From Oricola sp. (GTDB lineage Bacteria; Pseudomonadota; Alphaproteobacteria; Rhizobiales; Rhizobiaceae): DNA of 64,000 nt. Location: NCBI RefSeq assembly GCF_022763245.1, contig NZ_JALEGV010000011.1, positions 1 through 64,000 on the forward strand. The letters are read 5' to 3'. This document shows, in pieces, positions 1 through 64,000 of this stretch. A program made the position numbers and the translations under genes. The notes below the pieces were generated by a model. That model did no database searches. It saw only the letters and a list, made by a program, of their open reading frames with translations, and was not told where the DNA came from. Position 1 is the stretch's first letter, and every line of letters begins with the position of its first letter.

Positions 1-1399
1 CAATGGCGCCTAGAAATCCGCCACCAGAGCCGGCGGTGTTGACTTTGAACATGGCGTCGAGCACGTCGTTGAGGAGCGCGTCAACCAGTCGATCGATCGC
101 CTTCATCGCGGCCGAGCCGAACGATTTCCAGAACCCTTCACCGGCTTCCAGGCCTGACCTCATGTCCGACACAAAAGAGTCGACAGCATACCGGACACCG
201 TTCACGGCGCTGGAGGCCGCTTCCGCCGCCTGTCTGAGCCCCTTCCAGGCGTCTGTCTTCGTAACGGTGTCGCCGACCGTCTTCGATGCTTCCGCGAACC
301 TGGCGACGAAGCTGGCGCCCGCCGACGCCCCGGACTGACCGAATGCGTCGTCAATTCGCCGCTGGATTTGCCCTTGGCTGAAAACTTCGCCTGAGAAAAT
401 GCCATCAATCTGCTTGCGCAGATCCTCGGACATCTTGACGGACTGTTCCTGTCCGGCGAGCCATGCCGACCATGCGCCGCGGAAATCACCTGATTTGAGT
501 CGTCCGAAGGCCTCGGAGATGCCGGCGAATTCCGCGCTCAGGCGGTTCCCAATGATCGCCAGTTGCGCGATCTCATTCGAGACGAAGGCGAAGGCTCGGG
601 TGAGACCAGATGCGATCGCCTGAACCTTTTCGCCGTCGTTCGCGATCGCGAGGAAGGCCTCGGACGCCTTCTCGAGCGCCGGCAGCATCGCCGCGGTCAG
701 CTTGAGCGTGAAACCGTCGGTGATCTTGCCGAGACGCGTCAGATTGTCGTTGAACCGTTCGGCCGCCTGGCCGGTGTTGCGGTCCAGTGTTATGCCGAGC
801 GCATCGGCCTCGGCGAGCATCGCGGCAAGCCCGTCGCGTCCCGCGTTGAGCATCGGAATCAGGTCGGCGCCAGATCGACCGAAGATCGCCATCGCGGCCG
901 CCGTTTTGGCAGCGCCGTCCTGCATTTGGGAGAGTTTTCCGGCGATATCGGTCATGACATCGGAAGATGAGCGCAACGAACCGTCCGAGTTCTGGACGGT
1001 GACGTCGAGAGCTTCCAGCGCCCGTGTCGCGCTCGTGCTCGCGCCGGCCGAAACCTGAAGCATGGTATCGGAAAGCCGCCGCAATCCGGTACCCAAGGTA
1101 TCGATCGACACGCCGGAGAGGTCGGCGGCATGCTTCAAGCGACTCAGCTGGTCCACCGGCACGCCGAATTTTTGAGCCGATTTCGTCATCTCATCGGCGG
1201 TCGATATCGTCTTTCCGATTGCGACAGAGACACCCGCGAGCGCGGCGGATGCGGCGACGGCAATGCCGGCCATGCTGTTCGCGACGGTCTTGCCGAATCC
1301 GGCGAGGCGGTTCTCCGACTTCTTCAAGCCGGACGTGAATTGTGCGCTGTCCAGGCCGAGGCCTACGCGAAGACTTCCAATTACGGCTGACCCGGCCAT
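1..1399 (-). CDS. phage tail tape measure protein, partial (C-terminus beyond window)
   Basis: Reading the minus strand from the ATG at 1399 gives an open frame of at least 466 codons running off the left edge. The start reads MAGSAVIGSLRVGLGLDSAQ, followed by a region rich in Ala, Gly and Leu and then a helical stretch with many Ala, Lys and Glu. This N-terminus (a glycine-rich strand, then an FxSGL motif and helices) is typical of tail tape measure proteins of siphophages, which set tail length and help DNA ejection. The ATG shares its A with the TAA stop of the 70-residue gene upstream, so the two are translationally coupled. Part of the prophage late region. The family call is strong, the length unknown because the gene is cut. 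Confidence 0.82.
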   Translation of the reverse strand, partial: MAGSAVIGSLRVGLGLDSAQFTSGLKKSENRLAGFGKTVANSMAGIAVAASAALAGVSVAIGKTISTADEMTKSAQKFGVPVDQLSRLKHAADLSGVSIDTLGTGLRRLSDTMLQVSAGASTSATRALEALDVTVQNSDGSLRSSSDVMTDIAGKLSQMQDGAAKTAAAMAIFGRSGADLIPMLNAGRDGLAAMLAEADALGITLDRNTGQAAERFNDNLTRLGKITDGFTLKLTAAMLPALEKASEAFLAIANDGEKVQAIASGLTRAFAFVSNEIAQLAIIGNRLSAEFAGISEAFGRLKSGDFRGAWSAWLAGQEQSVKMSEDLRKQIDGIFSGEVFSQGQIQRRIDDAFGQSGASAGASFVARFAEASKTVGDTVTKTDAWKGLRQAAEAASSAVNGVRYAVDSFVSDMRSGLEAGEGFWKSFGSAAMKAIDRLVDALLNDVLDAMFKVNTAGSGGGFLGAI

Positions 1400-1611
1400 T
1401 ACAGGGCTCTCCCTTTCTTGAGGTGGCCGCGCTCCAGAGCGAGCGCTGTCAATTTCGCGACGAACCCGTCCGGGTCGCCCATCTCGTCGGCGATCATGAA
1501 CGCGGTCGAAAGCGCGGCGACCGCGATATCGCGGTCAGTGCAGCCGAGTTCGCGCGATAGGTTCAGCGCGTGGATCTGCACGATTTCTGCCGGCTTCAGA
1601 GGTTTGGCCAT
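1399..1611 (-). CDS. small phage protein (70 aa), unknown function
   Basis: A 70-residue ORF beginning MAKPLKPAEIVQIHALNLSR, directly upstream of and overlapping (TAATG) the tape measure gene. Position just before the tape measure gene is where phages usually encode tail assembly chaperones, so that is a possible role, inferred from position only. It is predicted to be helical, with no recognisable motif. It ends in a basic tail (HLKKGRAL). Confidence 0.6.
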   Translation of the reverse strand: MAKPLKPAEIVQIHALNLSRELGCTDRDIAVAALSTAFMIADEMGDPDGFVAKLTALALERGHLKKGRAL

Positions 1612-1707
1612 ATTGACAACCTCAGAACGTTAATCTGGTTTTTCGCTTTTTGTCGGTCACCCGCCGGTCCCAAATCGGTGGCCCTGGCATCTGAAGATGC
1701 CCCCCCC

Positions 1708-1914
1708 TCACAGACTGCCGGTGCTTTGCATCGACGAGTTCACACGATCGAGGTTTAAGCTTTTGGAGCGATCGCTCTTCATTTCCTCCACCTGCTTTTC
1801 CAGCGCCTCGATGCGTGAAGCGTAATGATCGAGGGACCGGTCGACGTAGCCCTTTAGGATGTCTCCGAAGGCGTCGAAGGCGGTCTGCAAATCCGTGATT
1901 TTGTCGTCTGCCAT
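1708..1914 (-). CDS. small coiled-coil phage protein (68 aa)
   Basis: A 68-residue ORF beginning MADDKITDLQTAFDAFGDIL. The middle (about residues 24-48) carries heptad-like spacing of Leu/Ile among charged residues (RIEALEKQVEEMKSD), consistent with a short coiled coil. No Shine-Dalgarno sequence is obvious. It lies between the capsid-side genes and the tail genes of the prophage, in the same direction. Function not recognised. Confidence 0.5.
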   Translation of the reverse strand: MADDKITDLQTAFDAFGDILKGYVDRSLDHYASRIEALEKQVEEMKSDRSKSLNLDRVNSSMQSTGSL

Positions 1915-1995
1915 CTTGATCCATTCTTTAGTCAGTCGAGAAACAGGCCGGCGCCATGTTGCCGGACGCGGCGGCGCCGACCTGCCACGCGCGCG

Positions 1996-2178
1996 TTACT
2001 TGCCCTTCGGGAGGGACGATCGCGGGACCGAAATGCTTTGCGTCGAGACCACGCCATCGGCATGCCGACGCAGTGGCACGTTGACGACAACGAAATCCCG
2101 GCGCCGCATTTCGCGCTCCTTCTGACGATCGTCGAGGCGTTTCAGGAGTGCGTCACCCTCTGCCATGACGTCACTCAT
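1996..2178 (-). CDS. small phage protein (60 aa) coupled to the capsid gene
   Basis: The ATG at 2178 overlaps the TGA of the capsid gene (ATGA), giving 60 residues starting MSDVMAEGDALLKRLDDRQK and ending in a basic tail. A longer reading of the same frame goes back to 2532, but it would run antiparallel in content to the capsid gene, has no ribosome site, and is therefore rejected. The N-terminal half is a charged helix. Function unknown; expression is likely coupled to the capsid. Confidence 0.5.
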   Translation of the reverse strand: MSDVMAEGDALLKRLDDRQKEREMRRRDFVVVNVPLRRHADGVVSTQSISVPRSSLPKGK

Positions 2179-3245
2179 TCGCCTTCTCCTTCCGCTTCGC
2201 CTTCTTCGCCGGACCATCCGACTGTCATCGTCGCCGCCGCATTGTCGGTGTATCGCTCTGCGCCGAAGAATGCCGTCGCGAGCAAAGCCGAGCTGTTCGT
2301 CTGATACATCGACACCATTTCGGTCGCGGTCGGCGCCGCGGAGGATCCGGTCGGCGTGGTTTCCATCTGGATCGACGTTTCGTCCGAAGCCGCAAGCGTG
2401 ATCAGTTCCGAGTCGCCCGCGATGCCGGTCGCGTCGATCAGCATGAGTGTCCCGGGATCGAGGGCTTCGGACACCACAACATCGATGCCCTTGATCTGGC
2501 CTCCGGTCGGGGTCAGGTCCGGGAAGAGCCATCCGCCATCGAGGATCATCATCGAGCCGGCGATCGCGACATCCTTTGCCATGCCGAAGATCAGGCGGGA
2601 CTCGACCGTCGGCGCGACGGCCTCGATCAGCGCCTTCACGTCAACAACTGCCGCCTCGGCGTCGGACCCTGCCGAGACAAGCGGCGTCAATCCGTCGATG
2701 ATGGTGGCGATGAATTTTGAATCCACGGCCGGCGCGATCGAGCGGCGCAGTTCGCGACTGATCATCTGCTCGCCTGCCGACCCTGCCATCCGCAGCAACG
2801 GCTTCGTCACGATGACCAAGGCGTTAGCGACTTGCCTATCGATACCCCCCTGGCCGACTTCCATGCGGCTCATAGGGATTGCTGCGCCTTCAGCAGCCAC
2901 AAAGGCTGTTGCCGTCGCCGTGATGATCGAGGCTTGCGTCATCAGCGGGACGCGCGCCATGCCGAGCGAGAAGGCGCTGTAAAACAGGGATGAGGTGCGC
3001 AGGAACGGCAGGAACGCGGTCGTGATATTCCGCGCGTCTTGCAAACCATCGACGTCGGGATCGCCGGACCAATGTGCCGGGACCGGAGCCTTGACCAAGT
3101 TTGACACGCGCGGCGGCGCATTGAGCATTTCCGCCGCGGCGATCGCATCACCTTGCCGACCGCCGCCGAGCATGAGCGACTTTGCGAGCAAAGCCATTTG
3201 GCCGGTTTCGGCATTCTGCGGGGATACGGCAAATACGCCCTTCAT
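2175..3245 (-). CDS. phage major capsid protein (HK97-like), possibly N-terminally shortened
   Basis: 356 residues from the ATG at 3245, chosen because a GGGAGA ribosome site lies six bases upstream; an in-frame ATG at 3278 has none. The C-terminal part (MVSMYQTNSSALLATAFFGA, then a strand ending TMTV) matches the end of HK97-fold major capsid proteins, where a WQTN/YQTN segment is followed by the last strand. A Gly/Glu-rich acidic tail closes the protein. The N-terminal delta or protease part seen in many relatives is absent, and no portal or terminase gene lies upstream, so this head module is incomplete. The protein forms the icosahedral shell in an intact phage. Confidence 0.68.
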   Translation of the reverse strand: MKGVFAVSPQNAETGQMALLAKSLMLGGGRQGDAIAAAEMLNAPPRVSNLVKAPVPAHWSGDPDVDGLQDARNITTAFLPFLRTSSLFYSAFSLGMARVPLMTQASIITATATAFVAAEGAAIPMSRMEVGQGGIDRQVANALVIVTKPLLRMAGSAGEQMISRELRRSIAPAVDSKFIATIIDGLTPLVSAGSDAEAAVVDVKALIEAVAPTVESRLIFGMAKDVAIAGSMMILDGGWLFPDLTPTGGQIKGIDVVVSEALDPGTLMLIDATGIAGDSELITLAASDETSIQMETTPTGSSAAPTATEMVSMYQTNSSALLATAFFGAERYTDNAAATMTVGWSGEEGEAEGEGE

Positions 3246-3302
3246 GTTCGGTCTCCCGGTTCTTGATTTGCGACTCATAGCAAATCGAAAATCCGGAACG
3301 CG

Positions 3303-3542
3303 TTACGGCGTAACGCTGTCATCGAACCTATGCAGGCTTTCCAGCAGCAGCAGGATCGCGTTTGCTACAGCCTCCGGGTTTTCCTCGTCCCAAGATTTCA
3401 GGAAACCGCCTGCGACCAGGTTCTCGACGGCGGACGGTGGAACGGCTAGCGGCGGCGTGACGATCGAGCCAGACTTACGCCGCTCACGACACCTGCGCAT
3501 GCGTGCCGCCGCTGTTCGGTTTGCTGGTTCTCGAGATTTCAT
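3303..3542 (-). CDS. small basic hypothetical protein (79 aa), phage-associated
   Basis: 79 residues, beginning MKSREPANRTAAARMRRCRE, with a GGGTGAG ribosome site. The N-terminus has a run of Arg and Lys (RMRRCRERRKSG), followed by a predicted strand and a helical segment (PEAVANAILLLLESL). This basic-head and helix layout is common among small alphaproteobacterial phage proteins that I cannot name; a DNA- or RNA-binding role is only a guess. Confidence 0.5.
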   Translation of the reverse strand: MKSREPANRTAAARMRRCRERRKSGSIVTPPLAVPPSAVENLVAGGFLKSWDEENPEAVANAILLLLESLHRFDDSVTP

Positions 3543-3643
3543 TTTCTCACCCGAAAAACCGAATTCTTACGGTTTTGCGATTTTTTGGGCCATCCGCCGG
3601 TCCCAGATCGGACTGGTTTTGAACCTCGTATGCCCGCCCCCTG

Positions 3644-3808
3644 TCATCCGCCCGCAATCCTTCGGAGCTCGTGCACGATCTCGGATTTCTCGACATGGAA
3701 GCGCTCGGGATCGCGTCTGTCCGGCACCAGTTGTTCGATCCGATCGGCCAAGTCTTGGAGCGCGCGCGCGTCGTCCGATCTTTTCGGGATGGCCGGCGAG
3801 ACAATCAT
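3644..3808 (-). CDS. small hypothetical protein (54 aa), phage-associated
   Basis: ATG at 3808, stop TGA at 3644. The product begins MIVSPAIPKRSDDARALQDL and contains DRIEQLVPDRRDPERFHVEK followed by SEIVHELRRIAGG. The charged helical pattern with the RDPERFHxEK block is a recurrent small protein of alphaproteobacterial phages and islands (from memory). A six-codon mini-ORF (MDTDDR) just upstream ends in an ATGA overlap with this start, so a leader or coupling is possible. It lies below a palindrome and a set of short repeats, see 3857-3964. Confidence 0.55.
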   Translation of the reverse strand: MIVSPAIPKRSDDARALQDLADRIEQLVPDRRDPERFHVEKSEIVHELRRIAGG

Positions 3809-3856
3809 CGATCGTCAGTGTCCATTAGGCCGCGCCCGCCAAGGGGCGGCGGCCAT

Positions 3857-3870
3857 ATACCTTTAGGTAT
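3857..3870. promoter_or_regulatory. 14-bp perfect inverted repeat, possible operator
   Basis: The sequence ATACCTTTAGGTAT has arms ATACCT and AGGTAT separated by TT. It lies between the RepA-like gene and the next small gene on the minus strand, where a promoter for the downstream phage genes would be expected. Such a palindrome fits a repressor operator; no binding protein can be assigned. Confidence 0.4.
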
Positions 3871-3890
3871 AGTGTGTGTCTCGCCCACCC

Positions 3891-3964
3891 TTGGAAGGCC
3901 GGAAACACTCGGTTGGAAGCAGTCGGAAAATGTCTTGGAAATCCGGTTGGAAATCCGGTTGGAA
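3891..3964. repeat. five direct repeats of TTGGAA, iteron-like
   Basis: TTGGAA occurs at 3891, 3913, 3935, 3947 and 3959, spaced 22, 22, 12 and 12 bases. The last three sit in near-identical 12-base units (TTGGAAATCCGG). Spacing of about two and one helical turns puts all copies on one face of the DNA. They directly follow the stop of a RepA-like ATPase gene. Iterons of this sort are used by replication initiators; here that is an inference from phasing and position. Confidence 0.45.
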
Positions 3965-3967
3965 GGC

Positions 3968-5269
3968 CTATTCATGGTCGGCATCACCAGCCCGGACAAT
4001 GTGATTTCGCGGCTTCGATGGTGGCCCGTGGCGATCAATTTCTATCTGGCCATGCTCGAACAGGGTTTCCATTGCTCGCTCAAATTGGCGCGCCTTGACG
4101 CCCTCGCATTGCCCATGGCGGGCAAACACCGTCGGCGCATATCGATTGCTCTTGTTCGGGGAGACGTGCAGCCCCTTTCGCGAATGCCAGTCGAGTAGAT
4201 GGAGGAACACGCGCTCCGCCTTGGTCGCCTGCGCAATCGGATCGCCATTGTCCTGCCGAGTTTCCTCCACCGCGACGAAGCGGCCATCCTCCCACCGCAA
4301 CCGCGTCTCGTCGCCAGCACGGGCATAGTTCGTTTTCTTGGTCTCCAGAATGCGAGCGTCGGCGTCCGCTTCCGATCCGTCATCCGACACGTCTCGTCGA
4401 AGGTAGAGCCGCGAGCGCACGGAATTGTTCCATGCCGTCGAGCCAGATGATCCTGTGCCGCTGTTCATGCCAGCCACAGACGGGTGCGAAAGCAAAACCA
4501 CGGCGCAATCATGCTTGAGGGCGAGCCCGCGCATCATGCCGATGAACTGGCGCGCCTGGACGCGAGAAACCTCGTTGCCGGCGAACACATCGGCCAAGTT
4601 GTCGAGGATAAGCAGGACAGGACTGTTCTCGCCCATTGCGGCCTCTAGCGCGCCCATGAGTGGCGTTCTCTGCAAGACCGCGGATCGCGGCACTTCGACC
4701 GCTAGCGCAGCTTCCTTGCCTGCTCGGAAGTCGAAGCCGAGCGCATTGAAGCTGGAGGGGTGGAGACCCTCGGCCGCGCAGATTTCCTTGAAGCGGATAT
4801 GCGTCTCGTCCTCGTCGTCTTCCGCCGAGAAATAGAGAACGCTGCCCTCTCGAACGCGCCTGCCAAGCCATATGCCGCCAGCCGCGACACCCATGCCGAG
4901 CTGCAGGGCGAGAAGCGATTTGCCGGTCCCGCCATCGCCTGAAATGATCGTGACGTTTCGCAGCGGGATCAGCCGTCGCTCGTCCAGAAACTGGCGTTGC
5001 GGCGTCTCTCGTGCGGCGAATTCCGATGCCGGAACAATCGAGAGATGCATGTCTCGAACATGCGGCGCGCGCTCGATTTCAGGCGCCGGCGTTCGACGTT
5101 TCTTCGCCTCTGCAGCCGCCTCGGCAGTCGGGTAAAGAAAGCTGGATAGAATTGACAGACTGGCACCGCCCTCAAAATTGACGAGATAGCCATTGCCAGC
5201 ACTACTGGCGCGGACAATCGTGCCCGCACCATGATCAGGATGGAAAACGACTTGCTCGCTCACAGGCAC
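3968..5269 (-). CDS. RepA-like / AAA_25 P-loop ATPase, phage replication protein
   Basis: 433 residues. Residues about 1-60 form a small beta-rich N-terminal region; then a RecA-like ATPase core follows with Walker A SGDGGTGKS and a Walker B-type LLILDNLADVF, then a serine-rich SSGSTAWNNSVRSRLYL segment characteristic of the RepA/KaiC-like hexameric helicases of plasmids and phages. A C-terminal winged-helix-like region follows (about residues 345-433). It presumably acts as replicative helicase of the phage. It overlaps the cysteine-rich gene upstream by ten bases, and iteron-like repeats lie just downstream. Confidence 0.78.
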   Translation of the reverse strand: MPVSEQVVFHPDHGAGTIVRASSAGNGYLVNFEGGASLSILSSFLYPTAEAAAEAKKRRTPAPEIERAPHVRDMHLSIVPASEFAARETPQRQFLDERRLIPLRNVTIISGDGGTGKSLLALQLGMGVAAGGIWLGRRVREGSVLYFSAEDDEDETHIRFKEICAAEGLHPSSFNALGFDFRAGKEAALAVEVPRSAVLQRTPLMGALEAAMGENSPVLLILDNLADVFAGNEVSRVQARQFIGMMRGLALKHDCAVVLLSHPSVAGMNSGTGSSGSTAWNNSVRSRLYLRRDVSDDGSEADADARILETKKTNYARAGDETRLRWEDGRFVAVEETRQDNGDPIAQATKAERVFLHLLDWHSRKGLHVSPNKSNRYAPTVFARHGQCEGVKARQFERAMETLFEHGQIEIDRHGPPSKPRNHIVRAGDADHE

Positions 5270-5580
5270 TCGCCGTTTTCAGAACGCCACTCGCCGCACC
5301 ATTCTCCATCTGATACGCGCGGCCATCTGTCCTGGCCCAAAAGATCGCCGGAAACTACGCGCGGAGACCTGCACCGGCAATCTCCATTGCCAGGCGAGTA
5401 GAGACCATTGCCAAGACACTCTTCGGTCTCCCATTGATGATAGAAGAAGCAGGTCCGGCAACAAACTTGCGGCCGCTTTGTCGAAGCGGTATCTTGCGAG
5501 CCATTCGCATGTGGGCCTTGGTGGGGTTCATGATTTTGACCCGGCGTTCCAGCGCCGGGTCGTTTCGTTCCGAAGGTCAA
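5260..5580 (-). CDS. cysteine-rich small protein, putative zinc-binding phage protein
   Basis: The frame gives a C-terminal half with CCRTCFFY, a CLGNGLYSPGNGDCRCRSP block and a WPRVSDGEWCGEW ending. This spacing of Cys and Trp is the signature of a common small phage protein of alphaproteobacteria with a probable zinc site. No ATG is found before the conserved part; a TTG at 5580 overlaps the TGA of the upstream gene (TTGA) and has a GGAGG-like site in front, so it is the likely start (106 aa). A longer reading with an ATG at 5655 would overlap the upstream gene fully. Start is uncertain. Confidence 0.6.
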   Translation of the reverse strand: MTFGTKRPGAGTPGQNHEPHQGPHANGSQDTASTKRPQVCCRTCFFYHQWETEECLGNGLYSPGNGDCRCRSPRVVSGDLLGQDRWPRVSDGEWCGEWRSENGECL

Positions 5581-5879
5581 TCCTCTGCCTCCATGAGGGT
5601 TTCCAGCGCTTTTGTCAGCTTGTTCGCCGTCGACCACGCCTCGTTTGCCAGCCAAATAGTCGCGTCAATGCTGGCCTCGGTGAACACGAGCGTCACGACA
5701 TCACCGTCCCGGCGGGTCGCCCGCTTCGGGGTGAGTGCATGCTCCAGATCGTTGGAAAGGTAGTGGAGCCGATGCAGCAGACCCTGCGCCTGAGACCAGC
5801 AGTCGGTTATGTCCGGAGTCTTGGTGCCACCGGCGCTTGCGCTCTGCGGCAGTTTTGCGATATTCGTGTGCGCGTTCAT
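5577..5879 (-). CDS. hypothetical phage protein (100 aa)
   Basis: Start ATG at 5879 chosen because a strong GGAGGAAAGA site precedes it; an upstream in-frame ATG at 5960 lacks one. Begins MNAHTNIAKLPQSASAGGTK. The body is helical (residues 30-100) with no named domain: a cytosolic protein in the replication gene block of the prophage, upstream of the cysteine-rich gene. Function unknown. Confidence 0.6.
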   Translation of the reverse strand: MNAHTNIAKLPQSASAGGTKTPDITDCWSQAQGLLHRLHYLSNDLEHALTPKRATRRDGDVVTLVFTEASIDATIWLANEAWSTANKLTKALETLMEAED

Positions 5880-5956
5880 TCTTTCCTCCAACGGGTTGTT
5901 TGAACCATGGCCCGAGCCGGTTGCAGCCGGTGTCGGGCCTTTTCTTCGAGTTGCCG

Positions 5957-6268
5957 TCATGACCGATCTCCAAGGCGAGTGCGCCAGTGGTCGAGATCGG
6001 CGAGAACGGCCAACGCGCCATCGCAGTATCTGCCACCGCGAAGATCGGCCGCGGCATCCTCAAGGATCTCGCGCGTGCCGCCCGGCATCTGCCGGTCATC
6101 GTCGCGCAGGGCATCACAGATGCGCTCAAGAAGCGCTTGACGTTCCGTCGCGTCCGCCCCGGCGATTTCATCCTCGCCTGGCCATCCGACCAGCGCCCGG
6201 AATGCATCTTCGAGGTCGGACACGATGCCGCGCTCGATGGCGGCCCTGATGTCGGAGAGATCCATCAT
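5957..6268 (-). CDS. hypothetical phage protein (103 aa)
   Basis: The ATG at 6268 overlaps the TGA of the HTH gene upstream (ATGA); a second ATG follows immediately. Product begins MMDLSDIRAAIERGIVSDLE and is acidic and helical, rich in Asp, Glu and Arg. No motif recognised. Translational coupling to the HTH gene suggests a shared early transcript. Confidence 0.6.
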   Translation of the reverse strand: MMDLSDIRAAIERGIVSDLEDAFRALVGWPGEDEIAGADATERQALLERICDALRDDDRQMPGGTREILEDAAADLRGGRYCDGALAVLADLDHWRTRLGDRS

Positions 6269-6450
6269 GCGGCCTCTCCAATCAGTGCTTCGAGAAGCTT
6301 CTTGCGTGAAGCAACCCAGCGGTCGCCGACCTTCTTCGCGGGAAGCTGGCCGGATGTCAGAAGGTGGAAGGTCTGCCTGTCGGTGCGCCCGATCACCTTC
6401 GCGATCTCGCTGGCGCCCCAAACGATGTCATCTGCATTGGTTTCCGTCAT
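6265..6450 (-). CDS. excisionase-like / MerR-type helix-turn-helix protein
   Basis: 61 residues starting MTETNADDIVWGASEIAKVI, with AGGAGAT four bases before the ATG. The pattern WGASEIAKVIGRTDRQTFHLLTSGQLPAKKVGDRWVA is a winged HTH of the MerR/excisionase class: helix, recognition helix, then a wing ending in RW. Such proteins act in excision or as early regulators of phages. It is the first gene of the leftward operon and faces the Arc-type repressor gene across about 105 bp, a typical regulatory switch layout. Confidence 0.75.
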   Translation of the reverse strand: MTETNADDIVWGASEIAKVIGRTDRQTFHLLTSGQLPAKKVGDRWVASRKKLLEALIGEAA

Positions 6451-6555
6451 TTCGATCTCCTTATAGCGGCGATAACTACAATCTGTAGCCATCTGTTAAG
6501 GATAACAACAGAATGTAGCTATGGCGTCAATGGCAAATAGCTGCAATATGAAGCC
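6451..6555. promoter_or_regulatory. divergent regulatory region between HTH gene and Arc-type gene
   Basis: The 105 bp separates two divergent genes and is rich in A and T compared with neighbours. It contains repeated element CTACAAT/TGTAGC-like runs (ACTACAATCTGTAGCCATCTG and GAATGTAGC), with TGTAGC at two places. This looks like an operator region for the phage regulators; the precise sites are not resolved. Confidence 0.4.
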
Positions 6556-7002
6556 ATGAGTACAGATGACCGAGAATTGCTGGCAAATATCACACCGTTC
6601 GGGCTGCGCATGCAGCCGGGGCTGAAGGAACAGGTCGCCGAATCGGCACGCAGGAACAATCGATCGATGAACGCGGAGATCGTCGCTCGATTGCAGAACA
6701 GCGGGCTGGATCGGTCTGACGACGGATCGTTCCGGATATGGCTTCCACCGGAACTGTTGGCGCGCGTGCTCGATGAGGCGAGCCGGCGGGAGACTGACCC
6801 GAACGACATCTTTCACGAGGTAATCGAGAAGGCGTTCCCGCCACCGCCTACACTGGAAGGCGAGTTGATCGCGATGGCGGATAAGCTCGCCTTCGAAAAT
6901 CGGGAAAAGACCGAACGCGAAAAGCTCTTCATCACGTTCGTTGATGAATACGTGAGAGACGCCGCCAAGGGGGAGCCTACGCTCCCATGGAGGAAGAAAT
7001 GA
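6556..7002 (+). CDS. Arc-type ribbon-helix-helix DNA-binding protein
   Basis: 148 residues. Residues about 8-48 carry the RHH pattern: a beta strand (TPFGLRMQPGLKEQVAESAR) followed by NNRSMNAEIVARLQNS, with RSMNAEI matching the Arc/MetJ family. A second strand-helix stretch follows (FRIWLPPELLARVLDEASRR). It likely represses phage promoters. The end overlaps the integrase start (ATGA), so the two genes form one rightward unit. Confidence 0.78.
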   Translation: MSTDDRELLANITPFGLRMQPGLKEQVAESARRNNRSMNAEIVARLQNSGLDRSDDGSFRIWLPPELLARVLDEASRRETDPNDIFHEVIEKAFPPPPTLEGELIAMADKLAFENREKTEREKLFITFVDEYVRDAAKGEPTLPWRKK

Positions 7003-8210
7003 GCGTCCGGAAGCGAACATGGACCACCGGCAAGGGCGACGAGCGCACGGCCTGGGTGGTCGATTACGTCGATACCAAAGGCCGGCGGCGACTCAAGACC
7101 TTCAAGCTGAAGAAGCTTGCAGACGAGTTCGCCGCAACGGCCAACGTCGAGGTCCGCGAGGGTGTCCATGTAGCGGATCGGGAAACCGTGACGGTCAAGG
7201 AGGCGGGCGACCTGTGGATGAAAAGCTGCGGCGCGGCCGGCCTCGAGCGGGCCACCCTCGACCAGTACAGGCAGCACCTCGACCTGCATATCGCCCCCAT
7301 GATCGGCGACGTGAAGCTCAGCAAGGTCACCGTGCCGGCGGTTCGCGGGTTTCAGGAAGAGTTGCGGGAGAACGGCCGCTCGGCGGCGATGATCAAGCGC
7401 GTGACGGTGAGCCTCGGCAGCATCCTGTCAGACGCTCAGGAGCGCGGCCTCGTGGTCCGCAATGCCGTCCAGGAGATGAGCAAGCGCCGCGGTAGCGGAA
7501 ACGCCGCAGAGAAGCGCCAGAAAGCCCGTCTGCGCTACGGGGTGGACATTCCGACCATGGGAGAGGTCCGCGCCATTCTGGAGGCAGCACAGGGCCGATA
7601 TCGCCCGTTTATCGTCACTGCCGTCTTCACCGGAATGCGCGCCTCGGAATTGCGAGGCCTCTCATGGCCCGATGTGGATCTCGCCAAGGGCCTGATCCAT
7701 GTCCGGCAGCGCGCCGATAAATACCACACGGTGGGGATGCCGAAATCGGACGCCGGGCAGCGTACGATCCCGCTGACGCCGATGGTGATCAACACCCTCC
7801 GGGAATGGCGCCTCGCCTGCCCGAAGGGCGAATTGAACCTGGTCTTCCCGAACGGCGAGGGTCACATCGAATGGCATCAGAACATCATCAAGCGAGGCCT
7901 GCACCCGACGATGATCAGGGCTGGCGTCACCGTGCCGGGCAGCCAGCAGGATGAGGCCGGTAACCCCCTGCCCGCTCCGAAATACACCGGCCTCCACGCC
8001 CTGCGGCACTGGTACGCGTCTTGGTGCATCAACAGCAAGACCGATGGAGGGCTCGAGCTATCCCCTAAGGCGGTTCAGGCGCGCATGGGTCACTCGTCGA
8101 TTCAGGTGACCTTCGACACCTACGGCCACCTGTTTCCGGCCACCGACGAAGCACAGGCTTTGGCCGATGCCGAGAGCCGTTTGATGACGGTCAGGCCAGT
8201 AGCGGGGTAG
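6999..8210 (+). CDS. tyrosine-type site-specific integrase
   Basis: 403 residues from the ATG at 6999, preceded by GGAGGAAGAA; an ATG at 6987 is in frame but poorer. Domains in order: Arm-type N-terminal DNA-binding region (about 1-60), core-binding SAM-like region (about 65-150), catalytic region. Catalytic residues seen: Arg in TGMRASELRGL, His and Arg in LHALRHWYASW, His in MGHSSIQVT and the Tyr nucleophile in FDTYGHLF. It integrates and excises the prophage at the tRNA-Gln 3' end located 0.6 kb downstream. It overlaps the convergent RusA-like gene by 20 bases. Confidence 0.93.
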   Translation: MSVRKRTWTTGKGDERTAWVVDYVDTKGRRRLKTFKLKKLADEFAATANVEVREGVHVADRETVTVKEAGDLWMKSCGAAGLERATLDQYRQHLDLHIAPMIGDVKLSKVTVPAVRGFQEELRENGRSAAMIKRVTVSLGSILSDAQERGLVVRNAVQEMSKRRGSGNAAEKRQKARLRYGVDIPTMGEVRAILEAAQGRYRPFIVTAVFTGMRASELRGLSWPDVDLAKGLIHVRQRADKYHTVGMPKSDAGQRTIPLTPMVINTLREWRLACPKGELNLVFPNGEGHIEWHQNIIKRGLHPTMIRAGVTVPGSQQDEAGNPLPAPKYTGLHALRHWYASWCINSKTDGGLELSPKAVQARMGHSSIQVTFDTYGHLFPATDEAQALADAESRLMTVRPVAG

Positions 8211-8727
8211 CGGGCAGGCCCCGCACTAGCAGTTCCGTAGGCACAGACCAAAGCCTGATCAGAAGGCGGCGTTCCTTTGCCGGAATGCGGCGCACCAAGC
8301 ATTCGCTGATCTGCGTATCATCGAAATAGGCCACCCCGCTCAGGGCATCGAGAACCGGCTTCAAAAGGTTGTCGACGTCCGCGACGGCAATGGCGGGCGG
8401 CACTTCGGCAAAGACGTGGATGGCGATCGTGCTGGTAGTGGGCGCACGGTCGGGGAATGCCGCTCGGAAAGCGTCGGCGATAGCGACCCTTCCCGGTTCT
8501 CGCCTGCCTTTGGGAAGCGGAGCAATAAACTCCATCGCGCCTGTTCGACTCAATGGCTCGGGCGCATGGCCGTGGACTGTGTTGAGCGCGCGCGCGAAAT
8601 TGTCTGCGGATTTCTTCGTGGGACACGTCTTGATCCGGCGCTTTCCGGTCACGTCCCGATAGTCGACGATCCATGCTTCCTTCGCAACGCCGTTGGTTTC
8701 CCAGGTTCTCTTTCGGACGCTCGGCAT
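8191..8727 (-). CDS. RusA-like Holliday junction resolvase with an integrase-derived N-terminus
   Basis: 178 residues from the ATG at 8727, which has a strong AAGGAGAC site. Residues about 1-50 (MPSVRKRTWETNGVAKEAWI, then YRDVTGKRRIKTCPTKKSAD) align with the arm-type N-terminus of the neighbouring integrase. Residues about 65-178 carry the RusA family core, with the metal-binding DVDNLLKPVLDAL motif and the DDTQISE pair. So the gene looks like a fusion of an older integrase start, with its promoter and ribosome site, to a RusA body. RusA cuts four-way junctions; whether this chimera is active is unknown. Confidence 0.75.
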   Translation of the reverse strand: MPSVRKRTWETNGVAKEAWIVDYRDVTGKRRIKTCPTKKSADNFARALNTVHGHAPEPLSRTGAMEFIAPLPKGRREPGRVAIADAFRAAFPDRAPTTSTIAIHVFAEVPPAIAVADVDNLLKPVLDALSGVAYFDDTQISECLVRRIPAKERRLLIRLWSVPTELLVRGLPATPLLA

Positions 8728-8828
8728 AGGGTCTCCTTGCAACACAAATGCAACATGGTTTTTCCATGTCGCATCAAAACCCTTACAAATCAACGCAATA
8801 TTGCGGCCATGTCGCATGATTTAACAAA

Positions 8829-8872
8829 CTCTGACTCCGTTAGTCCTGGTTCGAATCCAGGTTCCCCAGCCA
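8829..8872 (+). repeat. 3' half of tRNA-Gln(CTG): prophage attachment-site duplicate
   Basis: The 44 bases start at the anticodon loop CTCTGAC, run through the 3' anticodon stem, the T arm (CCTGG TTCGAAT CCAGG) and the acceptor TTCCCCAG with CCA. The 5' half of the tRNA is missing: the bases before the loop do not pair with TCCGT. A partial tRNA beside a tyrosine integrase is the classic att duplicate, so the prophage ends here. The intact tRNA-Gln should lie beyond the left end of the window. Confidence 0.85.
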
Positions 8873-9095
8873 ACCACCCTTCCCAAAATAGCGTTTCCAG
8901 TTTCGCGGTCGGATAACCGCGTAGTTTCCGCGGGTTAGCGTTTGCACCCACAAACAGAGACTGCATTTCGAGCCACAAATCGCCGCTGAATCGCGGAAAG
9001 TCTCAGTCGGCCATTTCGGGACTGACAGTTTGCGGAAAGCGCATCGGCGGACGATCGGCCTCTGATGCACTTCTTCGAAAAATTTGCAGGTGATT

Positions 9096-10763
9096 TCAGA
9101 GTGCGGCGACGATGCGGCGCTGGGCCTGCCAGTCGGATGGCTGCGGATTCTGGCCAAGCCACTTTGCGGTCAGGCAGATGGGCTGATCGCCTTGCATGAT
9201 CAACTTGACGATGTCGGGCGCAAGGAATGCGAGGTCGATCACCTGGAGGATGCGGCGCTTCGAGAGGTTTTCCGATGCGGCGATCTCTTCGAAGGTTTGA
9301 CCCTGCTTGATCGCATCGTAGTACTGCTGCGCCTTGGCAATATTGCGGATCAGGACCTCGTCGACGGCTCGGCTATGACCGTTCCCGATGATCAGCTTGG
9401 TCTCGACACCGCGCTTGCGGAACTGGAACGGGATCGAGAATGACAGGGCATCGGAGTTCATCGCGCCTGACGAGACACACAGCCACGCAGCGACGGTCTC
9501 GCAGTCAAGAGCGATCTCGATCTTTCCGGGAGTGATCGTTGCTGGTTGGATGCAAGCCAGCACAGCTTCTTGGCTGCGCGTCACATTAACTGCTCCGGCA
9601 TCGTCAAGGAGATCATGGATACGCCCAATCTCATCTGCCGAGGGATCGATGAGCAGATCGACGGGCAATCGATTGCGGAGATGAGTCAGGACCGCAGAAG
9701 CCAGCTGCTGTTCCAGCGACTTTGCCGGGAGCCGCCATCCACTCGCAGCCTTTGATTTGTCGGCGTTGCCATCGCCGACGATCATGCGGTTCGAGACATA
9801 GTATTGATACCGCCTGCCCTTCTTGTTGGCATGGGTCGGCGTCAGACGATCTCCGGTCTCGTCAAACAGCCTGCCCGCAAGCGGCGAAGTTTTCGAACCC
9901 GATGCTGATCGCCCCCTCCCCCGCCCAGCGGTTTCCTTCAGGTGTTGCTGGACATCACCGAAGACCGCGGGATCGATGATTGCTGGATGCTGGCCCTCAT
10001 AGACCTGGGTACGATGGCGGACACGACCGGCGTAGATCGGGTTGGTCAGGATGTAATACACATGGCCCCGTTCGAAGGCGGCTTCGCCAGCAGCCTGGCC
10101 TCCCGATCCGCCTCTCGCACTTGCCTTTGTTCTCAGCCCCATTCGGTTGGCCCGCTGTTTGACCGCGTTAATCGAACGATGTTCCAGATAGAGGTCGAAC
10201 AGGGTTCGGACCGTCCTGGCTTCGTCTTCGACGATCTTCAGCGTCCGCCCATCCGGCTCGTAACCGAGAGGAACGTTGCCACCCATCCAGAGCCCCTTCT
10301 TCTTCGAGGCCGCGATCTTGTCGCGGATGCGCTCGGCAGTGACCTCACGCTCGAACTGGGCAAAGGACAGAAGGACATTCAGCGTCAGTCGCCCCATGCT
10401 GGTTGCCGTGTTGAAGGACTGTGTCACCGAGACGAAGGAGGCATCTGCCGCATCCAGCCGCTCTACAAGCTTGGCGAAGTCGGCCAGCGATCGCGTCAGC
10501 CGATCGATCTTGTAGACGACGATCTGGTCGACCAGGCCTTCATCGACATTGCGCAGCAGCCTTTGCAGCCCTGCCCGCTCCAGTGTCCCACCGGATATTC
10601 CGCCATCGTCATAGTGATCCGGCAACAGCACCCAGCCTTCATGCTTCTGGCTGGCGATATAGGAGACACAGGCTTCGCGCTGGGCATGCAGTGAGTTGAA
10701 CTCCTGCTCCAGGCCCTCCTCCGACGACTTGCGCGTATAGATAGCGCAGCGGATCTTCTTCAT
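9096..10763 (-). CDS. large serine recombinase (platform copy 1)
   Basis: 555 residues beginning MKKIRCAIYTRKSSEEGLEQ. The catalytic Ser lies in YTRKSSEEGL; the resolvase domain continues to about residue 150 with IDRLTRSLADFAKLV. Next come the recombinase domain (NPIYAGRVRHRTQVYEGQH) and a zinc-ribbon-like or coiled-coil C-terminal part. A DNA-binding HTH segment (ENLSKRRILQVIDLAFLAPD) lies near the end. Large serine recombinases integrate and excise DNA using short att sites. It overlaps DUF2924 by four bases (ATGA) and has a near-identical partner at 54056-55858. Confidence 0.92.
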   Translation of the reverse strand: MKKIRCAIYTRKSSEEGLEQEFNSLHAQREACVSYIASQKHEGWVLLPDHYDDGGISGGTLERAGLQRLLRNVDEGLVDQIVVYKIDRLTRSLADFAKLVERLDAADASFVSVTQSFNTATSMGRLTLNVLLSFAQFEREVTAERIRDKIAASKKKGLWMGGNVPLGYEPDGRTLKIVEDEARTVRTLFDLYLEHRSINAVKQRANRMGLRTKASARGGSGGQAAGEAAFERGHVYYILTNPIYAGRVRHRTQVYEGQHPAIIDPAVFGDVQQHLKETAGRGRGRSASGSKTSPLAGRLFDETGDRLTPTHANKKGRRYQYYVSNRMIVGDGNADKSKAASGWRLPAKSLEQQLASAVLTHLRNRLPVDLLIDPSADEIGRIHDLLDDAGAVNVTRSQEAVLACIQPATITPGKIEIALDCETVAAWLCVSSGAMNSDALSFSIPFQFRKRGVETKLIIGNGHSRAVDEVLIRNIAKAQQYYDAIKQGQTFEEIAASENLSKRRILQVIDLAFLAPDIVKLIMQGDQPICLTAKWLGQNPQPSDWQAQRRIVAAL

Positions 10764-11215
10764 GACGCATCCAGTCCGAAGAAGCGCGGCCCCGACCAGT
10801 GCGCGCCCGTTATCTTACGGGCGATGGAGCTCAGTGATCGGTACTGTTTGCCATCCATCCGGAAGCCGGCCTCCAGAACCTCGACCTGGTAGGATCGACC
10901 ATTCCACTCGCGGACAAGGTGGGTGCCCGGCCGCAGCGCCACGGACGAGGCCGGCAGCGCCGGCCTTACTTTGCCATTCGGCTTGCGATCGTCCTTCAAG
11001 GACCGTTCGAGTGCCCTTCGAACCGCAGGCGAATGCCCACCATGGGCTTTTACCTGCGCTTCATAGGCCAATGCCCGGCGCATGAACTGCGCCGAGACGT
11101 ATTTGGGAGGTTCGCGATCAAACTGCTTTCGCCAGGCTTCGATGCAAGCGTCGCGACCCATCTCCTCGAAGGCGGCAACATCGCCTCCGATCATGGATGC
11201 CAAGGCCGTGGTCAC
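10760..11215 (-). CDS. DUF2924 domain protein (platform copy 1)
   Basis: 151 residues from a GTG at 11215 that overlaps the TGA of the DUF3489 gene (GTGA). The start is supported by the second copy, where the same codon is used. The body contains the DUF2924 hallmark LRPGTHLVREWNGRSYQVEV, then YRSLSSIARKITGAHWSGPRFFGL. This family is always found just upstream of such recombinases in alphaproteobacteria and may help DNA binding or recombination directionality; function is unproven. Confidence 0.88.
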   Translation of the reverse strand: MTTALASMIGGDVAAFEEMGRDACIEAWRKQFDREPPKYVSAQFMRRALAYEAQVKAHGGHSPAVRRALERSLKDDRKPNGKVRPALPASSVALRPGTHLVREWNGRSYQVEVLEAGFRMDGKQYRSLSSIARKITGAHWSGPRFFGLDAS

Positions 11216-11601
11216 GACGCCGCCCCATCGCCCGCTTGCCCGCCCTCCTCGATTGGCGCCGCAACGATCGTGTAAACCGTCTCGCCCGTCTTCGGCGACT
11301 TCGACATGGCGACTTCGACGCCCTGCTTGCGCAGGCCCGACAACGCGGCCCGTACCGTGTGCGCCTGCCAACCCAGGCGCTCAACGATCACCGAGATGCG
11401 CGCGCCATTCGGCTTCGACAGCAGAGCGACGAGTTGGTCCTTCTTGCTCTTTGCAGCCGACCTCCCGGTGCCGGCCGACTTCGGTTTGATGGCTGCGCGC
11501 GGTTTACGCTTGGTGGCAGGCTTGTCGATCGCCTGGGATTCGGCCTCAATGGCCGCGCCGCCGTCGCCGTCGCCGATATTGTCAACAATTTGGGTGTTCA
11601 T
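11212..11601 (-). CDS. DUF3489 domain protein (platform copy 1)
   Basis: 129 residues from the ATG at 11601, six bases after GGAGAA. N-terminal region is low-complexity with Lys and Ala; the C-terminal half is a winged-helix-like domain: SKKDQLVALLSKPNGARISVIVERLGWQAHTVRAALSGLRKQG, ending in a beta hairpin (GETVYTIV). It probably binds DNA. First gene of the three-gene platform operon and translationally coupled to DUF2924. Confidence 0.88.
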   Translation of the reverse strand: MNTQIVDNIGDGDGGAAIEAESQAIDKPATKRKPRAAIKPKSAGTGRSAAKSKKDQLVALLSKPNGARISVIVERLGWQAHTVRAALSGLRKQGVEVAMSKSPKTGETVYTIVAAPIEEGGQAGDGAAS

Positions 11602-12068
11602 GCTGTTCTCCACTCAGTTTTCGAGGCCGGATTATCCAGCTTCCCACTGAGTGAAGCCCGCGTTGCGGGCACCGTCTGGCACGACGTGCCAACACTAACG
11701 CTTCCTTCGCCAAAGAAGTCGAGCGGGAAAACGCTCAGAAGATAACTTTCTTGGCAAGTCGGAATATGCCGGCGAATCACAACCGCGTTTGGGACGATCG
11801 GTGTACTCGGAATTGCTCGCAATATGCCCAACGCAGTGACAGTGGCGTTTCCATCCATGACAGCTTTAGCGCGCCCATTTTGGTCATTCGTATAACTGCG
11901 TCCGTTGCCCGGAAGCAGCCGTTCAACTCCCACTGCTTTGATACTACCTTGGGATGGCAAGCGGTGTTTCTGCCCTACAGCAGGCGCATTGCCAACCTCG
12001 CACATCGTCGATGACTCCGCGGATTAAACAGGTTGTTAGCCTCGGTACGAATCTGCTGAAATCGGAAA
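11602..12068. other. non-coding right arm of platform copy 1
   Basis: No gene is supported here. From 11602 to about 11915 the sequence aligns with 56679-57007 in the second copy (shared blocks such as GAAGTCGAGCGGGAAAACGC), so this is conserved promoter or recombination DNA of the platform. After 11915 the copies diverge, which marks the platform-to-cargo junction. The promoter of the DUF3489-first operon should be in its left part. Confidence 0.55.
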
Positions 12069-12956
12069 ATGCCTAGCAATATAGCGCCGCGCCGGCACCA
12101 CTACATTCCTCGCATGATCTTGAGGAACTTCACCAACGAAAAGGGAGGGCTGCATTTCTGGCGCCGAACTTTCCCTGTTGGTAAGGTCAGGGTCACCACG
12201 CCGGAAAACCTTTTCTTGAAAACCGATCTCTACACTATTGTCGGCGACGAGGGCGAACGCGACGTCTCAATGGAGCATGGCTTTTCGAAACTTGAGTCAG
12301 CGGGGGCTGCATTTCTCCGTCAACTTCTTGGCATAGTCAGGGTTGGCAAGACACCTCGTATGGCGGACGAGGCTTGGGAATTTCTCCACCATTTCCGGTA
12401 CTATTCCGACAAACGATCCGCAGCCTGGCACTCCCGCTTCGTTAGTGAACAGGAGTTAGATGCCGTCTTGGCAGAGGTTGCGAGCCAGGAGCGCTGGAGC
12501 GATGCCGACCGGGCCTGGATGGATGACCCCGCAGACGTCGATAGGATCAAGCAGAATGCTCGCATTGCGGCTCAGGCATCCGGTCCTCCTGAGGAGCTCT
12601 TAGTGGAGATGCGACGCAAAGGCCTAGCCGTATACATGGCACCGCGAAACGCTGCCTTCGTGCTTGGAGACCATCCGACGGCAATGGCCAAGGTCGGGTC
12701 CGTCGCTAAAGATGCACCTGGCGGCAAGATCTCCTTCATGCCGATCGCGAGTGACGTCGCGATCGGTTATTGCTCTCAAGCAAAGACAATTCACCTTGAG
12801 CAGATCACTAGGGCGCAGCTCCGCACAATGAACGAGGCAATGGCAAGGCAGTCAGTGATGATCGCAGGGCGATCTCAGGCGCTGGTCGCCTCGCTATCCC
12901 GAGTGAATTACGAAACGCCTGAATATTTCACGACCTCGGAATACCTGTCTGGATGA
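12069..12956 (+). CDS. DUF4238 domain protein
   Basis: 295 residues starting MPSNIAPRRHHYIPRMILRN. The HHYIPRxxLRNF block at residues 10-21 and the later NAAFVLGDHPTAM stretch define DUF4238, a family found in genomic islands and near defence genes, with unknown biochemical function. The ATG follows GAAATCGGAAA. It is the first cargo gene after platform copy 1. No signal peptide or membrane segment. Confidence 0.75.
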   Translation: MPSNIAPRRHHYIPRMILRNFTNEKGGLHFWRRTFPVGKVRVTTPENLFLKTDLYTIVGDEGERDVSMEHGFSKLESAGAAFLRQLLGIVRVGKTPRMADEAWEFLHHFRYYSDKRSAAWHSRFVSEQELDAVLAEVASQERWSDADRAWMDDPADVDRIKQNARIAAQASGPPEELLVEMRRKGLAVYMAPRNAAFVLGDHPTAMAKVGSVAKDAPGGKISFMPIASDVAIGYCSQAKTIHLEQITRAQLRTMNEAMARQSVMIAGRSQALVASLSRVNYETPEYFTTSEYLSG

Positions 12957-13165
12957 GGCTTGCTTGTAATGAACATTGAGTAGGAGCAATGCGCCCCATC
13001 TCTGCCATTCTCGATCAAACCTAAACTTCCCAAAGCGGCCGTTCGCTGCGGCTTACTCAAGGGACTCGAGTGGCCTCAAGCGGAAATCGGCAGGGCTTTC
13101 GTATCACTTACGGTTTATTCTACACGCCGCTGGGATAAAACTCCGAACGTGGTAGACAGCTTGTT

Positions 13166-16100
13166 ATGAATATTGGTCTTACTAAATCCAGCAATAGGAT
13201 CGCCGACAGGTTCACCGCTATGGCGGGAGCGCTGCGCCTGCGATCCGTTTCGCCCGAGGGGCCAGCGAAATTCGTCGATCTCGCCCCAACCGATGAGGCC
13301 GACCAAGGAGGGGTATATGCGGCTGCATTGAAGTTCGCGACAGACAGTCCGGACGTGTCCAACATCGCGCTCACCGGGCCCTATGGCTCTGGCAAAAGCA
13401 GCATCATCCGATCGTTCTTAAAGTCCTATCCCCGTAAAGCCCTACACATCTCTCTCGCCGCCTTCTTACCGGAAGCAGGCGATGAGCGACGCACAGTTAC
13501 TAAACAGGAGATCGAGCGGAGTATCCTTCAGCAACTGCTGTATGGCGCAGATGCAAACAAACTGCCACTCTCGCGTTTCAAGCGAATCCAATCGCCAGGA
13601 TTCTGGTCGATCTTCCGATCACTTTACATTCTTACCGGACTGCTCGCTCTCTGGCATGTGTTCCATAATCGCGCAGCGATTTTTGAGGGGTCGTATTTCG
13701 AACCCTTTGATTTCTCGAACTGGCTCGATATCTCCGTAGCTGCTTTCGCGCTGATCTATCTTTGGTCTGCGATCCATCACTTCTACGTCGCCAGCTTCGG
13801 CGTTTCGCTCAAAAGCATTTCGCTGAAGGACATTGAGATACGGCCGTCTTCCGACGACCAGGATTCGATCCTCAATCGTCACCTAGACGAGATCGTCTAC
13901 TTCTTCCAGTCGACCCCTTATGACCTCGTCATCGTGGAGGATCTCGATCGCTTCGAGGATTCCGACATCTTCGTCACCCTTCGCGAGATCAATAGTCTCG
14001 TGAACGGCAATGTGGGTGTGAGACGTCAAGTCAGGTTCCTCTACGCGCTGCGCGACGACATGTTCGTCAACACCGACCGGACAAAGTTTTTCGAATTCAT
14101 CATTCCGGTCATTCCAATTATCAATAGCTCGAACTCGATCGACATGGTGCTTGCGCAGGGCAAGCGGCTAGAGTTGGACGGAAGGCTCGATCAGCAGTTC
14201 CTACGCGAAGTATCTCGCTACCTAAGCGATCTCCGGCTGATTCATAACATCTTTAACGAGTATGCGATCTATGTTGCGAACTTGGAAACTGATGGCGAGA
14301 ACGTACTGGACGCCACTAAGCTTCTCGCCGTGCTGATCTATAAAAATGTCTATCCGAGGGATTTCGAACGACTCCACCGCGGTGAAGGGCATCTCGCAGG
14401 AATTTTGGGGCGTAAAGATGAACTCATCGCCACACGCGAACGTAACTATCGATCCGAGATCGCCGAACTCGAACGCGATATCGAGAGGGCAGAAAAGCAG
14501 ATCCCTAAGGATTTGCGAGAGCTCAGACGCATTTACGCGATGGCCCTGCTTGAAACGTTGCCGGCCAATATCGCTGGGTTAAGCTCGGACGGACAGGCGT
14601 ATATCACGCCCGCTAAATTATCCGGGCACGAAGATTTCGAACAATTTATCACTGCGCCAATCATTTACTTCAACATTTTTAATAATGGTCGGCGTCAGCA
14701 GAATAATGCTGCCTTCCAAGACAGCGTCGACCCCGAAGAAGGTTATGCCGAACGGGTGCAAAGGATCGAACACAAGGCAGACGCCTATAAGAAGGCTGCG
14801 CTTCGGCGGATCGCCCATTTGAGAAGTGAGATTAAGTCGATCCGGACAAGTAAGTTTAACGTCCTGCTGCGGTCTAGCATGCAAGAAACCGAAGGCGTCT
14901 TCGAGAAGCTCGGCGACGGCGGTGAACTCGCGCGGTTCCTGCTCTTAGAGGGCTATCTCGATGACAGTTACTACCAATATACGTCTTTGTTTCACTCCGG
15001 ACGGCTTTCGCCAAACGACAACAAGTTCCTGATACAAATAAGGGCTTTCCAAACACCTGAGCCCCTTTTCCCGATAGACAACCCGAGTGAAGTCATCGCG
15101 GGAATGAGGGAGGACGATTTCGGCCTCGATTATGCGCTGAACGTTCGGCTCATCGACGCGCTTCTGGAAAGCAAGAAGCATACGGAACGGCTTAGGAAGG
15201 TTTTCGCATACGTTTCGAACGAGTTTCCGAACCAGCAGGAATTCTTCGAAGCCTATTACGCGACGGGAACGCAGGTTGGCGAATTCATAAGGCAGCTCGT
15301 CGGCGCTTGGCGCGGTTTCGTACCCGCGGCCATTGAGGGCTCCTCCGCGGTCTTGCATATCGCTAGGCTCATCGAACATCTTCATCCAGCCATGCTGGCT
15401 CGCGAACGCGAAGAGCACCCCGAGCTACGAGCATTCGTGGCCGACAATCTCCGAGACATTCTCAAACTCTTGGAGGGGGTTGATCCGGTCAAGCTTGAAG
15501 AGTTGTGTATCGAGACAAAGGACCTTGCTGCGATCGATGGATATCCGAACGTCGTTCGTAAACTATACGAGCTCGGCCATTATCGCCTGAGCGAAGCGAA
15601 CTTAGGCTACATCTTCGGCTCAATCCTCGGGGAAGATACCGGCCTGGCCTTGACTAAGCGAAATTATTCGAGGGTGCGAAACTCCGGAGCCGAACCCCTA
15701 CTCGATCGGGTGGAAAGCGATTTCGAAGCGTACTTCGCGAACGTACTACTGGATATGGACGATAACGATGAGGAGGATATCGACGCGATACTGGCTGTGA
15801 TGTCCCACGATGAGCTTGATGCCAAAGAGGTAGAAACCTTCGTGCTGCGCCAAACGAAGCTATTCCCCACGCTCGAAGAAATACCCGATGTTCATCAGAC
15901 CATGGTGGTTCGCAGGGGGCGGATCGCTCCCACTTGGTCTAATTGCCTCGCTTATCTCCGATCAGAGGCTTTCGAGAGCGACGCTCTTATCACCTTCCTT
16001 GATGATGACGAGGTTCGCGCCACTCTTTTGGAAACGCCGATTCCGGTAACAAAAGAAACTTTTCCTCTCCGTCAATTCCTGATCGAAGCAGATGATCTTC

Positions 16101-16771
16101 AAGATGAGGCGTATCGCGCATACGTGCGAGCCCTACCCAACCAATTCGAGAAATTTCCCGAATCTTTAAGCGTCCAAAAGCGTCGGATACTTATCAATGA
16201 GCGGCGTGTCACCTTCGGTGCCGGGAATTTGGCCGCACTCAACGATGAGGAAGATCTTCAAACAGAATTTGTCGCCCAGAACATCGCCTTCTATCTTCGC
16301 GACCCCAGCTCTTTCTCGATCGGCGATGATTTCCGCGAGCGATTGCTTGCCACCGATATCTCAGACGACGAGAAGCGGGCGGTCATTGGTTTGATGGACC
16401 TAAGCGGTCTACCCAGCCTTCCCGAGCGTGCCGGCATTGTCGGGCCAATTCTATTGCGGACAAATGGCATGCTGCCTTCGCTCACGCCCGAAATCGTCAA
16501 GGCAATTGTCCTGAACGCTAAGCCAGTAGGCACACAGGTTGAGTTGCTCAATCTCCTCCACGAAACACTGGATAAGAACGAGATTCGAGAAGTCTTAGGA
16601 CAGCTTCCTTACCCATACTCGAAAATTCAGACCGGATACGCACGTCCGACGCTCAAGAGGACAAATGAAAACAGCGAACTGGTCAAATGGCTGGATGAGC
16701 GCGACATCATCTCTTCTATAGGGAAGCCTTTCTGGTCAGACGATATATTGATTAATCTATATCGCTCTTAG
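13166..16771 (+). CDS. YobI-like / KAP-type membrane P-loop NTPase (1201 aa)
   Basis: Walker A GPYGSGKSS at residues 71-79; Walker B-like YDLVIVEDLDRFED near residue 250 followed by a sensor-like YALRDDMF. Two hydrophobic segments (about residues 150-175 and 188-215) are inserted between them, the arrangement of KAP and YobI NTPases, so the ATPase is likely tethered to the inner membrane on the cytoplasmic side. The C-terminal 800 residues are helical and rich in Glu, Leu and Asp repeats with no catalytic motif seen. Large NTPases of this type often sit in defence islands. It is cargo of platform copy 1, possibly co-acting with the DUF4238 protein 0.2 kb upstream. Confidence 0.8.
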   Translation: MNIGLTKSSNRIADRFTAMAGALRLRSVSPEGPAKFVDLAPTDEADQGGVYAAALKFATDSPDVSNIALTGPYGSGKSSIIRSFLKSYPRKALHISLAAFLPEAGDERRTVTKQEIERSILQQLLYGADANKLPLSRFKRIQSPGFWSIFRSLYILTGLLALWHVFHNRAAIFEGSYFEPFDFSNWLDISVAAFALIYLWSAIHHFYVASFGVSLKSISLKDIEIRPSSDDQDSILNRHLDEIVYFFQSTPYDLVIVEDLDRFEDSDIFVTLREINSLVNGNVGVRRQVRFLYALRDDMFVNTDRTKFFEFIIPVIPIINSSNSIDMVLAQGKRLELDGRLDQQFLREVSRYLSDLRLIHNIFNEYAIYVANLETDGENVLDATKLLAVLIYKNVYPRDFERLHRGEGHLAGILGRKDELIATRERNYRSEIAELERDIERAEKQIPKDLRELRRIYAMALLETLPANIAGLSSDGQAYITPAKLSGHEDFEQFITAPIIYFNIFNNGRRQQNNAAFQDSVDPEEGYAERVQRIEHKADAYKKAALRRIAHLRSEIKSIRTSKFNVLLRSSMQETEGVFEKLGDGGELARFLLLEGYLDDSYYQYTSLFHSGRLSPNDNKFLIQIRAFQTPEPLFPIDNPSEVIAGMREDDFGLDYALNVRLIDALLESKKHTERLRKVFAYVSNEFPNQQEFFEAYYATGTQVGEFIRQLVGAWRGFVPAAIEGSSAVLHIARLIEHLHPAMLAREREEHPELRAFVADNLRDILKLLEGVDPVKLEELCIETKDLAAIDGYPNVVRKLYELGHYRLSEANLGYIFGSILGEDTGLALTKRNYSRVRNSGAEPLLDRVESDFEAYFANVLLDMDDNDEEDIDAILAVMSHDELDAKEVETFVLRQTKLFPTLEEIPDVHQTMVVRRGRIAPTWSNCLAYLRSEAFESDALITFLDDDEVRATLLETPIPVTKETFPLRQFLIEADDLQDEAYRAYVRALPNQFEKFPESLSVQKRRILINERRVTFGAGNLAALNDEEDLQTEFVAQNIAFYLRDPSSFSIGDDFRERLLATDISDDEKRAVIGLMDLSGLPSLPERAGIVGPILLRTNGMLPSLTPEIVKAIVLNAKPVGTQVELLNLLHETLDKNEIREVLGQLPYPYSKIQTGYARPTLKRTNENSELVKWLDERDIISSIGKPFWSDDILINLYRS

Positions 16772-17213
16772 GGTGGTCACTTTTGCCTTCAACTATTTCC
16801 CGCGCTTCATTGCACGCGCGTTTCAACACGAGGCGGACGCATGTGCTAGGCCTGATAGCTGATCGTCCGCATCTGAGTCTTCACAACGATAGCCAGAACT
16901 TCTGAATGCAGTGAGAGCGGACTAATGCTTCGCTGCCGAACGAAAGACTACTTTGGGCCGTGAGCAACGACAAGCTTGATTACGACGGGCGTCCGATGTC
17001 ACCTGTTCGAATTCCGAAAGCTGCCCGTTCGAAGACGTCCCCTAATTGGACATTACGGTTCCGCTGCATGCGGTCTTACACAACGCTTTTTCTGACTAGT
17101 ATTCGGTCACCTGCCACGACTTGCGCACAGACATTCTCAACAAAGACACAGCGGACTACCGACCCGGCTTGAGGTGGGTTGTGCATTAACTTCACCTCCT
17201 TGAAAAAGGTCTC
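16772..17213. other. non-coding stretch with right-end 16-mer
   Basis: No supported gene. It contains CCCCTAATTGGACATT at 17039-17054, which is repeated at 62958-62973 beyond the cargo of platform copy 2 in the same orientation. A weak hairpin (GAGGTG at 17171, CACCTC at 17193) precedes the HxS operon end. The stretch marks the transition from platform cargo 1 to the HxS locus. Confidence 0.45.
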
Positions 17214-18617
17214 TTAGTGACCCCGAATGTCGCCTGCGCCAGACGTGCTATGGATTGGCAGTTGGGAGGGAACGCCAAGTGGAACGACCCCTTCTAATCG
17301 GTCAATTCCATCATCCTCAAGCGCCATTAGAAAGGCAACGAGATAGTCAATCTCCCGCCGAGCCAACTCCACGCGAATAAGAAGAATGGGCGAAACGGAA
17401 TCAATCTCATCGATCTGCAACAGAGGTTCTCCGCTTTCGGCGTACTTGTCCGCATACTGGAGCGGATCGGCGTGCTGGCGAATTGCTTCATCAAGCGTCT
17501 TCGCGCTTCCGTTGTGGAAATAAGGTGCCGTGAGAGTGACATTCCGCAATGGAGGTGTCCGAAACTTGAATTTGTCAGCGGGACGGCGCGTAACTCTGAA
17601 ACGACCCGTATCGTGGCCTTGGCCGTCGTACCCGGCACCAAATGGCCTGGCTCCTATGCTATGGAACTCAAAGTCGCTGAAAAGGGGGCCGCCGTGGCAT
17701 ACTGCGCAGCGGCCCCTTCCGAAGAACAGGAAAGCGCCGCGCTTGGCTTCCAAGCCGATCGCCGTCATATCCCCTTCCAGGTACCGATCCCACGGCGTGT
17801 CGCGGGTGGCGAAGGCGATCTCCTCAAAATGCGCTAATGCGTTCCCCACGTGAACGATGGATACTTCCTCCGGTGAGGTACCGGGAAATGCTTTTTCGAA
17901 TAATCGCCGATATTCCAACTCCCAATGAGACGGCGGTGTGTCCGGTGTACCGATCAGCCTTGACACCACATGATCGAGGACAGCTGCAGTTCGATAGGGT
18001 TCTTCCAGGTCGACTACGGAAGCCGCGATTTCATTGACCAAGCCTGCATGTGCGGGTGGATTGCCACCAGGCGAAGCGTCACCAGGCAGCCCCAGCATTT
18101 CGTCGGCCTGCGTTAGAGGAAAGATTGCTTGCACGGCCATGAGATTTTCGAACCCTTCCGGAAGAAGATCTCCGAGTGGTGTCCGGAACTTCCGGTTGAC
18201 CGGATCGAGAACCTCTGCGCGGCCGTCCCAGAACATTGATTTCACCGAATTGTTGTCACGGTTCCAGAGATCGAGCGAATTGCGAGGCTGAGCGGGGCGG
18301 TCGCGGGGACGCTCGCGCGACGTTCCCAAGCCGACCCCGCCGGATCCGATGGAAGCCGGCAAGCCGTCGGAAAGCCCGGCACCAACCAAGTGGCACGTCG
18401 CGCAGGAGATGTCGCGGTTCCCCGACAGGATAGGATCGAAAAATAGCGCCTGTCCCAGTTTGAACTTCGGCGTTTCCTCGTATGGTTTCGTTGGCAAGGG
18501 CCGCAGGTTGTTAGCCGCGATAATGCGTTCGAGATAGCGGTCATAGGTCGCCTCATCCTCGGAAGGCCCAGAGCATGCGGACAACGCGATAGCGCCGAGG
18601 ACAGCGATCCATTTCAT
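17214..18617 (-). CDS. HxS-associated MauG-like di-haem protein, lipoprotein
   Basis: 467 residues. The N-terminus is a lipoprotein signal (IALSACSG, lipid Cys at residue 15). Two c-type haem motifs: CATCH at 72-76 and CAVCH at 304-308, as in bacterial cytochrome c peroxidase and MauG. MauG-type enzymes oxidise protein residues, for example making tryptophylquinone. A conserved KFRTPPLRNVTLTAPYFHNG segment typical of the family lies near residue 355. It ends the HxS operon and is coupled to the small gene upstream (ATGA at 18617). It acts in the periplasm. From memory, RefSeq has an HxS-associated MauG-like model (TIGR03981); this was not searched. Confidence 0.85.
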   Translation of the reverse strand: MKWIAVLGAIALSACSGPSEDEATYDRYLERIIAANNLRPLPTKPYEETPKFKLGQALFFDPILSGNRDISCATCHLVGAGLSDGLPASIGSGGVGLGTSRERPRDRPAQPRNSLDLWNRDNNSVKSMFWDGRAEVLDPVNRKFRTPLGDLLPEGFENLMAVQAIFPLTQADEMLGLPGDASPGGNPPAHAGLVNEIAASVVDLEEPYRTAAVLDHVVSRLIGTPDTPPSHWELEYRRLFEKAFPGTSPEEVSIVHVGNALAHFEEIAFATRDTPWDRYLEGDMTAIGLEAKRGAFLFFGRGRCAVCHGGPLFSDFEFHSIGARPFGAGYDGQGHDTGRFRVTRRPADKFKFRTPPLRNVTLTAPYFHNGSAKTLDEAIRQHADPLQYADKYAESGEPLLQIDEIDSVSPILLIRVELARREIDYLVAFLMALEDDGIDRLEGVVPLGVPSQLPIHSTSGAGDIRGH

Positions 18618-18991
18618 TGATCAATCGCTTCGACAGTGTATGGCAAGGCTGTACGCGAAGCGCGCAGGGCCGCGACGTCCAACGCGTGCAAAGAGTGCTC
18701 CTTCACTCCGGCCGCCAGCAATCTGCTGCGCATGATCTGGTAGGTTTGGCAGTCCAACATCGATACAGCCGCGCTTCGCAGCAACGGGCTACGCACGCCA
18801 TCGTCGACCTCGTTCGCGAGTGCGGTAACCTGCTGCAGATACGAGCGCGCTTCGTGGCATGCACGGGAAGCTTCGGAGTAAGCGCTACGCTGAAACGCGA
18901 GCGACAAGCCGGGAACGGAATGGTTTAAGAAAAGATCGATCCCAAGGGTTCCTGCTATCAGCCAAAGTGCGAACGATTGGCCGAGTCTCAT
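18614..18991 (-). CDS. small HxS-associated membrane-anchored protein (TIGR03982-like), second copy
   Basis: 125 residues starting MRLGQSFALWLIAGTLGIDL: one N-terminal hydrophobic helix, then a periplasmic part with Cys at CHEAR and CQTYQIMRSRLLAAG. It shares layout and the C-x-x-Y-x-x-(M/L)R pattern with the 132-residue protein at 20234-20632, so the operon holds two related small proteins, each followed by a MauG-like gene. Coupled on both sides by ATGA overlaps. Function unknown. Confidence 0.65.
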   Translation of the reverse strand: MRLGQSFALWLIAGTLGIDLFLNHSVPGLSLAFQRSAYSEASRACHEARSYLQQVTALANEVDDGVRSPLLRSAAVSMLDCQTYQIMRSRLLAAGVKEHSLHALDVAALRASRTALPYTVEAIDQ

Positions 18992-20250
18992 TCCGCGCCC
19001 CCTGCCACGTTGCCACTTCGCGAGCCCTGGAAATTCGCATCATCAAAGCTCAGAGTTCCGAGGAACGCGACCAGATTATCGATATCGTCCTCATCAAGCT
19101 CGACGCCCCAAATCGGCTCCTTGGCCCACTGTCCGAGCCGCCGGTAGAATTCGGCACGTTGTTGCCGATCCAAAGGCAGAGTCATAGCCCGGAAGGGGTC
19201 AACGTGCGCAAGGATCGCATCGCGCAGATCGGCCACAGCGCCAGAATGGGAATACGGCCCTGTCGATGCGACGTTGTAGAGAGGCGGAGTCCTGAACTTG
19301 TAAAGATCGTCGGGATCCATCGTAACATTGAACCGACCGTAATCGATGCCGAATCCATTCCGGCCATACCCGAACTGCGAAAAAGGAATGGCATGAAACG
19401 AAAGGTCGCTGAAGAACGGGCCGTTGTGGCAGGCGACGCACCGGCCCCTTCCGTAGAACAACAGCCCTCCGGCGAGTTCTTCGTCGCTTATGTCGCCTTC
19501 GTCGAAAACGAAGCGGTGGAAGCCGGTCGGCTGCAGTCGAAATCGGTCTCGGATGAACGCCGCAATGCTTTCAGCGACGTGCAAGAAGCGGATGTCGCCT
19601 CGCTCAAAGTCATATGCATCTACCAGCGCTGCGGCAAGCATCGGATCAGCCTGCACCCGCCCCTCGATCGTCGTATAGATCGATTGTGCCGAAGAGACCG
19701 ACTCCGTTCGCAGCGCCTCCGCAGCTTCATCGTCCCGGAGCATTTCCCTGATTTCCACTGGCGGCAAATGCGCGGCCACGACGAGTGGGTCATCCGACGG
19801 CACCAGGTCACCGAACTGGCTTGCGACCTCGCCGGAAGAGCTGTCGACCTTCCCGTCCCAGAAGAAGACGTCGAAGCCCAGAGAGCCCCGCCCCCAGAAC
19901 GGCAATGTATTGCGTGGAAGCATGTCTCCGCCACGCTGCATACGCTGTATGCCTTCCCCAGATCCGCGAGTTCCAATGCCAAGCGGGATCCCGTCGGACG
20001 AGCTAAAACGGTCGAGGTGACATGATTGGCAGGCGATTTCGCGCGTGAGCGATAGCTCTTTGCTCTCGAAAAGAAGTTTTCCGGCGGCGGCTTGCTTCGG
20101 TGAAACGGATGGCCAAAGTGACACGACTTGCACGATTCCTGCTTTGAGTGCCTGATCGCGCAAAACGCTTTCACGAAGATCGTCTGCGACGCTGCCGTGC
20201 CCAATTTGCAGAAAGAGCAAGCAGGCAAGTGCGCTAGTAGCGTATCTCAT
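18988..20250 (-). CDS. HxS-associated MauG-like di-haem protein, secreted
   Basis: 420 residues from the ATG at 20250. Sec-type signal peptide (MRYATSALACLLFLQIGHGS). Haem motifs CQSCH at residues 74-78 and CVACH at 271-275, plus the family segment YKFRTPPLYNVASTGPYSHSG. Paralogous to the lipoprotein at 17214-18617 but without the lipid Cys. Predicted to be a periplasmic oxidase that modifies a protein partner, possibly HxsA. It overlaps the small gene upstream by 17 bases and is coupled to the downstream one. Confidence 0.87.
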   Translation of the reverse strand: MRYATSALACLLFLQIGHGSVADDLRESVLRDQALKAGIVQVVSLWPSVSPKQAAAGKLLFESKELSLTREIACQSCHLDRFSSSDGIPLGIGTRGSGEGIQRMQRGGDMLPRNTLPFWGRGSLGFDVFFWDGKVDSSSGEVASQFGDLVPSDDPLVVAAHLPPVEIREMLRDDEAAEALRTESVSSAQSIYTTIEGRVQADPMLAAALVDAYDFERGDIRFLHVAESIAAFIRDRFRLQPTGFHRFVFDEGDISDEELAGGLLFYGRGRCVACHNGPFFSDLSFHAIPFSQFGYGRNGFGIDYGRFNVTMDPDDLYKFRTPPLYNVASTGPYSHSGAVADLRDAILAHVDPFRAMTLPLDRQQRAEFYRRLGQWAKEPIWGVELDEDDIDNLVAFLGTLSFDDANFQGSRSGNVAGGAE

Positions 20251-20632
20251 GGATCTCGATGACCTGCCCAAGGTCCTCCGCTTTCGCCTCGATCGCTTTC
20301 AGGCCCATCAGGCTAAGATCGTTTTCGTCCAAGCCCCACTGAATGAGCCGCTTCCGTAGGAGGTCATAGTCCTGACAATCGAGTAGCCCGACTTCCGCCG
20401 CACGCAGGCTGGCCACTGTCTCCTTGCCGGGACTGTGAACGACTTGCTGCTTGGCGATCAGGTGCTCGCGCATCGCGCGGTCGCAGCGGTACGTCGCTTC
20501 CTGATAGCGCTCCTCACTGACGAGAATGACAACGTTCTTCCGCAGCGGCGTAGCAAGCAGGCCTGTGGCGACGCCGGCCGAAAACAGCAACGCCGCGCCC
20601 GCGATCCTACTTCGCTGCGATGCCACAAGCAT
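20234..20632 (-). CDS. small HxS system protein (TIGR03982-like)
   Basis: 132 residues from the ATG at 20632; longer readings go back into hxsA. N-terminal hydrophobic helix (IAGAALLFSAGVATGLLATP), then a periplasmic region with CDRAM and CQDYDLLRKRLIQWG. Resembles the family I recall as TIGR03982 (His-Xaa-Ser system protein). It overlaps the end of hxsA by 26 bases. Possibly a substrate or partner for the adjacent MauG-like protein. Confidence 0.72.
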   Translation of the reverse strand: MLVASQRSRIAGAALLFSAGVATGLLATPLRKNVVILVSEERYQEATYRCDRAMREHLIAKQQVVHSPGKETVASLRAAEVGLLDCQDYDLLRKRLIQWGLDENDLSLMGLKAIEAKAEDLGQVIEIHEIRY

Positions 20633-21146
20633 CGAGTACCTCCGGAGTGATCGTGCCGGTGATCCTGAATCCCCATTGCTCCTGGAATTTGGCGATCGCA
20701 GCGGCTGTTTCCGGACCGACGCGACCGTCGATCGCGCCAAGATCGTACCCGAAAAGCATCAGGCAGGTCTGCACCTGCAGCACTATTTGCATGAATTTCG
20801 GGGAGTTGCCGGGCAAAGTTCTTGGAGCGGACGGTACTTTCGGGAGTACCTGTTGCGGTGGCGTCGAATCGTACAAACGAGGTGAAGGCGACGGGGCGGG
20901 CGAAGGTGCAGGTCTTACGTAAGAGCCGCCGGACGACGACCGATGGCTGCTGTGGGAACCGTGGGATCCATGGCTGGAGTGCGATCTATGCGCCGCCAAG
21001 GTGTACTTATGCTCGAGCTTGAAAACGTCGAACAATGAAGGACCCTTCACCTCCTTGTCCTTGCGTGCCGAAATCGGCAACGCGTGGCTGTTTGCAGGAA
21101 TAAATCCCGCTGCCATGAGTGACGGGATTAGGAACTTAAGCTTCAA
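20607..21146 (-). CDS. hxsA: His-Xaa-Ser repeat protein HxsA
   Basis: 179 residues. Signal peptide at 1-22 (ending NSHA). Residues 53-70 are six perfect His-x-Ser triplets (HRS HSS HGS HGS HSS HRS). A Pro/Ser-rich linker follows, then a C-terminal peptidoglycan-binding-like domain (about 118-178: LMLFGYDLGAIDGRVGPETA). In the HxS system of Haft and Basu, HxsA is the presumed target of the radical SAM enzymes HxsB and HxsC. It overlaps hxsC by 11 bases. Secreted protein that can hold on to the cell wall. Confidence 0.93.
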   Translation of the reverse strand: MKLKFLIPSLMAAGFIPANSHALPISARKDKEVKGPSLFDVFKLEHKYTLAAHRSHSSHGSHGSHSSHRSSSGGSYVRPAPSPAPSPSPRLYDSTPPQQVLPKVPSAPRTLPGNSPKFMQIVLQVQTCLMLFGYDLGAIDGRVGPETAAAIAKFQEQWGFRITGTITPEVLDACGIAAK

Positions 21147-22242
21147 TCTGTTCTAGCCCCAGCCTAGAAAAACCTCTTGCTTCAGGATACCACGTAAAGA
21201 ATCCTCCACAATCCTTACGCGATACACATCCATCGCATTCGCGCAGATAGCGTTGCTTCCAGTCCGAAATCGATGGCGCCGCGAATGCACGATAGCTTTC
21301 GGGTACCGTGCAGAGCGGGAAATTGTAGAGCGCGACGTTCACGCCTCGGCCTCGGGCCACGTCTATGGCCGCTCCGATCGGAGCGAAACACTCGCTGTTG
21401 TCAAAGAATAGCTTGTCCCAGTTCATCCGGCCGAAGCCGATGTTCTCGAGCTGCATGATCGCCCATTTGGAGATGAAGGGCAGCTGGACGGAGACATATT
21501 CAGCCAAGGACTCGAGCGCTGGCGCATTCGTTTTCAAGACGACTGTGCGCAGTTCGATCAAGGCGCCGCCACGCGCCAGCACGCCAAGCGAATTCATCAG
21601 TTTGTCGAATGCGCCGGGCTTTCTGACGATCGCGTCGTGGAGACTAGATTCCCTTGCATACAACGGCACGCCCCACAGTACCTTTCCGTTGGATAGCTCC
21701 CTGAGTATGCCGACGTCGGTCTCGTCAAAGTGTTGAGCGTTGGTTAGCACGTGAAAGCTGAGATCGGGTCGGGCGGCCAATGTGCGGCGGAGCAGTTCAA
21801 ATACCTGATCCTTGAACAGCATGGGTTCTCCGCCCGTGATCCCGATGGTCATGCCCTTGGGAGCAAGAACGGCTGCTTGTTGGAACAGAGGAAAGAGATC
21901 GACGTGATACCTCTTCGGAGGCTGCGAGCACATGGTGCAGATCTGATCGCAACGTTCGGTAACGAGAAAGGCATTGTGCGGAGACTCGGCTCGCAGAAGG
22001 CGGTGGCCGACCTTCCTGGTGGGATCAACCAGCAGCACGTCGCCCGCCAGATCGGACGAGCGGATTCCTGAAAGACGCAATTCGCCATGGCGGGTCTGAT
22101 ATGCGCATTTCTCATCCTCCGAATGCACTAACAGCGCGTCCCAAAGCCCGCTTATCGTCGTGTCCGCTGTTGCGCCGGACAGCCGGACCACAAAAGGATC
22201 CTCACGGGTCGCGCCTTCAACTTGTATGCGCAGAGGTATCAT
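21136..22242 (-). CDS. hxsC: radical SAM protein HxsC of the His-Xaa-Ser system
   Basis: 368 residues from the ATG at 22242, inside the end of hxsB. The [4Fe-4S] motif CDQICTMC (Cys 98, 102, 105) is the radical SAM CxxxCxxC; ITGGEPMLF is the SAM-binding GGE motif. A Cys-rich C-terminal block (CDGCVSRKDCGG) may bind another cluster. HxsC is one of two radical SAM enzymes always found with HxsA; the modification is unknown. It acts in the cytoplasm before HxsA export. Confidence 0.9.
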   Translation of the reverse strand: MIPLRIQVEGATREDPFVVRLSGATADTTISGLWDALLVHSEDEKCAYQTRHGELRLSGIRSSDLAGDVLLVDPTRKVGHRLLRAESPHNAFLVTERCDQICTMCSQPPKRYHVDLFPLFQQAAVLAPKGMTIGITGGEPMLFKDQVFELLRRTLAARPDLSFHVLTNAQHFDETDVGILRELSNGKVLWGVPLYARESSLHDAIVRKPGAFDKLMNSLGVLARGGALIELRTVVLKTNAPALESLAEYVSVQLPFISKWAIMQLENIGFGRMNWDKLFFDNSECFAPIGAAIDVARGRGVNVALYNFPLCTVPESYRAFAAPSISDWKQRYLRECDGCVSRKDCGGFFTWYPEARGFSRLGLEQIEA

Positions 22243-23644
22243 GATGTTCCGGAGCGAGGGAGTTCGGCCAGGTTGCAAGGCCGGCCCATTTTCTGAGTGA
22301 GTAGAGCACCCGTTCGTCGCTGCTGTAGATCAGACTCATGGCCTTGTCGAAGACCGCTAGTTGTCGGCCGCAAAACCACGTGTCCTGTCGCGGGATGTCG
22401 ACGCGACGGTATCGCGAAACGTCATCAATAGGGTCTGTGCCGCAGAACGGCTGGTAGGGGCAATGAATGCAGTCGGGATCGAAATTGTTAAATGCAGAGG
22501 GTACTCGCGCCGCGATCGCCTCTTGGTCGATACCATCGTGAGCGGTCCCGATCGACAGGTCGATCTGGCCAATACGCGACAGCATTCGAGCCTCATCGCT
22601 TGGATACAGTCGACCATCGAAGTCGATAAGCACGTAATCCGAAGCCGGAAGGCTCGGATTGCGCAAGTCGACGTGGCCGTCGTGGCCTGGTTGGAGCATC
22701 CGGCGTAGGCAGAGGGATAGATAGAATTCCTCCATGACGTGTCCGGTTTGGAAATTCCGGTCGATGAGGAAATCGATGAACTCGTCATAGAATGCGTTCC
22801 ATCGCGAAAGGTCATCACGCTGCGCTCGGCGCCGTCGCGCGAAGCCGTGATAATTGACTGGCCTTAGATAGATCGACGAGAATCCGTAGGATTCAAATGC
22901 AGTGACCAAGGTTTCAATTTCGGGCGGGTCGTCGATATCGACAGTAGGTAGGGCAGAAACTCTCTGACCAAACCTCTGGACGACGGTATCGAGGTTCTCG
23001 AAGAATTCCTCGGTCAGCGCGCGGTTCCGTGTCCGATAGCGTTCATGATGGAGCAACCCTCCGTCGAGCGACGTGCTCGTATAAGTATCCACGGCATCCA
23101 GAAAACCGATCTCGTCCGGACCGAGCCGCTGCAAATTGGTGCAAACCACGAACTCCGACCGGCTGAAGCGCTTCCGGCAGTGGTCGCGCACGCGCCGAAG
23201 GAGGTCGGATCGCAACAGCGGTTCTCCTCCCTGAAACTCGACCTTGATCTCGTCCGTTTCCAGCCGATCAAGAAAGCCCAGAACGGCTTCAAGCGTATCG
23301 GTGTCCCAGTCGTATCCTTTCGCGTTCTCGGCCGCCCTGGACACTTGGCAATAGGTGCACGTCAGATTGCATCGCAGCGTGGGAACGAGAATGACATAGG
23401 CTATCTTCTCACGTGCAGACTGCCTTGCCGTCCAACGCCAGGTAAATGACGTGTGTTGGAGATCCCCAACCCGGTTGAACGCGTGCCCGTGTTCATACAG
23501 GAACTTACGGTCGGTGTCCGAGAGCGCACTATCCACATAGCGTTGTAGGAAGGCCGGATCAGAAACGAAGTATCCTCCGGCATCATCTGCGAAGAGGACG
23601 CGGCTAGGACCCAATTCCCGAAATCGGAGTGGCCATATCTTCAT
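22217..23644 (-). CDS. hxsB: radical SAM protein HxsB of the His-Xaa-Ser system
   Basis: 475 residues from the ATG at 23644, which overlaps the TGA of hxsD (ATGA). Radical SAM motif CNLTCTYC (Cys 92, 96, 99), GGEPLL as the SAM-binding motif, and a C-terminal SPASM-like Cys set (CIHCPYQPFCGTD, later WFCGRQ) for auxiliary clusters, as in enzymes that modify peptides. Together with HxsC it is expected to modify HxsA. Long upstream extensions of the frame were discarded. Confidence 0.92.
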   Translation of the reverse strand: MKIWPLRFRELGPSRVLFADDAGGYFVSDPAFLQRYVDSALSDTDRKFLYEHGHAFNRVGDLQHTSFTWRWTARQSAREKIAYVILVPTLRCNLTCTYCQVSRAAENAKGYDWDTDTLEAVLGFLDRLETDEIKVEFQGGEPLLRSDLLRRVRDHCRKRFSRSEFVVCTNLQRLGPDEIGFLDAVDTYTSTSLDGGLLHHERYRTRNRALTEEFFENLDTVVQRFGQRVSALPTVDIDDPPEIETLVTAFESYGFSSIYLRPVNYHGFARRRRAQRDDLSRWNAFYDEFIDFLIDRNFQTGHVMEEFYLSLCLRRMLQPGHDGHVDLRNPSLPASDYVLIDFDGRLYPSDEARMLSRIGQIDLSIGTAHDGIDQEAIAARVPSAFNNFDPDCIHCPYQPFCGTDPIDDVSRYRRVDIPRQDTWFCGRQLAVFDKAMSLIYSSDERVLYSLRKWAGLATWPNSLAPEHHDTSAHTS

Positions 23645-23940
23645 CGGCGCGTCACAGCGCTGATCAGGTCCTGGCGCATCGAGAGTGTTTCGGCAAAGAT
23701 TCTTTCTCGATAGAGAGCATAGTTGATCTCTTTGGCGATGGTCTCTTCGGCTACATCGAATTCGCCCGAAACCTCGATGCAATTGTCGCACAAGGTAAAG
23801 CGGGCGGCCGGATACAGATACCCCAACCGTGCAATTGCCAATTCCGCGTATTTTTTGAGCAGTGCTGGAATTACAACCCTGATTCTCGCCTCCCCAAGTC
23901 GCCGAATACGAATGCTACGAATTGCGGCGGAACTGTACAA
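23641..23940 (-). CDS. hxsD: HxsD-like protein of the His-Xaa-Ser system
   Basis: 99 residues. The C-terminal half, EINYALYRERIFAETLSMRQDLI, matches HxsD, where a (N/I)xxLYRxxIxxETxxxRxLI pattern is characteristic. A TTG at 23940 is the first start after a stop; no ATG occurs in the first 30 codons, so the start remains uncertain. First gene of the operon and coupled to hxsB. HxsD is small and may present the substrate to the radical SAM enzymes; that role is inferred. Confidence 0.75.
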   Translation of the reverse strand: MYSSAAIRSIRIRRLGEARIRVVIPALLKKYAELAIARLGYLYPAARFTLCDNCIEVSGEFDVAEETIAKEINYALYRERIFAETLSMRQDLISAVTRR

Positions 23941-24145
23941 CTATTTGATGTGCCGTACGCCGCTCATGTTTTCGTGCATCCGCTCCGAGCCGGACTGTTA
24001 GCTCAATGCCCATGCTGGATAGTCACCCACTGATCGATCCGATGTCGCTCGAAGCACGTTCGGAAAAAACACTCATTAAATGCGAATGCGAATTGACCGC
24101 TTGCGCCAACTTGGGATGAGCGTCGAGCGCTCCGAATAGTGATCC
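23941..24145. other. intergenic region between hxsD and the ParB/RepB gene
   Basis: About 205 bp between tandem minus-strand genes. It would hold the HxS operon promoter (minus strand) and the end of the ParB/RepB operon. No clear operator or terminator was identified. Confidence 0.35.
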
Positions 24146-25036
24146 CTATGCTGCTTTTTGCAGGTCCGCTATCTTCTGGAATTCAGAAAGGATGTCCCCA
24201 TAGTGCTGGGCCAGGTAACGCACGACTTGGGCATTTCCCAAGAGCCTGGACACATAGCCGACCGCCAGAACCAGATCCAGGTTATCGGCACTGTATCGCT
24301 CTTCCACTGCCCGCAATTCGCGATCAAGGTTCTCGGATTCCCTATGCATGATGGCAATCTGATCCTCGGTGAGCCCCCGAGGCTGGCGCCGCTTACCCTC
24401 AACCAGCTGATCTGCCGGCGTCGCTGCCACCAGCGATTTCGCGTAGCTGATCGAAAACCGGTTCATGGTGATCATGGCCTGCGCAGCCTCGATCTGTCGC
24501 ATAGGCTTGAGGAAGCGCAGTTCCGTGAACACCGCGAGCGGCACATGACGATCCTTCAGAAGATCTACCGCCTCGGGGCAAATTCCGACCAGCAGGTTCC
24601 GCTTCATCCGGATGTTGGCGATATTGACGTTTAGCGCGCGCGCTAGCCGTTCCTCCGGAACGCCTTTCTTTATCGCATTCAAGATCATCTTGTGTTCCTG
24701 AATAATCGCGATCCTACTTATCCTCTTGTTGTAGGTGAACGCTTCATCATCGGTCGCAACCAGGCAGACGACCTCTTTCTCGCCTCGGTCACGGAGGATG
24801 TCTACGCGAAGATGCCCGTCGAGTAGGTGGTAGATATTTTGGTCGAGCGCATCCCGAGCAACAACCGGTGGCTCGATAATGCCGACTTCGGAGATCGATG
24901 CGGCTATCTGCGCGTATTTCACCGATTTTCGGACGGCAGCAGAAACCTCTCGAAGCGGTGATATTGCATCAATGGCAATACGTAAACTCGACTCTTCGAA
25001 ACCAAGCTTGAGCGGCGGATTCCGTCGGCTTGTCAT
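24146..25036 (-). CDS. ParB/RepB-like partition protein
   Basis: 296 residues. ParB N-terminal domain at about 45-125 (GIIEPPVVARDALDQNIYHLLDGHLRVD), HTH region about 128-185 and a RepB-type C-terminal region (EDQIAIMHRESENLDRELRA). Plasmid partition proteins of this kind bind centromere-like sites; no ParA is present. It overlaps the second ParB gene (ATGA at 25036). Third gene of the recombinase-ParB-RepB set. Confidence 0.78.
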   Translation of the reverse strand: MTSRRNPPLKLGFEESSLRIAIDAISPLREVSAAVRKSVKYAQIAASISEVGIIEPPVVARDALDQNIYHLLDGHLRVDILRDRGEKEVVCLVATDDEAFTYNKRISRIAIIQEHKMILNAIKKGVPEERLARALNVNIANIRMKRNLLVGICPEAVDLLKDRHVPLAVFTELRFLKPMRQIEAAQAMITMNRFSISYAKSLVAATPADQLVEGKRRQPRGLTEDQIAIMHRESENLDRELRAVEERYSADNLDLVLAVGYVSRLLGNAQVVRYLAQHYGDILSEFQKIADLQKAA

Positions 25037-25926
25037 GGACGTCGCTCCGCCGCACCGTAGATCCGGCGGGATATCGCCTCCGGCATCGTCCCGAGCCCTT
25101 CGGTCTCGAGCAGTTCGGAGAAGCCAGCGTCACGAGACAGGCGTTTCAAGGCCTCCGAGATCAGCGCTAGACGATCCCTCGTCGCGTTTGCTCGCCGAAT
25201 GAGATCTCGTTTGTGTTCGGCGTCCTCCTCATATGCACGAAGAAGCGCCTTCGAGGAGATCCGTTCGGGTGCGGGCTTGTCATAGTTTGGCAGGCCCGGT
25301 CCGCGGCGTCGTCGTCGCTCAACAAGCTTCTTCGCAACAAGGAGTTTCTTGCCGCGCAAGATTCCCTTCTCGTAAGCATCTTGCAGTGCGCGCTGAACCC
25401 CATGGTCATCCGCCTCGGCTATCTCTACCGCCACGCTGAGCGGAATTGTACGTGCCTCCACCGATTGCAGGAGCCGATGCTCGCCCTGTTCGAGGAGGCG
25501 CGAAACCCCATAGACATACTCGGCCGACAGTCCGGTCTTGCTGGCGATTGCGGGAACTGAGTAGCCTTCCTTGCGCATACGACCGATGTCCTGAAGAAGG
25601 TCCATCGCTTTGTGCTGCCTGCGAGCGCAGTTTTCGACGAGGCTGGAAATCATGCAGTCCTCTACGTCTGCGTTTACTACCAAGGCAGGCACCTCCATCT
25701 GGCCGAGCTCTTGATAGGCCTCCAAGCGACCCTGCCCGCAGACGAGGTCATAGAAGGGCCCATCAGCCTCGGCCCGTCGAGTAACGGTAATTGGCCTCTT
25801 CAAACCAATCTGCGCGATGTTCTCGACGATCTCTTTGAACACACGTTTGTTTCGAAGCCTCGGATTAACAACTGATATACGGTCGATCGGTATCCATTCG
25901 ACCCGTTGGGCTGGTCGTGCTGTCAT
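25033..25926 (-). CDS. ParB-like nuclease-domain protein
   Basis: 297 residues from the ATG at 25926, which shares an A with the TAA stop of the recombinase (TAATG); a longer reading into the recombinase gene was rejected. ParB domain at about 10-105 (GLKRPITVTRR, then CGQGRLEAYQELGQMEVPAL) and HTH segment (SVPAIASKTGLSAEYVYGVSRLLEQG). Similar in plan to the next gene. Together they form the partner pair typical of this recombinase module. Confidence 0.8.
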   Translation of the reverse strand: MTARPAQRVEWIPIDRISVVNPRLRNKRVFKEIVENIAQIGLKRPITVTRRAEADGPFYDLVCGQGRLEAYQELGQMEVPALVVNADVEDCMISSLVENCARRQHKAMDLLQDIGRMRKEGYSVPAIASKTGLSAEYVYGVSRLLEQGEHRLLQSVEARTIPLSVAVEIAEADDHGVQRALQDAYEKGILRGKKLLVAKKLVERRRRRGPGLPNYDKPAPERISSKALLRAYEEDAEHKRDLIRRANATRDRLALISEALKRLSRDAGFSELLETEGLGTMPEAISRRIYGAAERRP

Positions 25927-27500
25927 TAAGCCGCCCTCCTGAAAGGTGTACGCTGCGCAAGTCGAAAAAATCGGTCGAGCGTCTCGAAGCGATATGCGTC
26001 CAATGAGAGCCCATTGTATTCGCACAGGCGAAACACGGCTTCGCGCATATCCAACCGCGGCAGCAGGTAGTAGTCGAGCGGTGACTCGTTCCCCGCGCTC
26101 ATCCGAACGACAACGGTAATGTCTGGCTTTAGAGCCGTATCGAGCCTGACCTTCCATCTTGGTGAGCCGCTTACTGTCTGGAAGCATCGGGCCACAATGA
26201 TCGTCGCCGTGAACTCCTGATTGATAGTCAGAAGATCAGTTTCCGGGTCGGCCGCAACCACTCCACCATGGTTTCGAATGCCACGGACGGCACTCTCCAT
26301 GATTGACGGATGCAACCGCCGCAAAGCCCTATTGATCTCCAGATATCGATAGTCGTGCGGAGGTGTGAACCCGACCAACGCGTAAGCACGAAGGAGGCCG
26401 CCGAAGCGGGATCGGTATGCGCTGCTGGATGGGCAATCGTCCTGCTCGTCGATGATGAGGCCGGATAATTCACCGTGCGCTTCAAGGACCGAACGCAGGA
26501 GTTCCAGCATCTGATCATCGGAGAGGCGGGTCGATCTGGCAGCTATGATCGCCGCTGCCTTTTCGAATTGGGAGCGCTCGACGATTGCCGGAAACGCCCC
26601 TTCGGCCATAATCCAGTCTGCTCGTGGATTCTGCCTGTGATGTTGTTTGAGTTTGAAGGACGTTCGCCCCCAAACGTTGTCGCCGACATATTTCTCATTG
26701 ATCAGAATCTGGTGAACTGTGCCCCTCGTCCACGACCGGCCGAGGTCGGTTTGCGTCCCACGCTCGTTCAAGGTCGCGGCGATTTCGCTCTCGGAACGAC
26801 CGTCTTTGTTGAACATTGCATAGATTTCCCGAACCGTCCGAACCTCCTCGGGAGGCCCGTGCACGAGAACAACGCGGTCGGTGGCGATGCTTTTGCGCTC
26901 CCCCACGGTGAGCTCACCTTTGGGGTTTCCCGCTTGGTCGACCAGAAGGCGCCGCAGCCCGAAGCCCGCTGCGCCACCTTGGCGGTAGCCCAGCCGGATT
27001 AGGTTGGCTTGCCCTGCGAAAACCTTGACCGACAGCTCGCGGCTATACTCACCTGCCATTGCGCGCTTCACGGTCTTGATAATTGAAGAGCCTATGCTGC
27101 CATCGTTCTCGAATTGCTCGGCGCAATAGTGCACGTCCACCCCGGCGCGACGGCAGCGAAGCTCATAGGTGGCCGCTTCATCCGGGTCTTGGAACCTGCC
27201 CCAGCGACTGACGTCGTAAACAAGAACTGCACGAAAGTGGGCCTGGCCCGCCTCGACATCCTGGAGAAGTTCCTGAAGGGCTAATCGTCCGCCGAGGTTC
27301 AGTCCGCTCTTTCCCTCGTCCGCGTAGGTCCTGACGATCTCGTATCCCCGACGCTCGGCATAGCTACGTATGGCGGTTCTCTGGTTGTCGGTGGAATAGC
27401 GCTGATGTTCGGTGGACATGCGGACATATTCCGCAGCGGGAATTCTTTGATTGTCACCCCGCGGACCGTTTGTTTCAGCTTCGCTCCAGTCGATAACCAT
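25926..27500 (-). CDS. large serine recombinase of the recombinase-ParB-ParB module
   Basis: 524 residues. Resolvase catalytic Ser in YVRMSTEHQRYSTDNQ; then GKSGLNLGGR and VYDVSRWGRFQDPDEA of the domain. A recombinase domain follows (TLNERGTQTDLGRSWTRGTVHQILINEKYVG). No zinc ribbon is obvious. It differs strongly from the two platform recombinases. It likely mobilises an element spanning the neighbouring genes; ends are not identified. Confidence 0.88.
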   Translation of the reverse strand: MVIDWSEAETNGPRGDNQRIPAAEYVRMSTEHQRYSTDNQRTAIRSYAERRGYEIVRTYADEGKSGLNLGGRLALQELLQDVEAGQAHFRAVLVYDVSRWGRFQDPDEAATYELRCRRAGVDVHYCAEQFENDGSIGSSIIKTVKRAMAGEYSRELSVKVFAGQANLIRLGYRQGGAAGFGLRRLLVDQAGNPKGELTVGERKSIATDRVVLVHGPPEEVRTVREIYAMFNKDGRSESEIAATLNERGTQTDLGRSWTRGTVHQILINEKYVGDNVWGRTSFKLKQHHRQNPRADWIMAEGAFPAIVERSQFEKAAAIIAARSTRLSDDQMLELLRSVLEAHGELSGLIIDEQDDCPSSSAYRSRFGGLLRAYALVGFTPPHDYRYLEINRALRRLHPSIMESAVRGIRNHGGVVAADPETDLLTINQEFTATIIVARCFQTVSGSPRWKVRLDTALKPDITVVVRMSAGNESPLDYYLLPRLDMREAVFRLCEYNGLSLDAYRFETLDRFFRLAQRTPFRRAA

Positions 27501-27607
27501 CTTGCAGGCCCCGCACTCAGAGAAAACGAGGAGAAAGACCCTCTATCATCCCACTAGGGCAATTTAGGCGGTAGAAAACTTCCAAAAACCGGCAGAGGAC
27601 TTCCGAA

Positions 27608-27955
27608 ATGCGGCTTTCACCTACTGATGAGGAATACGCCGATCGAATTGGCGCGGCTCTTCGTTCGCAACTCGGCGGATCACACAGAGCAGCGAAGACG
27701 GTAATGAACTGGACTGGCGCCAGCGATAGAACCGCCAGAACGTGGCTCCACGGTACCGGCGGCCCGAGCGGGGCACACTTGATCTGCTTGGCCAGAGAAT
27801 CTCCGCCGGTCTGGGAGGTGGTCTGTGACTGGACGGGACATCCAGAGGCGATACTGGCGCTGGATATCCACGCATCCGAGGTCGCGTTGGCACAGGCAAT
27901 TGGCGCGCTTGAGAGGCTGAAACGCCGGAGCGGCGGAGTCCAAGTCCCACGGTGA
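27608..27955 (+). CDS. small putative DNA-binding protein divergent from the recombinase
   Basis: 115 residues. A helical N-terminus (YADRIGAALRSQLGGSHRAAKTVMNWTGASDRTARTWLHGT) reads like a phage-type HTH where the second helix is TGASDRTARTWL. It lies across a 107 bp divergent promoter from the recombinase operon, as expected of a regulator. Function inferred from motif and position. Confidence 0.6.
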   Translation: MRLSPTDEEYADRIGAALRSQLGGSHRAAKTVMNWTGASDRTARTWLHGTGGPSGAHLICLARESPPVWEVVCDWTGHPEAILALDIHASEVALAQAIGALERLKRRSGGVQVPR

Positions 27956-28105
27956 GAAGCCCACCTACTCTAAATTGGTCGATCACCTGAATTCTATAAA
28001 GAAGCATAGTTATGGGCGAGTATCGATTAGCTTTACCGCGCCGCATAAGAGGATTTTGGGAATAGGTGAATAATCTCGAGTTTTGCAGACCTCCGTGGTT
28101 CCCTT

Positions 28106-28606
28106 TTCCGTTGCCGTTCGAACGCGGCGGGTGACAATATCCTTTATGTGCCGGCTTGTGGTTCAGGTTGTTGAAGGTCTCGATGAAGTCGATACGTCCT
28201 GCTTGCGTCGACAAGATTCTTATGAATTCGGCGCCGTATCCGCTCACGGTTGAGCAGAAGCAGCTGACTGCAACAGCCTTGCCGAGCAATTCCCACGCCA
28301 ACTCATCGAGCGGTCCAGACTATGAGCCCTGATCCGAATGGATTAGCGCTTTGTGTTTTGGCTTCCGCCAGCAGCAACGCCTGCAGAACTACATCCGTCG
28401 TCTGCGGGCTCTGCATTGACCAGCCAAATGTGGCGGGAGTAGAGTTTGATCACGAATGCCAGATAAGTAAAGCCTCCCAGCGTACCGATAGACCGCGATG
28501 TACAGGGCATAGCGGTGTAAGGTCCAAAGACGATATGATACTTGCTGCACTCAAAATCCCGCCGGACTGTTGGATTTGGAGTACTAGCGAACCGCCATGT
28601 AGGCAT
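28106..28606 (-). pseudogene. decayed IS3-family transposase (orfB fragment)
   Basis: Frame-shifted and stop-bearing remnants read, in order, GTLGGFTYLAFVIKLYSRHI (IS3 catalytic core around the second Asp), ALIHSDQGS followed by an in-frame TAG, and IDFIETFNNLN...GYCHPP (orfB C-terminus). The DDE residues are partly lost. This is a relic, not a functional transposase. It adjoins the 3' end of nnrS, and so marks the left edge of the nitrate block. Confidence 0.65.
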
Positions 28607-29738
28607 ATCTTAAACTAAACAGCGCGAACGCCAATATCCAGAGCGAACCACTAGCGACCAGTAACATTGAATTCGGCACCGTAGCGTACCCAAAACGAAG
28701 GATGACGCTCATCGTCAACGCCGCGTAGATTGCTAGGATCGAGCCGTCGGCATGCAGCTTCTGGCCAGTGTGACCTAGACTGGCGCGGGTCATGACCGCG
28801 AGCGTCATCATTCCGATCGCTCCTGCCGTCAGAAGATGCAGTGCCCCGGCTGGCGGAATGCGATCAGGAATAACGATAGACAACGCCAACGCGATCATCC
28901 CCGCTGGAATGAAGGCGTATGCGACGTGCAGTATCACCACGAGGCTTTCGGAGAAGGTCTGCCAGCCCTTCCAACGGGCCATGCGGACAAGGTTGAGCAA
29001 TCCCGTCAGACCGAGGCCGATGGCCGCAAGGATGCTCTGCGGGGCAGCTATCCAGGTCAGAAAGGCGGCGGCGGACGCCAGGATGGTCAGTCCGTCGTAA
29101 CGGCCAAACGGAACCGGCAGCAAATTCGATCCCTTCTGCACGAGCCAGTTGCGCGTGAAGCTCGGGATGATCCGCCCGCCGATCAGCATGATCAGAAGCA
29201 GGATGACGGCGATTCCCGCGCGACGGCTGTAATCACCCGTTCCGTATGCCGCGATTTCGTAGTGATATCCAGCATTTGCGGAGGCGAAGAGCATCACCAG
29301 CGCCAGCACACGCAGGTTCTTGTAGTTGCGTCCTGCAATGAGTTCGCGCGCGATCACGAAGATCAGCCAGGCCGGAAACGCAAGATCGACCGCGGCGACG
29401 AGCAAGGCGCCTGAATTCGCCGAAAAGGCGAGAGCGACGCGACCGGCGATCCAGAGGGCGAACAGGAACAGCAGTCGCCCGCCCGAGACCGGGAGCCGTC
29501 TTGTCCAGTTCGGCACCGCGGTCAGCAGGAAGCCCGCGATCACCGCGCCCGTATAGCCGAACAGGAACTCGTGGACATGCCAGTCGACCGCCCCGAGAGC
29601 CGGGGAAATGATTTCGACGCCCGACAGCGAGGCGACAAAGATCGCCATGGCGAGCGCCGCCCAGGCGGCCGCCCCGAGAAAGAACAGGCGAAAGCCCTGC
29701 CGCAACAATGGCGGCATGGGCGTTGCATCGCGATTCAC
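28584..29738 (-). CDS. nnrS: NnrS family membrane protein
   Basis: 384 residues from a GTG at 29738, just past the mog/moaB stop; an ATG at 29720 is the alternative. About 12 hydrophobic helices, with the HVHEFLFGYTGAVIAGFLLTAVPNWT motif of NnrS (His pair and Trp) and the NAGYHYEIAAYGTG segment. NnrS is a haem- and copper-containing inner-membrane protein that relieves nitrosative stress. It is the last gene of the nitrate operon; the downstream edge meets an IS relic. Confidence 0.9.
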   Translation of the reverse strand: MNRDATPMPPLLRQGFRLFFLGAAAWAALAMAIFVASLSGVEIISPALGAVDWHVHEFLFGYTGAVIAGFLLTAVPNWTRRLPVSGGRLLFLFALWIAGRVALAFSANSGALLVAAVDLAFPAWLIFVIARELIAGRNYKNLRVLALVMLFASANAGYHYEIAAYGTGDYSRRAGIAVILLLIMLIGGRIIPSFTRNWLVQKGSNLLPVPFGRYDGLTILASAAAFLTWIAAPQSILAAIGLGLTGLLNLVRMARWKGWQTFSESLVVILHVAYAFIPAGMIALALSIVIPDRIPPAGALHLLTAGAIGMMTLAVMTRASLGHTGQKLHADGSILAIYAALTMSVILRFGYATVPNSMLLVASGSLWILAFALFSLRYAYMAVR

Positions 29739-29752
29739 TGGACGTCCCTCGG

Positions 29753-30274
29753 CTAGCTGGCTGACCGATAGGCGTTCAGTACGGCCGGATTTGTGTCCAT
29801 ATGTCCGGCGCCGATCACCTTCAGGCAGTGCGGTACGCTCGGAAAGACCGTTTCCAGGCAAACGCGTATCGACGCGAGATGGGCCGGAATATTGATAATG
29901 AGTGTGTGCCCACGTATTCCGGCGGAGTCCCGGGACAACATCGCGATCGGACTTTGATCCAGACTGACGCGCCGCAAGAGTTCGCCAAATCCCGGCAATT
30001 CCTTCGAAATAATCGCACGCATGGCGAGAGGCGTGTTGTCATGCGCCGACGGGCCCGTTCCGCCGGTGGTCAGAACCAGATCGAACCTGTCCTGATCGCA
30101 TAGTTCGATGAGAGCATCGTTGACGATCTCGAAATCATTCCCGATGACTTTTCGCGTCAGTGAATAGGGTGATGTCACGACCTTGCTCAGCCATTCCTCG
30201 ATCATCGTCCCCGATAGATCCTCGTATTCTCCGCGCACGGCGCGATCGGAGATGGTCAAGACAGCGATTTTCAT
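29753..30274 (-). CDS. molybdopterin adenylyltransferase, MogA/MoaB family
   Basis: 173 residues from the ATG at 30274 with AGGAGG in front. MogA/MoaB fold: IAVLTISDRAVRGEYEDLSG, then LVLTTGGTGPSAHDNTPLAM (the TGGTG motif that binds molybdopterin). It adenylates molybdopterin before metal insertion by MoeA, which is encoded nearby. MogA versus MoaB cannot be separated by eye, so no symbol is given. Confidence 0.88.
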   Translation of the reverse strand: MKIAVLTISDRAVRGEYEDLSGTMIEEWLSKVVTSPYSLTRKVIGNDFEIVNDALIELCDQDRFDLVLTTGGTGPSAHDNTPLAMRAIISKELPGFGELLRRVSLDQSPIAMLSRDSAGIRGHTLIINIPAHLASIRVCLETVFPSVPHCLKVIGAGHMDTNPAVLNAYRSAS

Positions 30275-30411
30275 TTTCAGCCTCCTAAAACTGATATGTG
30301 ACGATTGATCCCGGAGAGCCCGGTTCTTTCCATGTTGAATAGATGATCTTTCGGTCTGGCGTTCGGCACGGAGGTACGCGACGGCAGTGTGCGTTCGACG
30401 GGTCCCGCGTG

Positions 30412-30957
30412 TCAGGCCGCATCGCGCGCCCTGCCCCGCCGGGCAATCGCCTCCAGCGCCCAATGCGTGGCGGCTTCAGCATCAGGTTCGAGGAACACGT
30501 CCGTTCCGGCGGCAAACTCGCTCCAGAATGGTTCGTAGGTCGCCCGGACGGCGGTCAGCACAGGCACGCCAAGACCGCAGGCGTTTTCGATCACCGATCG
30601 GAAACCCTGCCCGTCCGACTCCCCCTTGCCGAAACGGTTGAGGACGAGAAGGTCTGTGGCAGAATCCAGAACTGTGAGGAGCCGCCCGGACACATCGGCC
30701 AGCGCTTGCTGGTCGAGCCGGCAGCCCCGCGATCCCGCTCCAAGCGCCTGGGTGATACGCAGTTGCTCTCCGCTCGAAACATCCTCCAGGAAAGTCGCGG
30801 GGCAGCAGCCCGGCCCGTCTGGCGTCTCGCGCTGAAGATAGCCGGCGGCGCGATAGCCACGCGACCGAACCGCGCGCACAACGGTTTCGAGAATTTCGTC
30901 GATGCGGTCCCCGTCGCCGAAACGTATGGCGGCGACGGCCAGCGGATGATCGGTCAT
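30412..30957 (-). CDS. DUF2478 domain protein, putative NTP-binding
   Basis: 181 residues. It ends with an acidic/basic helix and contains LVLNRFGKGESDGQGFRSVI, the DUF2478 signature. Members are found in molybdenum-cofactor or nitrate-respiration clusters and have been suggested to bind nucleotides; the biochemical role is not established. It overlaps moeA by four bases (ATGA). Confidence 0.8.
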   Translation of the reverse strand: MTDHPLAVAAIRFGDGDRIDEILETVVRAVRSRGYRAAGYLQRETPDGPGCCPATFLEDVSSGEQLRITQALGAGSRGCRLDQQALADVSGRLLTVLDSATDLLVLNRFGKGESDGQGFRSVIENACGLGVPVLTAVRATYEPFWSEFAAGTDVFLEPDAEAATHWALEAIARRGRARDAA

Positions 30958-32264
30958 GTGAAGTCTCCATTCGTTGTTCCCGCCAGTTGCTGGCAGAAAG
31001 GCAGGAAGCCCAGCGCGTCGCCGGGCGCGATCTGTTGCGTGTCTGCCGAAATGACTGCGAGCCCGTCGGCGAGACCGAGCGCATAAAGCGTGCCGGAACT
31101 GCCGTTGCCGAGCGCCTCGACGACCGGCAGGCCCTCCGGCGAGTGGGAAACGATCCGGGCCGGCACATATTCGGTGCGGCCGGTCTTGCGACGGGCGGCA
31201 TATCCGGCTCGCGCCGGCATTTCGCCACCGCGCGGATCGCTGACGCCGCCGAGGCGCAGGATCTGTTCGCGCACGAAGAGTTCAAACCCCACGAACGCCG
31301 CCAGGGGATTGCCCGGCAGGCCGAAATAGGCGGTCCGGCCGAGCGTGCCGAACAAGGCGGGCTTGCCCGGCTTCAGCGCCACCTTCCAGGCGCGGATCTC
31401 GCCGCCGGCTCTGGCGAAGGCCGAACGAACAAAGTCGCGCCCGCCGGCCGAGACGGCGCCTGAGGACAGCAGCATGTCGAATTTATCCGCATGGCGGGAG
31501 AAGAAACGAACCGTCGCTTCGTGGTCGTCATCGACGATACCCAGATCGACGACCTCGGCCCCCGCGGCTTCGGCCAGAGCGATCAGCACGGGCCGGTTCG
31601 CGTCGAAGATGCGGCCTTCTTCCGGCGCTGCCGGCGAAACCAGTTCGCTGCCAGTGGAAAAGATGCCGACACGCGGGCGCCGATACACGTTCAAGTCGCC
31701 AAACCCGTTCGCGGCGAGCAGCCCGATATGCCGCGGTTCTATCCATGTCCCCGCCACGGCAAGCAGCGCATCGCGTTCGATGTCGCTGCCGAGCGGTCGA
31801 ATGTTCTCGCCGGAATGCGGACGGCGGCCGAGCGTGACGCACGCACCCTCATCCGTGCAATCCTCGATCACGACGACAGCGTCTGCGCCTGCGGGAACCG
31901 GAGCGCCAGTATAGATCCTTTTCGCGGTGCCCTTCTTCCATGAGTCGACCCCGGAACGATCTCCGGCCGCTACTGTTTGGTTGACGGTCAGGCGCCAGGG
32001 CCCCTGCCCTTCCAGATCGGCAACGCGGACGGCAAACCCGTCCATTGCCGACTGGTCGAAGAACGGCATCGGACGCGGCGCGGTGATATTTTCGGCGACG
32101 ACCCTTCCGCTGGCCTTGCCAAGCCGGACGACTTCCGTCTCCCTGACCGGAGAGACGAGCGAGCGGGCAGTGGCGGCTGCCTGCGCGACTGTCAGCATGT
32201 TTTCGAGATGACGCGGGTCATCGCAGCCGCAGCGCGATGTGCCGATTGCGCTATGAATGGTCAT
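30954..32264 (-). CDS. moeA: molybdopterin molybdenumtransferase MoeA
   Basis: 436 residues from the ATG at 32264. MoeA features: PFFDQSAMDGFAVR (ligand region), IYTGAPVPAGADAVVVIED, IFSTGSELV, and the LKPGKPALFG and FGLPGNPLAAFV motifs near the end. It inserts molybdate into adenylated molybdopterin, supplying cofactor for NarG. It overlaps the carbonic anhydrase gene by 14 bases. It belongs to the nitrate operon, so the cell carries a dedicated copy here. Confidence 0.93.
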   Translation of the reverse strand: MTIHSAIGTSRCGCDDPRHLENMLTVAQAAATARSLVSPVRETEVVRLGKASGRVVAENITAPRPMPFFDQSAMDGFAVRVADLEGQGPWRLTVNQTVAAGDRSGVDSWKKGTAKRIYTGAPVPAGADAVVVIEDCTDEGACVTLGRRPHSGENIRPLGSDIERDALLAVAGTWIEPRHIGLLAANGFGDLNVYRRPRVGIFSTGSELVSPAAPEEGRIFDANRPVLIALAEAAGAEVVDLGIVDDDHEATVRFFSRHADKFDMLLSSGAVSAGGRDFVRSAFARAGGEIRAWKVALKPGKPALFGTLGRTAYFGLPGNPLAAFVGFELFVREQILRLGGVSDPRGGEMPARAGYAARRKTGRTEYVPARIVSHSPEGLPVVEALGNGSSGTLYALGLADGLAVISADTQQIAPGDALGFLPFCQQLAGTTNGDFT

Positions 32265-32871
32265 GGCATTTCTCCAACTGGCCTCCGCCACAGCCGCATT
32301 CGAGATCGCGGATCAGGCCGTCATTGAGGCCGTAGACCCAGCCGTGAATGGCCAGTTCCTTGCCGCGCTTCCAGGCCGACTGGATGATCGGAGTGCGCGA
32401 CAGGCCCTCCACCTGTGCCGCTATGGACAGCTCGCAGAGGCGGTTGAGGCGGGTGTCCGGATCGAGGACCGCGTTCAGCGCCTGATCATGCGTGTCAGCG
32501 ACATCGCGGATCGGCTGCAGCCAGTGGTCGATGATGCCGTGGCGATGGCCGTCCATGGCGGCGCGGACGCCGCCACAGCCATAGTGGCCGCAGACGATGA
32601 TGTGCTTCACTTCGAGTGTCTCGACCGCGAATTCGAGCACCGACAACAGGTTGAGGTCGGCGCGATGAACGAGATTTGCGACATTGCGGTGGACGAAGAC
32701 CTCGCCGGGCTCCAATCCGGTGATGACATTCGCGGGAACACGGCTGTCAGAACATCCGATCCAGAGATAGTCCGGGCGCTGCAGTGCCGAAAGCCGCCGG
32801 AAATAGTCCGGATCCTCGCGAACCTTGTCCGTCGCCCAGCGGATATTGTGGTCGAGCAGATCAGACAGCAT
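32251..32871 (-). CDS. beta-class carbonic anhydrase
   Basis: 206 residues from the ATG at 32871. Zinc ligands: Cys and Asp in IGCSDSRVP, His and Cys in VCGHYGCGGV, matching the CxDxR...HxxC set of beta carbonic anhydrases. It interconverts CO2 and bicarbonate in the cytosol. Its place inside a nitrate operon is unusual; it overlaps hemerythrin by 11 bases and moeA by 14, which suggests coordinated expression under anoxia. Confidence 0.93.
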   Translation of the reverse strand: MLSDLLDHNIRWATDKVREDPDYFRRLSALQRPDYLWIGCSDSRVPANVITGLEPGEVFVHRNVANLVHRADLNLLSVLEFAVETLEVKHIIVCGHYGCGGVRAAMDGHRHGIIDHWLQPIRDVADTHDQALNAVLDPDTRLNRLCELSIAAQVEGLSRTPIIQSAWKRGKELAIHGWVYGLNDGLIRDLECGCGGGQLEKCHDHS

Positions 32872-33433
32872 GGGAAAATCCCCGGAAATCGATACCACGG
32901 CGCGCCGCCATGCGACGACCGAGATTGTGCAGGTCGTCGACGGTCAGCCGAACCCGCGCCAGCGGCAGGACGATCGCGTTTTCCACGACCAAGTGACGTC
33001 TTTCGTTGGCGGCAAAGCGGTGCAGCAGGGCGCGAAACGTTTTAGTGAAGCGCTTGCCGGCTTTCGCCCCGTCCAGGTCCTCAAGTATCGCGTTCGCATC
33101 GAACTTGTCGGCAGCATGTTCCTGACTCAGCGCGCCCAGAACCTCGTCGATCCGGTCCTCCGGTTCCGCGCGGCGGCGCAAAAGCGGAAACAGGTCTTCC
33201 TCCTCATCGATGACATGCGGGCCGAATTCCTCGCGCAGGAAACGCAACACCGCGGCTATGCATTCCTCGTCGCGCGCGCGGTCATCGGCTATACGGTCGA
33301 TCGTCCAGCAGAGTGTGCGCTGCCGAAAATGCTCGGCGAGGATGTATTCGAGCGGAGACGCAAGCTGTTCGGCTGGCGTCGGCGTCGCCAGCGTCGCCAG
33401 GGCCATGTGCCGTGCCTCTTCCTGCTTGTTCAC
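32861..33433 (-). CDS. hemerythrin-domain protein
   Basis: 190 residues. Four-helix plan: H in AEHFRQRTLCWTIDRI, H-x3-E in PHVIDEEEDLFPLL, H in SQEHAADKFDA and H in NERRHLVVENAIVLP, which is the His/Glu set of a di-iron site, as in the RIC/YtfE-like or hemerythrin family. Likely role is NO or O2 handling or iron-sulfur repair during nitrate respiration. Ends 10 bases after the PpiC gene. Confidence 0.85.
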   Translation of the reverse strand: MNKQEEARHMALATLATPTPAEQLASPLEYILAEHFRQRTLCWTIDRIADDRARDEECIAAVLRFLREEFGPHVIDEEEDLFPLLRRRAEPEDRIDEVLGALSQEHAADKFDANAILEDLDGAKAGKRFTKTFRALLHRFAANERRHLVVENAIVLPLARVRLTVDDLHNLGRRMAARRGIDFRGFSHAV

Positions 33434-33443
33434 CGTCTGCCTC

Positions 33444-34352
33444 CTACTGGACGAGCGGACCGTCCGCGCCGTTCAGCGAAATGCCTTTGATTTCGGCCTG
33501 ACCGGCAAGCACGGAAATGTATTGCGAGACCGCTTTCGACCATGCGGATGCCTCCAGCCAGGCGGCGATGCGTTGGGCCACCATCTCGAAAGGGAGCTGC
33601 CGTCCTTCGATCCGCCGGTCGAGCGCGATCACGTGGAAGCCGAAGCGGCTCCCGACCGGGACGGCGGAGACATCGCCTTCCCCCATCTCGGCCAGCGCTT
33701 CCTCGAATTCGCTGACCGTGCTTCCGCGCGTCAGCTGACCGAGATTGCCGCCCTGCTCACGCGATGGACACGCGGAATATTCCTTCGCCAGCTCCGAAAA
33801 GCGTCCGCGCCGCTGAGCGAGCACGTTGCACAGGTCGGCGGCGGTTCGGCGTGCCGCATCGCGGGCCTCACGATCCGATTCGGGCGCGGCGATCAGGATA
33901 TGCCGCGCTTCGTAAAGCGGCTCCGTGCGAAATTTGTCCGGATGGCGATCGTAATAACGGCGGCATTCTTCATCGGTCGCCAGCGGCGCCTGCACTTCGC
34001 GTTCCATCAGCAGGCGGATGGCGGCGTCGCGCTCCGTCTCCACGCGTCCCGCCTCGTCGCGGGCAGACGAGACGTCGATATTGAGGAGTTTGGCCTCCTG
34101 CCAAAGCAATTCCCGGATCACGAGTGCCTCCGCCGCGGCACGCAACGCACCGCCGGGATTTTTAGCCGGATGGTTCTGGGCTTCGGCCAGCACGTCAGCC
34201 TCCGGAATCGAGACACCGTTGACGGAAATTTCCCGGATTACCGGCGCGGCCTTCGGCGGGATCCGCGTGTCCGGTTCCTGGTATGTCGTGTAGCCCTCCC
34301 CCTCCGACGCCGCAGGGGTTTTCAGGGTTGGATTTTGATAGATCGTCGCCAT
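33444..34352 (-). CDS. peptidyl-prolyl isomerase of the parvulin (PpiC/NifM) type
   Basis: 302 residues from the ATG at 34352, preceded by GGAGTGAT; in-frame ATG at 34409 extends into narI. Parvulin domain at about 150-255: EARHILIAAPESDREARDAARR, FSELAKEYSACPSREQGGNLG and VGSRFGFHVIALDRR. No signal peptide, so it works in the cytosol. In many alpha- and betaproteobacterial nar operons a parvulin follows narI and may help nitrate reductase assembly. Confidence 0.87.
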   Translation of the reverse strand: MATIYQNPTLKTPAASEGEGYTTYQEPDTRIPPKAAPVIREISVNGVSIPEADVLAEAQNHPAKNPGGALRAAAEALVIRELLWQEAKLLNIDVSSARDEAGRVETERDAAIRLLMEREVQAPLATDEECRRYYDRHPDKFRTEPLYEARHILIAAPESDREARDAARRTAADLCNVLAQRRGRFSELAKEYSACPSREQGGNLGQLTRGSTVSEFEEALAEMGEGDVSAVPVGSRFGFHVIALDRRIEGRQLPFEMVAQRIAAWLEASAWSKAVSQYISVLAGQAEIKGISLNGADGPLVQ

Positions 34353-34356
34353 CGGA

Positions 34357-35076
34357 TCACTCCGCAGGAACGCGGGTCTGCGCCGCGCGACGGTTGCGTT
34401 CGCGCACAACCTGATATCCCGGCCGCCACATGTAGCGGACCGGAACGCTCAGCATGTGCACGAGCCGGGTGAACGGGAACAGCAGCAGGATTGTCAGGCC
34501 GAGCGTCAGGTGAAGCTTGAAGACGATCGAGGCGTCCGCCACGTAGCTCGACGCCGCACCGTTGAAGGTGAAGATGCCCTGCGCCCAGGTCATGAATTTC
34601 ACCATCTCGTGGCCGTCGAGATGCTGCAGCGAGATCGGGATTGTCAACAGGCCGAGGGCCAGCTGGATCCACAGCAGCACGATGATCAGCGTGTCCGTTG
34701 CGCTCGAAGCAGCGCGTACGCGGGCATCGAACAGGCGCCGGTGAATGAGCAATGTCGCGCCGATGATCGCCATGATCCCGGCGATGCCGCCCGCGATGAC
34801 CGCCAGGAGCTGCTTCGCGCCATGGCTGATGCCAATCGCGTCGAAGATGGCGATCGGCGTCAGCAATCCGATCAGGTGACCAAAGAAGATCACCAGGACG
34901 CCGACATGGAACAGAACCGACCCCCAGATCAGCTGCTTGCGACGCAACAGCTGCGAGGAGCCGGATTTCCAGGTGTAGGGCTCGCGGTCGTAGCGGGCGG
35001 CGGTGCCGAGTATCAGCACCGCGAGCGCGATGTAGGGATAGATCCCGAAGAGAAGCGTGTTGATGAATTCAGACAT
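34357..35076 (-). CDS. narI: respiratory nitrate reductase gamma subunit NarI
   Basis: 239 residues from the ATG at 35076. Five hydrophobic helices. Haem-b ligand His residues are seen in FHVGVLVIFFGHLIG and in LHLTLGLTILLLFPFTRLVHML. NarI takes electrons from quinol and passes them to NarH. Stop TGA is five bases before the PpiC start. Length is normal for the family. Confidence 0.96.
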   Translation of the reverse strand: MSEFINTLLFGIYPYIALAVLILGTAARYDREPYTWKSGSSQLLRRKQLIWGSVLFHVGVLVIFFGHLIGLLTPIAIFDAIGISHGAKQLLAVIAGGIAGIMAIIGATLLIHRRLFDARVRAASSATDTLIIVLLWIQLALGLLTIPISLQHLDGHEMVKFMTWAQGIFTFNGAASSYVADASIVFKLHLTLGLTILLLFPFTRLVHMLSVPVRYMWRPGYQVVRERNRRAAQTRVPAE

Positions 35077-35089
35077 TTTTCCTGTCCTC

Positions 35090-35800
35090 TCAGGCGTTCG
35101 GCGCTTGCGCCATGTCGGCGGGCTTGCGATGAGAAGCGCGGATCTGGCGCTGGAGACGGTCCGGTCCACAGGCGTTTTCGCCGGCATTGCCGCCGAAGGT
35201 CACCGCCTCTTCCTCCCAGACGCGGTCAAGCGCTTCGAGGTCGTCCGGATTGTCTTCCTGCATGTCGAGCAGTTCAGCCAGGAGAGCTGCGTCCGGCTTT
35301 CCCAGCGCGAGCGCCTCAAGCACCCCGAAAGCGTTGACGTAGACGGATTTGCGTTTCTTCAGCCGCTCGCGAAGCGCGGCGAATATATGCGCGGTCTGGC
35401 CGAGCAGTTCACCGGCTTCGTCCGCAGGCTTCATCGACAGATATTCGAGGAACATGGGAAGGTAGTCCGGCAGCTCCTTCGCATCGATCTCGAAGCCGTC
35501 CTTCTCATACATCGCCATCAGGTCGACCATCGCCTGACCGCGGTCGCGGCCTTCGCCGTGAACATGTTCGAAGAGATGCAACGACAGCGAACGGGTGCGG
35601 TCGAACAGGAAGACGTAGCGTTCCTGCGCGTCGTAGAGATCGAGGCCGGCGATATCGTCGGCGAGCCGCTTCAGCGCCTCTGCCTCGCGTTCTCCGATGG
35701 CGGCACTGTCCAGCGCCGCCTTCAGTTCAGGGATCGCCGCACGGATATCCTCGGAAGGATAGGTCAGTAGCAGCGATATGACCTTGAGAGCCGTATTCAT
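35090..35800 (-). CDS. narJ: nitrate reductase assembly chaperone NarJ
   Basis: 236 residues from the ATG at 35800, which shares its A with the narH TGA (TGATG). Conserved SLHLFEHVHGEGRDRGQAM, the NarJ/TorD-family hallmark. NarJ binds apo-NarG and times molybdenum cofactor insertion before membrane attachment. Confidence 0.95.
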   Translation of the reverse strand: MNTALKVISLLLTYPSEDIRAAIPELKAALDSAAIGEREAEALKRLADDIAGLDLYDAQERYVFLFDRTRSLSLHLFEHVHGEGRDRGQAMVDLMAMYEKDGFEIDAKELPDYLPMFLEYLSMKPADEAGELLGQTAHIFAALRERLKKRKSVYVNAFGVLEALALGKPDAALLAELLDMQEDNPDDLEALDRVWEEEAVTFGGNAGENACGPDRLQRQIRASHRKPADMAQAPNA

Positions 35801-37338
35801 CACACTCGCTCCTTGAAGATGTCGGTCGGCGTCTGCACTGTGCGCGTACGCTTTGCCCCGAACAGGTTGGTTTCAGATTCACCGCCGGAGCAGCCATTGC
35901 CGAAGGAGAAGCCGCAGGAACCGCGGACGTCATAGGCGTCCTCGGAAATCTCGCGATGCGAAGTCGGGATGACGAAGCGGTCCTCGTAGTTGGCGATCGC
36001 CATTACGTGATACATGTCCTCGATCATCTGACCGGTCATGCCGACCTTCTCGGCGACCACCTCGTCGATGACGCCGTCGATCGTCTTGGCCCGCATATAG
36101 GCGCGCATGGCGAGCATGCGTTCGAGCGCGGAGACGACCGGGGCTTCTTTGCCCGCCGTGAGCAGGTTCGCGAGGTAACGGACTGGGATCCGGAGAGAGC
36201 GGACGTCCGGCATCGCGCCGTCCATTCCGATCTTCCCGGCCTCGGCCGCCGCCTGCAGAGGGGACAATGGCGGGATATACCAGACCATCGGCAGGGTCCG
36301 GTATTCAGGATGGAGCGGGAACGCGACCTTCCAGTCCATCGCCATCTTGTAGACCGGCGACTTCTTGGCGGCCTCAAGCCAGGCGTCCGGCACGCCGTCC
36401 TTTTTCGCCTGCGCGATCACCGCCGGGTCATTGGGATCGAGGAAAACCTTGAGCTGCTCCTCGTAGAGATCCTTCTCGTCGGCCGTGGACGCCGCATCGG
36501 AGATGCGATCGGCATCATAAAGGACAACGCCAAGATAGCGGATACGGCCGACGCAGGTTTCAGAGCAGACCGTCGGCTGCCCGGATTCGATGCGCGGATA
36601 GCAGAAGGTGCATTTCTCCGATTTACCGGACGACCAGTTGTAGTAAATCTTCTTGTAGGGACAGCCCGAGACGCACATGCGCCAGCCACGGCATTTCTCC
36701 TGGTCGATCAGGACGATGCCGTCATCCTCGCGCTTGTATATCGCGCCCGACGGGCACGCGGCGACGCAGGTCGGATTGAGGCAGTGCTCGCACAGCCTCG
36801 GCAGGTACATCATGAAAGTGTTTTCGAACTCGCCGTAGATCTCCTTTTCGACGCCTTCGAAGTTGTAGTCCACCGACCGCTTGGAGAACTCGCCGCCCAG
36901 GATTTCCTCCCAGTTCGGCCCCCATTCGATCTTCTCCATCCGCTCGCCGGTGATCTGCGAGCGCGGACGCGCCGTCGGCGAAGCCTGGCTTTCGCCGGCG
37001 GTCTGAAGGTGGCCATAGTCGAAATCGAACGGTTCGTAATAGTCGTCGATCTCCGGCAGGTCCGGGTTGGCGAAGATCTTGGCGAGGATGCGCCACTTGG
37101 CACCCATCTTCGGCTCGATCTTGCCGTTGGACTTGCGGGTCCAGCCGCCGTTCCATTTCTTCTGGTTTTCCCATTCCTTGGGATAACCAATGCCCGGTTT
37201 TGTCTCGACGTTGTTGAACCAGGCGTATTCGACGCCTTCGCGGTTCGTCCAGACGTTCTTGCAGGTCACCGAGCAGGTGTGACACCCGATGCACTTGTCG
37301 AGGTTCAGCACCATTCCGATTTGAGCGCGGATTTTCAT
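35800..37338 (-). CDS. narH: respiratory nitrate reductase beta subunit NarH
   Basis: 512 residues. Four iron-sulfur motifs: CIGCHTCSVTCKN, CEHCLNPTCVAACPSGA, CRGWRMCVSGCPYKK (Trp replaces a Cys, as in NarH, giving a [3Fe-4S] cluster) and CTFCYPRI...CSETCVGR. It passes electrons from NarI to NarG at the inner face of the membrane. Overlaps narG by four bases and narJ by one. Confidence 0.97.
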   Translation of the reverse strand: MKIRAQIGMVLNLDKCIGCHTCSVTCKNVWTNREGVEYAWFNNVETKPGIGYPKEWENQKKWNGGWTRKSNGKIEPKMGAKWRILAKIFANPDLPEIDDYYEPFDFDYGHLQTAGESQASPTARPRSQITGERMEKIEWGPNWEEILGGEFSKRSVDYNFEGVEKEIYGEFENTFMMYLPRLCEHCLNPTCVAACPSGAIYKREDDGIVLIDQEKCRGWRMCVSGCPYKKIYYNWSSGKSEKCTFCYPRIESGQPTVCSETCVGRIRYLGVVLYDADRISDAASTADEKDLYEEQLKVFLDPNDPAVIAQAKKDGVPDAWLEAAKKSPVYKMAMDWKVAFPLHPEYRTLPMVWYIPPLSPLQAAAEAGKIGMDGAMPDVRSLRIPVRYLANLLTAGKEAPVVSALERMLAMRAYMRAKTIDGVIDEVVAEKVGMTGQMIEDMYHVMAIANYEDRFVIPTSHREISEDAYDVRGSCGFSFGNGCSGGESETNLFGAKRTRTVQTPTDIFKERV

Positions 37339-40300
37339 TCTGCCGCCTCCTTGTGTGCAGCGGTTTCACGGTACGGGCCTTCCAGCCAGTCGACCTTGTC
37401 GAGCTTGTGCACCACGACGAACTCGTCGCGATTGGAACCGACGGTGCCGTAGTAGTTGAAGCCGTAGGATTGCTGGGCGTAGCCGCCGATCATGTGGGTC
37501 GGCTTGGTGATCGCGCGCGTGACGGAGTTGTGAATGCCGCCGCGCTGGCCGGTGATCTGCGATCCCGGCGTGTTCACGATCTTCTCCTGCGCGTGATACA
37601 TGAAGATCGTGCCTTCCTTCATGCGCTGAGAAACAACCACGCGTGCAACGATGGCACCGTTCGCGTTGAACACTTCGACCCAGTCGTTATCGACAAGACC
37701 GGCCTTCTTCGCATCGACTTCCGATATCCAGACAACCGGACCGCCGCGGTTCAGGGTCAGCATCAGCAGATTGTCAGAATAGGTGGAGTGGATGCCCCAT
37801 TTCTGGTGCGGCGTGATGAAGTTCAGCACGACCTGCGGCTTGCCGTTCGATTTGGACTCGATAGCCGGGTTGATCGACTTGGTGTCGATCGGCGGACGAT
37901 AGACGCAGAACGCCTCGCCGAATGCCCGCATCCACAGGTGATCCTGGTAGAGCTGCTGGCGACCGGACAGCGTGCGCCACGGGATCAGTTCGTGGACGTT
38001 GGTGTAGCCGGCATTGTAGCAGACATGCTCGCTTTCCAGCCCTGACCATGTCGGCGACGAAATGATCTTGCGCGGCTGCGCGACGATGTCGCGAAACCGG
38101 ATCTTCTCATCCTCCTTGGGGACGGCTAGATGGGCGTGGTCGCGGCCGGTAAAATTCGACAGCGCATCCCATGCCTTGACCGCAACCTCGCCATTGGTTT
38201 CGGGCGCAAGCGAGAGGATCACCTCGGTGGCGTCGATATCGCTTTCGATCCGGGGGCGGCCCTTGGTCGCGCCTTCCTCGGTAACGACACCGTTCAGGCG
38301 GCCGAGAAGCTCGACCTCGTGCTCTGTGTTCCACGAGATGCCCTTGCCGCCGTTTCCGAGCTTGTCCATCAGAGGACCGAGCGCCGTAAAGCGCTTGTAG
38401 AGGTTCGGATAGTCGCGTTCGACGACGGCGACCGCAGGCATCGTCTTGCCGGGGATCGGGTCGACCTCGCCCTTCTTCCAATCCTCGACATCGAATGGCT
38501 GGGCGAGTTCGCCCGGCGTGTCGTGCAGGATCGGCACGAGGACAACGTCCTTTTCCACGCCGAGCACTTCCGGCGCGACGTCCGAGAACTTCTTTGCGAT
38601 GCCCTTGAAGATATCCCAGTCGCTCCTTGCCTCCCAGGCGGGGTCCGCCGCGCTGGTCAGCGGGTGGATGAAGGGATGCATGTCCGACGTATTCAGATCG
38701 TTCTTTTCGTACCAGGTGGCCGTGGGAAGGACGATGTCGGAGTAGACGCAGGTGGTCGACATGCGGAAGTCGAGCGTGACCAGCAGGTCGAGCTTTCCTT
38801 CCGGCGCCTCGTCGTGCCAGACGGCTTCCCTGGCCTGCACGCGCCCTTCCTCGCCGAGATCCTTGCCCATCAGCCCGTGCGACGTGCCAAGCAGGTGCTT
38901 GAGGAAATACTCGTGTCCCTTGCCGGACGAACCGAGCAGGTTGGATCGCCAGACGAACAGGTTGCGCGGCCAATTGGCCTCGTCGTCCGGATCCTCGCAC
39001 GACATGTGCAGCTTGCCGGACTTGAGCTGTTCGGCAACGTAATCCTTCGGCTCCTGCTTGGACTTGGCAGCCGCGGCGGCGATTTCCAGCGGATTTGTCT
39101 TGAGCTGTGGCGCCGACGGCAGCCAGCCCATACGCTCGGCACGGATGTTGTAGTCGATCAGCGTGCCGTCCCACGGGCCTTCGGGCGCTGTCGGCGACAG
39201 GATTTCATCGACCTTCAGCGTCTCGTAGCGCCACTGATCGGTGTGCGCGTAGAAGAAGGACGTCGAGTTCATCTGCCGCGGCGGACGGCCCCAGTCGAGA
39301 CCGAAGGCAAGTGGCAACCATCCAGTCTGCGGACGCAGCTTCTCCTGACCAACATAGTGGCTCCAGCCGCCGCCGGACTGGCCGATACAGCCGCACATGA
39401 CCAGGAGATTGATGATCCCCCGGTAGTTCATGTCCATGTGGTACCAGTGATTGAGACCGGCGCCGAGAATGACCATGGAACGACCCTTGGTCTTTTCCGC
39501 GTTGGCCGCAAATTCGCGGGCCACCGTGATGATGTTTTCACGCGGAACGCCGGTGATCTTTTCGGCCCATGCCGGTGTGTAGGGCTGGTTCTCGTCGTAG
39601 GACGAGGCGCAGCTACCGTCCTTCAGACCGCGGTCGAGGCCATAATTGGCGACGAACAGGTCGAACACGGTGGCGACCAGCGTGTCGCCATTGGCGAGCT
39701 TGACCTTTTTGGCCGGAACCGAGCGCAGCAACACGCTGTCATGGTCGGTGCCCTCGAAATGATCATGCTCGCGATTGCCGAAATACGGGAAAGCGACGGA
39801 GGCGACCTGGTCGTGGTCGTCGTCCATGATCAGGCTCATGTCGAGTTCGACATCCCTGCCCTTGCCGTCCTTGGCTTCGAGGTTCCATTTGCCCTGTTCG
39901 CCCCAACGGTAGCCGATGGACCCGTTCGGCGCTACGATCTTCTTCGTCTTGCCGTCGATAGCGACCGTCTTCCAGTCCGGGTTGTTGTTTTCGCCAAGAC
40001 CGTCCTTGAAGTCGGAGGCGCGAAGCATACGCTCGGGAATGTAGTGGCCGTCCTTCTTCACCAGGCGAACCAACATAGGCATGTCGGTATAGCGGCGGCA
40101 GTAATCCTCGAAATACTCCGCCTGCCGGTCGAGATGGAACTCGCGCAGGATGACGTGGCCCATCGCCATTGCCAGCGCCGCGTCGGTCCCCTGCTTGGGA
40201 TGCAGCCACATGTCGGAGAACTTCGCCGCCTCCGAATAGTCCGGAGACACGACGACGGACTTCGCGCCCTTGTAGCGGACTTCCGTGTAGAAATGGGCGT

Positions 40301-41090
40301 CCGGCGTGCGCGTCTGCGGCACGTTGGAGCCCCACAGCATCAGGAACCCCGAATTGTACCAGTCGGCCGACTCCGGAACGTCGGTCTGCTCGCCCCACGT
40401 CATCGGCGAAGCCGGCGGCAGGTCGCAATACCAGTCGTAGAACGACATGCAGGTGCCGCCGAGCAGCGACAGATAGCGCGATCCGGCCGCATAGGAGACC
40501 ATCGACATGGCCGGGATCGGCGAGAAGCCGATCACCCGGTCCGGCCCCCACTTCTTCGCGGTGTAGGCATTGGCCGCCGCGATGATCTCGTTGACCTCGT
40601 CCCAGGTGGCGCGGACAAAGCCGCCGAGACCGCGCATCTTGACATAGTCGGCACGCTTTGCCGGATCCTCCTGGATCGCGGCCCATGCGCCGACGGGCGT
40701 CTTGACCGTCCTCTCCTTGCGCCATAGCTTCAGAAGCCGCGAACGGATCAGCGGGTATTTCACGCGGTTTGCCGAATACATGTACCAGCTGTAGCTGGCG
40801 CCGCGGGAACATCCGCGCGGCTCGTGGTTCGGCAGGTCCGGCCGCGTACGCGGATAGTCGGTCTGCTGGGTTTCCCAGGTGACGATTCCGCCCTTTACGT
40901 AGATTTTCCAGGAACACGAGCCGGTGCAGTTCACGCCGTGGGTCGAACGCACGATCTTGTCATGCTGCCAACGCTTCCGATAGGCGTCCTCCCAGTCGCG
41001 GTTTTCGTTTGTCGTGACGCCATGGCCCTCGGAAAAAGTGCCGGTGTTTTTTCGCGCCAGGAAGTTCAGGCGGTCAAGAAGATGTGACAT
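37335..41090 (-). CDS. narG: respiratory nitrate reductase alpha subunit NarG
   Basis: 1251 residues, the usual length. N-terminal FS0 cluster ligands: His in STHGVNCTGSCSWKIY plus Cys in EPRGCSRGASYSW. Long molybdopterin-binding body follows with YCDLPPASP and MWGSNVPQTRTPDAHF, and the Asp ligand region expected for Nar-type enzymes. It reduces nitrate to nitrite at the cytoplasmic face. Long open frames on the opposite strand here are codon-bias shadows. Confidence 0.98.
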   Translation of the reverse strand: MSHLLDRLNFLARKNTGTFSEGHGVTTNENRDWEDAYRKRWQHDKIVRSTHGVNCTGSCSWKIYVKGGIVTWETQQTDYPRTRPDLPNHEPRGCSRGASYSWYMYSANRVKYPLIRSRLLKLWRKERTVKTPVGAWAAIQEDPAKRADYVKMRGLGGFVRATWDEVNEIIAAANAYTAKKWGPDRVIGFSPIPAMSMVSYAAGSRYLSLLGGTCMSFYDWYCDLPPASPMTWGEQTDVPESADWYNSGFLMLWGSNVPQTRTPDAHFYTEVRYKGAKSVVVSPDYSEAAKFSDMWLHPKQGTDAALAMAMGHVILREFHLDRQAEYFEDYCRRYTDMPMLVRLVKKDGHYIPERMLRASDFKDGLGENNNPDWKTVAIDGKTKKIVAPNGSIGYRWGEQGKWNLEAKDGKGRDVELDMSLIMDDDHDQVASVAFPYFGNREHDHFEGTDHDSVLLRSVPAKKVKLANGDTLVATVFDLFVANYGLDRGLKDGSCASSYDENQPYTPAWAEKITGVPRENIITVAREFAANAEKTKGRSMVILGAGLNHWYHMDMNYRGIINLLVMCGCIGQSGGGWSHYVGQEKLRPQTGWLPLAFGLDWGRPPRQMNSTSFFYAHTDQWRYETLKVDEILSPTAPEGPWDGTLIDYNIRAERMGWLPSAPQLKTNPLEIAAAAAKSKQEPKDYVAEQLKSGKLHMSCEDPDDEANWPRNLFVWRSNLLGSSGKGHEYFLKHLLGTSHGLMGKDLGEEGRVQAREAVWHDEAPEGKLDLLVTLDFRMSTTCVYSDIVLPTATWYEKNDLNTSDMHPFIHPLTSAADPAWEARSDWDIFKGIAKKFSDVAPEVLGVEKDVVLVPILHDTPGELAQPFDVEDWKKGEVDPIPGKTMPAVAVVERDYPNLYKRFTALGPLMDKLGNGGKGISWNTEHEVELLGRLNGVVTEEGATKGRPRIESDIDATEVILSLAPETNGEVAVKAWDALSNFTGRDHAHLAVPKEDEKIRFRDIVAQPRKIISSPTWSGLESEHVCYNAGYTNVHELIPWRTLSGRQQLYQDHLWMRAFGEAFCVYRPPIDTKSINPAIESKSNGKPQVVLNFITPHQKWGIHSTYSDNLLMLTLNRGGPVVWISEVDAKKAGLVDNDWVEVFNANGAIVARVVVSQRMKEGTIFMYHAQEKIVNTPGSQITGQRGGIHNSVTRAITKPTHMIGGYAQQSYGFNYYGTVGSNRDEFVVVHKLDKVDWLEGPYRETAAHKEAAE

Positions 41091-41117
41091 CGCATTTTGT
41101 CCTTTCTTGTCGGCCGT

Positions 41118-42512
41118 TCAGCAGGGAACGGCCGCGTTCTTGCGCGTGTAGAAGAACCAGGTGACGAGCACGCAGGAGACGTAGAAGATCAGGAATGCCC
41201 AGAGCGCGGCTGCCGGGCCGCCGGTCAGGACGATCGAGGTGCCGTAGGCCTTAGGAATGAAGAAGGCGCCATAAGCCGCGATTGCGGAGGTGAAGGCGAC
41301 GATAGCGGCACTTTCGCGTTCGGCCTGTTTCAGCCTCGCGCCTTCATCGAGTTGCGGCATCAGCCGCGGCACTTCCCGGCGCATGATCGTCGGGATCATC
41401 TGGAAGGTCGACGCATTACCGACCCCCGTCAGGAAGAACAGCGCCATGAAGCAGGCGAAGAAGCCCCAGAACGCGCCGGGCTGTTCCTTGATGCCGAGGA
41501 AGTAGAGAACGCCGCCGACCGCGACGATCATGCCGGTGAAGGTCCAGAAGGTGACCCGGCCGCCACCGAACCGGTCGGAAACCCAACCGGTCGCCGCGCG
41601 GCTGAGCGCCCCGACGAGCGGACCGAGGAAGGCGTAGGACAGCGCGTTCACTTCGGGGAACTGCGTCTTCATCAGCAGCGGGAAGCCCGCCGAATAGCCG
41701 ATGAAGGAGCCGAAGGTGCCGGTATAGAGCCAGCACATCACCCAGTTGTGGAACCGCCTGAAGATGATCGACTGTTCGGCGAAGGAAGCCTTGGCCGAGG
41801 CGATATCATCCATGCCGAACCATGCGGCGATGGTGGAGACAATCAGGAACGGAACCCAGACGAAGCCCGCATTCTGCAACCAAAGGGTCGCGCCGTCACT
41901 GGTAACCTGGCCATCGCCGACGACCGCGGCGAACGTGCCCGTGGTGATGACGATCGGGACGAGGAATTGCATCACCGAGACGCCGAGATTGCCGAGGCCG
42001 GCGTTCAGCGCGAGAGCGTTGCCCTTCTCCTTCTTGGGAAAGAAGTAGGAGATGTTGGCCATAGAGGAGGCGAAGTTGCCTCCGCCGAAGCCGCAGAGCA
42101 GCGCCAGGATCAGAAAGACCGTATAGGGTGTTTCCGGGTTCTGCACCGCGAAGCCGATGCCGATCGCCGGCAACAGCAGCGAGGCGGTCGACAATGTCGT
42201 CCATAGTCGGCCGCCGAAAATCGGCACCATGAAGGAGTAGAAAATACGCAACGTCGCGCCGGAGAGACCCGGCAGGGCCGCCAGCCAGAACAGCTGGTCG
42301 GTCGAATATGCGAAGCCGATCGCCGGCAGCTTGGCGACGACCACGCTCCACACCATCCAGACCGAAAAGGCCAGAAGCAGCGCGGGGATCGAGATCCAGA
42401 GATTGCGTTTGGCGATCGAGCGGCCACTGCCTTGCCAGAAGGATTCTTCATCGGGCCGCCAGTCGGTCAGTATGTGAGCCTTTCCGGCCACTGCTGCAGT
42501 AGAATGTGCCAT
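41118..42512 (-). CDS. narK: nitrate/nitrite MFS transporter NarK, type II-like
   Basis: 464 residues from the ATG at 42512, with AGGAG eight bases before it; a GTG three codons upstream is the alternative. Twelve helices; conserved FGGGNFASSMANISYFFPKKEKG and DRFGGGRVTFWTF segments define the NNP family. The nitrate signature GxGGGNFASS is present. It lies 27 bp before narG and 51 bp after the other transporter. In several alphaproteobacteria the two are fused; here they are separate. Confidence 0.92.
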   Translation of the reverse strand: MAHSTAAVAGKAHILTDWRPDEESFWQGSGRSIAKRNLWISIPALLLAFSVWMVWSVVVAKLPAIGFAYSTDQLFWLAALPGLSGATLRIFYSFMVPIFGGRLWTTLSTASLLLPAIGIGFAVQNPETPYTVFLILALLCGFGGGNFASSMANISYFFPKKEKGNALALNAGLGNLGVSVMQFLVPIVITTGTFAAVVGDGQVTSDGATLWLQNAGFVWVPFLIVSTIAAWFGMDDIASAKASFAEQSIIFRRFHNWVMCWLYTGTFGSFIGYSAGFPLLMKTQFPEVNALSYAFLGPLVGALSRAATGWVSDRFGGGRVTFWTFTGMIVAVGGVLYFLGIKEQPGAFWGFFACFMALFFLTGVGNASTFQMIPTIMRREVPRLMPQLDEGARLKQAERESAAIVAFTSAIAAYGAFFIPKAYGTSIVLTGGPAAALWAFLIFYVSCVLVTWFFYTRKNAAVPC

Positions 42513-42572
42513 TTCGTGCACTCCTGAGTGATATGGGAGGGCGGAAGGCGGTCAGCCGCCTCCCGTTTGATT

Positions 42573-43940
42573 TCATTCGGCCGGGTGGAGATGTCCGTCC
42601 GTGGATGCCGATGAGGATTTCGAGCCGGGTTTGGCGACGGGCTTCTCGGGAACGTCGGAGAGATATTTCTCTTCGCCGAGCGCCGGGTGCCGCGCTTTCT
42701 CCATGCGGCGGATGGCGACGTGCATCCAGATCGTCGACACCGCGACGAGAACGAACATCAGCATGTATGGAGCGGTCCAGACGCCGGTCCAGTCGAGCAG
42801 GATGCCGAAGGAAATTGGCAAGAAGAAACCGCCGAGTCCGCCGATCATACCGACCAGGCCGCCGACAGCGCCGACATGGTGCGGATAATAGACCGGGATA
42901 TGCTTGTAGACGGCAGCCTTGCCCAAGCTCATGACGAACCCGAGAACGACAGTCATGGCGACGAAGGCGGTCACATTCAGTCCGAACTGGAAGCTGATCG
43001 GTTCCTTGATGCCGCTGACGACGTAGCTAGTCTGCGGATAGCTCATCACGAACAGGCAGCCGAGCGACACGATGAACGTCAGGTACATCACGAAGCGCGC
43101 GCCCCACTTGTCCGACATCCAGCCGCCAAGCGCGCGGAAAACCGAACCGGGCATCGAATAAAGGCCGGCGAAGACGCCCGCTGTCGTCAGCGGAAGCCCG
43201 TAAGCACCGACATAGTAGCGCGGAAGGAACGAGGCGAGCGCCACGAAGCCGCCGAAGACGAAGAAGTAATAAGTTGCGAAACGCCAGACCTGGATGTTCT
43301 TCAGCGGTGCCAGTTGCTCCGCGGCCGAAACCGGCCGATGGCCGGACCGTTTGCGTGCGGCCTGCGCCGGGTCGTCCTTCGACAGCAGGTAGAACAGAAC
43401 CGCTGTCGCGGCGAGCACGATCGCATAAACCCGTGCAGTGCCTTCCCATCCTAGCGCGACGACCAGGAACGGCGCCGCGAAATTCGTCACAGCCGCTCCG
43501 ACGTTACCGGCACCGAAAATGCCGAGCGCCGTTCCCTGGCGTTCCTTCTCGAACCACTGCGAGACATAGGCGACGCCAACGATGAACGAACCGCCCGCAA
43601 GGCCGAGGCCAAGTGCGGCGAGAAGAAAGATCTCGTAGCTGTGGACCGAGGTCAGCAGCCAGACGGCAACCGACGTGATCAACATCTGCAGCGGGAACAT
43701 GATCCTGCCGCCGAACTGTTCGGTCCAGACGCCGAGAAAGATGCGGCTGACCGATCCGGTCAGAACTGGCGTCGCGACAAGTAGCCCGAACTCCGTGTCG
43801 CTCAGTCCGAGTTCCTGTTTGATCCGGACACCAATGATGGAAAAGATCGTCCACACGGCAAAGCAGACCGTGAAGGCGAATGTGCTGAGCCCCAGCGCCC
43901 GGTATTGGTCCGAGCGGGTAACTCCTTCGAGCGAATGCAT
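42573..43940 (-). CDS. narK: nitrate/nitrite MFS transporter NarK, type I-like
   Basis: 455 residues, 12 helices; conserved GLAGGSFIVGVAYVSQWFEKERQGTALGIFGAGNVGAA (NNP nitrate signature) and GGLVGMIGGLGGFFLP. It starts the nitrate operon. The FNR-type box at 44026-44039 is centred about 92 bp upstream of the ATG, a spacing that suits activation. Probably imports nitrate by proton symport at the onset of nitrate respiration. Confidence 0.92.
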   Translation of the reverse strand: MHSLEGVTRSDQYRALGLSTFAFTVCFAVWTIFSIIGVRIKQELGLSDTEFGLLVATPVLTGSVSRIFLGVWTEQFGGRIMFPLQMLITSVAVWLLTSVHSYEIFLLAALGLGLAGGSFIVGVAYVSQWFEKERQGTALGIFGAGNVGAAVTNFAAPFLVVALGWEGTARVYAIVLAATAVLFYLLSKDDPAQAARKRSGHRPVSAAEQLAPLKNIQVWRFATYYFFVFGGFVALASFLPRYYVGAYGLPLTTAGVFAGLYSMPGSVFRALGGWMSDKWGARFVMYLTFIVSLGCLFVMSYPQTSYVVSGIKEPISFQFGLNVTAFVAMTVVLGFVMSLGKAAVYKHIPVYYPHHVGAVGGLVGMIGGLGGFFLPISFGILLDWTGVWTAPYMLMFVLVAVSTIWMHVAIRRMEKARHPALGEEKYLSDVPEKPVAKPGSKSSSASTDGHLHPAE

Positions 43941-44025
43941 CGATCCGACCCCCTTCTACAGACGGAAAATCCCGCCGATTTCGAAACTGACCGGGACACT
44001 AGCGGATCAAATAGGGGTAGCAGGG

Positions 44026-44039
44026 TTGATCCAGATCAA
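44026..44039. promoter_or_regulatory. FNR/Nnr-type box for the nar operon
   Basis: TTGATCCAGATCAA is the full FNR-like palindrome TTGAT-N4-ATCAA. It lies 86-99 bp upstream of the narK type I start on the minus strand, where a centre at about -41.5 would put the transcript start near 43991. It likely binds the divergent Crp/Fnr regulator and/or FNR and Nnr. Confidence 0.8.
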
Positions 44040-44162
44040 CGTTTGCGGGTAGCGAGGAAGAAACAAGTTTCGGCGGGGAGAACGGCAAATCCGGCCGCGT
44101 TCGAGATCAAGTCGGCTGGTTGAAACGGCGAAATCGGCTTGCTACCAATTTCAATTCAACGC

Positions 44163-44176
44163 TTGATAATTATCAA
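44163..44176. promoter_or_regulatory. second FNR/Nnr-type box, at the Crp/Fnr gene start
   Basis: TTGATAATTATCAA is a perfect TTGAT-N4-ATCAA palindrome. It ends 11 bases before the GTG of the Crp/Fnr regulator and overlaps the place of its ribosome site. Such a position suits autorepression of the regulator; this is an inference. Confidence 0.75.
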
Positions 44177-44187
44177 GGATCGAGATC

Positions 44188-44886
44188 GTGCGAACAACTG
44201 ATCTTCCTCAGGTACGGTCTCTTCGGCTGTTTGAGAGCATGAGCGAGCAAAACTTCGAAACGCTCATGCAGACCGCCTATCTGCAAACCTTCCCTACGCA
44301 ACTCGACCTGATTACCGAGGGCGACCCGGCAGATTTCCTCTACGTCGTCATCGAAGGATGCGTGGAACTCTACGCGCGCTCGAACAGCAGGGAAGCGACG
44401 ATGGGAATGGTCCAGCCGGTCGGCACCTTTATCCTGGCGGCCGTCCTGAAAGACGCCGTTTATCTGATGTCGGCACGGACCTGCCAGAAATCGAAGATCC
44501 TGCTGATACCTTCCGATAACGTGCGGGAAGCATTCCAAGCAGACGCATCCTTCACCCGAGCCATCGTCCAGGAGCTTGCCAGTTGTTATCGCGGGGTCGT
44601 CAAAGAGCACAAGAACCTAAAGCTGCGCACGGCCGTGGAACGGTTGGCAAACAGGCTGCTGCGGTATCATCGGGACCAAGGCGCGAACGGTTCGCTCGAC
44701 TTGCCATATGACAAGCGCACCTTAGCCTCGCTGCTCGGCATGACGCCCGAAAACCTGTCTCGTGCCTTTAACACGCTGAAACCCTACGGCGTCGACGTAG
44801 ACGGTTCGTTCGTCAGGCTGAACGACACGAAGGCTCTCGAAACCTTGGCAAAGCCGAATCCGCTAATCGACGGACGGGATCAGTAA
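44188..44886 (+). CDS. Crp/Fnr family regulator, NarR/Dnr-like
   Basis: 232 residues from a GTG at 44188 (AAGGA upstream). Cyclic-nucleotide-like sensor domain in the first 140 residues, then a C-terminal winged HTH (DKRTLASLLGMTPENLSRAFNTLKPYG). There are no N-terminal Cys residues for an Fe-S cluster, so it is not FNR proper; NarR or Dnr/Nnr type is more likely. It faces the nar operon. It probably activates nar genes in response to nitrate, nitrite or NO. Confidence 0.85.
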   Translation: MRTTDLPQVRSLRLFESMSEQNFETLMQTAYLQTFPTQLDLITEGDPADFLYVVIEGCVELYARSNSREATMGMVQPVGTFILAAVLKDAVYLMSARTCQKSKILLIPSDNVREAFQADASFTRAIVQELASCYRGVVKEHKNLKLRTAVERLANRLLRYHRDQGANGSLDLPYDKRTLASLLGMTPENLSRAFNTLKPYGVDVDGSFVRLNDTKALETLAKPNPLIDGRDQ

Positions 44887-44914
44887 CGACTCGATCCACT
44901 TCGGCTTTACATCG

Positions 44915-45391
44915 CTAATCCAAATATTCCGGGAGGGCGCGTGCACTTGGGCCGTTTTTACCGTCTCCAAGCAATGCGGCCAACGCCGATTCGTTTCGAA
45001 CAAGATCGGCAAGGGTGTAGCTGTCGAACACGCGCAGATAGGCTTCCAGCGCCTCGGCCGCGATGGCTTTCAGGCGGCATGCCGGCGAGATCAGGCAAGC
45101 CCCGCCGTCGCGCTGCAGGCACTCGACCACACTGAAGTCCTCCTCCATCCGGCGGATGACGCTGCCGATGTTGATGTCCGTCGCCGGGATCGCGAGACTG
45201 ATCCCTCCCGAGCGACCGCGCACGGCGTGAACCAGCTCCATTTTTCGGAGATTGTAAGCGACTTTGAGAAGGTGGTTGCGTGAGAGGCCGAAGGTTTCGG
45301 CGACGTCATTGACCGTATGAGGGCGTCCCTTGAAGACCGCAAGATGAATCAACATTCGAAGCGCGTAATCGGTGTGCGCCGTCATCCGCAT
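44915..45391 (-). CDS. nsrR: Rrf2-family NO-sensing repressor NsrR
   Basis: 158 residues, starting MRMTAHTDYALRMLIHLAVF. HTH: VNDVAETFGLSRNHLLKVAYNLRK. Three Cys in VECLQRDGGACLISPACRLK form the Fe-S cluster site. NsrR releases DNA on reaction of the cluster with NO. It is convergent with the Crp/Fnr gene and lies next to the globin gene, which carries an NsrR-like site. Confidence 0.88.
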   Translation of the reverse strand: MRMTAHTDYALRMLIHLAVFKGRPHTVNDVAETFGLSRNHLLKVAYNLRKMELVHAVRGRSGGISLAIPATDINIGSVIRRMEEDFSVVECLQRDGGACLISPACRLKAIAAEALEAYLRVFDSYTLADLVRNESALAALLGDGKNGPSARALPEYLD

Positions 45392-45442
45392 CCAGGTCGC
45401 CTCCCTGGATCGTCGAAACCTATTTCGGCTTGGCGTTTCACA

Positions 45443-45886
45443 TTACGCAAACCGGCTGCCTTGTTGATTAGAAGGCAAGCGATAGAACATTGCGTATTGT
45501 AGGCTTCTGGCAATCGTTTCAGCCTTTTCGTTGAACACGGCTGCGACGTTCTCCGTGCACAGGTCACTGGTCGTCTGCGCGAAGATGCCGAGCCACGTGC
45601 GGAAATCCTCTTCGGTTACGTCGGCGAGTTTCAGATGGGCGGGCACGGGTCGTCCCTGATAGTTGGACGTCTTAAGGATGACCGAACTCCAGAACTCCGT
45701 CATCTTTTCCAGATGCGGCTCCCAGTCACCCGTAATCTCGCGCGCGAAAATCGGGCCAAGACGGGGATTCGCACGCACGCGGCGGTAGAATTCCCTGACA
45801 AGGCCGCTGATGAACTCGCGGTCTACGCCCTCACACTCGGGCTGCTTGTCTTGCGCCGGACGAACCCGGTCGATTTCCGCACTCAT
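45443..45886 (-). CDS. group III truncated haemoglobin
   Basis: 147 residues. Pattern EFYRRVRANPRLGPIFAREI, then WEPHLEKMTEFWSSVILKTSNYQGRPVPAHLKL, with proximal His in PAHLKL, is the group III (2/2) globin. Likely role: binding or detoxifying NO under low oxygen. An NsrR-like palindrome sits 15 bases upstream, so it probably responds to NO. Confidence 0.9.
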   Translation of the reverse strand: MSAEIDRVRPAQDKQPECEGVDREFISGLVREFYRRVRANPRLGPIFAREITGDWEPHLEKMTEFWSSVILKTSNYQGRPVPAHLKLADVTEEDFRTWLGIFAQTTSDLCTENVAAVFNEKAETIARSLQYAMFYRLPSNQQGSRFA

Positions 45887-45900
45887 GGATGCAATCCTTA

Positions 45901-45923
45901 AAGTAGCATTCTAAATACCACTT
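45901..45923. promoter_or_regulatory. NsrR-type palindrome upstream of the globin gene
   Basis: The 23-bp site reads AAGTAGCATT, then three bases, then AATACCACTT: arms match in 8 of 10 positions when one is reversed. It resembles the NsrR consensus AAG-x2-G-x-ATTT ... AAT-x-C-x2-CTT. Fifteen bases separate it from the globin ATG, so binding would block transcription or initiation. Confidence 0.7.
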
Positions 45924-45962
45924 AGATCAGACCGCGCTTAATGGCAATGGTATTCGCCGGGA

Positions 45963-46799
45963 TTAGGAAACAGCCCGTCTCAGGCCATCAACCATCGGAT
46001 CGACCAGCGACTTGCTACGATCTTCCCTGACAAGCACCCATGCCGGCAATTCGAAGACAGGCGCGTCCGGCAGGACAAACAACCTCCCTTCGGCGATGCG
46101 GCTTCGCGCCAGGCGCTCGGGGAAATAGCCGCATCCGCCGTTTTTCTCCAGGCACTGCAAGCCGAGCCAACCGATATTGACCGTGACAGCAGGCCCGGGG
46201 AACTCGGGAAAGCTCGCGCTGAACTGGTTGTCGAACTCGGGACCCCAATCCACGTGAATATAGGCCTCCGGCCGCATATCGAGATCGCGATCGGAAGTGA
46301 CCATCACAAGCCGCTCGGTGAGAAACGGAACAACGGAGAGATTCGGGCGGCGCTGCGGCGTGAACATAATGCCGACGTCGATCCGGCCCTCGACCAGCCC
46401 CTGCATCAGTTCCGCTTCGAAACCGATCTCGGCGCGAAAGGACACCTCCGGATAGGCGCGCGACAGGGACGCGAACCAGTCCACCATCGCTCCGTCCCAC
46501 AGCCCCATCCTCGCACCGATAACGACCCTGCCGCGGAACTGTTTCGGAAGTCCTATATCCTGACGCGCCCGCTCCATCGTCCGGACGAGTTGTCCGGCGT
46601 ATCTCAAGAATCGACCACCCGAATTGGTCAGGACGGCGCCAGACCTGTTGCGCACGAAAAGTCGGGCTCCAAGCGTCTTCTCCAGCGCGCCGACGCGGGC
46701 ACTGACGGTCGACTGCGTGACGTGCAGCCGTTCCGCGGCAGCGACGAAACTCCCGGTATCGGCCACCGCAAGGAAGGTTCTGGCATGTTCAACGTTCAT
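45963..46799 (-). CDS. LysR-family transcriptional regulator
   Basis: 278 residues from the ATG at 46799 (MNVEHARTFLAVADTGSF); an ATG at 46811 is 4 codons longer. N-terminal winged HTH (SFVAAAERLHVTQSTVSARVGALEKTLGARLF), then the substrate-binding domain. Divergent from the 5-formyl-THF cyclo-ligase gene across about 130 bp, so it may control that operon. Effector unknown. Confidence 0.88.
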   Translation of the reverse strand: MNVEHARTFLAVADTGSFVAAAERLHVTQSTVSARVGALEKTLGARLFVRNRSGAVLTNSGGRFLRYAGQLVRTMERARQDIGLPKQFRGRVVIGARMGLWDGAMVDWFASLSRAYPEVSFRAEIGFEAELMQGLVEGRIDVGIMFTPQRRPNLSVVPFLTERLVMVTSDRDLDMRPEAYIHVDWGPEFDNQFSASFPEFPGPAVTVNIGWLGLQCLEKNGGCGYFPERLARSRIAEGRLFVLPDAPVFELPAWVLVREDRSKSLVDPMVDGLRRAVS

Positions 46800-46929
46800 C
46801 GGCCCATCCATCGTATTACCCGATATTATATCGCATTAAAATTCGCTTTTCCAATTGTTGTATGAGCGGAAGAATGGATGGCGGGAAATCCATTTCAGGA
46901 ATCTTCTGGCCAACGGAGCGAGGAAGACC

Positions 46930-47592
46930 ATGAGCCATACCACCTACTCGTCGCCCCCCTGCTTCGCCCACGAGATCGATGACGGATGGAACGGCTTCGA
47001 AGCGGTCGATCCACAAACAACGATCGACGTCGCCCGTTGGCGAAAATCGGAAAGGGAGCGGCTTATTGCAGCGCGGCTTGCCGTTCCGGCCGATCACCGC
47101 GCTGCAATAGCCCGTAAAGTCATAGATCTGCTGGACGATCTCTTAGCGGAGTTTTGCAGCCCGGTGATCAGCCTCTACTGGCCTTTCCGGGGCGAACTGG
47201 ATTTTCGCGACTGGATGGCGGCGCTTTACAAGCGCGGCGCCCGCGTGGCGCTACCCGTCGTGGTCGCGAAGGGACAACCCCTCGTGTTTCGGGAATGGCA
47301 CCCCGGATGTAGAATGGAGCGCGGAGTGTGGAACATCCCGGTTCCGGCCGACGATCGCAGGCTCACTCCCGAGATCGTGGTCTCGCCAGTTGTCGGTGCC
47401 GACCGCGCGGGATATCGCCTGGGATATGGCGGCGGCTTTTATGACCGCACACTGGCTTCGATGCCAGACTGGGTCATGACGATCGGTGTCGGCCACCCTG
47501 TCGCGGAAGTCGATACCATCTTCCCTCAACCGCACGATATCCCGATGGACTGGATAGTCCTTGGAGACAGACGCTGGAAGAAACCGGGATGA
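46930..47592 (+). CDS. 5-formyltetrahydrofolate cyclo-ligase family protein
   Basis: 220 residues from the ATG at 46930 (GGAGCGAGGAAG upstream); the longer reading from 46855 lacks a site. RRLIAARLAVPADHRAAIA near the N-terminus and the family motif RLGYGGGFYDRTL with DWIVLGD at the end. The enzyme makes 5,10-methenyl-THF from 5-formyl-THF using ATP. It is followed by two small genes with overlapping starts. Confidence 0.87.
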   Translation: MSHTTYSSPPCFAHEIDDGWNGFEAVDPQTTIDVARWRKSERERLIAARLAVPADHRAAIARKVIDLLDDLLAEFCSPVISLYWPFRGELDFRDWMAALYKRGARVALPVVVAKGQPLVFREWHPGCRMERGVWNIPVPADDRRLTPEIVVSPVVGADRAGYRLGYGGGFYDRTLASMPDWVMTIGVGHPVAEVDTIFPQPHDIPMDWIVLGDRRWKKPG

Positions 47593-48023
47593 ACGGATTA
47601 CGCATAAAGCGCGCCTATCGCGCCGCACGCGTCTCGGACGGGTCACGAATCCCTGTCGACCGCGTATGGCCCCGCGGGATGACGCGCGACCGTTTGCGGA
47701 TTGCCAGGTGGCCGAAAGATATCGCGCCGAGCGCAGACCTTCGGCGGTGGTTCGACCATGATCCCGCGAAATGGGACGGCTTTCGCGCAGCCTATTTCCG
47801 GGAACTGGACAACAAGCATTCCGAGGTCACGAGAATCCTCCGCCTGCTCGAAGATGGACCGGTGACACTCATATACGGAGCAAAGGACGAAGCCCTGAAC
47901 AATGCTGCGGCGCTCAAGGAGTATCTCGAGGGTGAATTGAGCGAGCATGACCGTGCCGCGTCGAAGCGTTCCGGACATCCCGAATATTTTCTGCGTCCCG
48001 GAGCGAATGGAGGCGGCAAATGA
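47589..48023 (+). CDS. DUF488 domain protein
   Basis: 144 residues. The block VDRVWPRGMTRDRLRIARWPKDIAPSADLRRWFDHDPAKWDGFRAAYFREL is the DUF488 signature, with YGAKDEALNNAAALKEYL later. Members are of unknown function. It overlaps the cyclo-ligase gene by four bases (ATGA). Confidence 0.85.
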   Translation: MNGLRIKRAYRAARVSDGSRIPVDRVWPRGMTRDRLRIARWPKDIAPSADLRRWFDHDPAKWDGFRAAYFRELDNKHSEVTRILRLLEDGPVTLIYGAKDEALNNAAALKEYLEGELSEHDRAASKRSGHPEYFLRPGANGGGK

Positions 48024-48235
48024 GACAGGCCCCAAAAGCGCTGAGCCAAGGCGAGATGACACTCACAACGGGCTTGGCTGCTACGATAATCGGAATTGTT
48101 TTCTACTGTATTGGTCAGGCGTTCGGCGCGGACGGCAATTCCGTTATCCTGGCGCCCGAAACCGGCGCCGGCATCATGGCGACAGGGATTCTGATCTCGC
48201 TGAAGGGTGCCGTGACGCTATCGCTGGAAATATAG
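48020..48235 (+). CDS. small membrane protein (71 aa)
   Basis: 71 residues, beginning MRQAPKALSQGEMTLTTGLA, with two hydrophobic helices (about 15-35 and 47-68) joined by a short loop. Overlaps the DUF488 gene by four bases (ATGA). No family recognised. Third gene of the cyclo-ligase operon and the last chromosomal gene before the phage segment. Confidence 0.6.
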   Translation: MRQAPKALSQGEMTLTTGLAATIIGIVFYCIGQAFGADGNSVILAPETGAGIMATGILISLKGAVTLSLEI

Positions 48236-48494
48236 AGGTCACTAAACGACATCACCTCCGACAAACGCATGAGCCTCATCAAGGACTCTCATGGGAACTG
48301 TCGAGGCTCCTCTGTCGATTATTGCCCTCAAGTTTATTGGCTATGCTGGGGTTGTTTTCAGCTGCCGAAAACAGATCGGGTCGGAGCGTTCTGTTTTGGG
48401 TACTCCGGACCTGTCGCCTATTTCTTCGAGTCCAAATTGGCACCGATCGACAGGTGTTTGGCAGGCGTTATCGATCCGACACAGATACAGAAAT

Positions 48495-49919
48495 CTACCC
48501 CCACGTCACCTTAATCTCCGTGGCCGGCAAATGACGAAGATGGTCCCGCACCCAACGCAGAAACTGCGACACGCTATCGACCTGATCATCGTGCTTGCTA
48601 TGGGGAAATGCCATCAGTTCGTTGATAAAATCCGCCAGCCAAGGCGCTTCCTTCGGGAGGAACACCTGGCCATTTTCGAGCAACGGCGTGACGGTCGACA
48701 TGCGCGTTTCCTTATCGCCCTCGGGCTCGATCGGGATCGGGTAAACCCCGGCGCCCGCATCCTGTAAGTCCTGGATCAGGCTCGTACCGGAACCCTTGTC
48801 TTCGATGAGGACGTGATCGGCCTTATGAAGTTTCGCCAGTTCAATCGCGCGGGCGCGGAGCGCATGATACTCCAATTTTTCGCGGTAGACATTGGAGAGA
48901 TAAAAGCGGTCTCCCTTCACGAGCCAAGTGGTGCAGACGGAATAGTCGTTGTGATCACCGGCTTTGAGCGCCGTATCCCAGCTTTGGACGATGCGGTCGC
49001 CATCCTCGTAGGTCAGCACACCATTATAGGTCTGCAGCCATTTACGCTTGATCATGTTGCCGTCGGACGGAACAGGCCGTTGAAGATAGACAGCCGAAAA
49101 TGCCTGGCTGCCGTGTTCACGCTTCAAGCGTTCGAGGTCTTCCAGCGTCCAAAGGCCAGGATGCAGGATTTCACCGGCTTTCCAGTGATAGGTCTGGTTG
49201 GGAGCGATTGGCACGACTTGATCGGCCTGAGCGATTGCCGGGAGATCGAGATGCGGCCACTGGGCCTGATCAAGCAGGAACCCCGCCAGATCGTCCTCAT
49301 GCAGGCGCTGCATGGCGAGGATGATTGTTCCCTTGGATTGGACGTCAAGGCGCGAAGGCAGCGACTCCCGATACCAGGCGATGACCGAATTTCGCACGGA
49401 TTCCGACGCCGCATCGGATGCTTTCATCGGATCATCGATGATGATCACGTCACCACCGCGTCCGGTTAGAGTGCCGCCGATCGAGGTCGCAAATCGCCCT
49501 CCTCCTTTGGTCGTCACCAGTTCGAACTTGGTATCGGATTGGATCTTCATTTTCGGGAAGAGGAAACGGTACCAGGAAGACGTGACGACCTTGCGGAATT
49601 GACGCGAGAGAAGTTCCGCGAGTTCGGCGGAATAGCTCACGCAGACGAAACGCTGCCCCGGATCCCGGCCAAGCCGCCAAGCGACATAGGCGACTGATAT
49701 GGTGATGGACTTCAGGCTTCGCGGCGGAAGGGTCACGATCAGCCGGTTCAACCGGCCGGCCGCGCTTTCCTCCAAATAATGGACGATGGCGCGCATGTGC
49801 CAATTGTCGAGATACTCCCGCCCCGGATTGATTTCCTTAAAAGCACAGATCGTGAAGGCCAGGAGATCTTCGCGCAGGAAGTGATTCAGAAGCTTCTTGT
49901 CGGTGATCTGCTCGTTCAT
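48495..49919 (-). CDS. phage terminase large subunit
   Basis: 474 residues. ATPase part: LIVTLPPRSLKSITISVAYVAWRLG (Walker A-like) with DVIIIDDPMKASDA (Walker B). C-terminal nuclease part: IVQSWDTALKAGDHNDYSVCTTW and HADHVLIEDKGSGTSLIQDL, with the Asp residues of the RNase H-like site. It packages DNA into capsids. Here it is the last phage gene before chromosomal genes, with no portal or head genes after it, so the late operon is cut. Confidence 0.9.
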   Translation of the reverse strand: MNEQITDKKLLNHFLREDLLAFTICAFKEINPGREYLDNWHMRAIVHYLEESAAGRLNRLIVTLPPRSLKSITISVAYVAWRLGRDPGQRFVCVSYSAELAELLSRQFRKVVTSSWYRFLFPKMKIQSDTKFELVTTKGGGRFATSIGGTLTGRGGDVIIIDDPMKASDAASESVRNSVIAWYRESLPSRLDVQSKGTIILAMQRLHEDDLAGFLLDQAQWPHLDLPAIAQADQVVPIAPNQTYHWKAGEILHPGLWTLEDLERLKREHGSQAFSAVYLQRPVPSDGNMIKRKWLQTYNGVLTYEDGDRIVQSWDTALKAGDHNDYSVCTTWLVKGDRFYLSNVYREKLEYHALRARAIELAKLHKADHVLIEDKGSGTSLIQDLQDAGAGVYPIPIEPEGDKETRMSTVTPLLENGQVFLPKEAPWLADFINELMAFPHSKHDDQVDSVSQFLRWVRDHLRHLPATEIKVTWG

Positions 49920-50524
49920 TTTCGATTCCTAAGCTTGTCGAGGACAGAGGGCTGCTGCGGTTGCTTCACGACCGGCTCATCGCGTTGGATCACGGGCTCC
50001 GCGGGCGGAGCCGGTTCCGCCGACGGCGGGGCAGTGACCGTATTCGGCTCGGAAGGTTCTTCGCGCTCATCCGGTGCCGTGTGGCGCTGTACGAAGCGCT
50101 CAAGCGCGATATTCAAAATATCGGCTTCCTCCAGATCCAGCTCGCCATTCTCCTGAACGCCGACCTCGTCGGCGAGGTATTTGCCGATCGCCTGGAGCAT
50201 CAGACCGACAGATTTCGTGTCTCCCCCAGCCGCTTTTCCGGCTAGGTTCTCCAGCATGATTTCTTGTGTCGACAGGGCGACGACCTTGTCGCCGCGTTTG
50301 ACCTTGCGACGCGTCATCAGCGTTCTTTCCAGATCGGTTCGAAAGTCGCGTCGGCCTTTCGGACGGCCTTTCCGGTTGCCCGAATTGCCTTTCTGGAAGC
50401 GGGTTTGTACCGGCGGCTTCTTGTAGCCGACCTCGTATACGGGGCCCTCGCCGCCGCCACCGGCGTCCGTATCGGCGACACCGTCATCATCTTCTATTCC
50501 GCGATTAGCGTCGTCACCAGACAT
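49916..50524 (-). CDS. DUF5681 domain phage protein
   Basis: 202 residues. The block VGYKKPPVQTRFQKGNSGNRKGRPKG is the DUF5681 signature. The N-terminus is acidic and Gly-rich, the C-terminus Pro/Glu-rich. These proteins lie just upstream of the large terminase in many phages and prophages and may be small-terminase-like. It overlaps both neighbours. Confidence 0.85.
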   Translation of the reverse strand: MSGDDANRGIEDDDGVADTDAGGGGEGPVYEVGYKKPPVQTRFQKGNSGNRKGRPKGRRDFRTDLERTLMTRRKVKRGDKVVALSTQEIMLENLAGKAAGGDTKSVGLMLQAIGKYLADEVGVQENGELDLEEADILNIALERFVQRHTAPDEREEPSEPNTVTAPPSAEPAPPAEPVIQRDEPVVKQPQQPSVLDKLRNRK

Positions 50525-51893
50525 CGGCCTGCTCCAGCGTTGCTTCGATTTGCTGTCGTTTGGTTTCTCGCCGTGCTCGTACTTCCGCGAATGTCTCGCC
50601 CGTGTCGGAGAGCACGGCGTCGAGGCCGCAGACTTTCTTGAGCCGGGTCAGAATGACGTCGCAGTAGAGCGGATCGATTTCGATGCCGTAGCCGCGTCGG
50701 CCGGTGCGCTCAGCTGCGATCAGAGTCGTGCCAGACCCAGCAAAGGGATCGAGGATGATCCCACCCCGGTTTGAGCAATCGAGGATTGCGTCGGCGATCA
50801 TCGCGACCGGCTTGACTGTCGGGTGCATGGCCAATGCGTCATCACGGCCATGGCCGAACGAATTTACGCCGGCATAGTCCCACAGATTTGTCCGATTTCG
50901 GCCGTTGCGCCCCAACTGCACATTATTGATGTGTTTGGCCTTGCCCGCCTTGTAGACAAAGATCAGTTCGTGACGGGAACGATAGAGGGAGCCCATCCCG
51001 CCATTTGTCTTCGCCCAAACGCACATGTTCTTGAGTTCGGTATAGACGTCTTTGCCGGCGGTCATGATGTCGAAGGCATGCCGCCAATCCATGCAGATGA
51101 AATGGATCGCGCCATCGACCGAGGCTCGGACCATCTGCCTCATGACAAGGCCGAGGAAGGCAATGAATGCCTCCGCTGTCATCTCGCCAGAGGCTTCATA
51201 GAACTCGCGGTGTTTGACCTTGCCCTTGCCACTAACATGACCGTCGACGGAGACATTATAGGGCGGGTCGGTGAACACCGCCTGGGCGGCCTCTCCGTCC
51301 ATTAGATCATCATACGTTTCGGGTTGCTTGGAATCACCGCATATCAGCCGATGGCGGCCCACGATCCAAACATCACCAAGCCGCGTCACCGGCTCTGTAT
51401 CCGTCAAATCAGGAACCGCATCGGCTTCATCCGGGCCGGCCGTGGCTATTTCGGCGTCGGCTGCCTCCTGCAGAATGAGATCGACTTCGACGAGCTGGAA
51501 ACCGGTATCCGTGACCTCCAGATCGAAGTCGTCAGCAAGTTCGATGATTTCCTGCAGCTCGATCGCCAATTGCGCGCGGTCCCAACCGGCATTTTCGGCA
51601 AGGCGATTATCGGTGAGCATGTAGAGCTTGATCTGCGCGTCGTTCATATCGGTCCGACGCAATATCGGGACGGTCTCGAGGCCAAGGCGTTTTGCTGCCT
51701 CATACCGACAGTGTCCGGCGATGATCTGATTGCTTCCATCCACCAGGATCGGGAACGTCATCCCGAATTTGCGAATGCTTTCCGCCACCGCGTCGATATC
51801 CGCATTCGTATGGGTTCGCGCGTTATTGGCGCGCGGGTTCAAATCGCAAAGCATCGCCTCTTCAAGCGTCGGCCAACGGTTCGACAGTGCCAT
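50514..51893 (-). CDS. ParB domain-DNA methyltransferase fusion (beta-class amino-MTase)
   Basis: 459 residues. ParB/Srx-like domain at about 15-100 (RTHTNADIDAVAESIRKFGM, AGHCRYEAAKRLGLETVP). Methyltransferase follows: DPPYNVSVDG (motif IV, about 212) and then DPFAGSGTTLIAAERTGRRGYG (motif I, about 372), the beta-type order. It makes N6-methyladenine or N4-methylcytosine and is a common phage modification enzyme. No restriction partner is present. Overlaps DUF5681 by 11 bases. Confidence 0.9.
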   Translation of the reverse strand: MALSNRWPTLEEAMLCDLNPRANNARTHTNADIDAVAESIRKFGMTFPILVDGSNQIIAGHCRYEAAKRLGLETVPILRRTDMNDAQIKLYMLTDNRLAENAGWDRAQLAIELQEIIELADDFDLEVTDTGFQLVEVDLILQEAADAEIATAGPDEADAVPDLTDTEPVTRLGDVWIVGRHRLICGDSKQPETYDDLMDGEAAQAVFTDPPYNVSVDGHVSGKGKVKHREFYEASGEMTAEAFIAFLGLVMRQMVRASVDGAIHFICMDWRHAFDIMTAGKDVYTELKNMCVWAKTNGGMGSLYRSRHELIFVYKAGKAKHINNVQLGRNGRNRTNLWDYAGVNSFGHGRDDALAMHPTVKPVAMIADAILDCSNRGGIILDPFAGSGTTLIAAERTGRRGYGIEIDPLYCDVILTRLKKVCGLDAVLSDTGETFAEVRARRETKRQQIEATLEQADVW

Positions 51894-51922
51894 GGTCTAT
51901 ACTCCTTCACAGACTGACTTGG

Positions 51923-51997
51923 GTCTGTATTTAATCCATCGAGAAATCCCATACAGGACGCAGATGCATATTACAAACCCTTTTCAGTCTGTATTTA
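51923..51997. repeat. direct repeats GTCTGTATTTA upstream of the methyltransferase
   Basis: GTCTGTATTTA occurs at 51923-51933 and 51987-51997, 64 bp apart, with an inverted CCTGTAT near 51951. They lie between the methyltransferase gene and the divergent DUF2726 gene. This is a plausible operator cluster for a phage regulator. Confidence 0.4.
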
Positions 51998-52132
51998 TTT
52001 TTCTGTTGCGGTGGCTGTAAGCCAGTCAGCGAAGCCCCGGCCCTTCGCGGATAGATCGAATGCAAAAGCTTCGTTTAAGGAATTTCACGAGGCAGTCGCC
52101 TAAACTGCCGGCTATTGAATAGGGACAGCGCA

Positions 52133-52801
52133 GTGGTCCAAAGCCCCGAAACGCTCATTGTTGTTCTCGTCCTCGGCGCAATCATCGGTATGGCGATCGA
52201 GCGCTTCCGTTCGAAGTTGCGCCGCCAAGCCTGGCGCGAGAAGAACAACTGGCGTCCGCGTTACAATCGCGGTCACCGGCAACGTGACATGCAACCACAG
52301 GCCCCGGCCCCGGATGCAGCACTTCCAAAAGCAGTCGATGCTGCAGATCAGTTGCGGATTGTCATGGGCGCCGACTTCGAGCCCCAGGCTATTCTCAACA
52401 AGAGCGAAGCGCGGGTCTTCAAGGAACTCGACCTGATGGTCATCGGCCGCAATCCTGGATGGCAGGTCATGGCGCAGGTGTCTTTGGGAGAGATACTCTA
52501 TTGCAATGACCCAAAGGCCTATAGCTGCGTCAACTCGAAGCGGGTCGACCTGCTCCTAATGGACGAAGACTGCCAGCCGCGTCATGCCATCGAATACCAG
52601 GGCGGTGCGCACAACCAGGGAACCGCTGCCGCGCGAGACGCAATCAAGAAGGAAGCGCTCCGGCGCGCGGGTATCGGCTACCATGAGGTGATCGGAGGCC
52701 AAACCACACCGTCGGAACTCAAGCGTCTCGTCGAGCGGCTCGTCCCTAGCACGGATCAGCCGCAGGACATCATCGCGCAACTCTCCGGTCAGGGCGGATG
52801 A
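52133..52801 (+). CDS. DUF2726 domain protein with N-terminal membrane helix
   Basis: 222 residues from a GTG at 52133 with AGGGA upstream; a TTG at 52115 is the alternative. N-terminal hydrophobic helix (ETLIVVLVLGAIIGMAIERF), then a DUF2726 domain: residues LLMDEDCQPRHAIEYQGGAH and AARDAIKKEALRRAGI are the nuclease-like core (D...ExQGG...K) of this family. Role unknown; possibly a membrane-bound nuclease. It diverges from the methyltransferase gene and converges with the next gene. Confidence 0.78.
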   Translation: MVQSPETLIVVLVLGAIIGMAIERFRSKLRRQAWREKNNWRPRYNRGHRQRDMQPQAPAPDAALPKAVDAADQLRIVMGADFEPQAILNKSEARVFKELDLMVIGRNPGWQVMAQVSLGEILYCNDPKAYSCVNSKRVDLLLMDEDCQPRHAIEYQGGAHNQGTAAARDAIKKEALRRAGIGYHEVIGGQTTPSELKRLVERLVPSTDQPQDIIAQLSGQGG

Positions 52802-52807
52802 GCCCGA

Positions 52808-53533
52808 TTAGGTCGCAGCGGCTTTCTTGCGCCCGCGACGGATCGGTTGGGAATTTTGCAGCGTGGATGTAACCCGCTGCGCGAGATAGGCCAGTTCGAC
52901 AACTGTCATCGAGCGGAACGTTCGCAGGCTCAGTCCACCAATCGTCTCCTGAAGCGCCGAAATACCATCCACCATCATGAATACCGGCGCCCGCTTTTTC
53001 TTCGCGGTCTTACCTTTGAACTCGAAATCGATCTCCTCGAGTTCGGCCGACTTGATCAAAAGATAGATCCGAGGGTCTCGATAAACGATATCGTCGACTA
53101 TGATCTTCGGTAGGCGGGGATATTGATCCGGCAATAGGGGATTGTCTGGATCGATTACATAGGAAAAGAAACTGCGCTTCAGCAGCGTGTCGAGGTCACT
53201 GCGAAGGTAATAGACGAGCTCCACTGCCTCGCGCTGCTTGAACCCGAGCGCCAGAAATTCCAGCGCGACCGCCATGCGGAAAACGTCCTTCGTTTCGAAA
53301 GCAAGTGCGCCGCCTTCGGTTTCCGGAGCGGGCGCGAAAGCGTACTCCGCTATCGTTGCACCGTTTGCAGCTTCGAAGCCTCCCGTGCGATCGATTTCCA
53401 GGAGCCGCCTGATCCGCGTCCGGAACGCGGACCCGCCTTCGCCCGACAGATCTTTTACATTCTTGTCGAACGGCGCAAACGTTCGCCACAGAGCGTTTTC
53501 GATTTGCCCTCGCCCATATGTTTGGTTGGTCAT
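52808..53533 (-). CDS. hypothetical phage or island protein (241 aa)
   Basis: Start ATG at 53533 (MTNQTYGRGQIENALWRTFA). Helical, ends in a basic tail (PIRRGRKKAAAT). The part GFKQREAVELVYYLRSDLDT resembles an HTH but is not diagnostic. Its stop lies six bases from the DUF2726 stop, convergent. Family not recognised. Confidence 0.55.
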   Translation of the reverse strand: MTNQTYGRGQIENALWRTFAPFDKNVKDLSGEGGSAFRTRIRRLLEIDRTGGFEAANGATIAEYAFAPAPETEGGALAFETKDVFRMAVALEFLALGFKQREAVELVYYLRSDLDTLLKRSFFSYVIDPDNPLLPDQYPRLPKIIVDDIVYRDPRIYLLIKSAELEEIDFEFKGKTAKKKRAPVFMMVDGISALQETIGGLSLRTFRSMTVVELAYLAQRVTSTLQNSQPIRRGRKKAAAT

Positions 53534-54055
53534 AGCCGAGTACCGTTTGTCCAGACCCACTCGGGTTTATGATCGGAAGCCAGGCAGATCAAGTTACCAA
53601 TTCAGGCGATCGACCAGCTTCCCTGATCAATCGATTCCGTTCCCGTTGAGTTTGAGAAAATTCCCTGTTTTGATTCCACGGGAATTTCATTGGCAAGCCA
53701 CTGAGATTTCGCGGAGAAAAGCCCGCTCGAACACCTCAAACCGCTCGAAATCGCGATTATTCCCTGTTCTTTCCCATTAAACAGGGAAATTTCGACCAGA
53801 GACTGGTTCGCCCAGGACTGCGTCCACAGCCAACCACCCTTCCCAAAATACCGTTTCCAGTTTCGTCGCCAGATAGCTGCGTGGTTTCCGCGGGTTAGCG
53901 GGTGCGCCTCGAAACAGAGACTGCATTTCGAGCCACAAATCGCCGCTGAATCGCGGAAAGTCTCAGTCGGCCATTTCGGGGCTGACAGTTTGCGGAAAGT
54001 GCATCGGCGGACCATCGGGTACTGATGCAAGTCTTCGACAAATTCGTGTGAGGTT
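53534..54055. other. non-coding stretch with inverted repeats and left arm of platform copy 2
   Basis: No gene supported. 53659-53787 holds inverted repeats of ATTCCCTGTT/AACAGGGAAT type, including CCCTGTT at 53762 facing AACAGGG at 53781. From 53828 on (AGCCAACCACCCTTCCCAAA) the DNA is the left arm of platform copy 2, nearly identical to 8868-9095. Confidence 0.55.
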
Positions 54056-55858
54056 TCAGAGCGTGGCCACGATGCGCCGCTGGGCCTGCCAGTCGGATGG
54101 CAACGGATTCTGGCCGAGCCGTTTTGCGGTCAGTCCGATCGGTTGATCGCCCTGCATGATCGATTTGACAATGTCGGGCGCTAGGAATGCCAGATCGATC
54201 ACCTGCAGGATGCGGCGCTTCGAGAGGCTTTCGGACGCAGCGATCTCCTCGAAGGTCTGACCGTGCTTGATGGCATTGTAATACTGATGCGCTTTGGCGA
54301 TGTTGCGGATCAGCGTTTCGTCGATGGATTGGCCTTGATCGTTTCCGATGATGAGCTTGGTTTCGACACCGCGCTTGCGGAACTGGAATGGGACCGAGAA
54401 CGACATCGCATCGGAGTTGATCGCTTTTGACTGAACAGATAGCCAGGCAGCGACGGGCTCGCCATCAAGAGCGATCTCAATCTTTCCCGGGGTAATCGTT
54501 GCTTGCTGGATGCAGGATAGGACAGCTTCCGGCTTCCTGGCCGATTTGCCTGACGCGGCTCCATCGAGCAAATCCCGGATGCGGCCGATATCATCGACTG
54601 AAGAATCGATCAGGAGATCGACGGGCAAACGATTGCGAAAATGGGTTTGGATCGCGGAAGACAACTGCTGTTCCAGCGACCTTGCCGGCAGCCGCCATCC
54701 GCTCGCAGCCTTCGATTTGTCGGCGTTCCCATCGCCGACGATCATGCGGTTGGAGGCATAGTATCGATATCGCCTGCCCTTCTTGTTGGCGTGGGTCGGA
54801 GTCAGACGATCTCCGGTCTCGTCGAATAGCTTGCCAGTGAGCGACGACCCCATGGATCCTGATGCCGACTGTCCCCTCCCTCTTCCTGCTGTTGCCATCA
54901 GGCGCTGCTGGACATCATCGAAGATCGCGGGATCGATGATCGCTGCGTGCTGGCCGTCATAGACCTGGCCCCGATGACGAATGCGACCGGCATAGATCGG
55001 ATTGGCCAGAATGTGATGGATGTGGCTTCGGCAGAAGGGAAGATTGCCAGCGGCGTTGCGAGTTCCCTTTGCTGATTGATTGGCAAGCTGTCCGTCGCTG
55101 CAATCCGCGATCACAATCTCATCAGAGCCTAATACCGGTGTCGCACCATCAATGCTGACCGGCTCGTTGCGGGCACTCTCGGCTGCTTTCGATGGTTTGA
55201 CCTCGGTCCCTCCCCTGGCCTTTGTTCGCAGCCCGATTCGGTCTGCCTGCTGTTTGACCGCCTTGACCGAACCATGTTCCAGATAGAGGTCGAACAACGT
55301 TCGAACCGTTCTGGCTTCGTCTTCCACTATCTTCAGCGTGCGCCCATCTGGCTCGTAGCCGAGTGGCACATTGCCACCCATCCAGAGCCCCTTCTTCTTC
55401 GAGGCGGCGATTTTGTCGCGGATGCGCTCGGCCGTGACCTCGCGCTCGAACTGGGCGAATGACAGGAGGACATTCAGCGTCAATCGACCCATGCTGGTGG
55501 CGGTGTTGAAGGACTGCGTCACCGACACGAAGGAAGCCTCGGCCGCATCCAGCCGTTCGACCAGTTTGGCGAAGTCCGCCAGCGATCGTGTTAGCCGGTC
55601 GATCTTGTAGACGACGATCTGATCGACCAGGCCTTCATCGACATCACGGAGGAGGCGCTGCAGCCCTGCCCGTTCCAGAGTTCCGCCGGATATGCCGCCG
55701 TCGTCATAGTGATCCGGCAGCAGCACCCAGCCTTCATGCTTCTGGCTGGTAATGTAGGAGACGCAGGCTTCTCGTTGGGCATGGAGCGAGTTGAACTCCT
55801 GTTCGAGCCCCTCCTCGGAGGACTTCCTCGTATAGATGGCGCAGCGGATCTTCTTCAT
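54056..55858 (-). CDS. large serine recombinase (platform copy 2)
   Basis: 600 residues from the ATG at 55858 (MKKIRCAIYTRKSSEEGLEQ), which overlaps DUF2924 (ATGA). A longer reading from 56002 is not credible. Same plan as the copy at 9096-10763, but about 45 residues are added after residue 220 (a stretch beginning KPSKAAESARNEPVSIDG) between the resolvase and recombinase domains. HTH at the end ENL/ESLSKRRILQVIDLAFLAPD as in copy 1. Confidence 0.92.
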   Translation of the reverse strand: MKKIRCAIYTRKSSEEGLEQEFNSLHAQREACVSYITSQKHEGWVLLPDHYDDGGISGGTLERAGLQRLLRDVDEGLVDQIVVYKIDRLTRSLADFAKLVERLDAAEASFVSVTQSFNTATSMGRLTLNVLLSFAQFEREVTAERIRDKIAASKKKGLWMGGNVPLGYEPDGRTLKIVEDEARTVRTLFDLYLEHGSVKAVKQQADRIGLRTKARGGTEVKPSKAAESARNEPVSIDGATPVLGSDEIVIADCSDGQLANQSAKGTRNAAGNLPFCRSHIHHILANPIYAGRIRHRGQVYDGQHAAIIDPAIFDDVQQRLMATAGRGRGQSASGSMGSSLTGKLFDETGDRLTPTHANKKGRRYRYYASNRMIVGDGNADKSKAASGWRLPARSLEQQLSSAIQTHFRNRLPVDLLIDSSVDDIGRIRDLLDGAASGKSARKPEAVLSCIQQATITPGKIEIALDGEPVAAWLSVQSKAINSDAMSFSVPFQFRKRGVETKLIIGNDQGQSIDETLIRNIAKAHQYYNAIKHGQTFEEIAASESLSKRRILQVIDLAFLAPDIVKSIMQGDQPIGLTAKRLGQNPLPSDWQAQRRIVATL

Positions 55859-56298
55859 GACGCGTCCAGTCCAAAGAAGCGCGGTCCCGACCAATGGGCT
55901 CCGGTGATCTTGCGGGCGATGGCACTCAGCGACCGGTACCGTTTGCCGTCCATCTGGAAGCCGTCGTCCAGCACCTCGACCTGATAGGACCGGCCGTTCC
56001 ACTCGCGCACGAGGTGCGTGCCCGGCCGTAGAGACATGGACGAGGCCGGCAGAGCCGATCTCGGCCTTCGAACGTCCTTCAAGGACCGTACGAGCGCCTT
56101 TCGAACCGCAGGCGAGTGCCGGCCATGAGCTTTCACCTGTGCCTCATAGGCCAGTGCCCGGCGCATGAATTGCACCGAGACGAATTTGGGAGGTTTCCGG
56201 CCGAACTGCTTCCCCCAAGCCTCGATGCAAGCGTCGCGATCCAGTTCGTCGAAGGCGGCAACATCGCTTCCGATCATGGATGACAACGCCGAGGTCAC
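55855..56298 (-). CDS. DUF2924 domain protein (platform copy 2)
   Basis: 147 residues from a GTG at 56298 overlapping the DUF3489 stop (GTGA). LRPGTHLVREWNGRSYQVEV and YRSLSAIARKITGAHWSGPRFFGL as in copy 1; four residues are missing in the middle (compare the KPNGKV stretch of copy 1). Same inferred role as its partner at 10760-11215. Confidence 0.88.
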   Translation of the reverse strand: MTSALSSMIGSDVAAFDELDRDACIEAWGKQFGRKPPKFVSVQFMRRALAYEAQVKAHGRHSPAVRKALVRSLKDVRRPRSALPASSMSLRPGTHLVREWNGRSYQVEVLDDGFQMDGKRYRSLSAIARKITGAHWSGPRFFGLDAS

Positions 56299-56678
56299 GA
56301 TACCGCCTCATCGGCGGCCTGCCCGCCCTCCTCGATTGGCGCCGAAACGATTGCGTAGACGGTCTCGCCGGTCTTCGGCGACTTCGAGGTCGTGACCTCG
56401 ATGCCCTGTTTGCGCAGGCCCGATATTGTCGCGCGCACCGTGTGCGCCTGCCAGCCCAGGCGCTCGACGATCACCGAAATGCGCGCGCCATTCGGCTTCG
56501 ACAGCAGGGCGACAAGCTGGTCCTTCTTGCTCTTCGCAGCCGATTTGCCGGTGCCGGCTAACTTCGGTTTGATGGCTGCACGCGGTGTACGCTTGGTGGC
56601 AGGCTTTTTGATTGCGTGGGTCTCGGTATTGATGGCCTTGCCGCTGTCGCCGCCATTCTCGATGATTTGGGTGTTCAT
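56295..56678 (-). CDS. DUF3489 domain protein (platform copy 2)
   Basis: 127 residues from the ATG at 56678 (GGAGAA upstream, same as copy 1). C-terminal winged-helix domain SKKDQLVALLSKPNGARISV...GLRKQGIEV is almost identical to copy 1; the N-terminal low-complexity part differs by small indels. Confidence 0.88.
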   Translation of the reverse strand: MNTQIIENGGDSGKAINTETHAIKKPATKRTPRAAIKPKLAGTGKSAAKSKKDQLVALLSKPNGARISVIVERLGWQAHTVRATISGLRKQGIEVTTSKSPKTGETVYAIVSAPIEEGGQAADEAVS

Positions 56679-57170
56679 GCTGTTCTCCACTCAATTTTCG
56701 AGGCCGGATTATCCGGCTTCGCACTGAGTGAAGCCCGCGGCGCGGGCACGGTCAGCCGATAAGCGCAGCTTGACCTGCCAACACTACCGCTTCCTTTGCC
56801 GACGAAGTCGAGCGGGAAAACGCTCAAAAGGAGACTTTCTTTGCGGATCGAATATGTCGGCGAATTGCGAGCGGATTCGCAATGGTCAGGTATGCCCAGG
56901 AAGACGCCGCAATCTGCCTAGCGCCGCAACAGCGGCCTTTCTGTCAATGACAGTTCTGCGCCCTCGTATCGGTCATTTAGAAACCCGGCGCATTGTCCCG
57001 AAAGCTCCCATTGCGATGGCCGGCCGACGATCACTCAGGTGTCGACTCCGGCTCGCTCCAAGTGCATCCTACCTAGATAATAGTGAGAAGGTATTTGTTT
57101 ATTCTGGCCCGCTGGCGCACGGGCATCATGTTCAGAACCCTTCGCGCCCTCTGCAATAAAGTATTTGATC
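56679..57170. other. non-coding right arm of platform copy 2
   Basis: No gene supported. Up to about 57007 it aligns with the region right of copy 1 (GAAGTCGAGCGGGAAAACGC shared). The last 160 bases are unique and should hold the promoter of the cargo operon that starts at 57171. Confidence 0.5.
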
Positions 57171-58223
57171 ATGACCACGAGCATCTCCAGCACGAAATCC
57201 AAGGTCACCTTCCTGGAAACCGTCTATCCGCCGATTTCCAATCAGGAGGCCATCTGGCTTCAGAATGACCCGGAGGTGGAGGCGCTGCTCAGGCAGAGTG
57301 ACTTCTATATGATTGGAGGTCGCGCCGAGGCGAAATACTTGAACCTCGTCATCGATCCTGAGACCTACGTCATCACCTTCGACTTCGCGATAGGCGACGA
57401 TTTTCGCGACCCCGTCGTGATCCGCATCCGCGACCTGCCAGCCGTCGAGGAATCGGACGCCGAGTCCTATTGGATTGAGGCTGGCGACAAAAATATCCGG
57501 GTATGGGACGGGCCGATCGGCGAGCCCGGCTCGGACGTTCTGGAGTGGTTCACGACCGAGAAGCTGATCTGGGATCGGTCGCGCGGCCGTGCCGGTCTCG
57601 AGCGCTTCGATCGTTACCGCGAGGCCGCGACCTATGATCTCCTTTATGTCGGCATCGCCAAGGTCGGAGACAGCTTCGATCGCCTCATCAGCAATGGGCA
57701 CAAGGCCCGCATGGAGATTCTCGGCAACGAGCCCCAGCGCTATCCCGGAGCGCGGGTGACCGACGAAATCTATCTGTTCCTGTTTAACGTCCAGCCGCTG
57801 ATCATGACGACCTTTGAACCGGAGCATGACTTCGAGAACGAGGATTTCAGCGGTGCCTACGACCGGAAGCGTATCGTCGCCGACGCCGAGAAGGCTTTCG
57901 TCAGCCTCCTGAAGCCCGAATACAACGTGGTGAAGTTCGCGAGCTACCCGAAGGGCGCGGACGGCCTCTACGGCTCCGACTTCGTTCGCTACGGCTACGC
58001 GATCTGCGAGGCCATTTCCTTCAACACGGCGCATAGCCGGATCAGGGGAAGCCGGGACGCGGCCACCGGCTTCATTACCAATGATGCCGACAGCATCTTC
58101 GTCGAAGGAAACACCGTGAAGTTGTTCGTCTCGGGCGTCGACTTCCCGGCCGTGCCGCCGCCAGCCGCGGCGAATGCGGCTCCCCGAGGCAACCATAAGG
58201 AAGAAAACCAGGGGGGTGTATGA
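57171..58223 (+). CDS. GIY-YIG-like endonuclease-type protein, cargo gene 1
   Basis: 350 residues from the ATG at 57171 (a TTG at 57165 is the alternative). In the middle, YDLLYVGIAKVGDSFDRLISNGHK matches the YxG...R...H pattern of GIY-YIG domains, and DAEKAFVSLLKPEYN has the catalytic Glu and Asn context at the end. The N-terminal 130 residues are beta-rich and unassigned. It starts a coupled operon (ATGA with the ATPase gene). A nuclease role in defence is inferred from context. Confidence 0.65.
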   Translation: MTTSISSTKSKVTFLETVYPPISNQEAIWLQNDPEVEALLRQSDFYMIGGRAEAKYLNLVIDPETYVITFDFAIGDDFRDPVVIRIRDLPAVEESDAESYWIEAGDKNIRVWDGPIGEPGSDVLEWFTTEKLIWDRSRGRAGLERFDRYREAATYDLLYVGIAKVGDSFDRLISNGHKARMEILGNEPQRYPGARVTDEIYLFLFNVQPLIMTTFEPEHDFENEDFSGAYDRKRIVADAEKAFVSLLKPEYNVVKFASYPKGADGLYGSDFVRYGYAICEAISFNTAHSRIRGSRDAATGFITNDADSIFVEGNTVKLFVSGVDFPAVPPPAAANAAPRGNHKEENQGGV

Positions 58224-60574
58224 TCAATCGCGGTTCCGAATGGCATCGATGGGAGCCGCATATCCATGCGCCCGGCACCCTGTTCAACAACCAATTCAAA
58301 GGCCCGAACGCCTGGAGCGACTATCTCACCAGCCTCGAACAGGCGACCCCGGTTATCTGCGCGATTGCGGTGACCGACTATTATTGCACCGACACCTATC
58401 AGGACGTTGTCCGAGAGATGAATGAAAACGGCCGCCTGCCACAGGTCGCGCTTGTTTTCCCTAATGTCGAGCTGCGGCTCGACGTGGCGACGGTGAAAGA
58501 GCGCTGGACCAACATCCACCTGCTCGTCTGCCCCGACGATCCGAAACATGGGGCGGAGGTCGAACGATTTCTCAGCCGGCTGAGATTTGAAGCCTTTGGC
58601 GACAACTTCGCCTGCACGCGAGAAGACCTAGCCAAGCTGGGCCGGAAGTCCAAGCCGGAGCTGAGCGAAGAGCGGGCCGCGTTCCGCCACGGGGCTTCGC
58701 AGTTCAAGGTCAACTTCGGAAAGTTGCGCGAAGAATATGGCAAGAGCGATTGGGCGAAGGAGAACATCCTGATTGCCGTCGCAGGGGCCGAAACCGATGG
58801 AACGTCCGGCATCCGCGATGCAAATGACGCAACCTTGCGACAGGAAATCGAGAAGTTCGCGCATGTCATTTTTGCCAGCAGTCCGGCGCAGCGCGATTTC
58901 TGGCTGGGGCGAAAAAACGGCGTCGGAGAGGACGTGCTTCGCGAGCGATACGACGGCTGCAAGCCCTGCCTGCACGGCAGCGACTCGCATGAGCAAGCTA
59001 CCGTCGCCAAGCCCGATGGCGACCGCTATTCCTGGATCAAGGGCGCGTTGGAGTTCGACGCGCTGCGCCAAGCCTATATCGATCCCGCCGGGCGGGCCTA
59101 TGTCGGCCCCCATCCCCCGTTTCGGGCTACCCCCGCGCGTGTCATTGCGGAGATAGAGTTGACGGGAGCGGACTGGGCACAGACACCTAGGCTCGCACTC
59201 AATCCCGGATTGGTCGCCATCATTGGCGCGCGGGGCTCGGGCAAGACCGCGCTCGCCGATGCGATCGCCGCGGGCTGCGACGCCACGGACGGCCGCTTGA
59301 GCAACGCGTCGTTTATCGTGCGGGCCCGTGAGCATCTCGACGGTGCCGGCGTCCGATTGACCTGGGAGACCGGCGACCCGTCGGTGCGCCCTTTGCTCGA
59401 CGATTCCTTTGATCCTTCGCTCTATCCGCGGGCGCGCTATCTCTCACAGAAATTCGTCGAAGAGCTGTGCTCGGCCGACGGCGTCAAGGACGAATTGCTG
59501 AGCGAGATCGAGCGGGTCATTTTCGAAGCCCACAGCACGCTCGAACGCGACGGCGCGACAGATTTCGGCGAACTGCTTGACCTTCGAACGACGGTGTTAC
59601 GCGACAATCGCAGCCGCGACGAGGACGCCATCGCGACCCTGTCCGATCAGGTCGGGCTCGAACGCGAGAAACAAAGCCAGATCACCGGCCTCAAGTCGCA
59701 AATCACTCAGAAAGAAGCGCTGATCGCCGGCTATATCAAAAGCCGAGATACATTGGTGACCACAGGCAGCGCGGAGCGGATCGAGCGGCTGAATGCGCTG
59801 ACCGAAGCGGCCGATCTCGCCCGGACACAGATTCGGTTGTGGTCGCAGGAAACCCAAGCCCTCCGGTCTTTGCAGAACGACGTGTCGGATTTCCGAACCA
59901 ACCGCGCGCCGATGGCGCTGCGCACGACCAAGCAGAACTTTGTCGGCGCGCATCTGGATGACAATGCTTGGGAGGTTTTCCGGCAGACCTACGCCGGCAA
60001 CGTCGACGGGACATTGACCGAGCGCCTTGCCAAGGCCGAGAAGGCAACGGCCGGGTGGCGGGGTAAAGAACTGCCCCGTAAGGCAAACGACCAAGAGCCC
60101 TATGTGGCCGACGACGCTGAGTTGAAGCGATTGTCGCTGGGCGAACTTGAGGCCGAGATCGGCCGCATTCAGCGCCTCATCAACATCGATACGGACACCG
60201 CCAATCGCCTGCGAGCGATAACCACCAAAATCGGGGACGAGAACGCTACGCTGAAGCGCCTGAAGGAAGCGCTGACCGATTGCGAAGGCGCCGCGGCGCG
60301 GACCGCCCAACTCCAAAAAGATCGCGAGCAGGCCTATTTGCGCGGGTCTTCGAATCCATCGTCGCGGAAGAGCAAGTGCTGCATGCGCTGTATCGCCCGC
60401 TCATGGATCGGCTCGCGCAGGCGTCCGGCACGCTGCGCAAATTATCGTTCTCGGTGTCCCGTCATGCAGACGTGCATCGCTGGGCGGCTGAGGGCGAAGG
60501 CTTGTTCGACAAGCGGCGCACTGGCCCGTTCAAGGGCGTTGGCACATTGGAGATTTGGGCAGACGCGCTGCTGA
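58220..60574 (+). CDS. TrlF-like PHP and SMC-type ATPase, N-terminal part (frameshifted), cargo gene 2
   Basis: Reads 784 codons but only about the first 706 are homologous; the last 78 are out of frame. Domains: PHP-like phosphoesterase at 1-260 (HIHAPG, TDYYCTD, PNVELR, HGSDSHEQAT), Walker A ARGSGKTALADA at about 334, then a long coiled coil (about 420-700). The TrlF family (RefSeq name, from memory) combines this N-terminus with an SMC-like ATPase. The rest of the ATPase head is at 60280-61185 in another frame. A single base lost near 60320-60345 would explain this. It overlaps the GIY-YIG gene by four bases. Confidence 0.75.
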   Translation: MINRGSEWHRWEPHIHAPGTLFNNQFKGPNAWSDYLTSLEQATPVICAIAVTDYYCTDTYQDVVREMNENGRLPQVALVFPNVELRLDVATVKERWTNIHLLVCPDDPKHGAEVERFLSRLRFEAFGDNFACTREDLAKLGRKSKPELSEERAAFRHGASQFKVNFGKLREEYGKSDWAKENILIAVAGAETDGTSGIRDANDATLRQEIEKFAHVIFASSPAQRDFWLGRKNGVGEDVLRERYDGCKPCLHGSDSHEQATVAKPDGDRYSWIKGALEFDALRQAYIDPAGRAYVGPHPPFRATPARVIAEIELTGADWAQTPRLALNPGLVAIIGARGSGKTALADAIAAGCDATDGRLSNASFIVRAREHLDGAGVRLTWETGDPSVRPLLDDSFDPSLYPRARYLSQKFVEELCSADGVKDELLSEIERVIFEAHSTLERDGATDFGELLDLRTTVLRDNRSRDEDAIATLSDQVGLEREKQSQITGLKSQITQKEALIAGYIKSRDTLVTTGSAERIERLNALTEAADLARTQIRLWSQETQALRSLQNDVSDFRTNRAPMALRTTKQNFVGAHLDDNAWEVFRQTYAGNVDGTLTERLAKAEKATAGWRGKELPRKANDQEPYVADDAELKRLSLGELEAEIGRIQRLINIDTDTANRLRAITTKIGDENATLKRLKEALTDCEGAAARTAQLQKDREQAYLRGSSNPSSRKSKCCMRCIARSWIGSRRRPARCANYRSRCPVMQTCIAGRLRAKACSTSGALARSRALAHWRFGQTRC

Positions 60575-61185
60575 AGCCAGCGTGGGAGTCGGGCAATCCG
60601 AAAGCCGTCGCCGAGGCGATGGCGGGATTTCGCCAGGCCCACCAAGCCGAGCTTCTCGATCTCTCCGAGGTGCCGCGATCACAGCAAGCGGATTATCGCT
60701 CCTGGTTAAAGCGGTTCGCCAAATGGCTCTATGGCACCAGCCATATCGAGATCAGCTACAGCATCGACTATGAAGCCGTTGATATTCGCAAGCTCTCTCC
60801 GGGCACGCGCGGCATTGTCCTGTTGCTGCTCTATCTCGCCCTGGATGACAGCGATGACCGCCCGCTAATCATCGACCAGCCGGAGGAAAACCTCGATCCG
60901 AAGTCGATCTTCGACGAACTGGTCGAGTTGTTCATCGCCGCGAAGAATGTGCGCCAGGTCATTATGGTGACGCACAACGCAAACCTCGTCGTCAATACGG
61001 ACGCCGATCAGGTCATCGTCGCGTTTTCCGGCACGCATACGCCCGGCAGCCTGCCGCCCATCCGCTACCTATCGGGTGGCCTCGAAAGCGTGGAGATGCG
61101 CAAGCATGTCTGCGACATCCTCGAAGGTGGCGACCGCGCCTTCAAGGAGCGCGCACGGCGGCTTCGCGTCCGTCTCGATCGATGA
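60280..61185 (+). CDS. TrlF-like ATPase, C-terminal part after the frameshift
   Basis: 301-codon frame, of which about 280 (from near 60340) are the continuation of the ATPase: ABC signature-like LSPGTRGIVLLLLYLALD, Walker B RPLIIDQPEENLDPKSIFDEL and H-loop VIMVTHNANLVVNTDAD. It lacks its own ribosome site; the first 20 residues are read from the wrong frame. Together with 58220-60574 it would make a protein of about 985 residues. Either the gene is broken, the reading is a sequencing error, or frameshifting is used. Confidence 0.7.
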   Translation: MRRRRGADRPTPKRSRAGLFARVFESIVAEEQVLHALYRPLMDRLAQASGTLRKLSFSVSRHADVHRWAAEGEGLFDKRRTGPFKGVGTLEIWADALLKPAWESGNPKAVAEAMAGFRQAHQAELLDLSEVPRSQQADYRSWLKRFAKWLYGTSHIEISYSIDYEAVDIRKLSPGTRGIVLLLLYLALDDSDDRPLIIDQPEENLDPKSIFDELVELFIAAKNVRQVIMVTHNANLVVNTDADQVIVAFSGTHTPGSLPPIRYLSGGLESVEMRKHVCDILEGGDRAFKERARRLRVRLDR

Positions 61186-62816
61186 GGACGGACGACGACA
61201 TGGAAAGCGAACTAGGTCCTGATCGCATTGGCCGCATTGGCGAACGGCAGTTCGAAGTGCTCTGCGAGCGCGCAGGCCTTTATTGCAACAAGAGCGCCGT
61301 CGACGTCATGGGGTGGGACTTCATCGTAGAGTTCCCGATGGGGCCGGCCGGCCAGGCGCTACCTCTCGATCAACGCCCCACCAACGCCGCACGGGTACAA
61401 TTGAAGTCGACACTCGGCCGAGCCGGCAATCGCATCCGCCTCAGCCTGTCCGCCATTGATCGCCTCGCCAAGGACCCTCGGCCGGCGCTCATCGTCGTGT
61501 TTCGGCTGCGAGCCGACGGCGAACTCCAATCCGCTTATCTCGTCCACCTTATCGGGAATGAGCTCGCGCGCGTTCTCAGGCGTTTGAGACTGGCGGAGGC
61601 CCGCAAGGCTCACGACATCAACCACACCGATATCAGCTACGACTACGAGAAAGTCGGGGTACGCTTCGAGCCGACCCCCGCCGGCTTGTTGGCAGCCCTG
61701 ACTGCTGCCTGCGGTCAAAATCCCGGTGCCTATACAATCGAGAAGCAACGACAGCTCGCCGAACTTGGCTATGAAAACGGCCAGTTCGAGGCCGAGGCAC
61801 TTATCCAGATCGAGGGTCCGGAGCATTTCAGCAATCTGTTGCTCGGCCTCGCGCCCTTGAAGCCGCATCGGCTTCGCGTGTTCGACAACCGGTTCGGCAT
61901 ACGTCTGCCCTACCATGGCACGCTTTTCGACGATATCGAAGAGCTGCGCATTACGCCTCCTACTCTGGGTTCCTGTGATATTTCGATCCGCGGACCCAAC
62001 TTCGGACAAGCGGCGCGGTTCGACGGCGAAATGTTCATCGGGCCGCCGATGGCGGAGCCTCATGGAGCAGAGCTCCTCATCCGCACCCCGGACTTCATCA
62101 TCCGGCTGACACCGCCGGCGCTCAAGTTCGAGAGCGTCGGCTCGATCGATGAAATGGAGCATTCTCTGGAGGAGTGGGCGGAGCTGCTTCGCGCTCTCAC
62201 GCTCATGGCGATGGGGCGAGCGACCCTGACGATTGCCGGAAATGACCGCATCTCCTCGATTTCCTTCCCGGTCGATCAACCCATCACCGGACCGTACCTC
62301 GAGGAGATTCCGCTGATTTCCACATTCTTGGACGGGTGGCTTCAGCTTCTCACGAATGCGGGCCTTCGGTCGACCGCTAGATTCAAGTTCGATGCGTTCT
62401 GGGAGGCCAATGAAGCACGCATGGCCGTGGACATCCTGCTCCAGCCGCAATCCGAGGCCCGCTTCGAATTCCAGACCCTTGAGATTGAAGAGTCGTCGCC
62501 GCCGCCCGAAGGCCTGTATTTCAACAGCACGTCCTTCGCCGACACCAGCATAACCTTCAGCGCGAAGGTCTTCTTCGAGCAGTCGGGTGATCCAGAATGG
62601 CGGTTTCGGTCAACCCGTTTCGAGGCTCTCGACGTTCGACCGAAGGTCGATGATCTTGAAGAATACGGAATAGACCAGGCGACAGCCTGCAACCTGAAAC
62701 TCCTCATCGACCCGAGGAACATCACATTGGCGCCTCGGAGGGACATCCCTGAAGCGCCCATCACATCCGATCTTCAGGAGAAAAGCCGGCAACCGTCGCA
62801 CACGCGCCTTGTTTAA
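61182..62816 (+). CDS. DUF4365/PD-(D/E)XK-like nuclease fused to a large unknown domain, cargo gene 3
   Basis: 544 residues; start at 61182 overlaps the ATPase stop (ATGA), or ATG 61200 with AGGA upstream. N-terminal residues about 15-130: GERQFEVLCERAG, VMGWDFIVEFP, ARVQLKST and an arm-like strand, which is a restriction-like fold with E, D and QxK. This is typical of DUF4365 nucleases. The C-terminal 380 residues are beta-rich and not recognised. Located last in the operon with the GIY-YIG-like gene and the PHP ATPase. Confidence 0.65.
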   Translation: MRTDDDMESELGPDRIGRIGERQFEVLCERAGLYCNKSAVDVMGWDFIVEFPMGPAGQALPLDQRPTNAARVQLKSTLGRAGNRIRLSLSAIDRLAKDPRPALIVVFRLRADGELQSAYLVHLIGNELARVLRRLRLAEARKAHDINHTDISYDYEKVGVRFEPTPAGLLAALTAACGQNPGAYTIEKQRQLAELGYENGQFEAEALIQIEGPEHFSNLLLGLAPLKPHRLRVFDNRFGIRLPYHGTLFDDIEELRITPPTLGSCDISIRGPNFGQAARFDGEMFIGPPMAEPHGAELLIRTPDFIIRLTPPALKFESVGSIDEMEHSLEEWAELLRALTLMAMGRATLTIAGNDRISSISFPVDQPITGPYLEEIPLISTFLDGWLQLLTNAGLRSTARFKFDAFWEANEARMAVDILLQPQSEARFEFQTLEIEESSPPPEGLYFNSTSFADTSITFSAKVFFEQSGDPEWRFRSTRFEALDVRPKVDDLEEYGIDQATACNLKLLIDPRNITLAPRRDIPEAPITSDLQEKSRQPSHTRLV

Positions 62817-63104
62817 GAAATAGTTAGTCCGCCAGCAGCGCGCGAGAATGTCTGTCTTTGCAGCAAGTAGGTGATGGCGAGTATCCGCTTGGGAGATACA
62901 TTCCCTTATGGCCGCTATCAGCCGATTACTCCTGAAAAGCGGTTGGTCTGCTTGCGGCCCCTAATTGGACATTCAACCATCGCCGAATCCGATGTCGCAT
63001 AACGCGCGTTCTGGAAGTCGGCGCTGTGTCTGAGAGTGCCCCGAAAGCGGACGTGGGGATATTCAATCGAATAGACCGCTTTTGACCCACAACGGTCATC
63101 GGCC
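62817..63104. other. non-coding stretch with right-end 16-mer
   Basis: Between cargo 2 and the IS3 fragment; no gene supported. CCCCTAATTGGACATT at 62958-62973 also occurs at 17039-17054 behind cargo 1. The part from 62958 to 63060 reads like a dispersed alphaproteobacterial intergenic repeat: minus-strand translations such as VECPIRGR and RFRGTLRHSAD recur in many genomes, from memory. Confidence 0.45.
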
Positions 63105-63553
63105 CTAGCCGCGCCGTTCGGCGATCGCGTCCAGTTCGCGAGCGACACGTTCTCCCGAGATCGAGTTGTCGACCATCGTCGCTAGGCATTCCCGGCTGAA
63201 GTCGTCGATGACGCACAGGATGCGGAAGCGGCGTCCGTCGATCAGCGTGTCCGACACAAAGTCGAGTGACCATCCCTGGTTCGAATCCTGCGAGATCGCC
63301 ATCGGCGCCCTTGTGCCCAAGGCTCGTTTGCGGCCGCCACGTTTGCGAACCGTGAGCCGTTCCTCCCTGTAGAGGCGGTAGAGCTTCTTCCAGTTCACCG
63401 CGACGCCTTCGCGCTTCAATAGCAGATGCAGGCGACGATAGCCTAACCGCCGTCGTTCCGACGACAGCTCCCACAAGCGCTGTCGAAGGCCAGCATCGTC
63501 CGGCCTGCTCGACTGGTAGCGGAAGACGCGCGGCTCAATGCCGACGATCTACT
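63105..63553 (-). pseudogene. truncated IS3-family transposase (orfB)
   Basis: From minus-strand position 63553 the frame reads IEPRVFRYQSSRPDDAGL and continues into WELSSERRRLGYRRLHLLL, then LDFVSDTLIDGRRFRILCVIDDFSREC (the second Asp-containing core of IS3 orfB), and stops at TAG 63105 soon after. The third catalytic segment (SDNG...) is missing, and the N-terminal part too. This is an inactive fragment of an IS407/IS511-like element. Confidence 0.78.
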
Positions 63554-63713
63554 CGTCTGCGAGACTCGTTCGCTTCATTGTCCGCCCTCAAGTTGGGCCG
63601 GACTCTGATCGACAGTGGAGAAAAAATTCAGTGGCAGGTCAAGAGCAGCGCGATAAGCAGGCCAAATCCTCGAGTGGCTTCGCTTACTGCAGCGATCTTT
63701 CCGTCACTACGGT
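63554..63713. other. intergenic stretch before iolE
   Basis: About 160 bases with no gene or clear site; part is left-over IS DNA. Confidence 0.3.
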
Positions 63714-64000
63714 TCATGTGGCAACTTCGTAGCCGGCCGCGGCCATGACCCGCAGTAATTCCGCGTGTCCCTTCTTCGCCATCTCCAGCGGAGGATTGGC
63801 GACCGGGTCCTGCTCAGCCTCGACGACGAACCAGCCCTCGTAGCCCTTGGCTGCGAGCGCCTTGACGATGGTCTCGAAATCGAGGCTTCCGTCTCCCGGC
63901 ACCGTGAAGGCGCCCTTGATGACCGCATCGAGAAAGCTGTCGCGGCTGCGGTCGAGCCCGTCGATCACCCCTTGCCGCACGTCCTTGGTATGGACGTGCG
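63714..64000 (-). CDS. iolE: myo-inosose-2 dehydratase IolE, partial (N-terminus beyond window)
   Basis: The minus strand reads into the window from the right edge and ends at TAG 63714-63716. The fragment HVHTKDVRQGVIDGLDRSRD, then DFETIVKALAAKGYEGWFVVEAEQDP and MAKKGHAELLRVMAAAGYEV, matches the C-terminal third of IolE: HTKDVR near the metal site and the VEAEQDP segment. IolE dehydrates 2-keto-myo-inositol in inositol catabolism. It belongs to the chromosomal flank of platform copy 2. Confidence 0.85.
   Translation of the reverse strand, partial: HVHTKDVRQGVIDGLDRSRDSFLDAVIKGAFTVPGDGSLDFETIVKALAAKGYEGWFVVEAEQDPVANPPLEMAKKGHAELLRVMAAAGYEVAT

Follow-up and report, generated by a model that had tools for sequence, protein, structure and literature searches.

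We think it probable that the locus at positions 57171-62816 of the window is a decayed version of a mobile, modular anti-phage or anti-plasmid operon built around a Ppl-like TrlF ATPase. The window is the whole stretch of DNA that was analysed and corresponds to bases 1-64000 of a contig of 292,099 bases in a 5.63-Mb genome. Three genes lie at the locus on the same strand (+): P1 (57171-58223; 350 aa), an ATPase gene (58220-61185) and P3 (61182-62816; 544 aa). As an earlier note on this DNA had described, they are joined by 4-base stop/start overlaps (ATGA) at 58220 (P1/TrlF) and 61182 (TrlF/P3), and we found both overlaps and the frames of P1 and P3. In general terms the note's picture also held: a TrlF ATPase together with a DUF4365-like nuclease and a protein that is probably GIY-YIG-like, in surroundings that are mobile and rich in defence genes. 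To the little-understood PHP-SMC ATPases of the TrlF/Ppl kind, the locus would add a toxin-antitoxin-linked operon form, together with two protein families, of which P1 is unmodelled and P3 marginally modelled in the libraries searched. Natural copies that lack single genes offer a direct test of which parts are required and of whether the neighbouring genes are under the control of the ATPase.

The middle gene had been read as a PHP phosphoesterase joined to a coiled-coil ATPase. We could assign it to the TrlF family (NF045780, cut-off 350 bits; PHP and ATPase parts), although a frameshift of two bases near 60,340 breaks the single gene frame assumed for it. Read from 58220, the first frame runs out at 60574; the C-terminal part of the ATPase lies in a different frame, at 60280-61185. 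The 5′ part (58220-60339, +), which carries the PHP domain, Walker A motif and coiled coil, is intact up to the frameshift and scored 364 bits against NF045780 (positions 1-676). The 3′ part (60346-61185, +), the C-terminal half of the ATPase and out of frame with the 5′ part, scored 292 bits (positions 673-943) and matched Pfam AAA_21 (9e-11). For comparison, the intact relative in L038 scored 675 bits, and the next-best TrlF match in the source genome of the window 41 bits. Alignment with four copies that are single uninterrupted proteins (L038, L040, L028 and L014) placed the length difference, two extra bases in the window, at 60337-60346 (+). Since intact copies exist, the window copy is either a recent pseudogene or an assembly error. 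Unless it is the latter, TrlF is probably inactive in this genome, where P1 and P3 could still act alone. The window translation keeps the PHP-type motifs, with HxH at the start, TDYY where TDH is more usual, the E in VELR and the H in IHLL, and it also contains HGSDSH and GARGSGKT. In the alignment, four other TrlF-family proteins (L122, L123, L125 and L146) have a first PHP motif without the HxH histidines. The TrlF coding region of a Labrenzia plasmid (L161) carries no gene annotation and is interrupted by a stop within the part that matched; it is apparently a further broken copy.

GIY-YIG nucleases share a catalytic pattern of conserved Tyr/Gly, Arg, Glu and Asn residues, and the earlier note had seen a similar pattern in P1. 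The 38 sequences of the P1 family share eight invariant residues (L157, Y159, G161, I162, R171, H177, E240 and N252), and two further positions, Y155 and L158, hardly vary; this set is consistent with GIY-YIG. The family models gave no such agreement: the Pfam GIY-YIG model was significant in none of the 38 members, one of which matched GIY_YIG_2 at E = 0.2, and the window P1 had no match in Pfam, NCBIfam or PADLOC. An AlphaFold model of P1 (pLDDT 83, pTM 0.80, but pLDDT 63-70 at residues 161-200) contained a strand at 154-162, helices at 167-174 and 177-186, a strand at 198-215 and a helix at 232-247, an order that we take to be compatible with a GIY-YIG domain. Fold and profile searches of P1 against PDB and BFVD returned no significant match, and hhalign comparisons with two small sets of annotated GIY-YIG proteins were negative. 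By motif and predicted topology, P1 is a probable GIY-YIG-like nuclease, an assignment that the HMM and fold searches did not confirm.

P3 (61182-62816, +) combines a DUF4365-like, candidate PD-(D/E)xK N-terminus with a tail of ~380 aa that belongs to no known family and that the note had called unrecognised. The family alignment contains a conserved D...(E/Q)xK core, in which D46, E50, Q73 and K75 are identical in all 16 rows (one gene appears in two of them). E21 is variable. Pfam DUF4365 (PF14280) matched two of 15 family members (best E 1.3e-4), and the window P3 had no match in Pfam, NCBIfam or PADLOC. A comparison with one DUF4365 protein by hhalign was weak (E 0.0014, probability 17%), the family profile had no significant match to a PDB chain, and the predicted model had a pLDDT of 33. 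By its invariant D, E and QxK residues, the N-terminus of P3 looks DUF4365-like, and P3 is a candidate nuclease.

To place the locus among its relatives, genomes were scanned with the P1 alignment, which gave 38 loci (L038-L075). TrlF adjoins P1 in three of these: L038 (Roseiarcaceae bacterium H3SJ34-1), L039 (Cereibacter ovatus, whose contig also holds the IMG/VR locus L028) and L040 (a MAG from the Rhodospirillales). The earlier note had called for a survey for conserved gene order and had allowed that the ATPase might never occur with the other two genes. The order P1-TrlF-P3 recurs as in the window in two other species (L038 and L040), and P1-TrlF in L039. A fourth locus with a close P1 relative, L041 (Xanthobacter autotrophicus AM3), lies on a contig that ends 127 bases past the P1 match. 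In the remaining 34 loci, whose P1 is at most 76% identical to that of the window, the neighbourhoods examined, some cut by contig ends, contained no TrlF.

Upstream of P1, L038 and L040 carry an antitoxin-like ORF of ~100 aa, a VapC/PIN protein (Pfam PIN 3e-12 in L038) and a 274-aa protein of no family (orf274). The same three front genes precede P1 in L041, which thus has the first four genes of the six-gene form. Because the front genes occur in L038, L040 and L041, closely spaced or overlapping with one another and with P1, we read the full operon as antitoxin-like ORF - VapC - orf274 - P1 - TrlF - P3. We infer from its position that the ~100-aa ORF is an antitoxin; no model matched it. 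The complete operon of six genes speaks against a self-contained three-part system in which the ATPase senses for two nucleases, as had been proposed. The window is without the first three genes: it aligns with L038 over 57141-62795 at 91% and with L040 over 57139-62770 at 86%, both alignments starting ~30 bases before P1. A short stretch at 57124-57170 (+), where blastn alignments with L041 and L038 reach 47 and 30 bases upstream of P1, is a possible decayed remnant of the orf274 3′ end. This match suggests, without proving it, that the front genes were lost from the window. Elsewhere, orf274 follows an AbiE pair in Bradyrhizobium (L191) and lies near an S8 peptidase in Methylocystis (L192). 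The counts of genomes with single parts all include the window's own genome. P1 was found in 3 of 397 genomes sampled from the window's order. For P3, a protein search of 151 relatives gave 2 carriers, and a profile search of 297 genomes from the order gave 12. TrlF scored above the cut-off in 12 of the 385 class genomes and in 28 of the 398 genomes in the phylum sample.

Copies in which single genes are missing were also found. In Paracoccus pAMI8 (L014), a TrlF 94% identical to that of L038 stands without P1 or P3 and is preceded by ~32 bases of the end of P1. The Cereibacter locus L028 retains P1-TrlF, and of P3 just the initial 53-61 bases. In G013 (L023), orf274 and P3 are present and nothing that lies between the two matches P1 or TrlF; the P3 of a Janthinobacterium plasmid (L008) has no accompanying TrlF; and L118 has a TrlF at 87% identity with, by DNA comparison, neither P1 nor P3. 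Only pieces of P3 are left in L188 and L189. In L182, an intact TrlF (58% identical) is followed by a same-strand P3, without P1; this P3 is only ~28% identical to the window P3 over the first ~270 residues, and a relative of it in L186 is preceded by a C-terminal fragment of TrlF. The TrlF tree groups L182 with the AbiE-linked L029 and L030, sister to the P1 clade (support 1.0). The TrlF-P3 pair may be ancestral to that clade or may have been assembled twice. A Sphingomonas plasmid (L009:8004-16415) carries a P3 relative at a distance of 4.3 kb from a TrlF gene, in front of which stand an AbiEi-like gene and an annotated antitoxin gene.

Selection on the parts was estimated from pairwise dN/dS (Nei-Gojobori, own script). 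For P1, values were 0.08-0.19 in nine of ten pairs, the tenth being window-L041 at 0.57 with a dS of only 0.04. For TrlF, ten pairs gave 0.05-0.10 over the 5′ part and 0.02-0.09 over the 3′ part; the higher values of the window pairs in the 3′ part (0.06-0.09 versus 0.02-0.04 for the others) are not evidence of relaxation, because the compared stretch begins with a few out-of-frame codons. All 15 P3 pairs fell at 0.10-0.14. Since pairwise values include the time before the genes separated, they do not date the losses. The finding that TrlF, P1 and P3 each occur without one or both of the others, at low pairwise dN/dS that includes this earlier time, and that the window ATPase is frameshifted, likewise runs counter to a three-part system. 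Companion toxin and nuclease genes appear to have been gained, lost and swapped singly around the ATPase.

A WEPHIHAPG-type motif was present in 31 of the 67 loci scanned (TrlF loci and the window), and eight of the 31 have a toxin or nuclease gene within 60 bases upstream of TrlF: P1 in four (window, L038, L039 and L040), AbiEii in three (L029, L030 and L161) and VapC in one (L033). Because the P1 set and L182 were found through the window or through P1/P3 searches, the count without those five is four of 26. The other long genes upstream encode a 437-aa protein in L032 and a T4CP in L163, with a 201-aa ORF in L158, and the remaining loci of this type have no upstream gene or only short ORFs of 81-121 aa. 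Directly before plasmid TrlFs, we noted AbiEi/AbiEii-type or AbrB-MazE/VapC genes (L029:917-5861, L030:912-5861, L161 and L033:2240-5849). In several loci, TrlFs of other subfamilies are followed by a gene that looks AlbA_2-like by eye, as in the Photorhabdus trl locus; the one scanned, in L131, had no NCBIfam match. Such a gene by eye also follows the TrlFs of L122, L123 and L125. A speculative and rather unlikely extension is that the WEPHIHAPG-subfamily TrlFs serve generally as a guard or licensing module and have repeatedly become translationally coupled to interchangeable toxins and nucleases (AbiE, VapBC, the 274-aa protein, P1 and P3). The outcome would be a combinatorial immune operon whose ATPase controls the adjoining effector. 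That only eight of the 31 subfamily members have a toxin or nuclease gene coupled upstream, four of them being the P1 set, counts against the modular operon that we favour.

A comparison with catalogued systems, which the earlier note had also proposed, placed TrlF (NF045780), while P1 and P3 matched no PADLOC model. The window gene has the PHP plus SMC-like ATPase architecture of the TrlF family and scored above its cut-off. The trl locus of Photorhabdus is TrlR-TrlG-TrlF, TrlG having AlbA_2/HATPase domains, and the passages on it in PMC7554251 place none of the selected mutations in trlF and leave the role of TrlF in the phenotype open. Whereas the partner of TrlF there is TrlG, here the partners are P1 and P3, plus the antitoxin-like ORF, VapC and the 274-aa protein in intact relatives; no adjacent TrlG (AlbA_2/HATPase) or TrlR is present at the window, where the neighbours P1 and P3 are without Pfam matches. 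Ppl of E. coli, as characterised in the relevant passages of a 2026 review (PMC12904381), is a single-gene system, a 3′-5′ ssDNA exonuclease that NTPs keep inactive and that 3′ ends trigger. Like TrlF, Ppl has a PHP domain followed by a related ATPase, and the C-terminal part of TrlF matches the Ppl profile (NF042955 6e-32 and PADLOC Ppl 3e-29 for the ATPase half of the intact L038 protein), but TrlF lies here in a multi-gene operon. Since Ppl is itself described as an exonuclease in those passages (PMC12904381), the TrlF ATPase protein may be an effector. Ppl proper was set aside as an identity: NF042955 has an equivalog cut-off of 1000 bits, far above the scores of the window pieces (33.6 and 77) and of L038 (110.5).

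Lamassu, PARIS and Gabija resemble the locus in pairing an SMC/ABC-type ATPase with nuclease partners and in their modular effectors. For Lamassu and PARIS, however, the PADLOC matches are at the level of the ATPase only, in TrlF (LmuB 3e-5, AriA 4e-11). Gabija, which consists of a GajA with TOPRIM and the helicase GajB, was rejected, as the 5′ piece of TrlF matches GajA over the P-loop only (E 0.013); GajB was not among the matches listed for the TrlF pieces (the best 25 of 46 for the 3′ piece). DUF4365 nucleases such as DUF4365-APAZ, which reportedly belongs to short Argonaute systems, have the GWD...E...QxK core at the N-terminus, as does P3, but no Argonaute annotation occurs among the neighbour genes viewed here.

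For the modular operon that we favour, we infer a mechanism whose biochemical steps are all hypothetical. By analogy, TrlF would act like its relative Ppl, with the ATPase half sensing DNA ends or a nucleotide state produced by the invader and the PHP domain serving as a nuclease. P1 and P3 would be further nucleases, co-expressed with TrlF and perhaps licensed by it, that may cut invading DNA, or the DNA of the cell in an abortive response. The toxin-antitoxin genes at the front might keep the island stable or contribute a further abortive layer. The parts are probably semi-independent, because single parts persist.

Besides our reading there are two others. One treats the genes as defence or selfish genes, each independent, that share a hotspot and form a passive cassette array with overlapping ends and no mutual dependence. 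This we regard as possible, if somewhat doubtful. It would account for the 35 of 38 P1 loci without TrlF in the stretch examined (one of the 35, L041, ends too early to judge), for P3 without TrlF in L008, L023, L179-L181, L183-L185 and L187, for TrlF without P1 and P3 in L014 and, by DNA comparison, L118, and for a P3 dN/dS of 0.11 between L008 and L023, both of which are without TrlF. Yet the ATGA coupling and the same order are found in three distinct lineages, and the TrlF-P3 adjacency recurs in L182 with a P3 only distantly similar to that of the window. The other is an obligate six-component (or TA-guarded) system whose dead fragments would be the copies in the window, in Cereibacter, in Paracoccus and elsewhere. 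The six-gene form in two species and its first four genes in a third, the scars of lost genes at gene boundaries, the frameshifted window TrlF and the fragmentary P3 genes of L188 and L189 all fit such a system. The full-length TrlF of L014 and the full-length P3 of L008, L023 and L187 have pairwise dN/dS far below 1, values that include the time before partner loss, and they argue against an obligate system, which we consider quite improbable.

A separate question is what the modular operon would be for. Its role could lie in plasmid or island stability, through addiction or competition between elements, instead of phage defence, and this we judge unlikely. The TA modules upstream and the recombinase beside the window copy are consistent with stability, as are matches to the C-terminal piece of TrlF in 1005 of 72,556 plasmid records, which are partly other ATPases since 976 of them are below 60% identity. 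Against this, the relatedness to Ppl and the Gabija- and PARIS-like neighbours point to defence, although both functions are compatible. Such neighbours include gajA-gajB Gabija pairs downstream of P1 relatives (L043:10194-13356 and L066:9675-13393; the gene table of L044 is the same as that of L043) and of a P3 relative (L023:10627-14864), and the P3 of L008 lies beside an AriA-like ATPase.

Near the window copy, a large serine recombinase that may be the island's mobility gene (54056-55900, -; Pfam Resolvase 2e-35, Recombinase 2e-12) lies beside genes with DUF2924 and DUF3489 domain matches (55855-56690, -), and a piece of an IS3-type transposase with rve and HTH_21 domains (62926-63476, -) lies just behind P3. 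At the edge of the L038 island, a tRNA-Met gene (L038:119-195) shares a stretch of 47-59 bases with sites beside TrlF in two other loci (L028:12441-12487 and L118:5979-6037), and the stretch common to the tRNA gene and these flanking sites may be a remnant of attachment sites.
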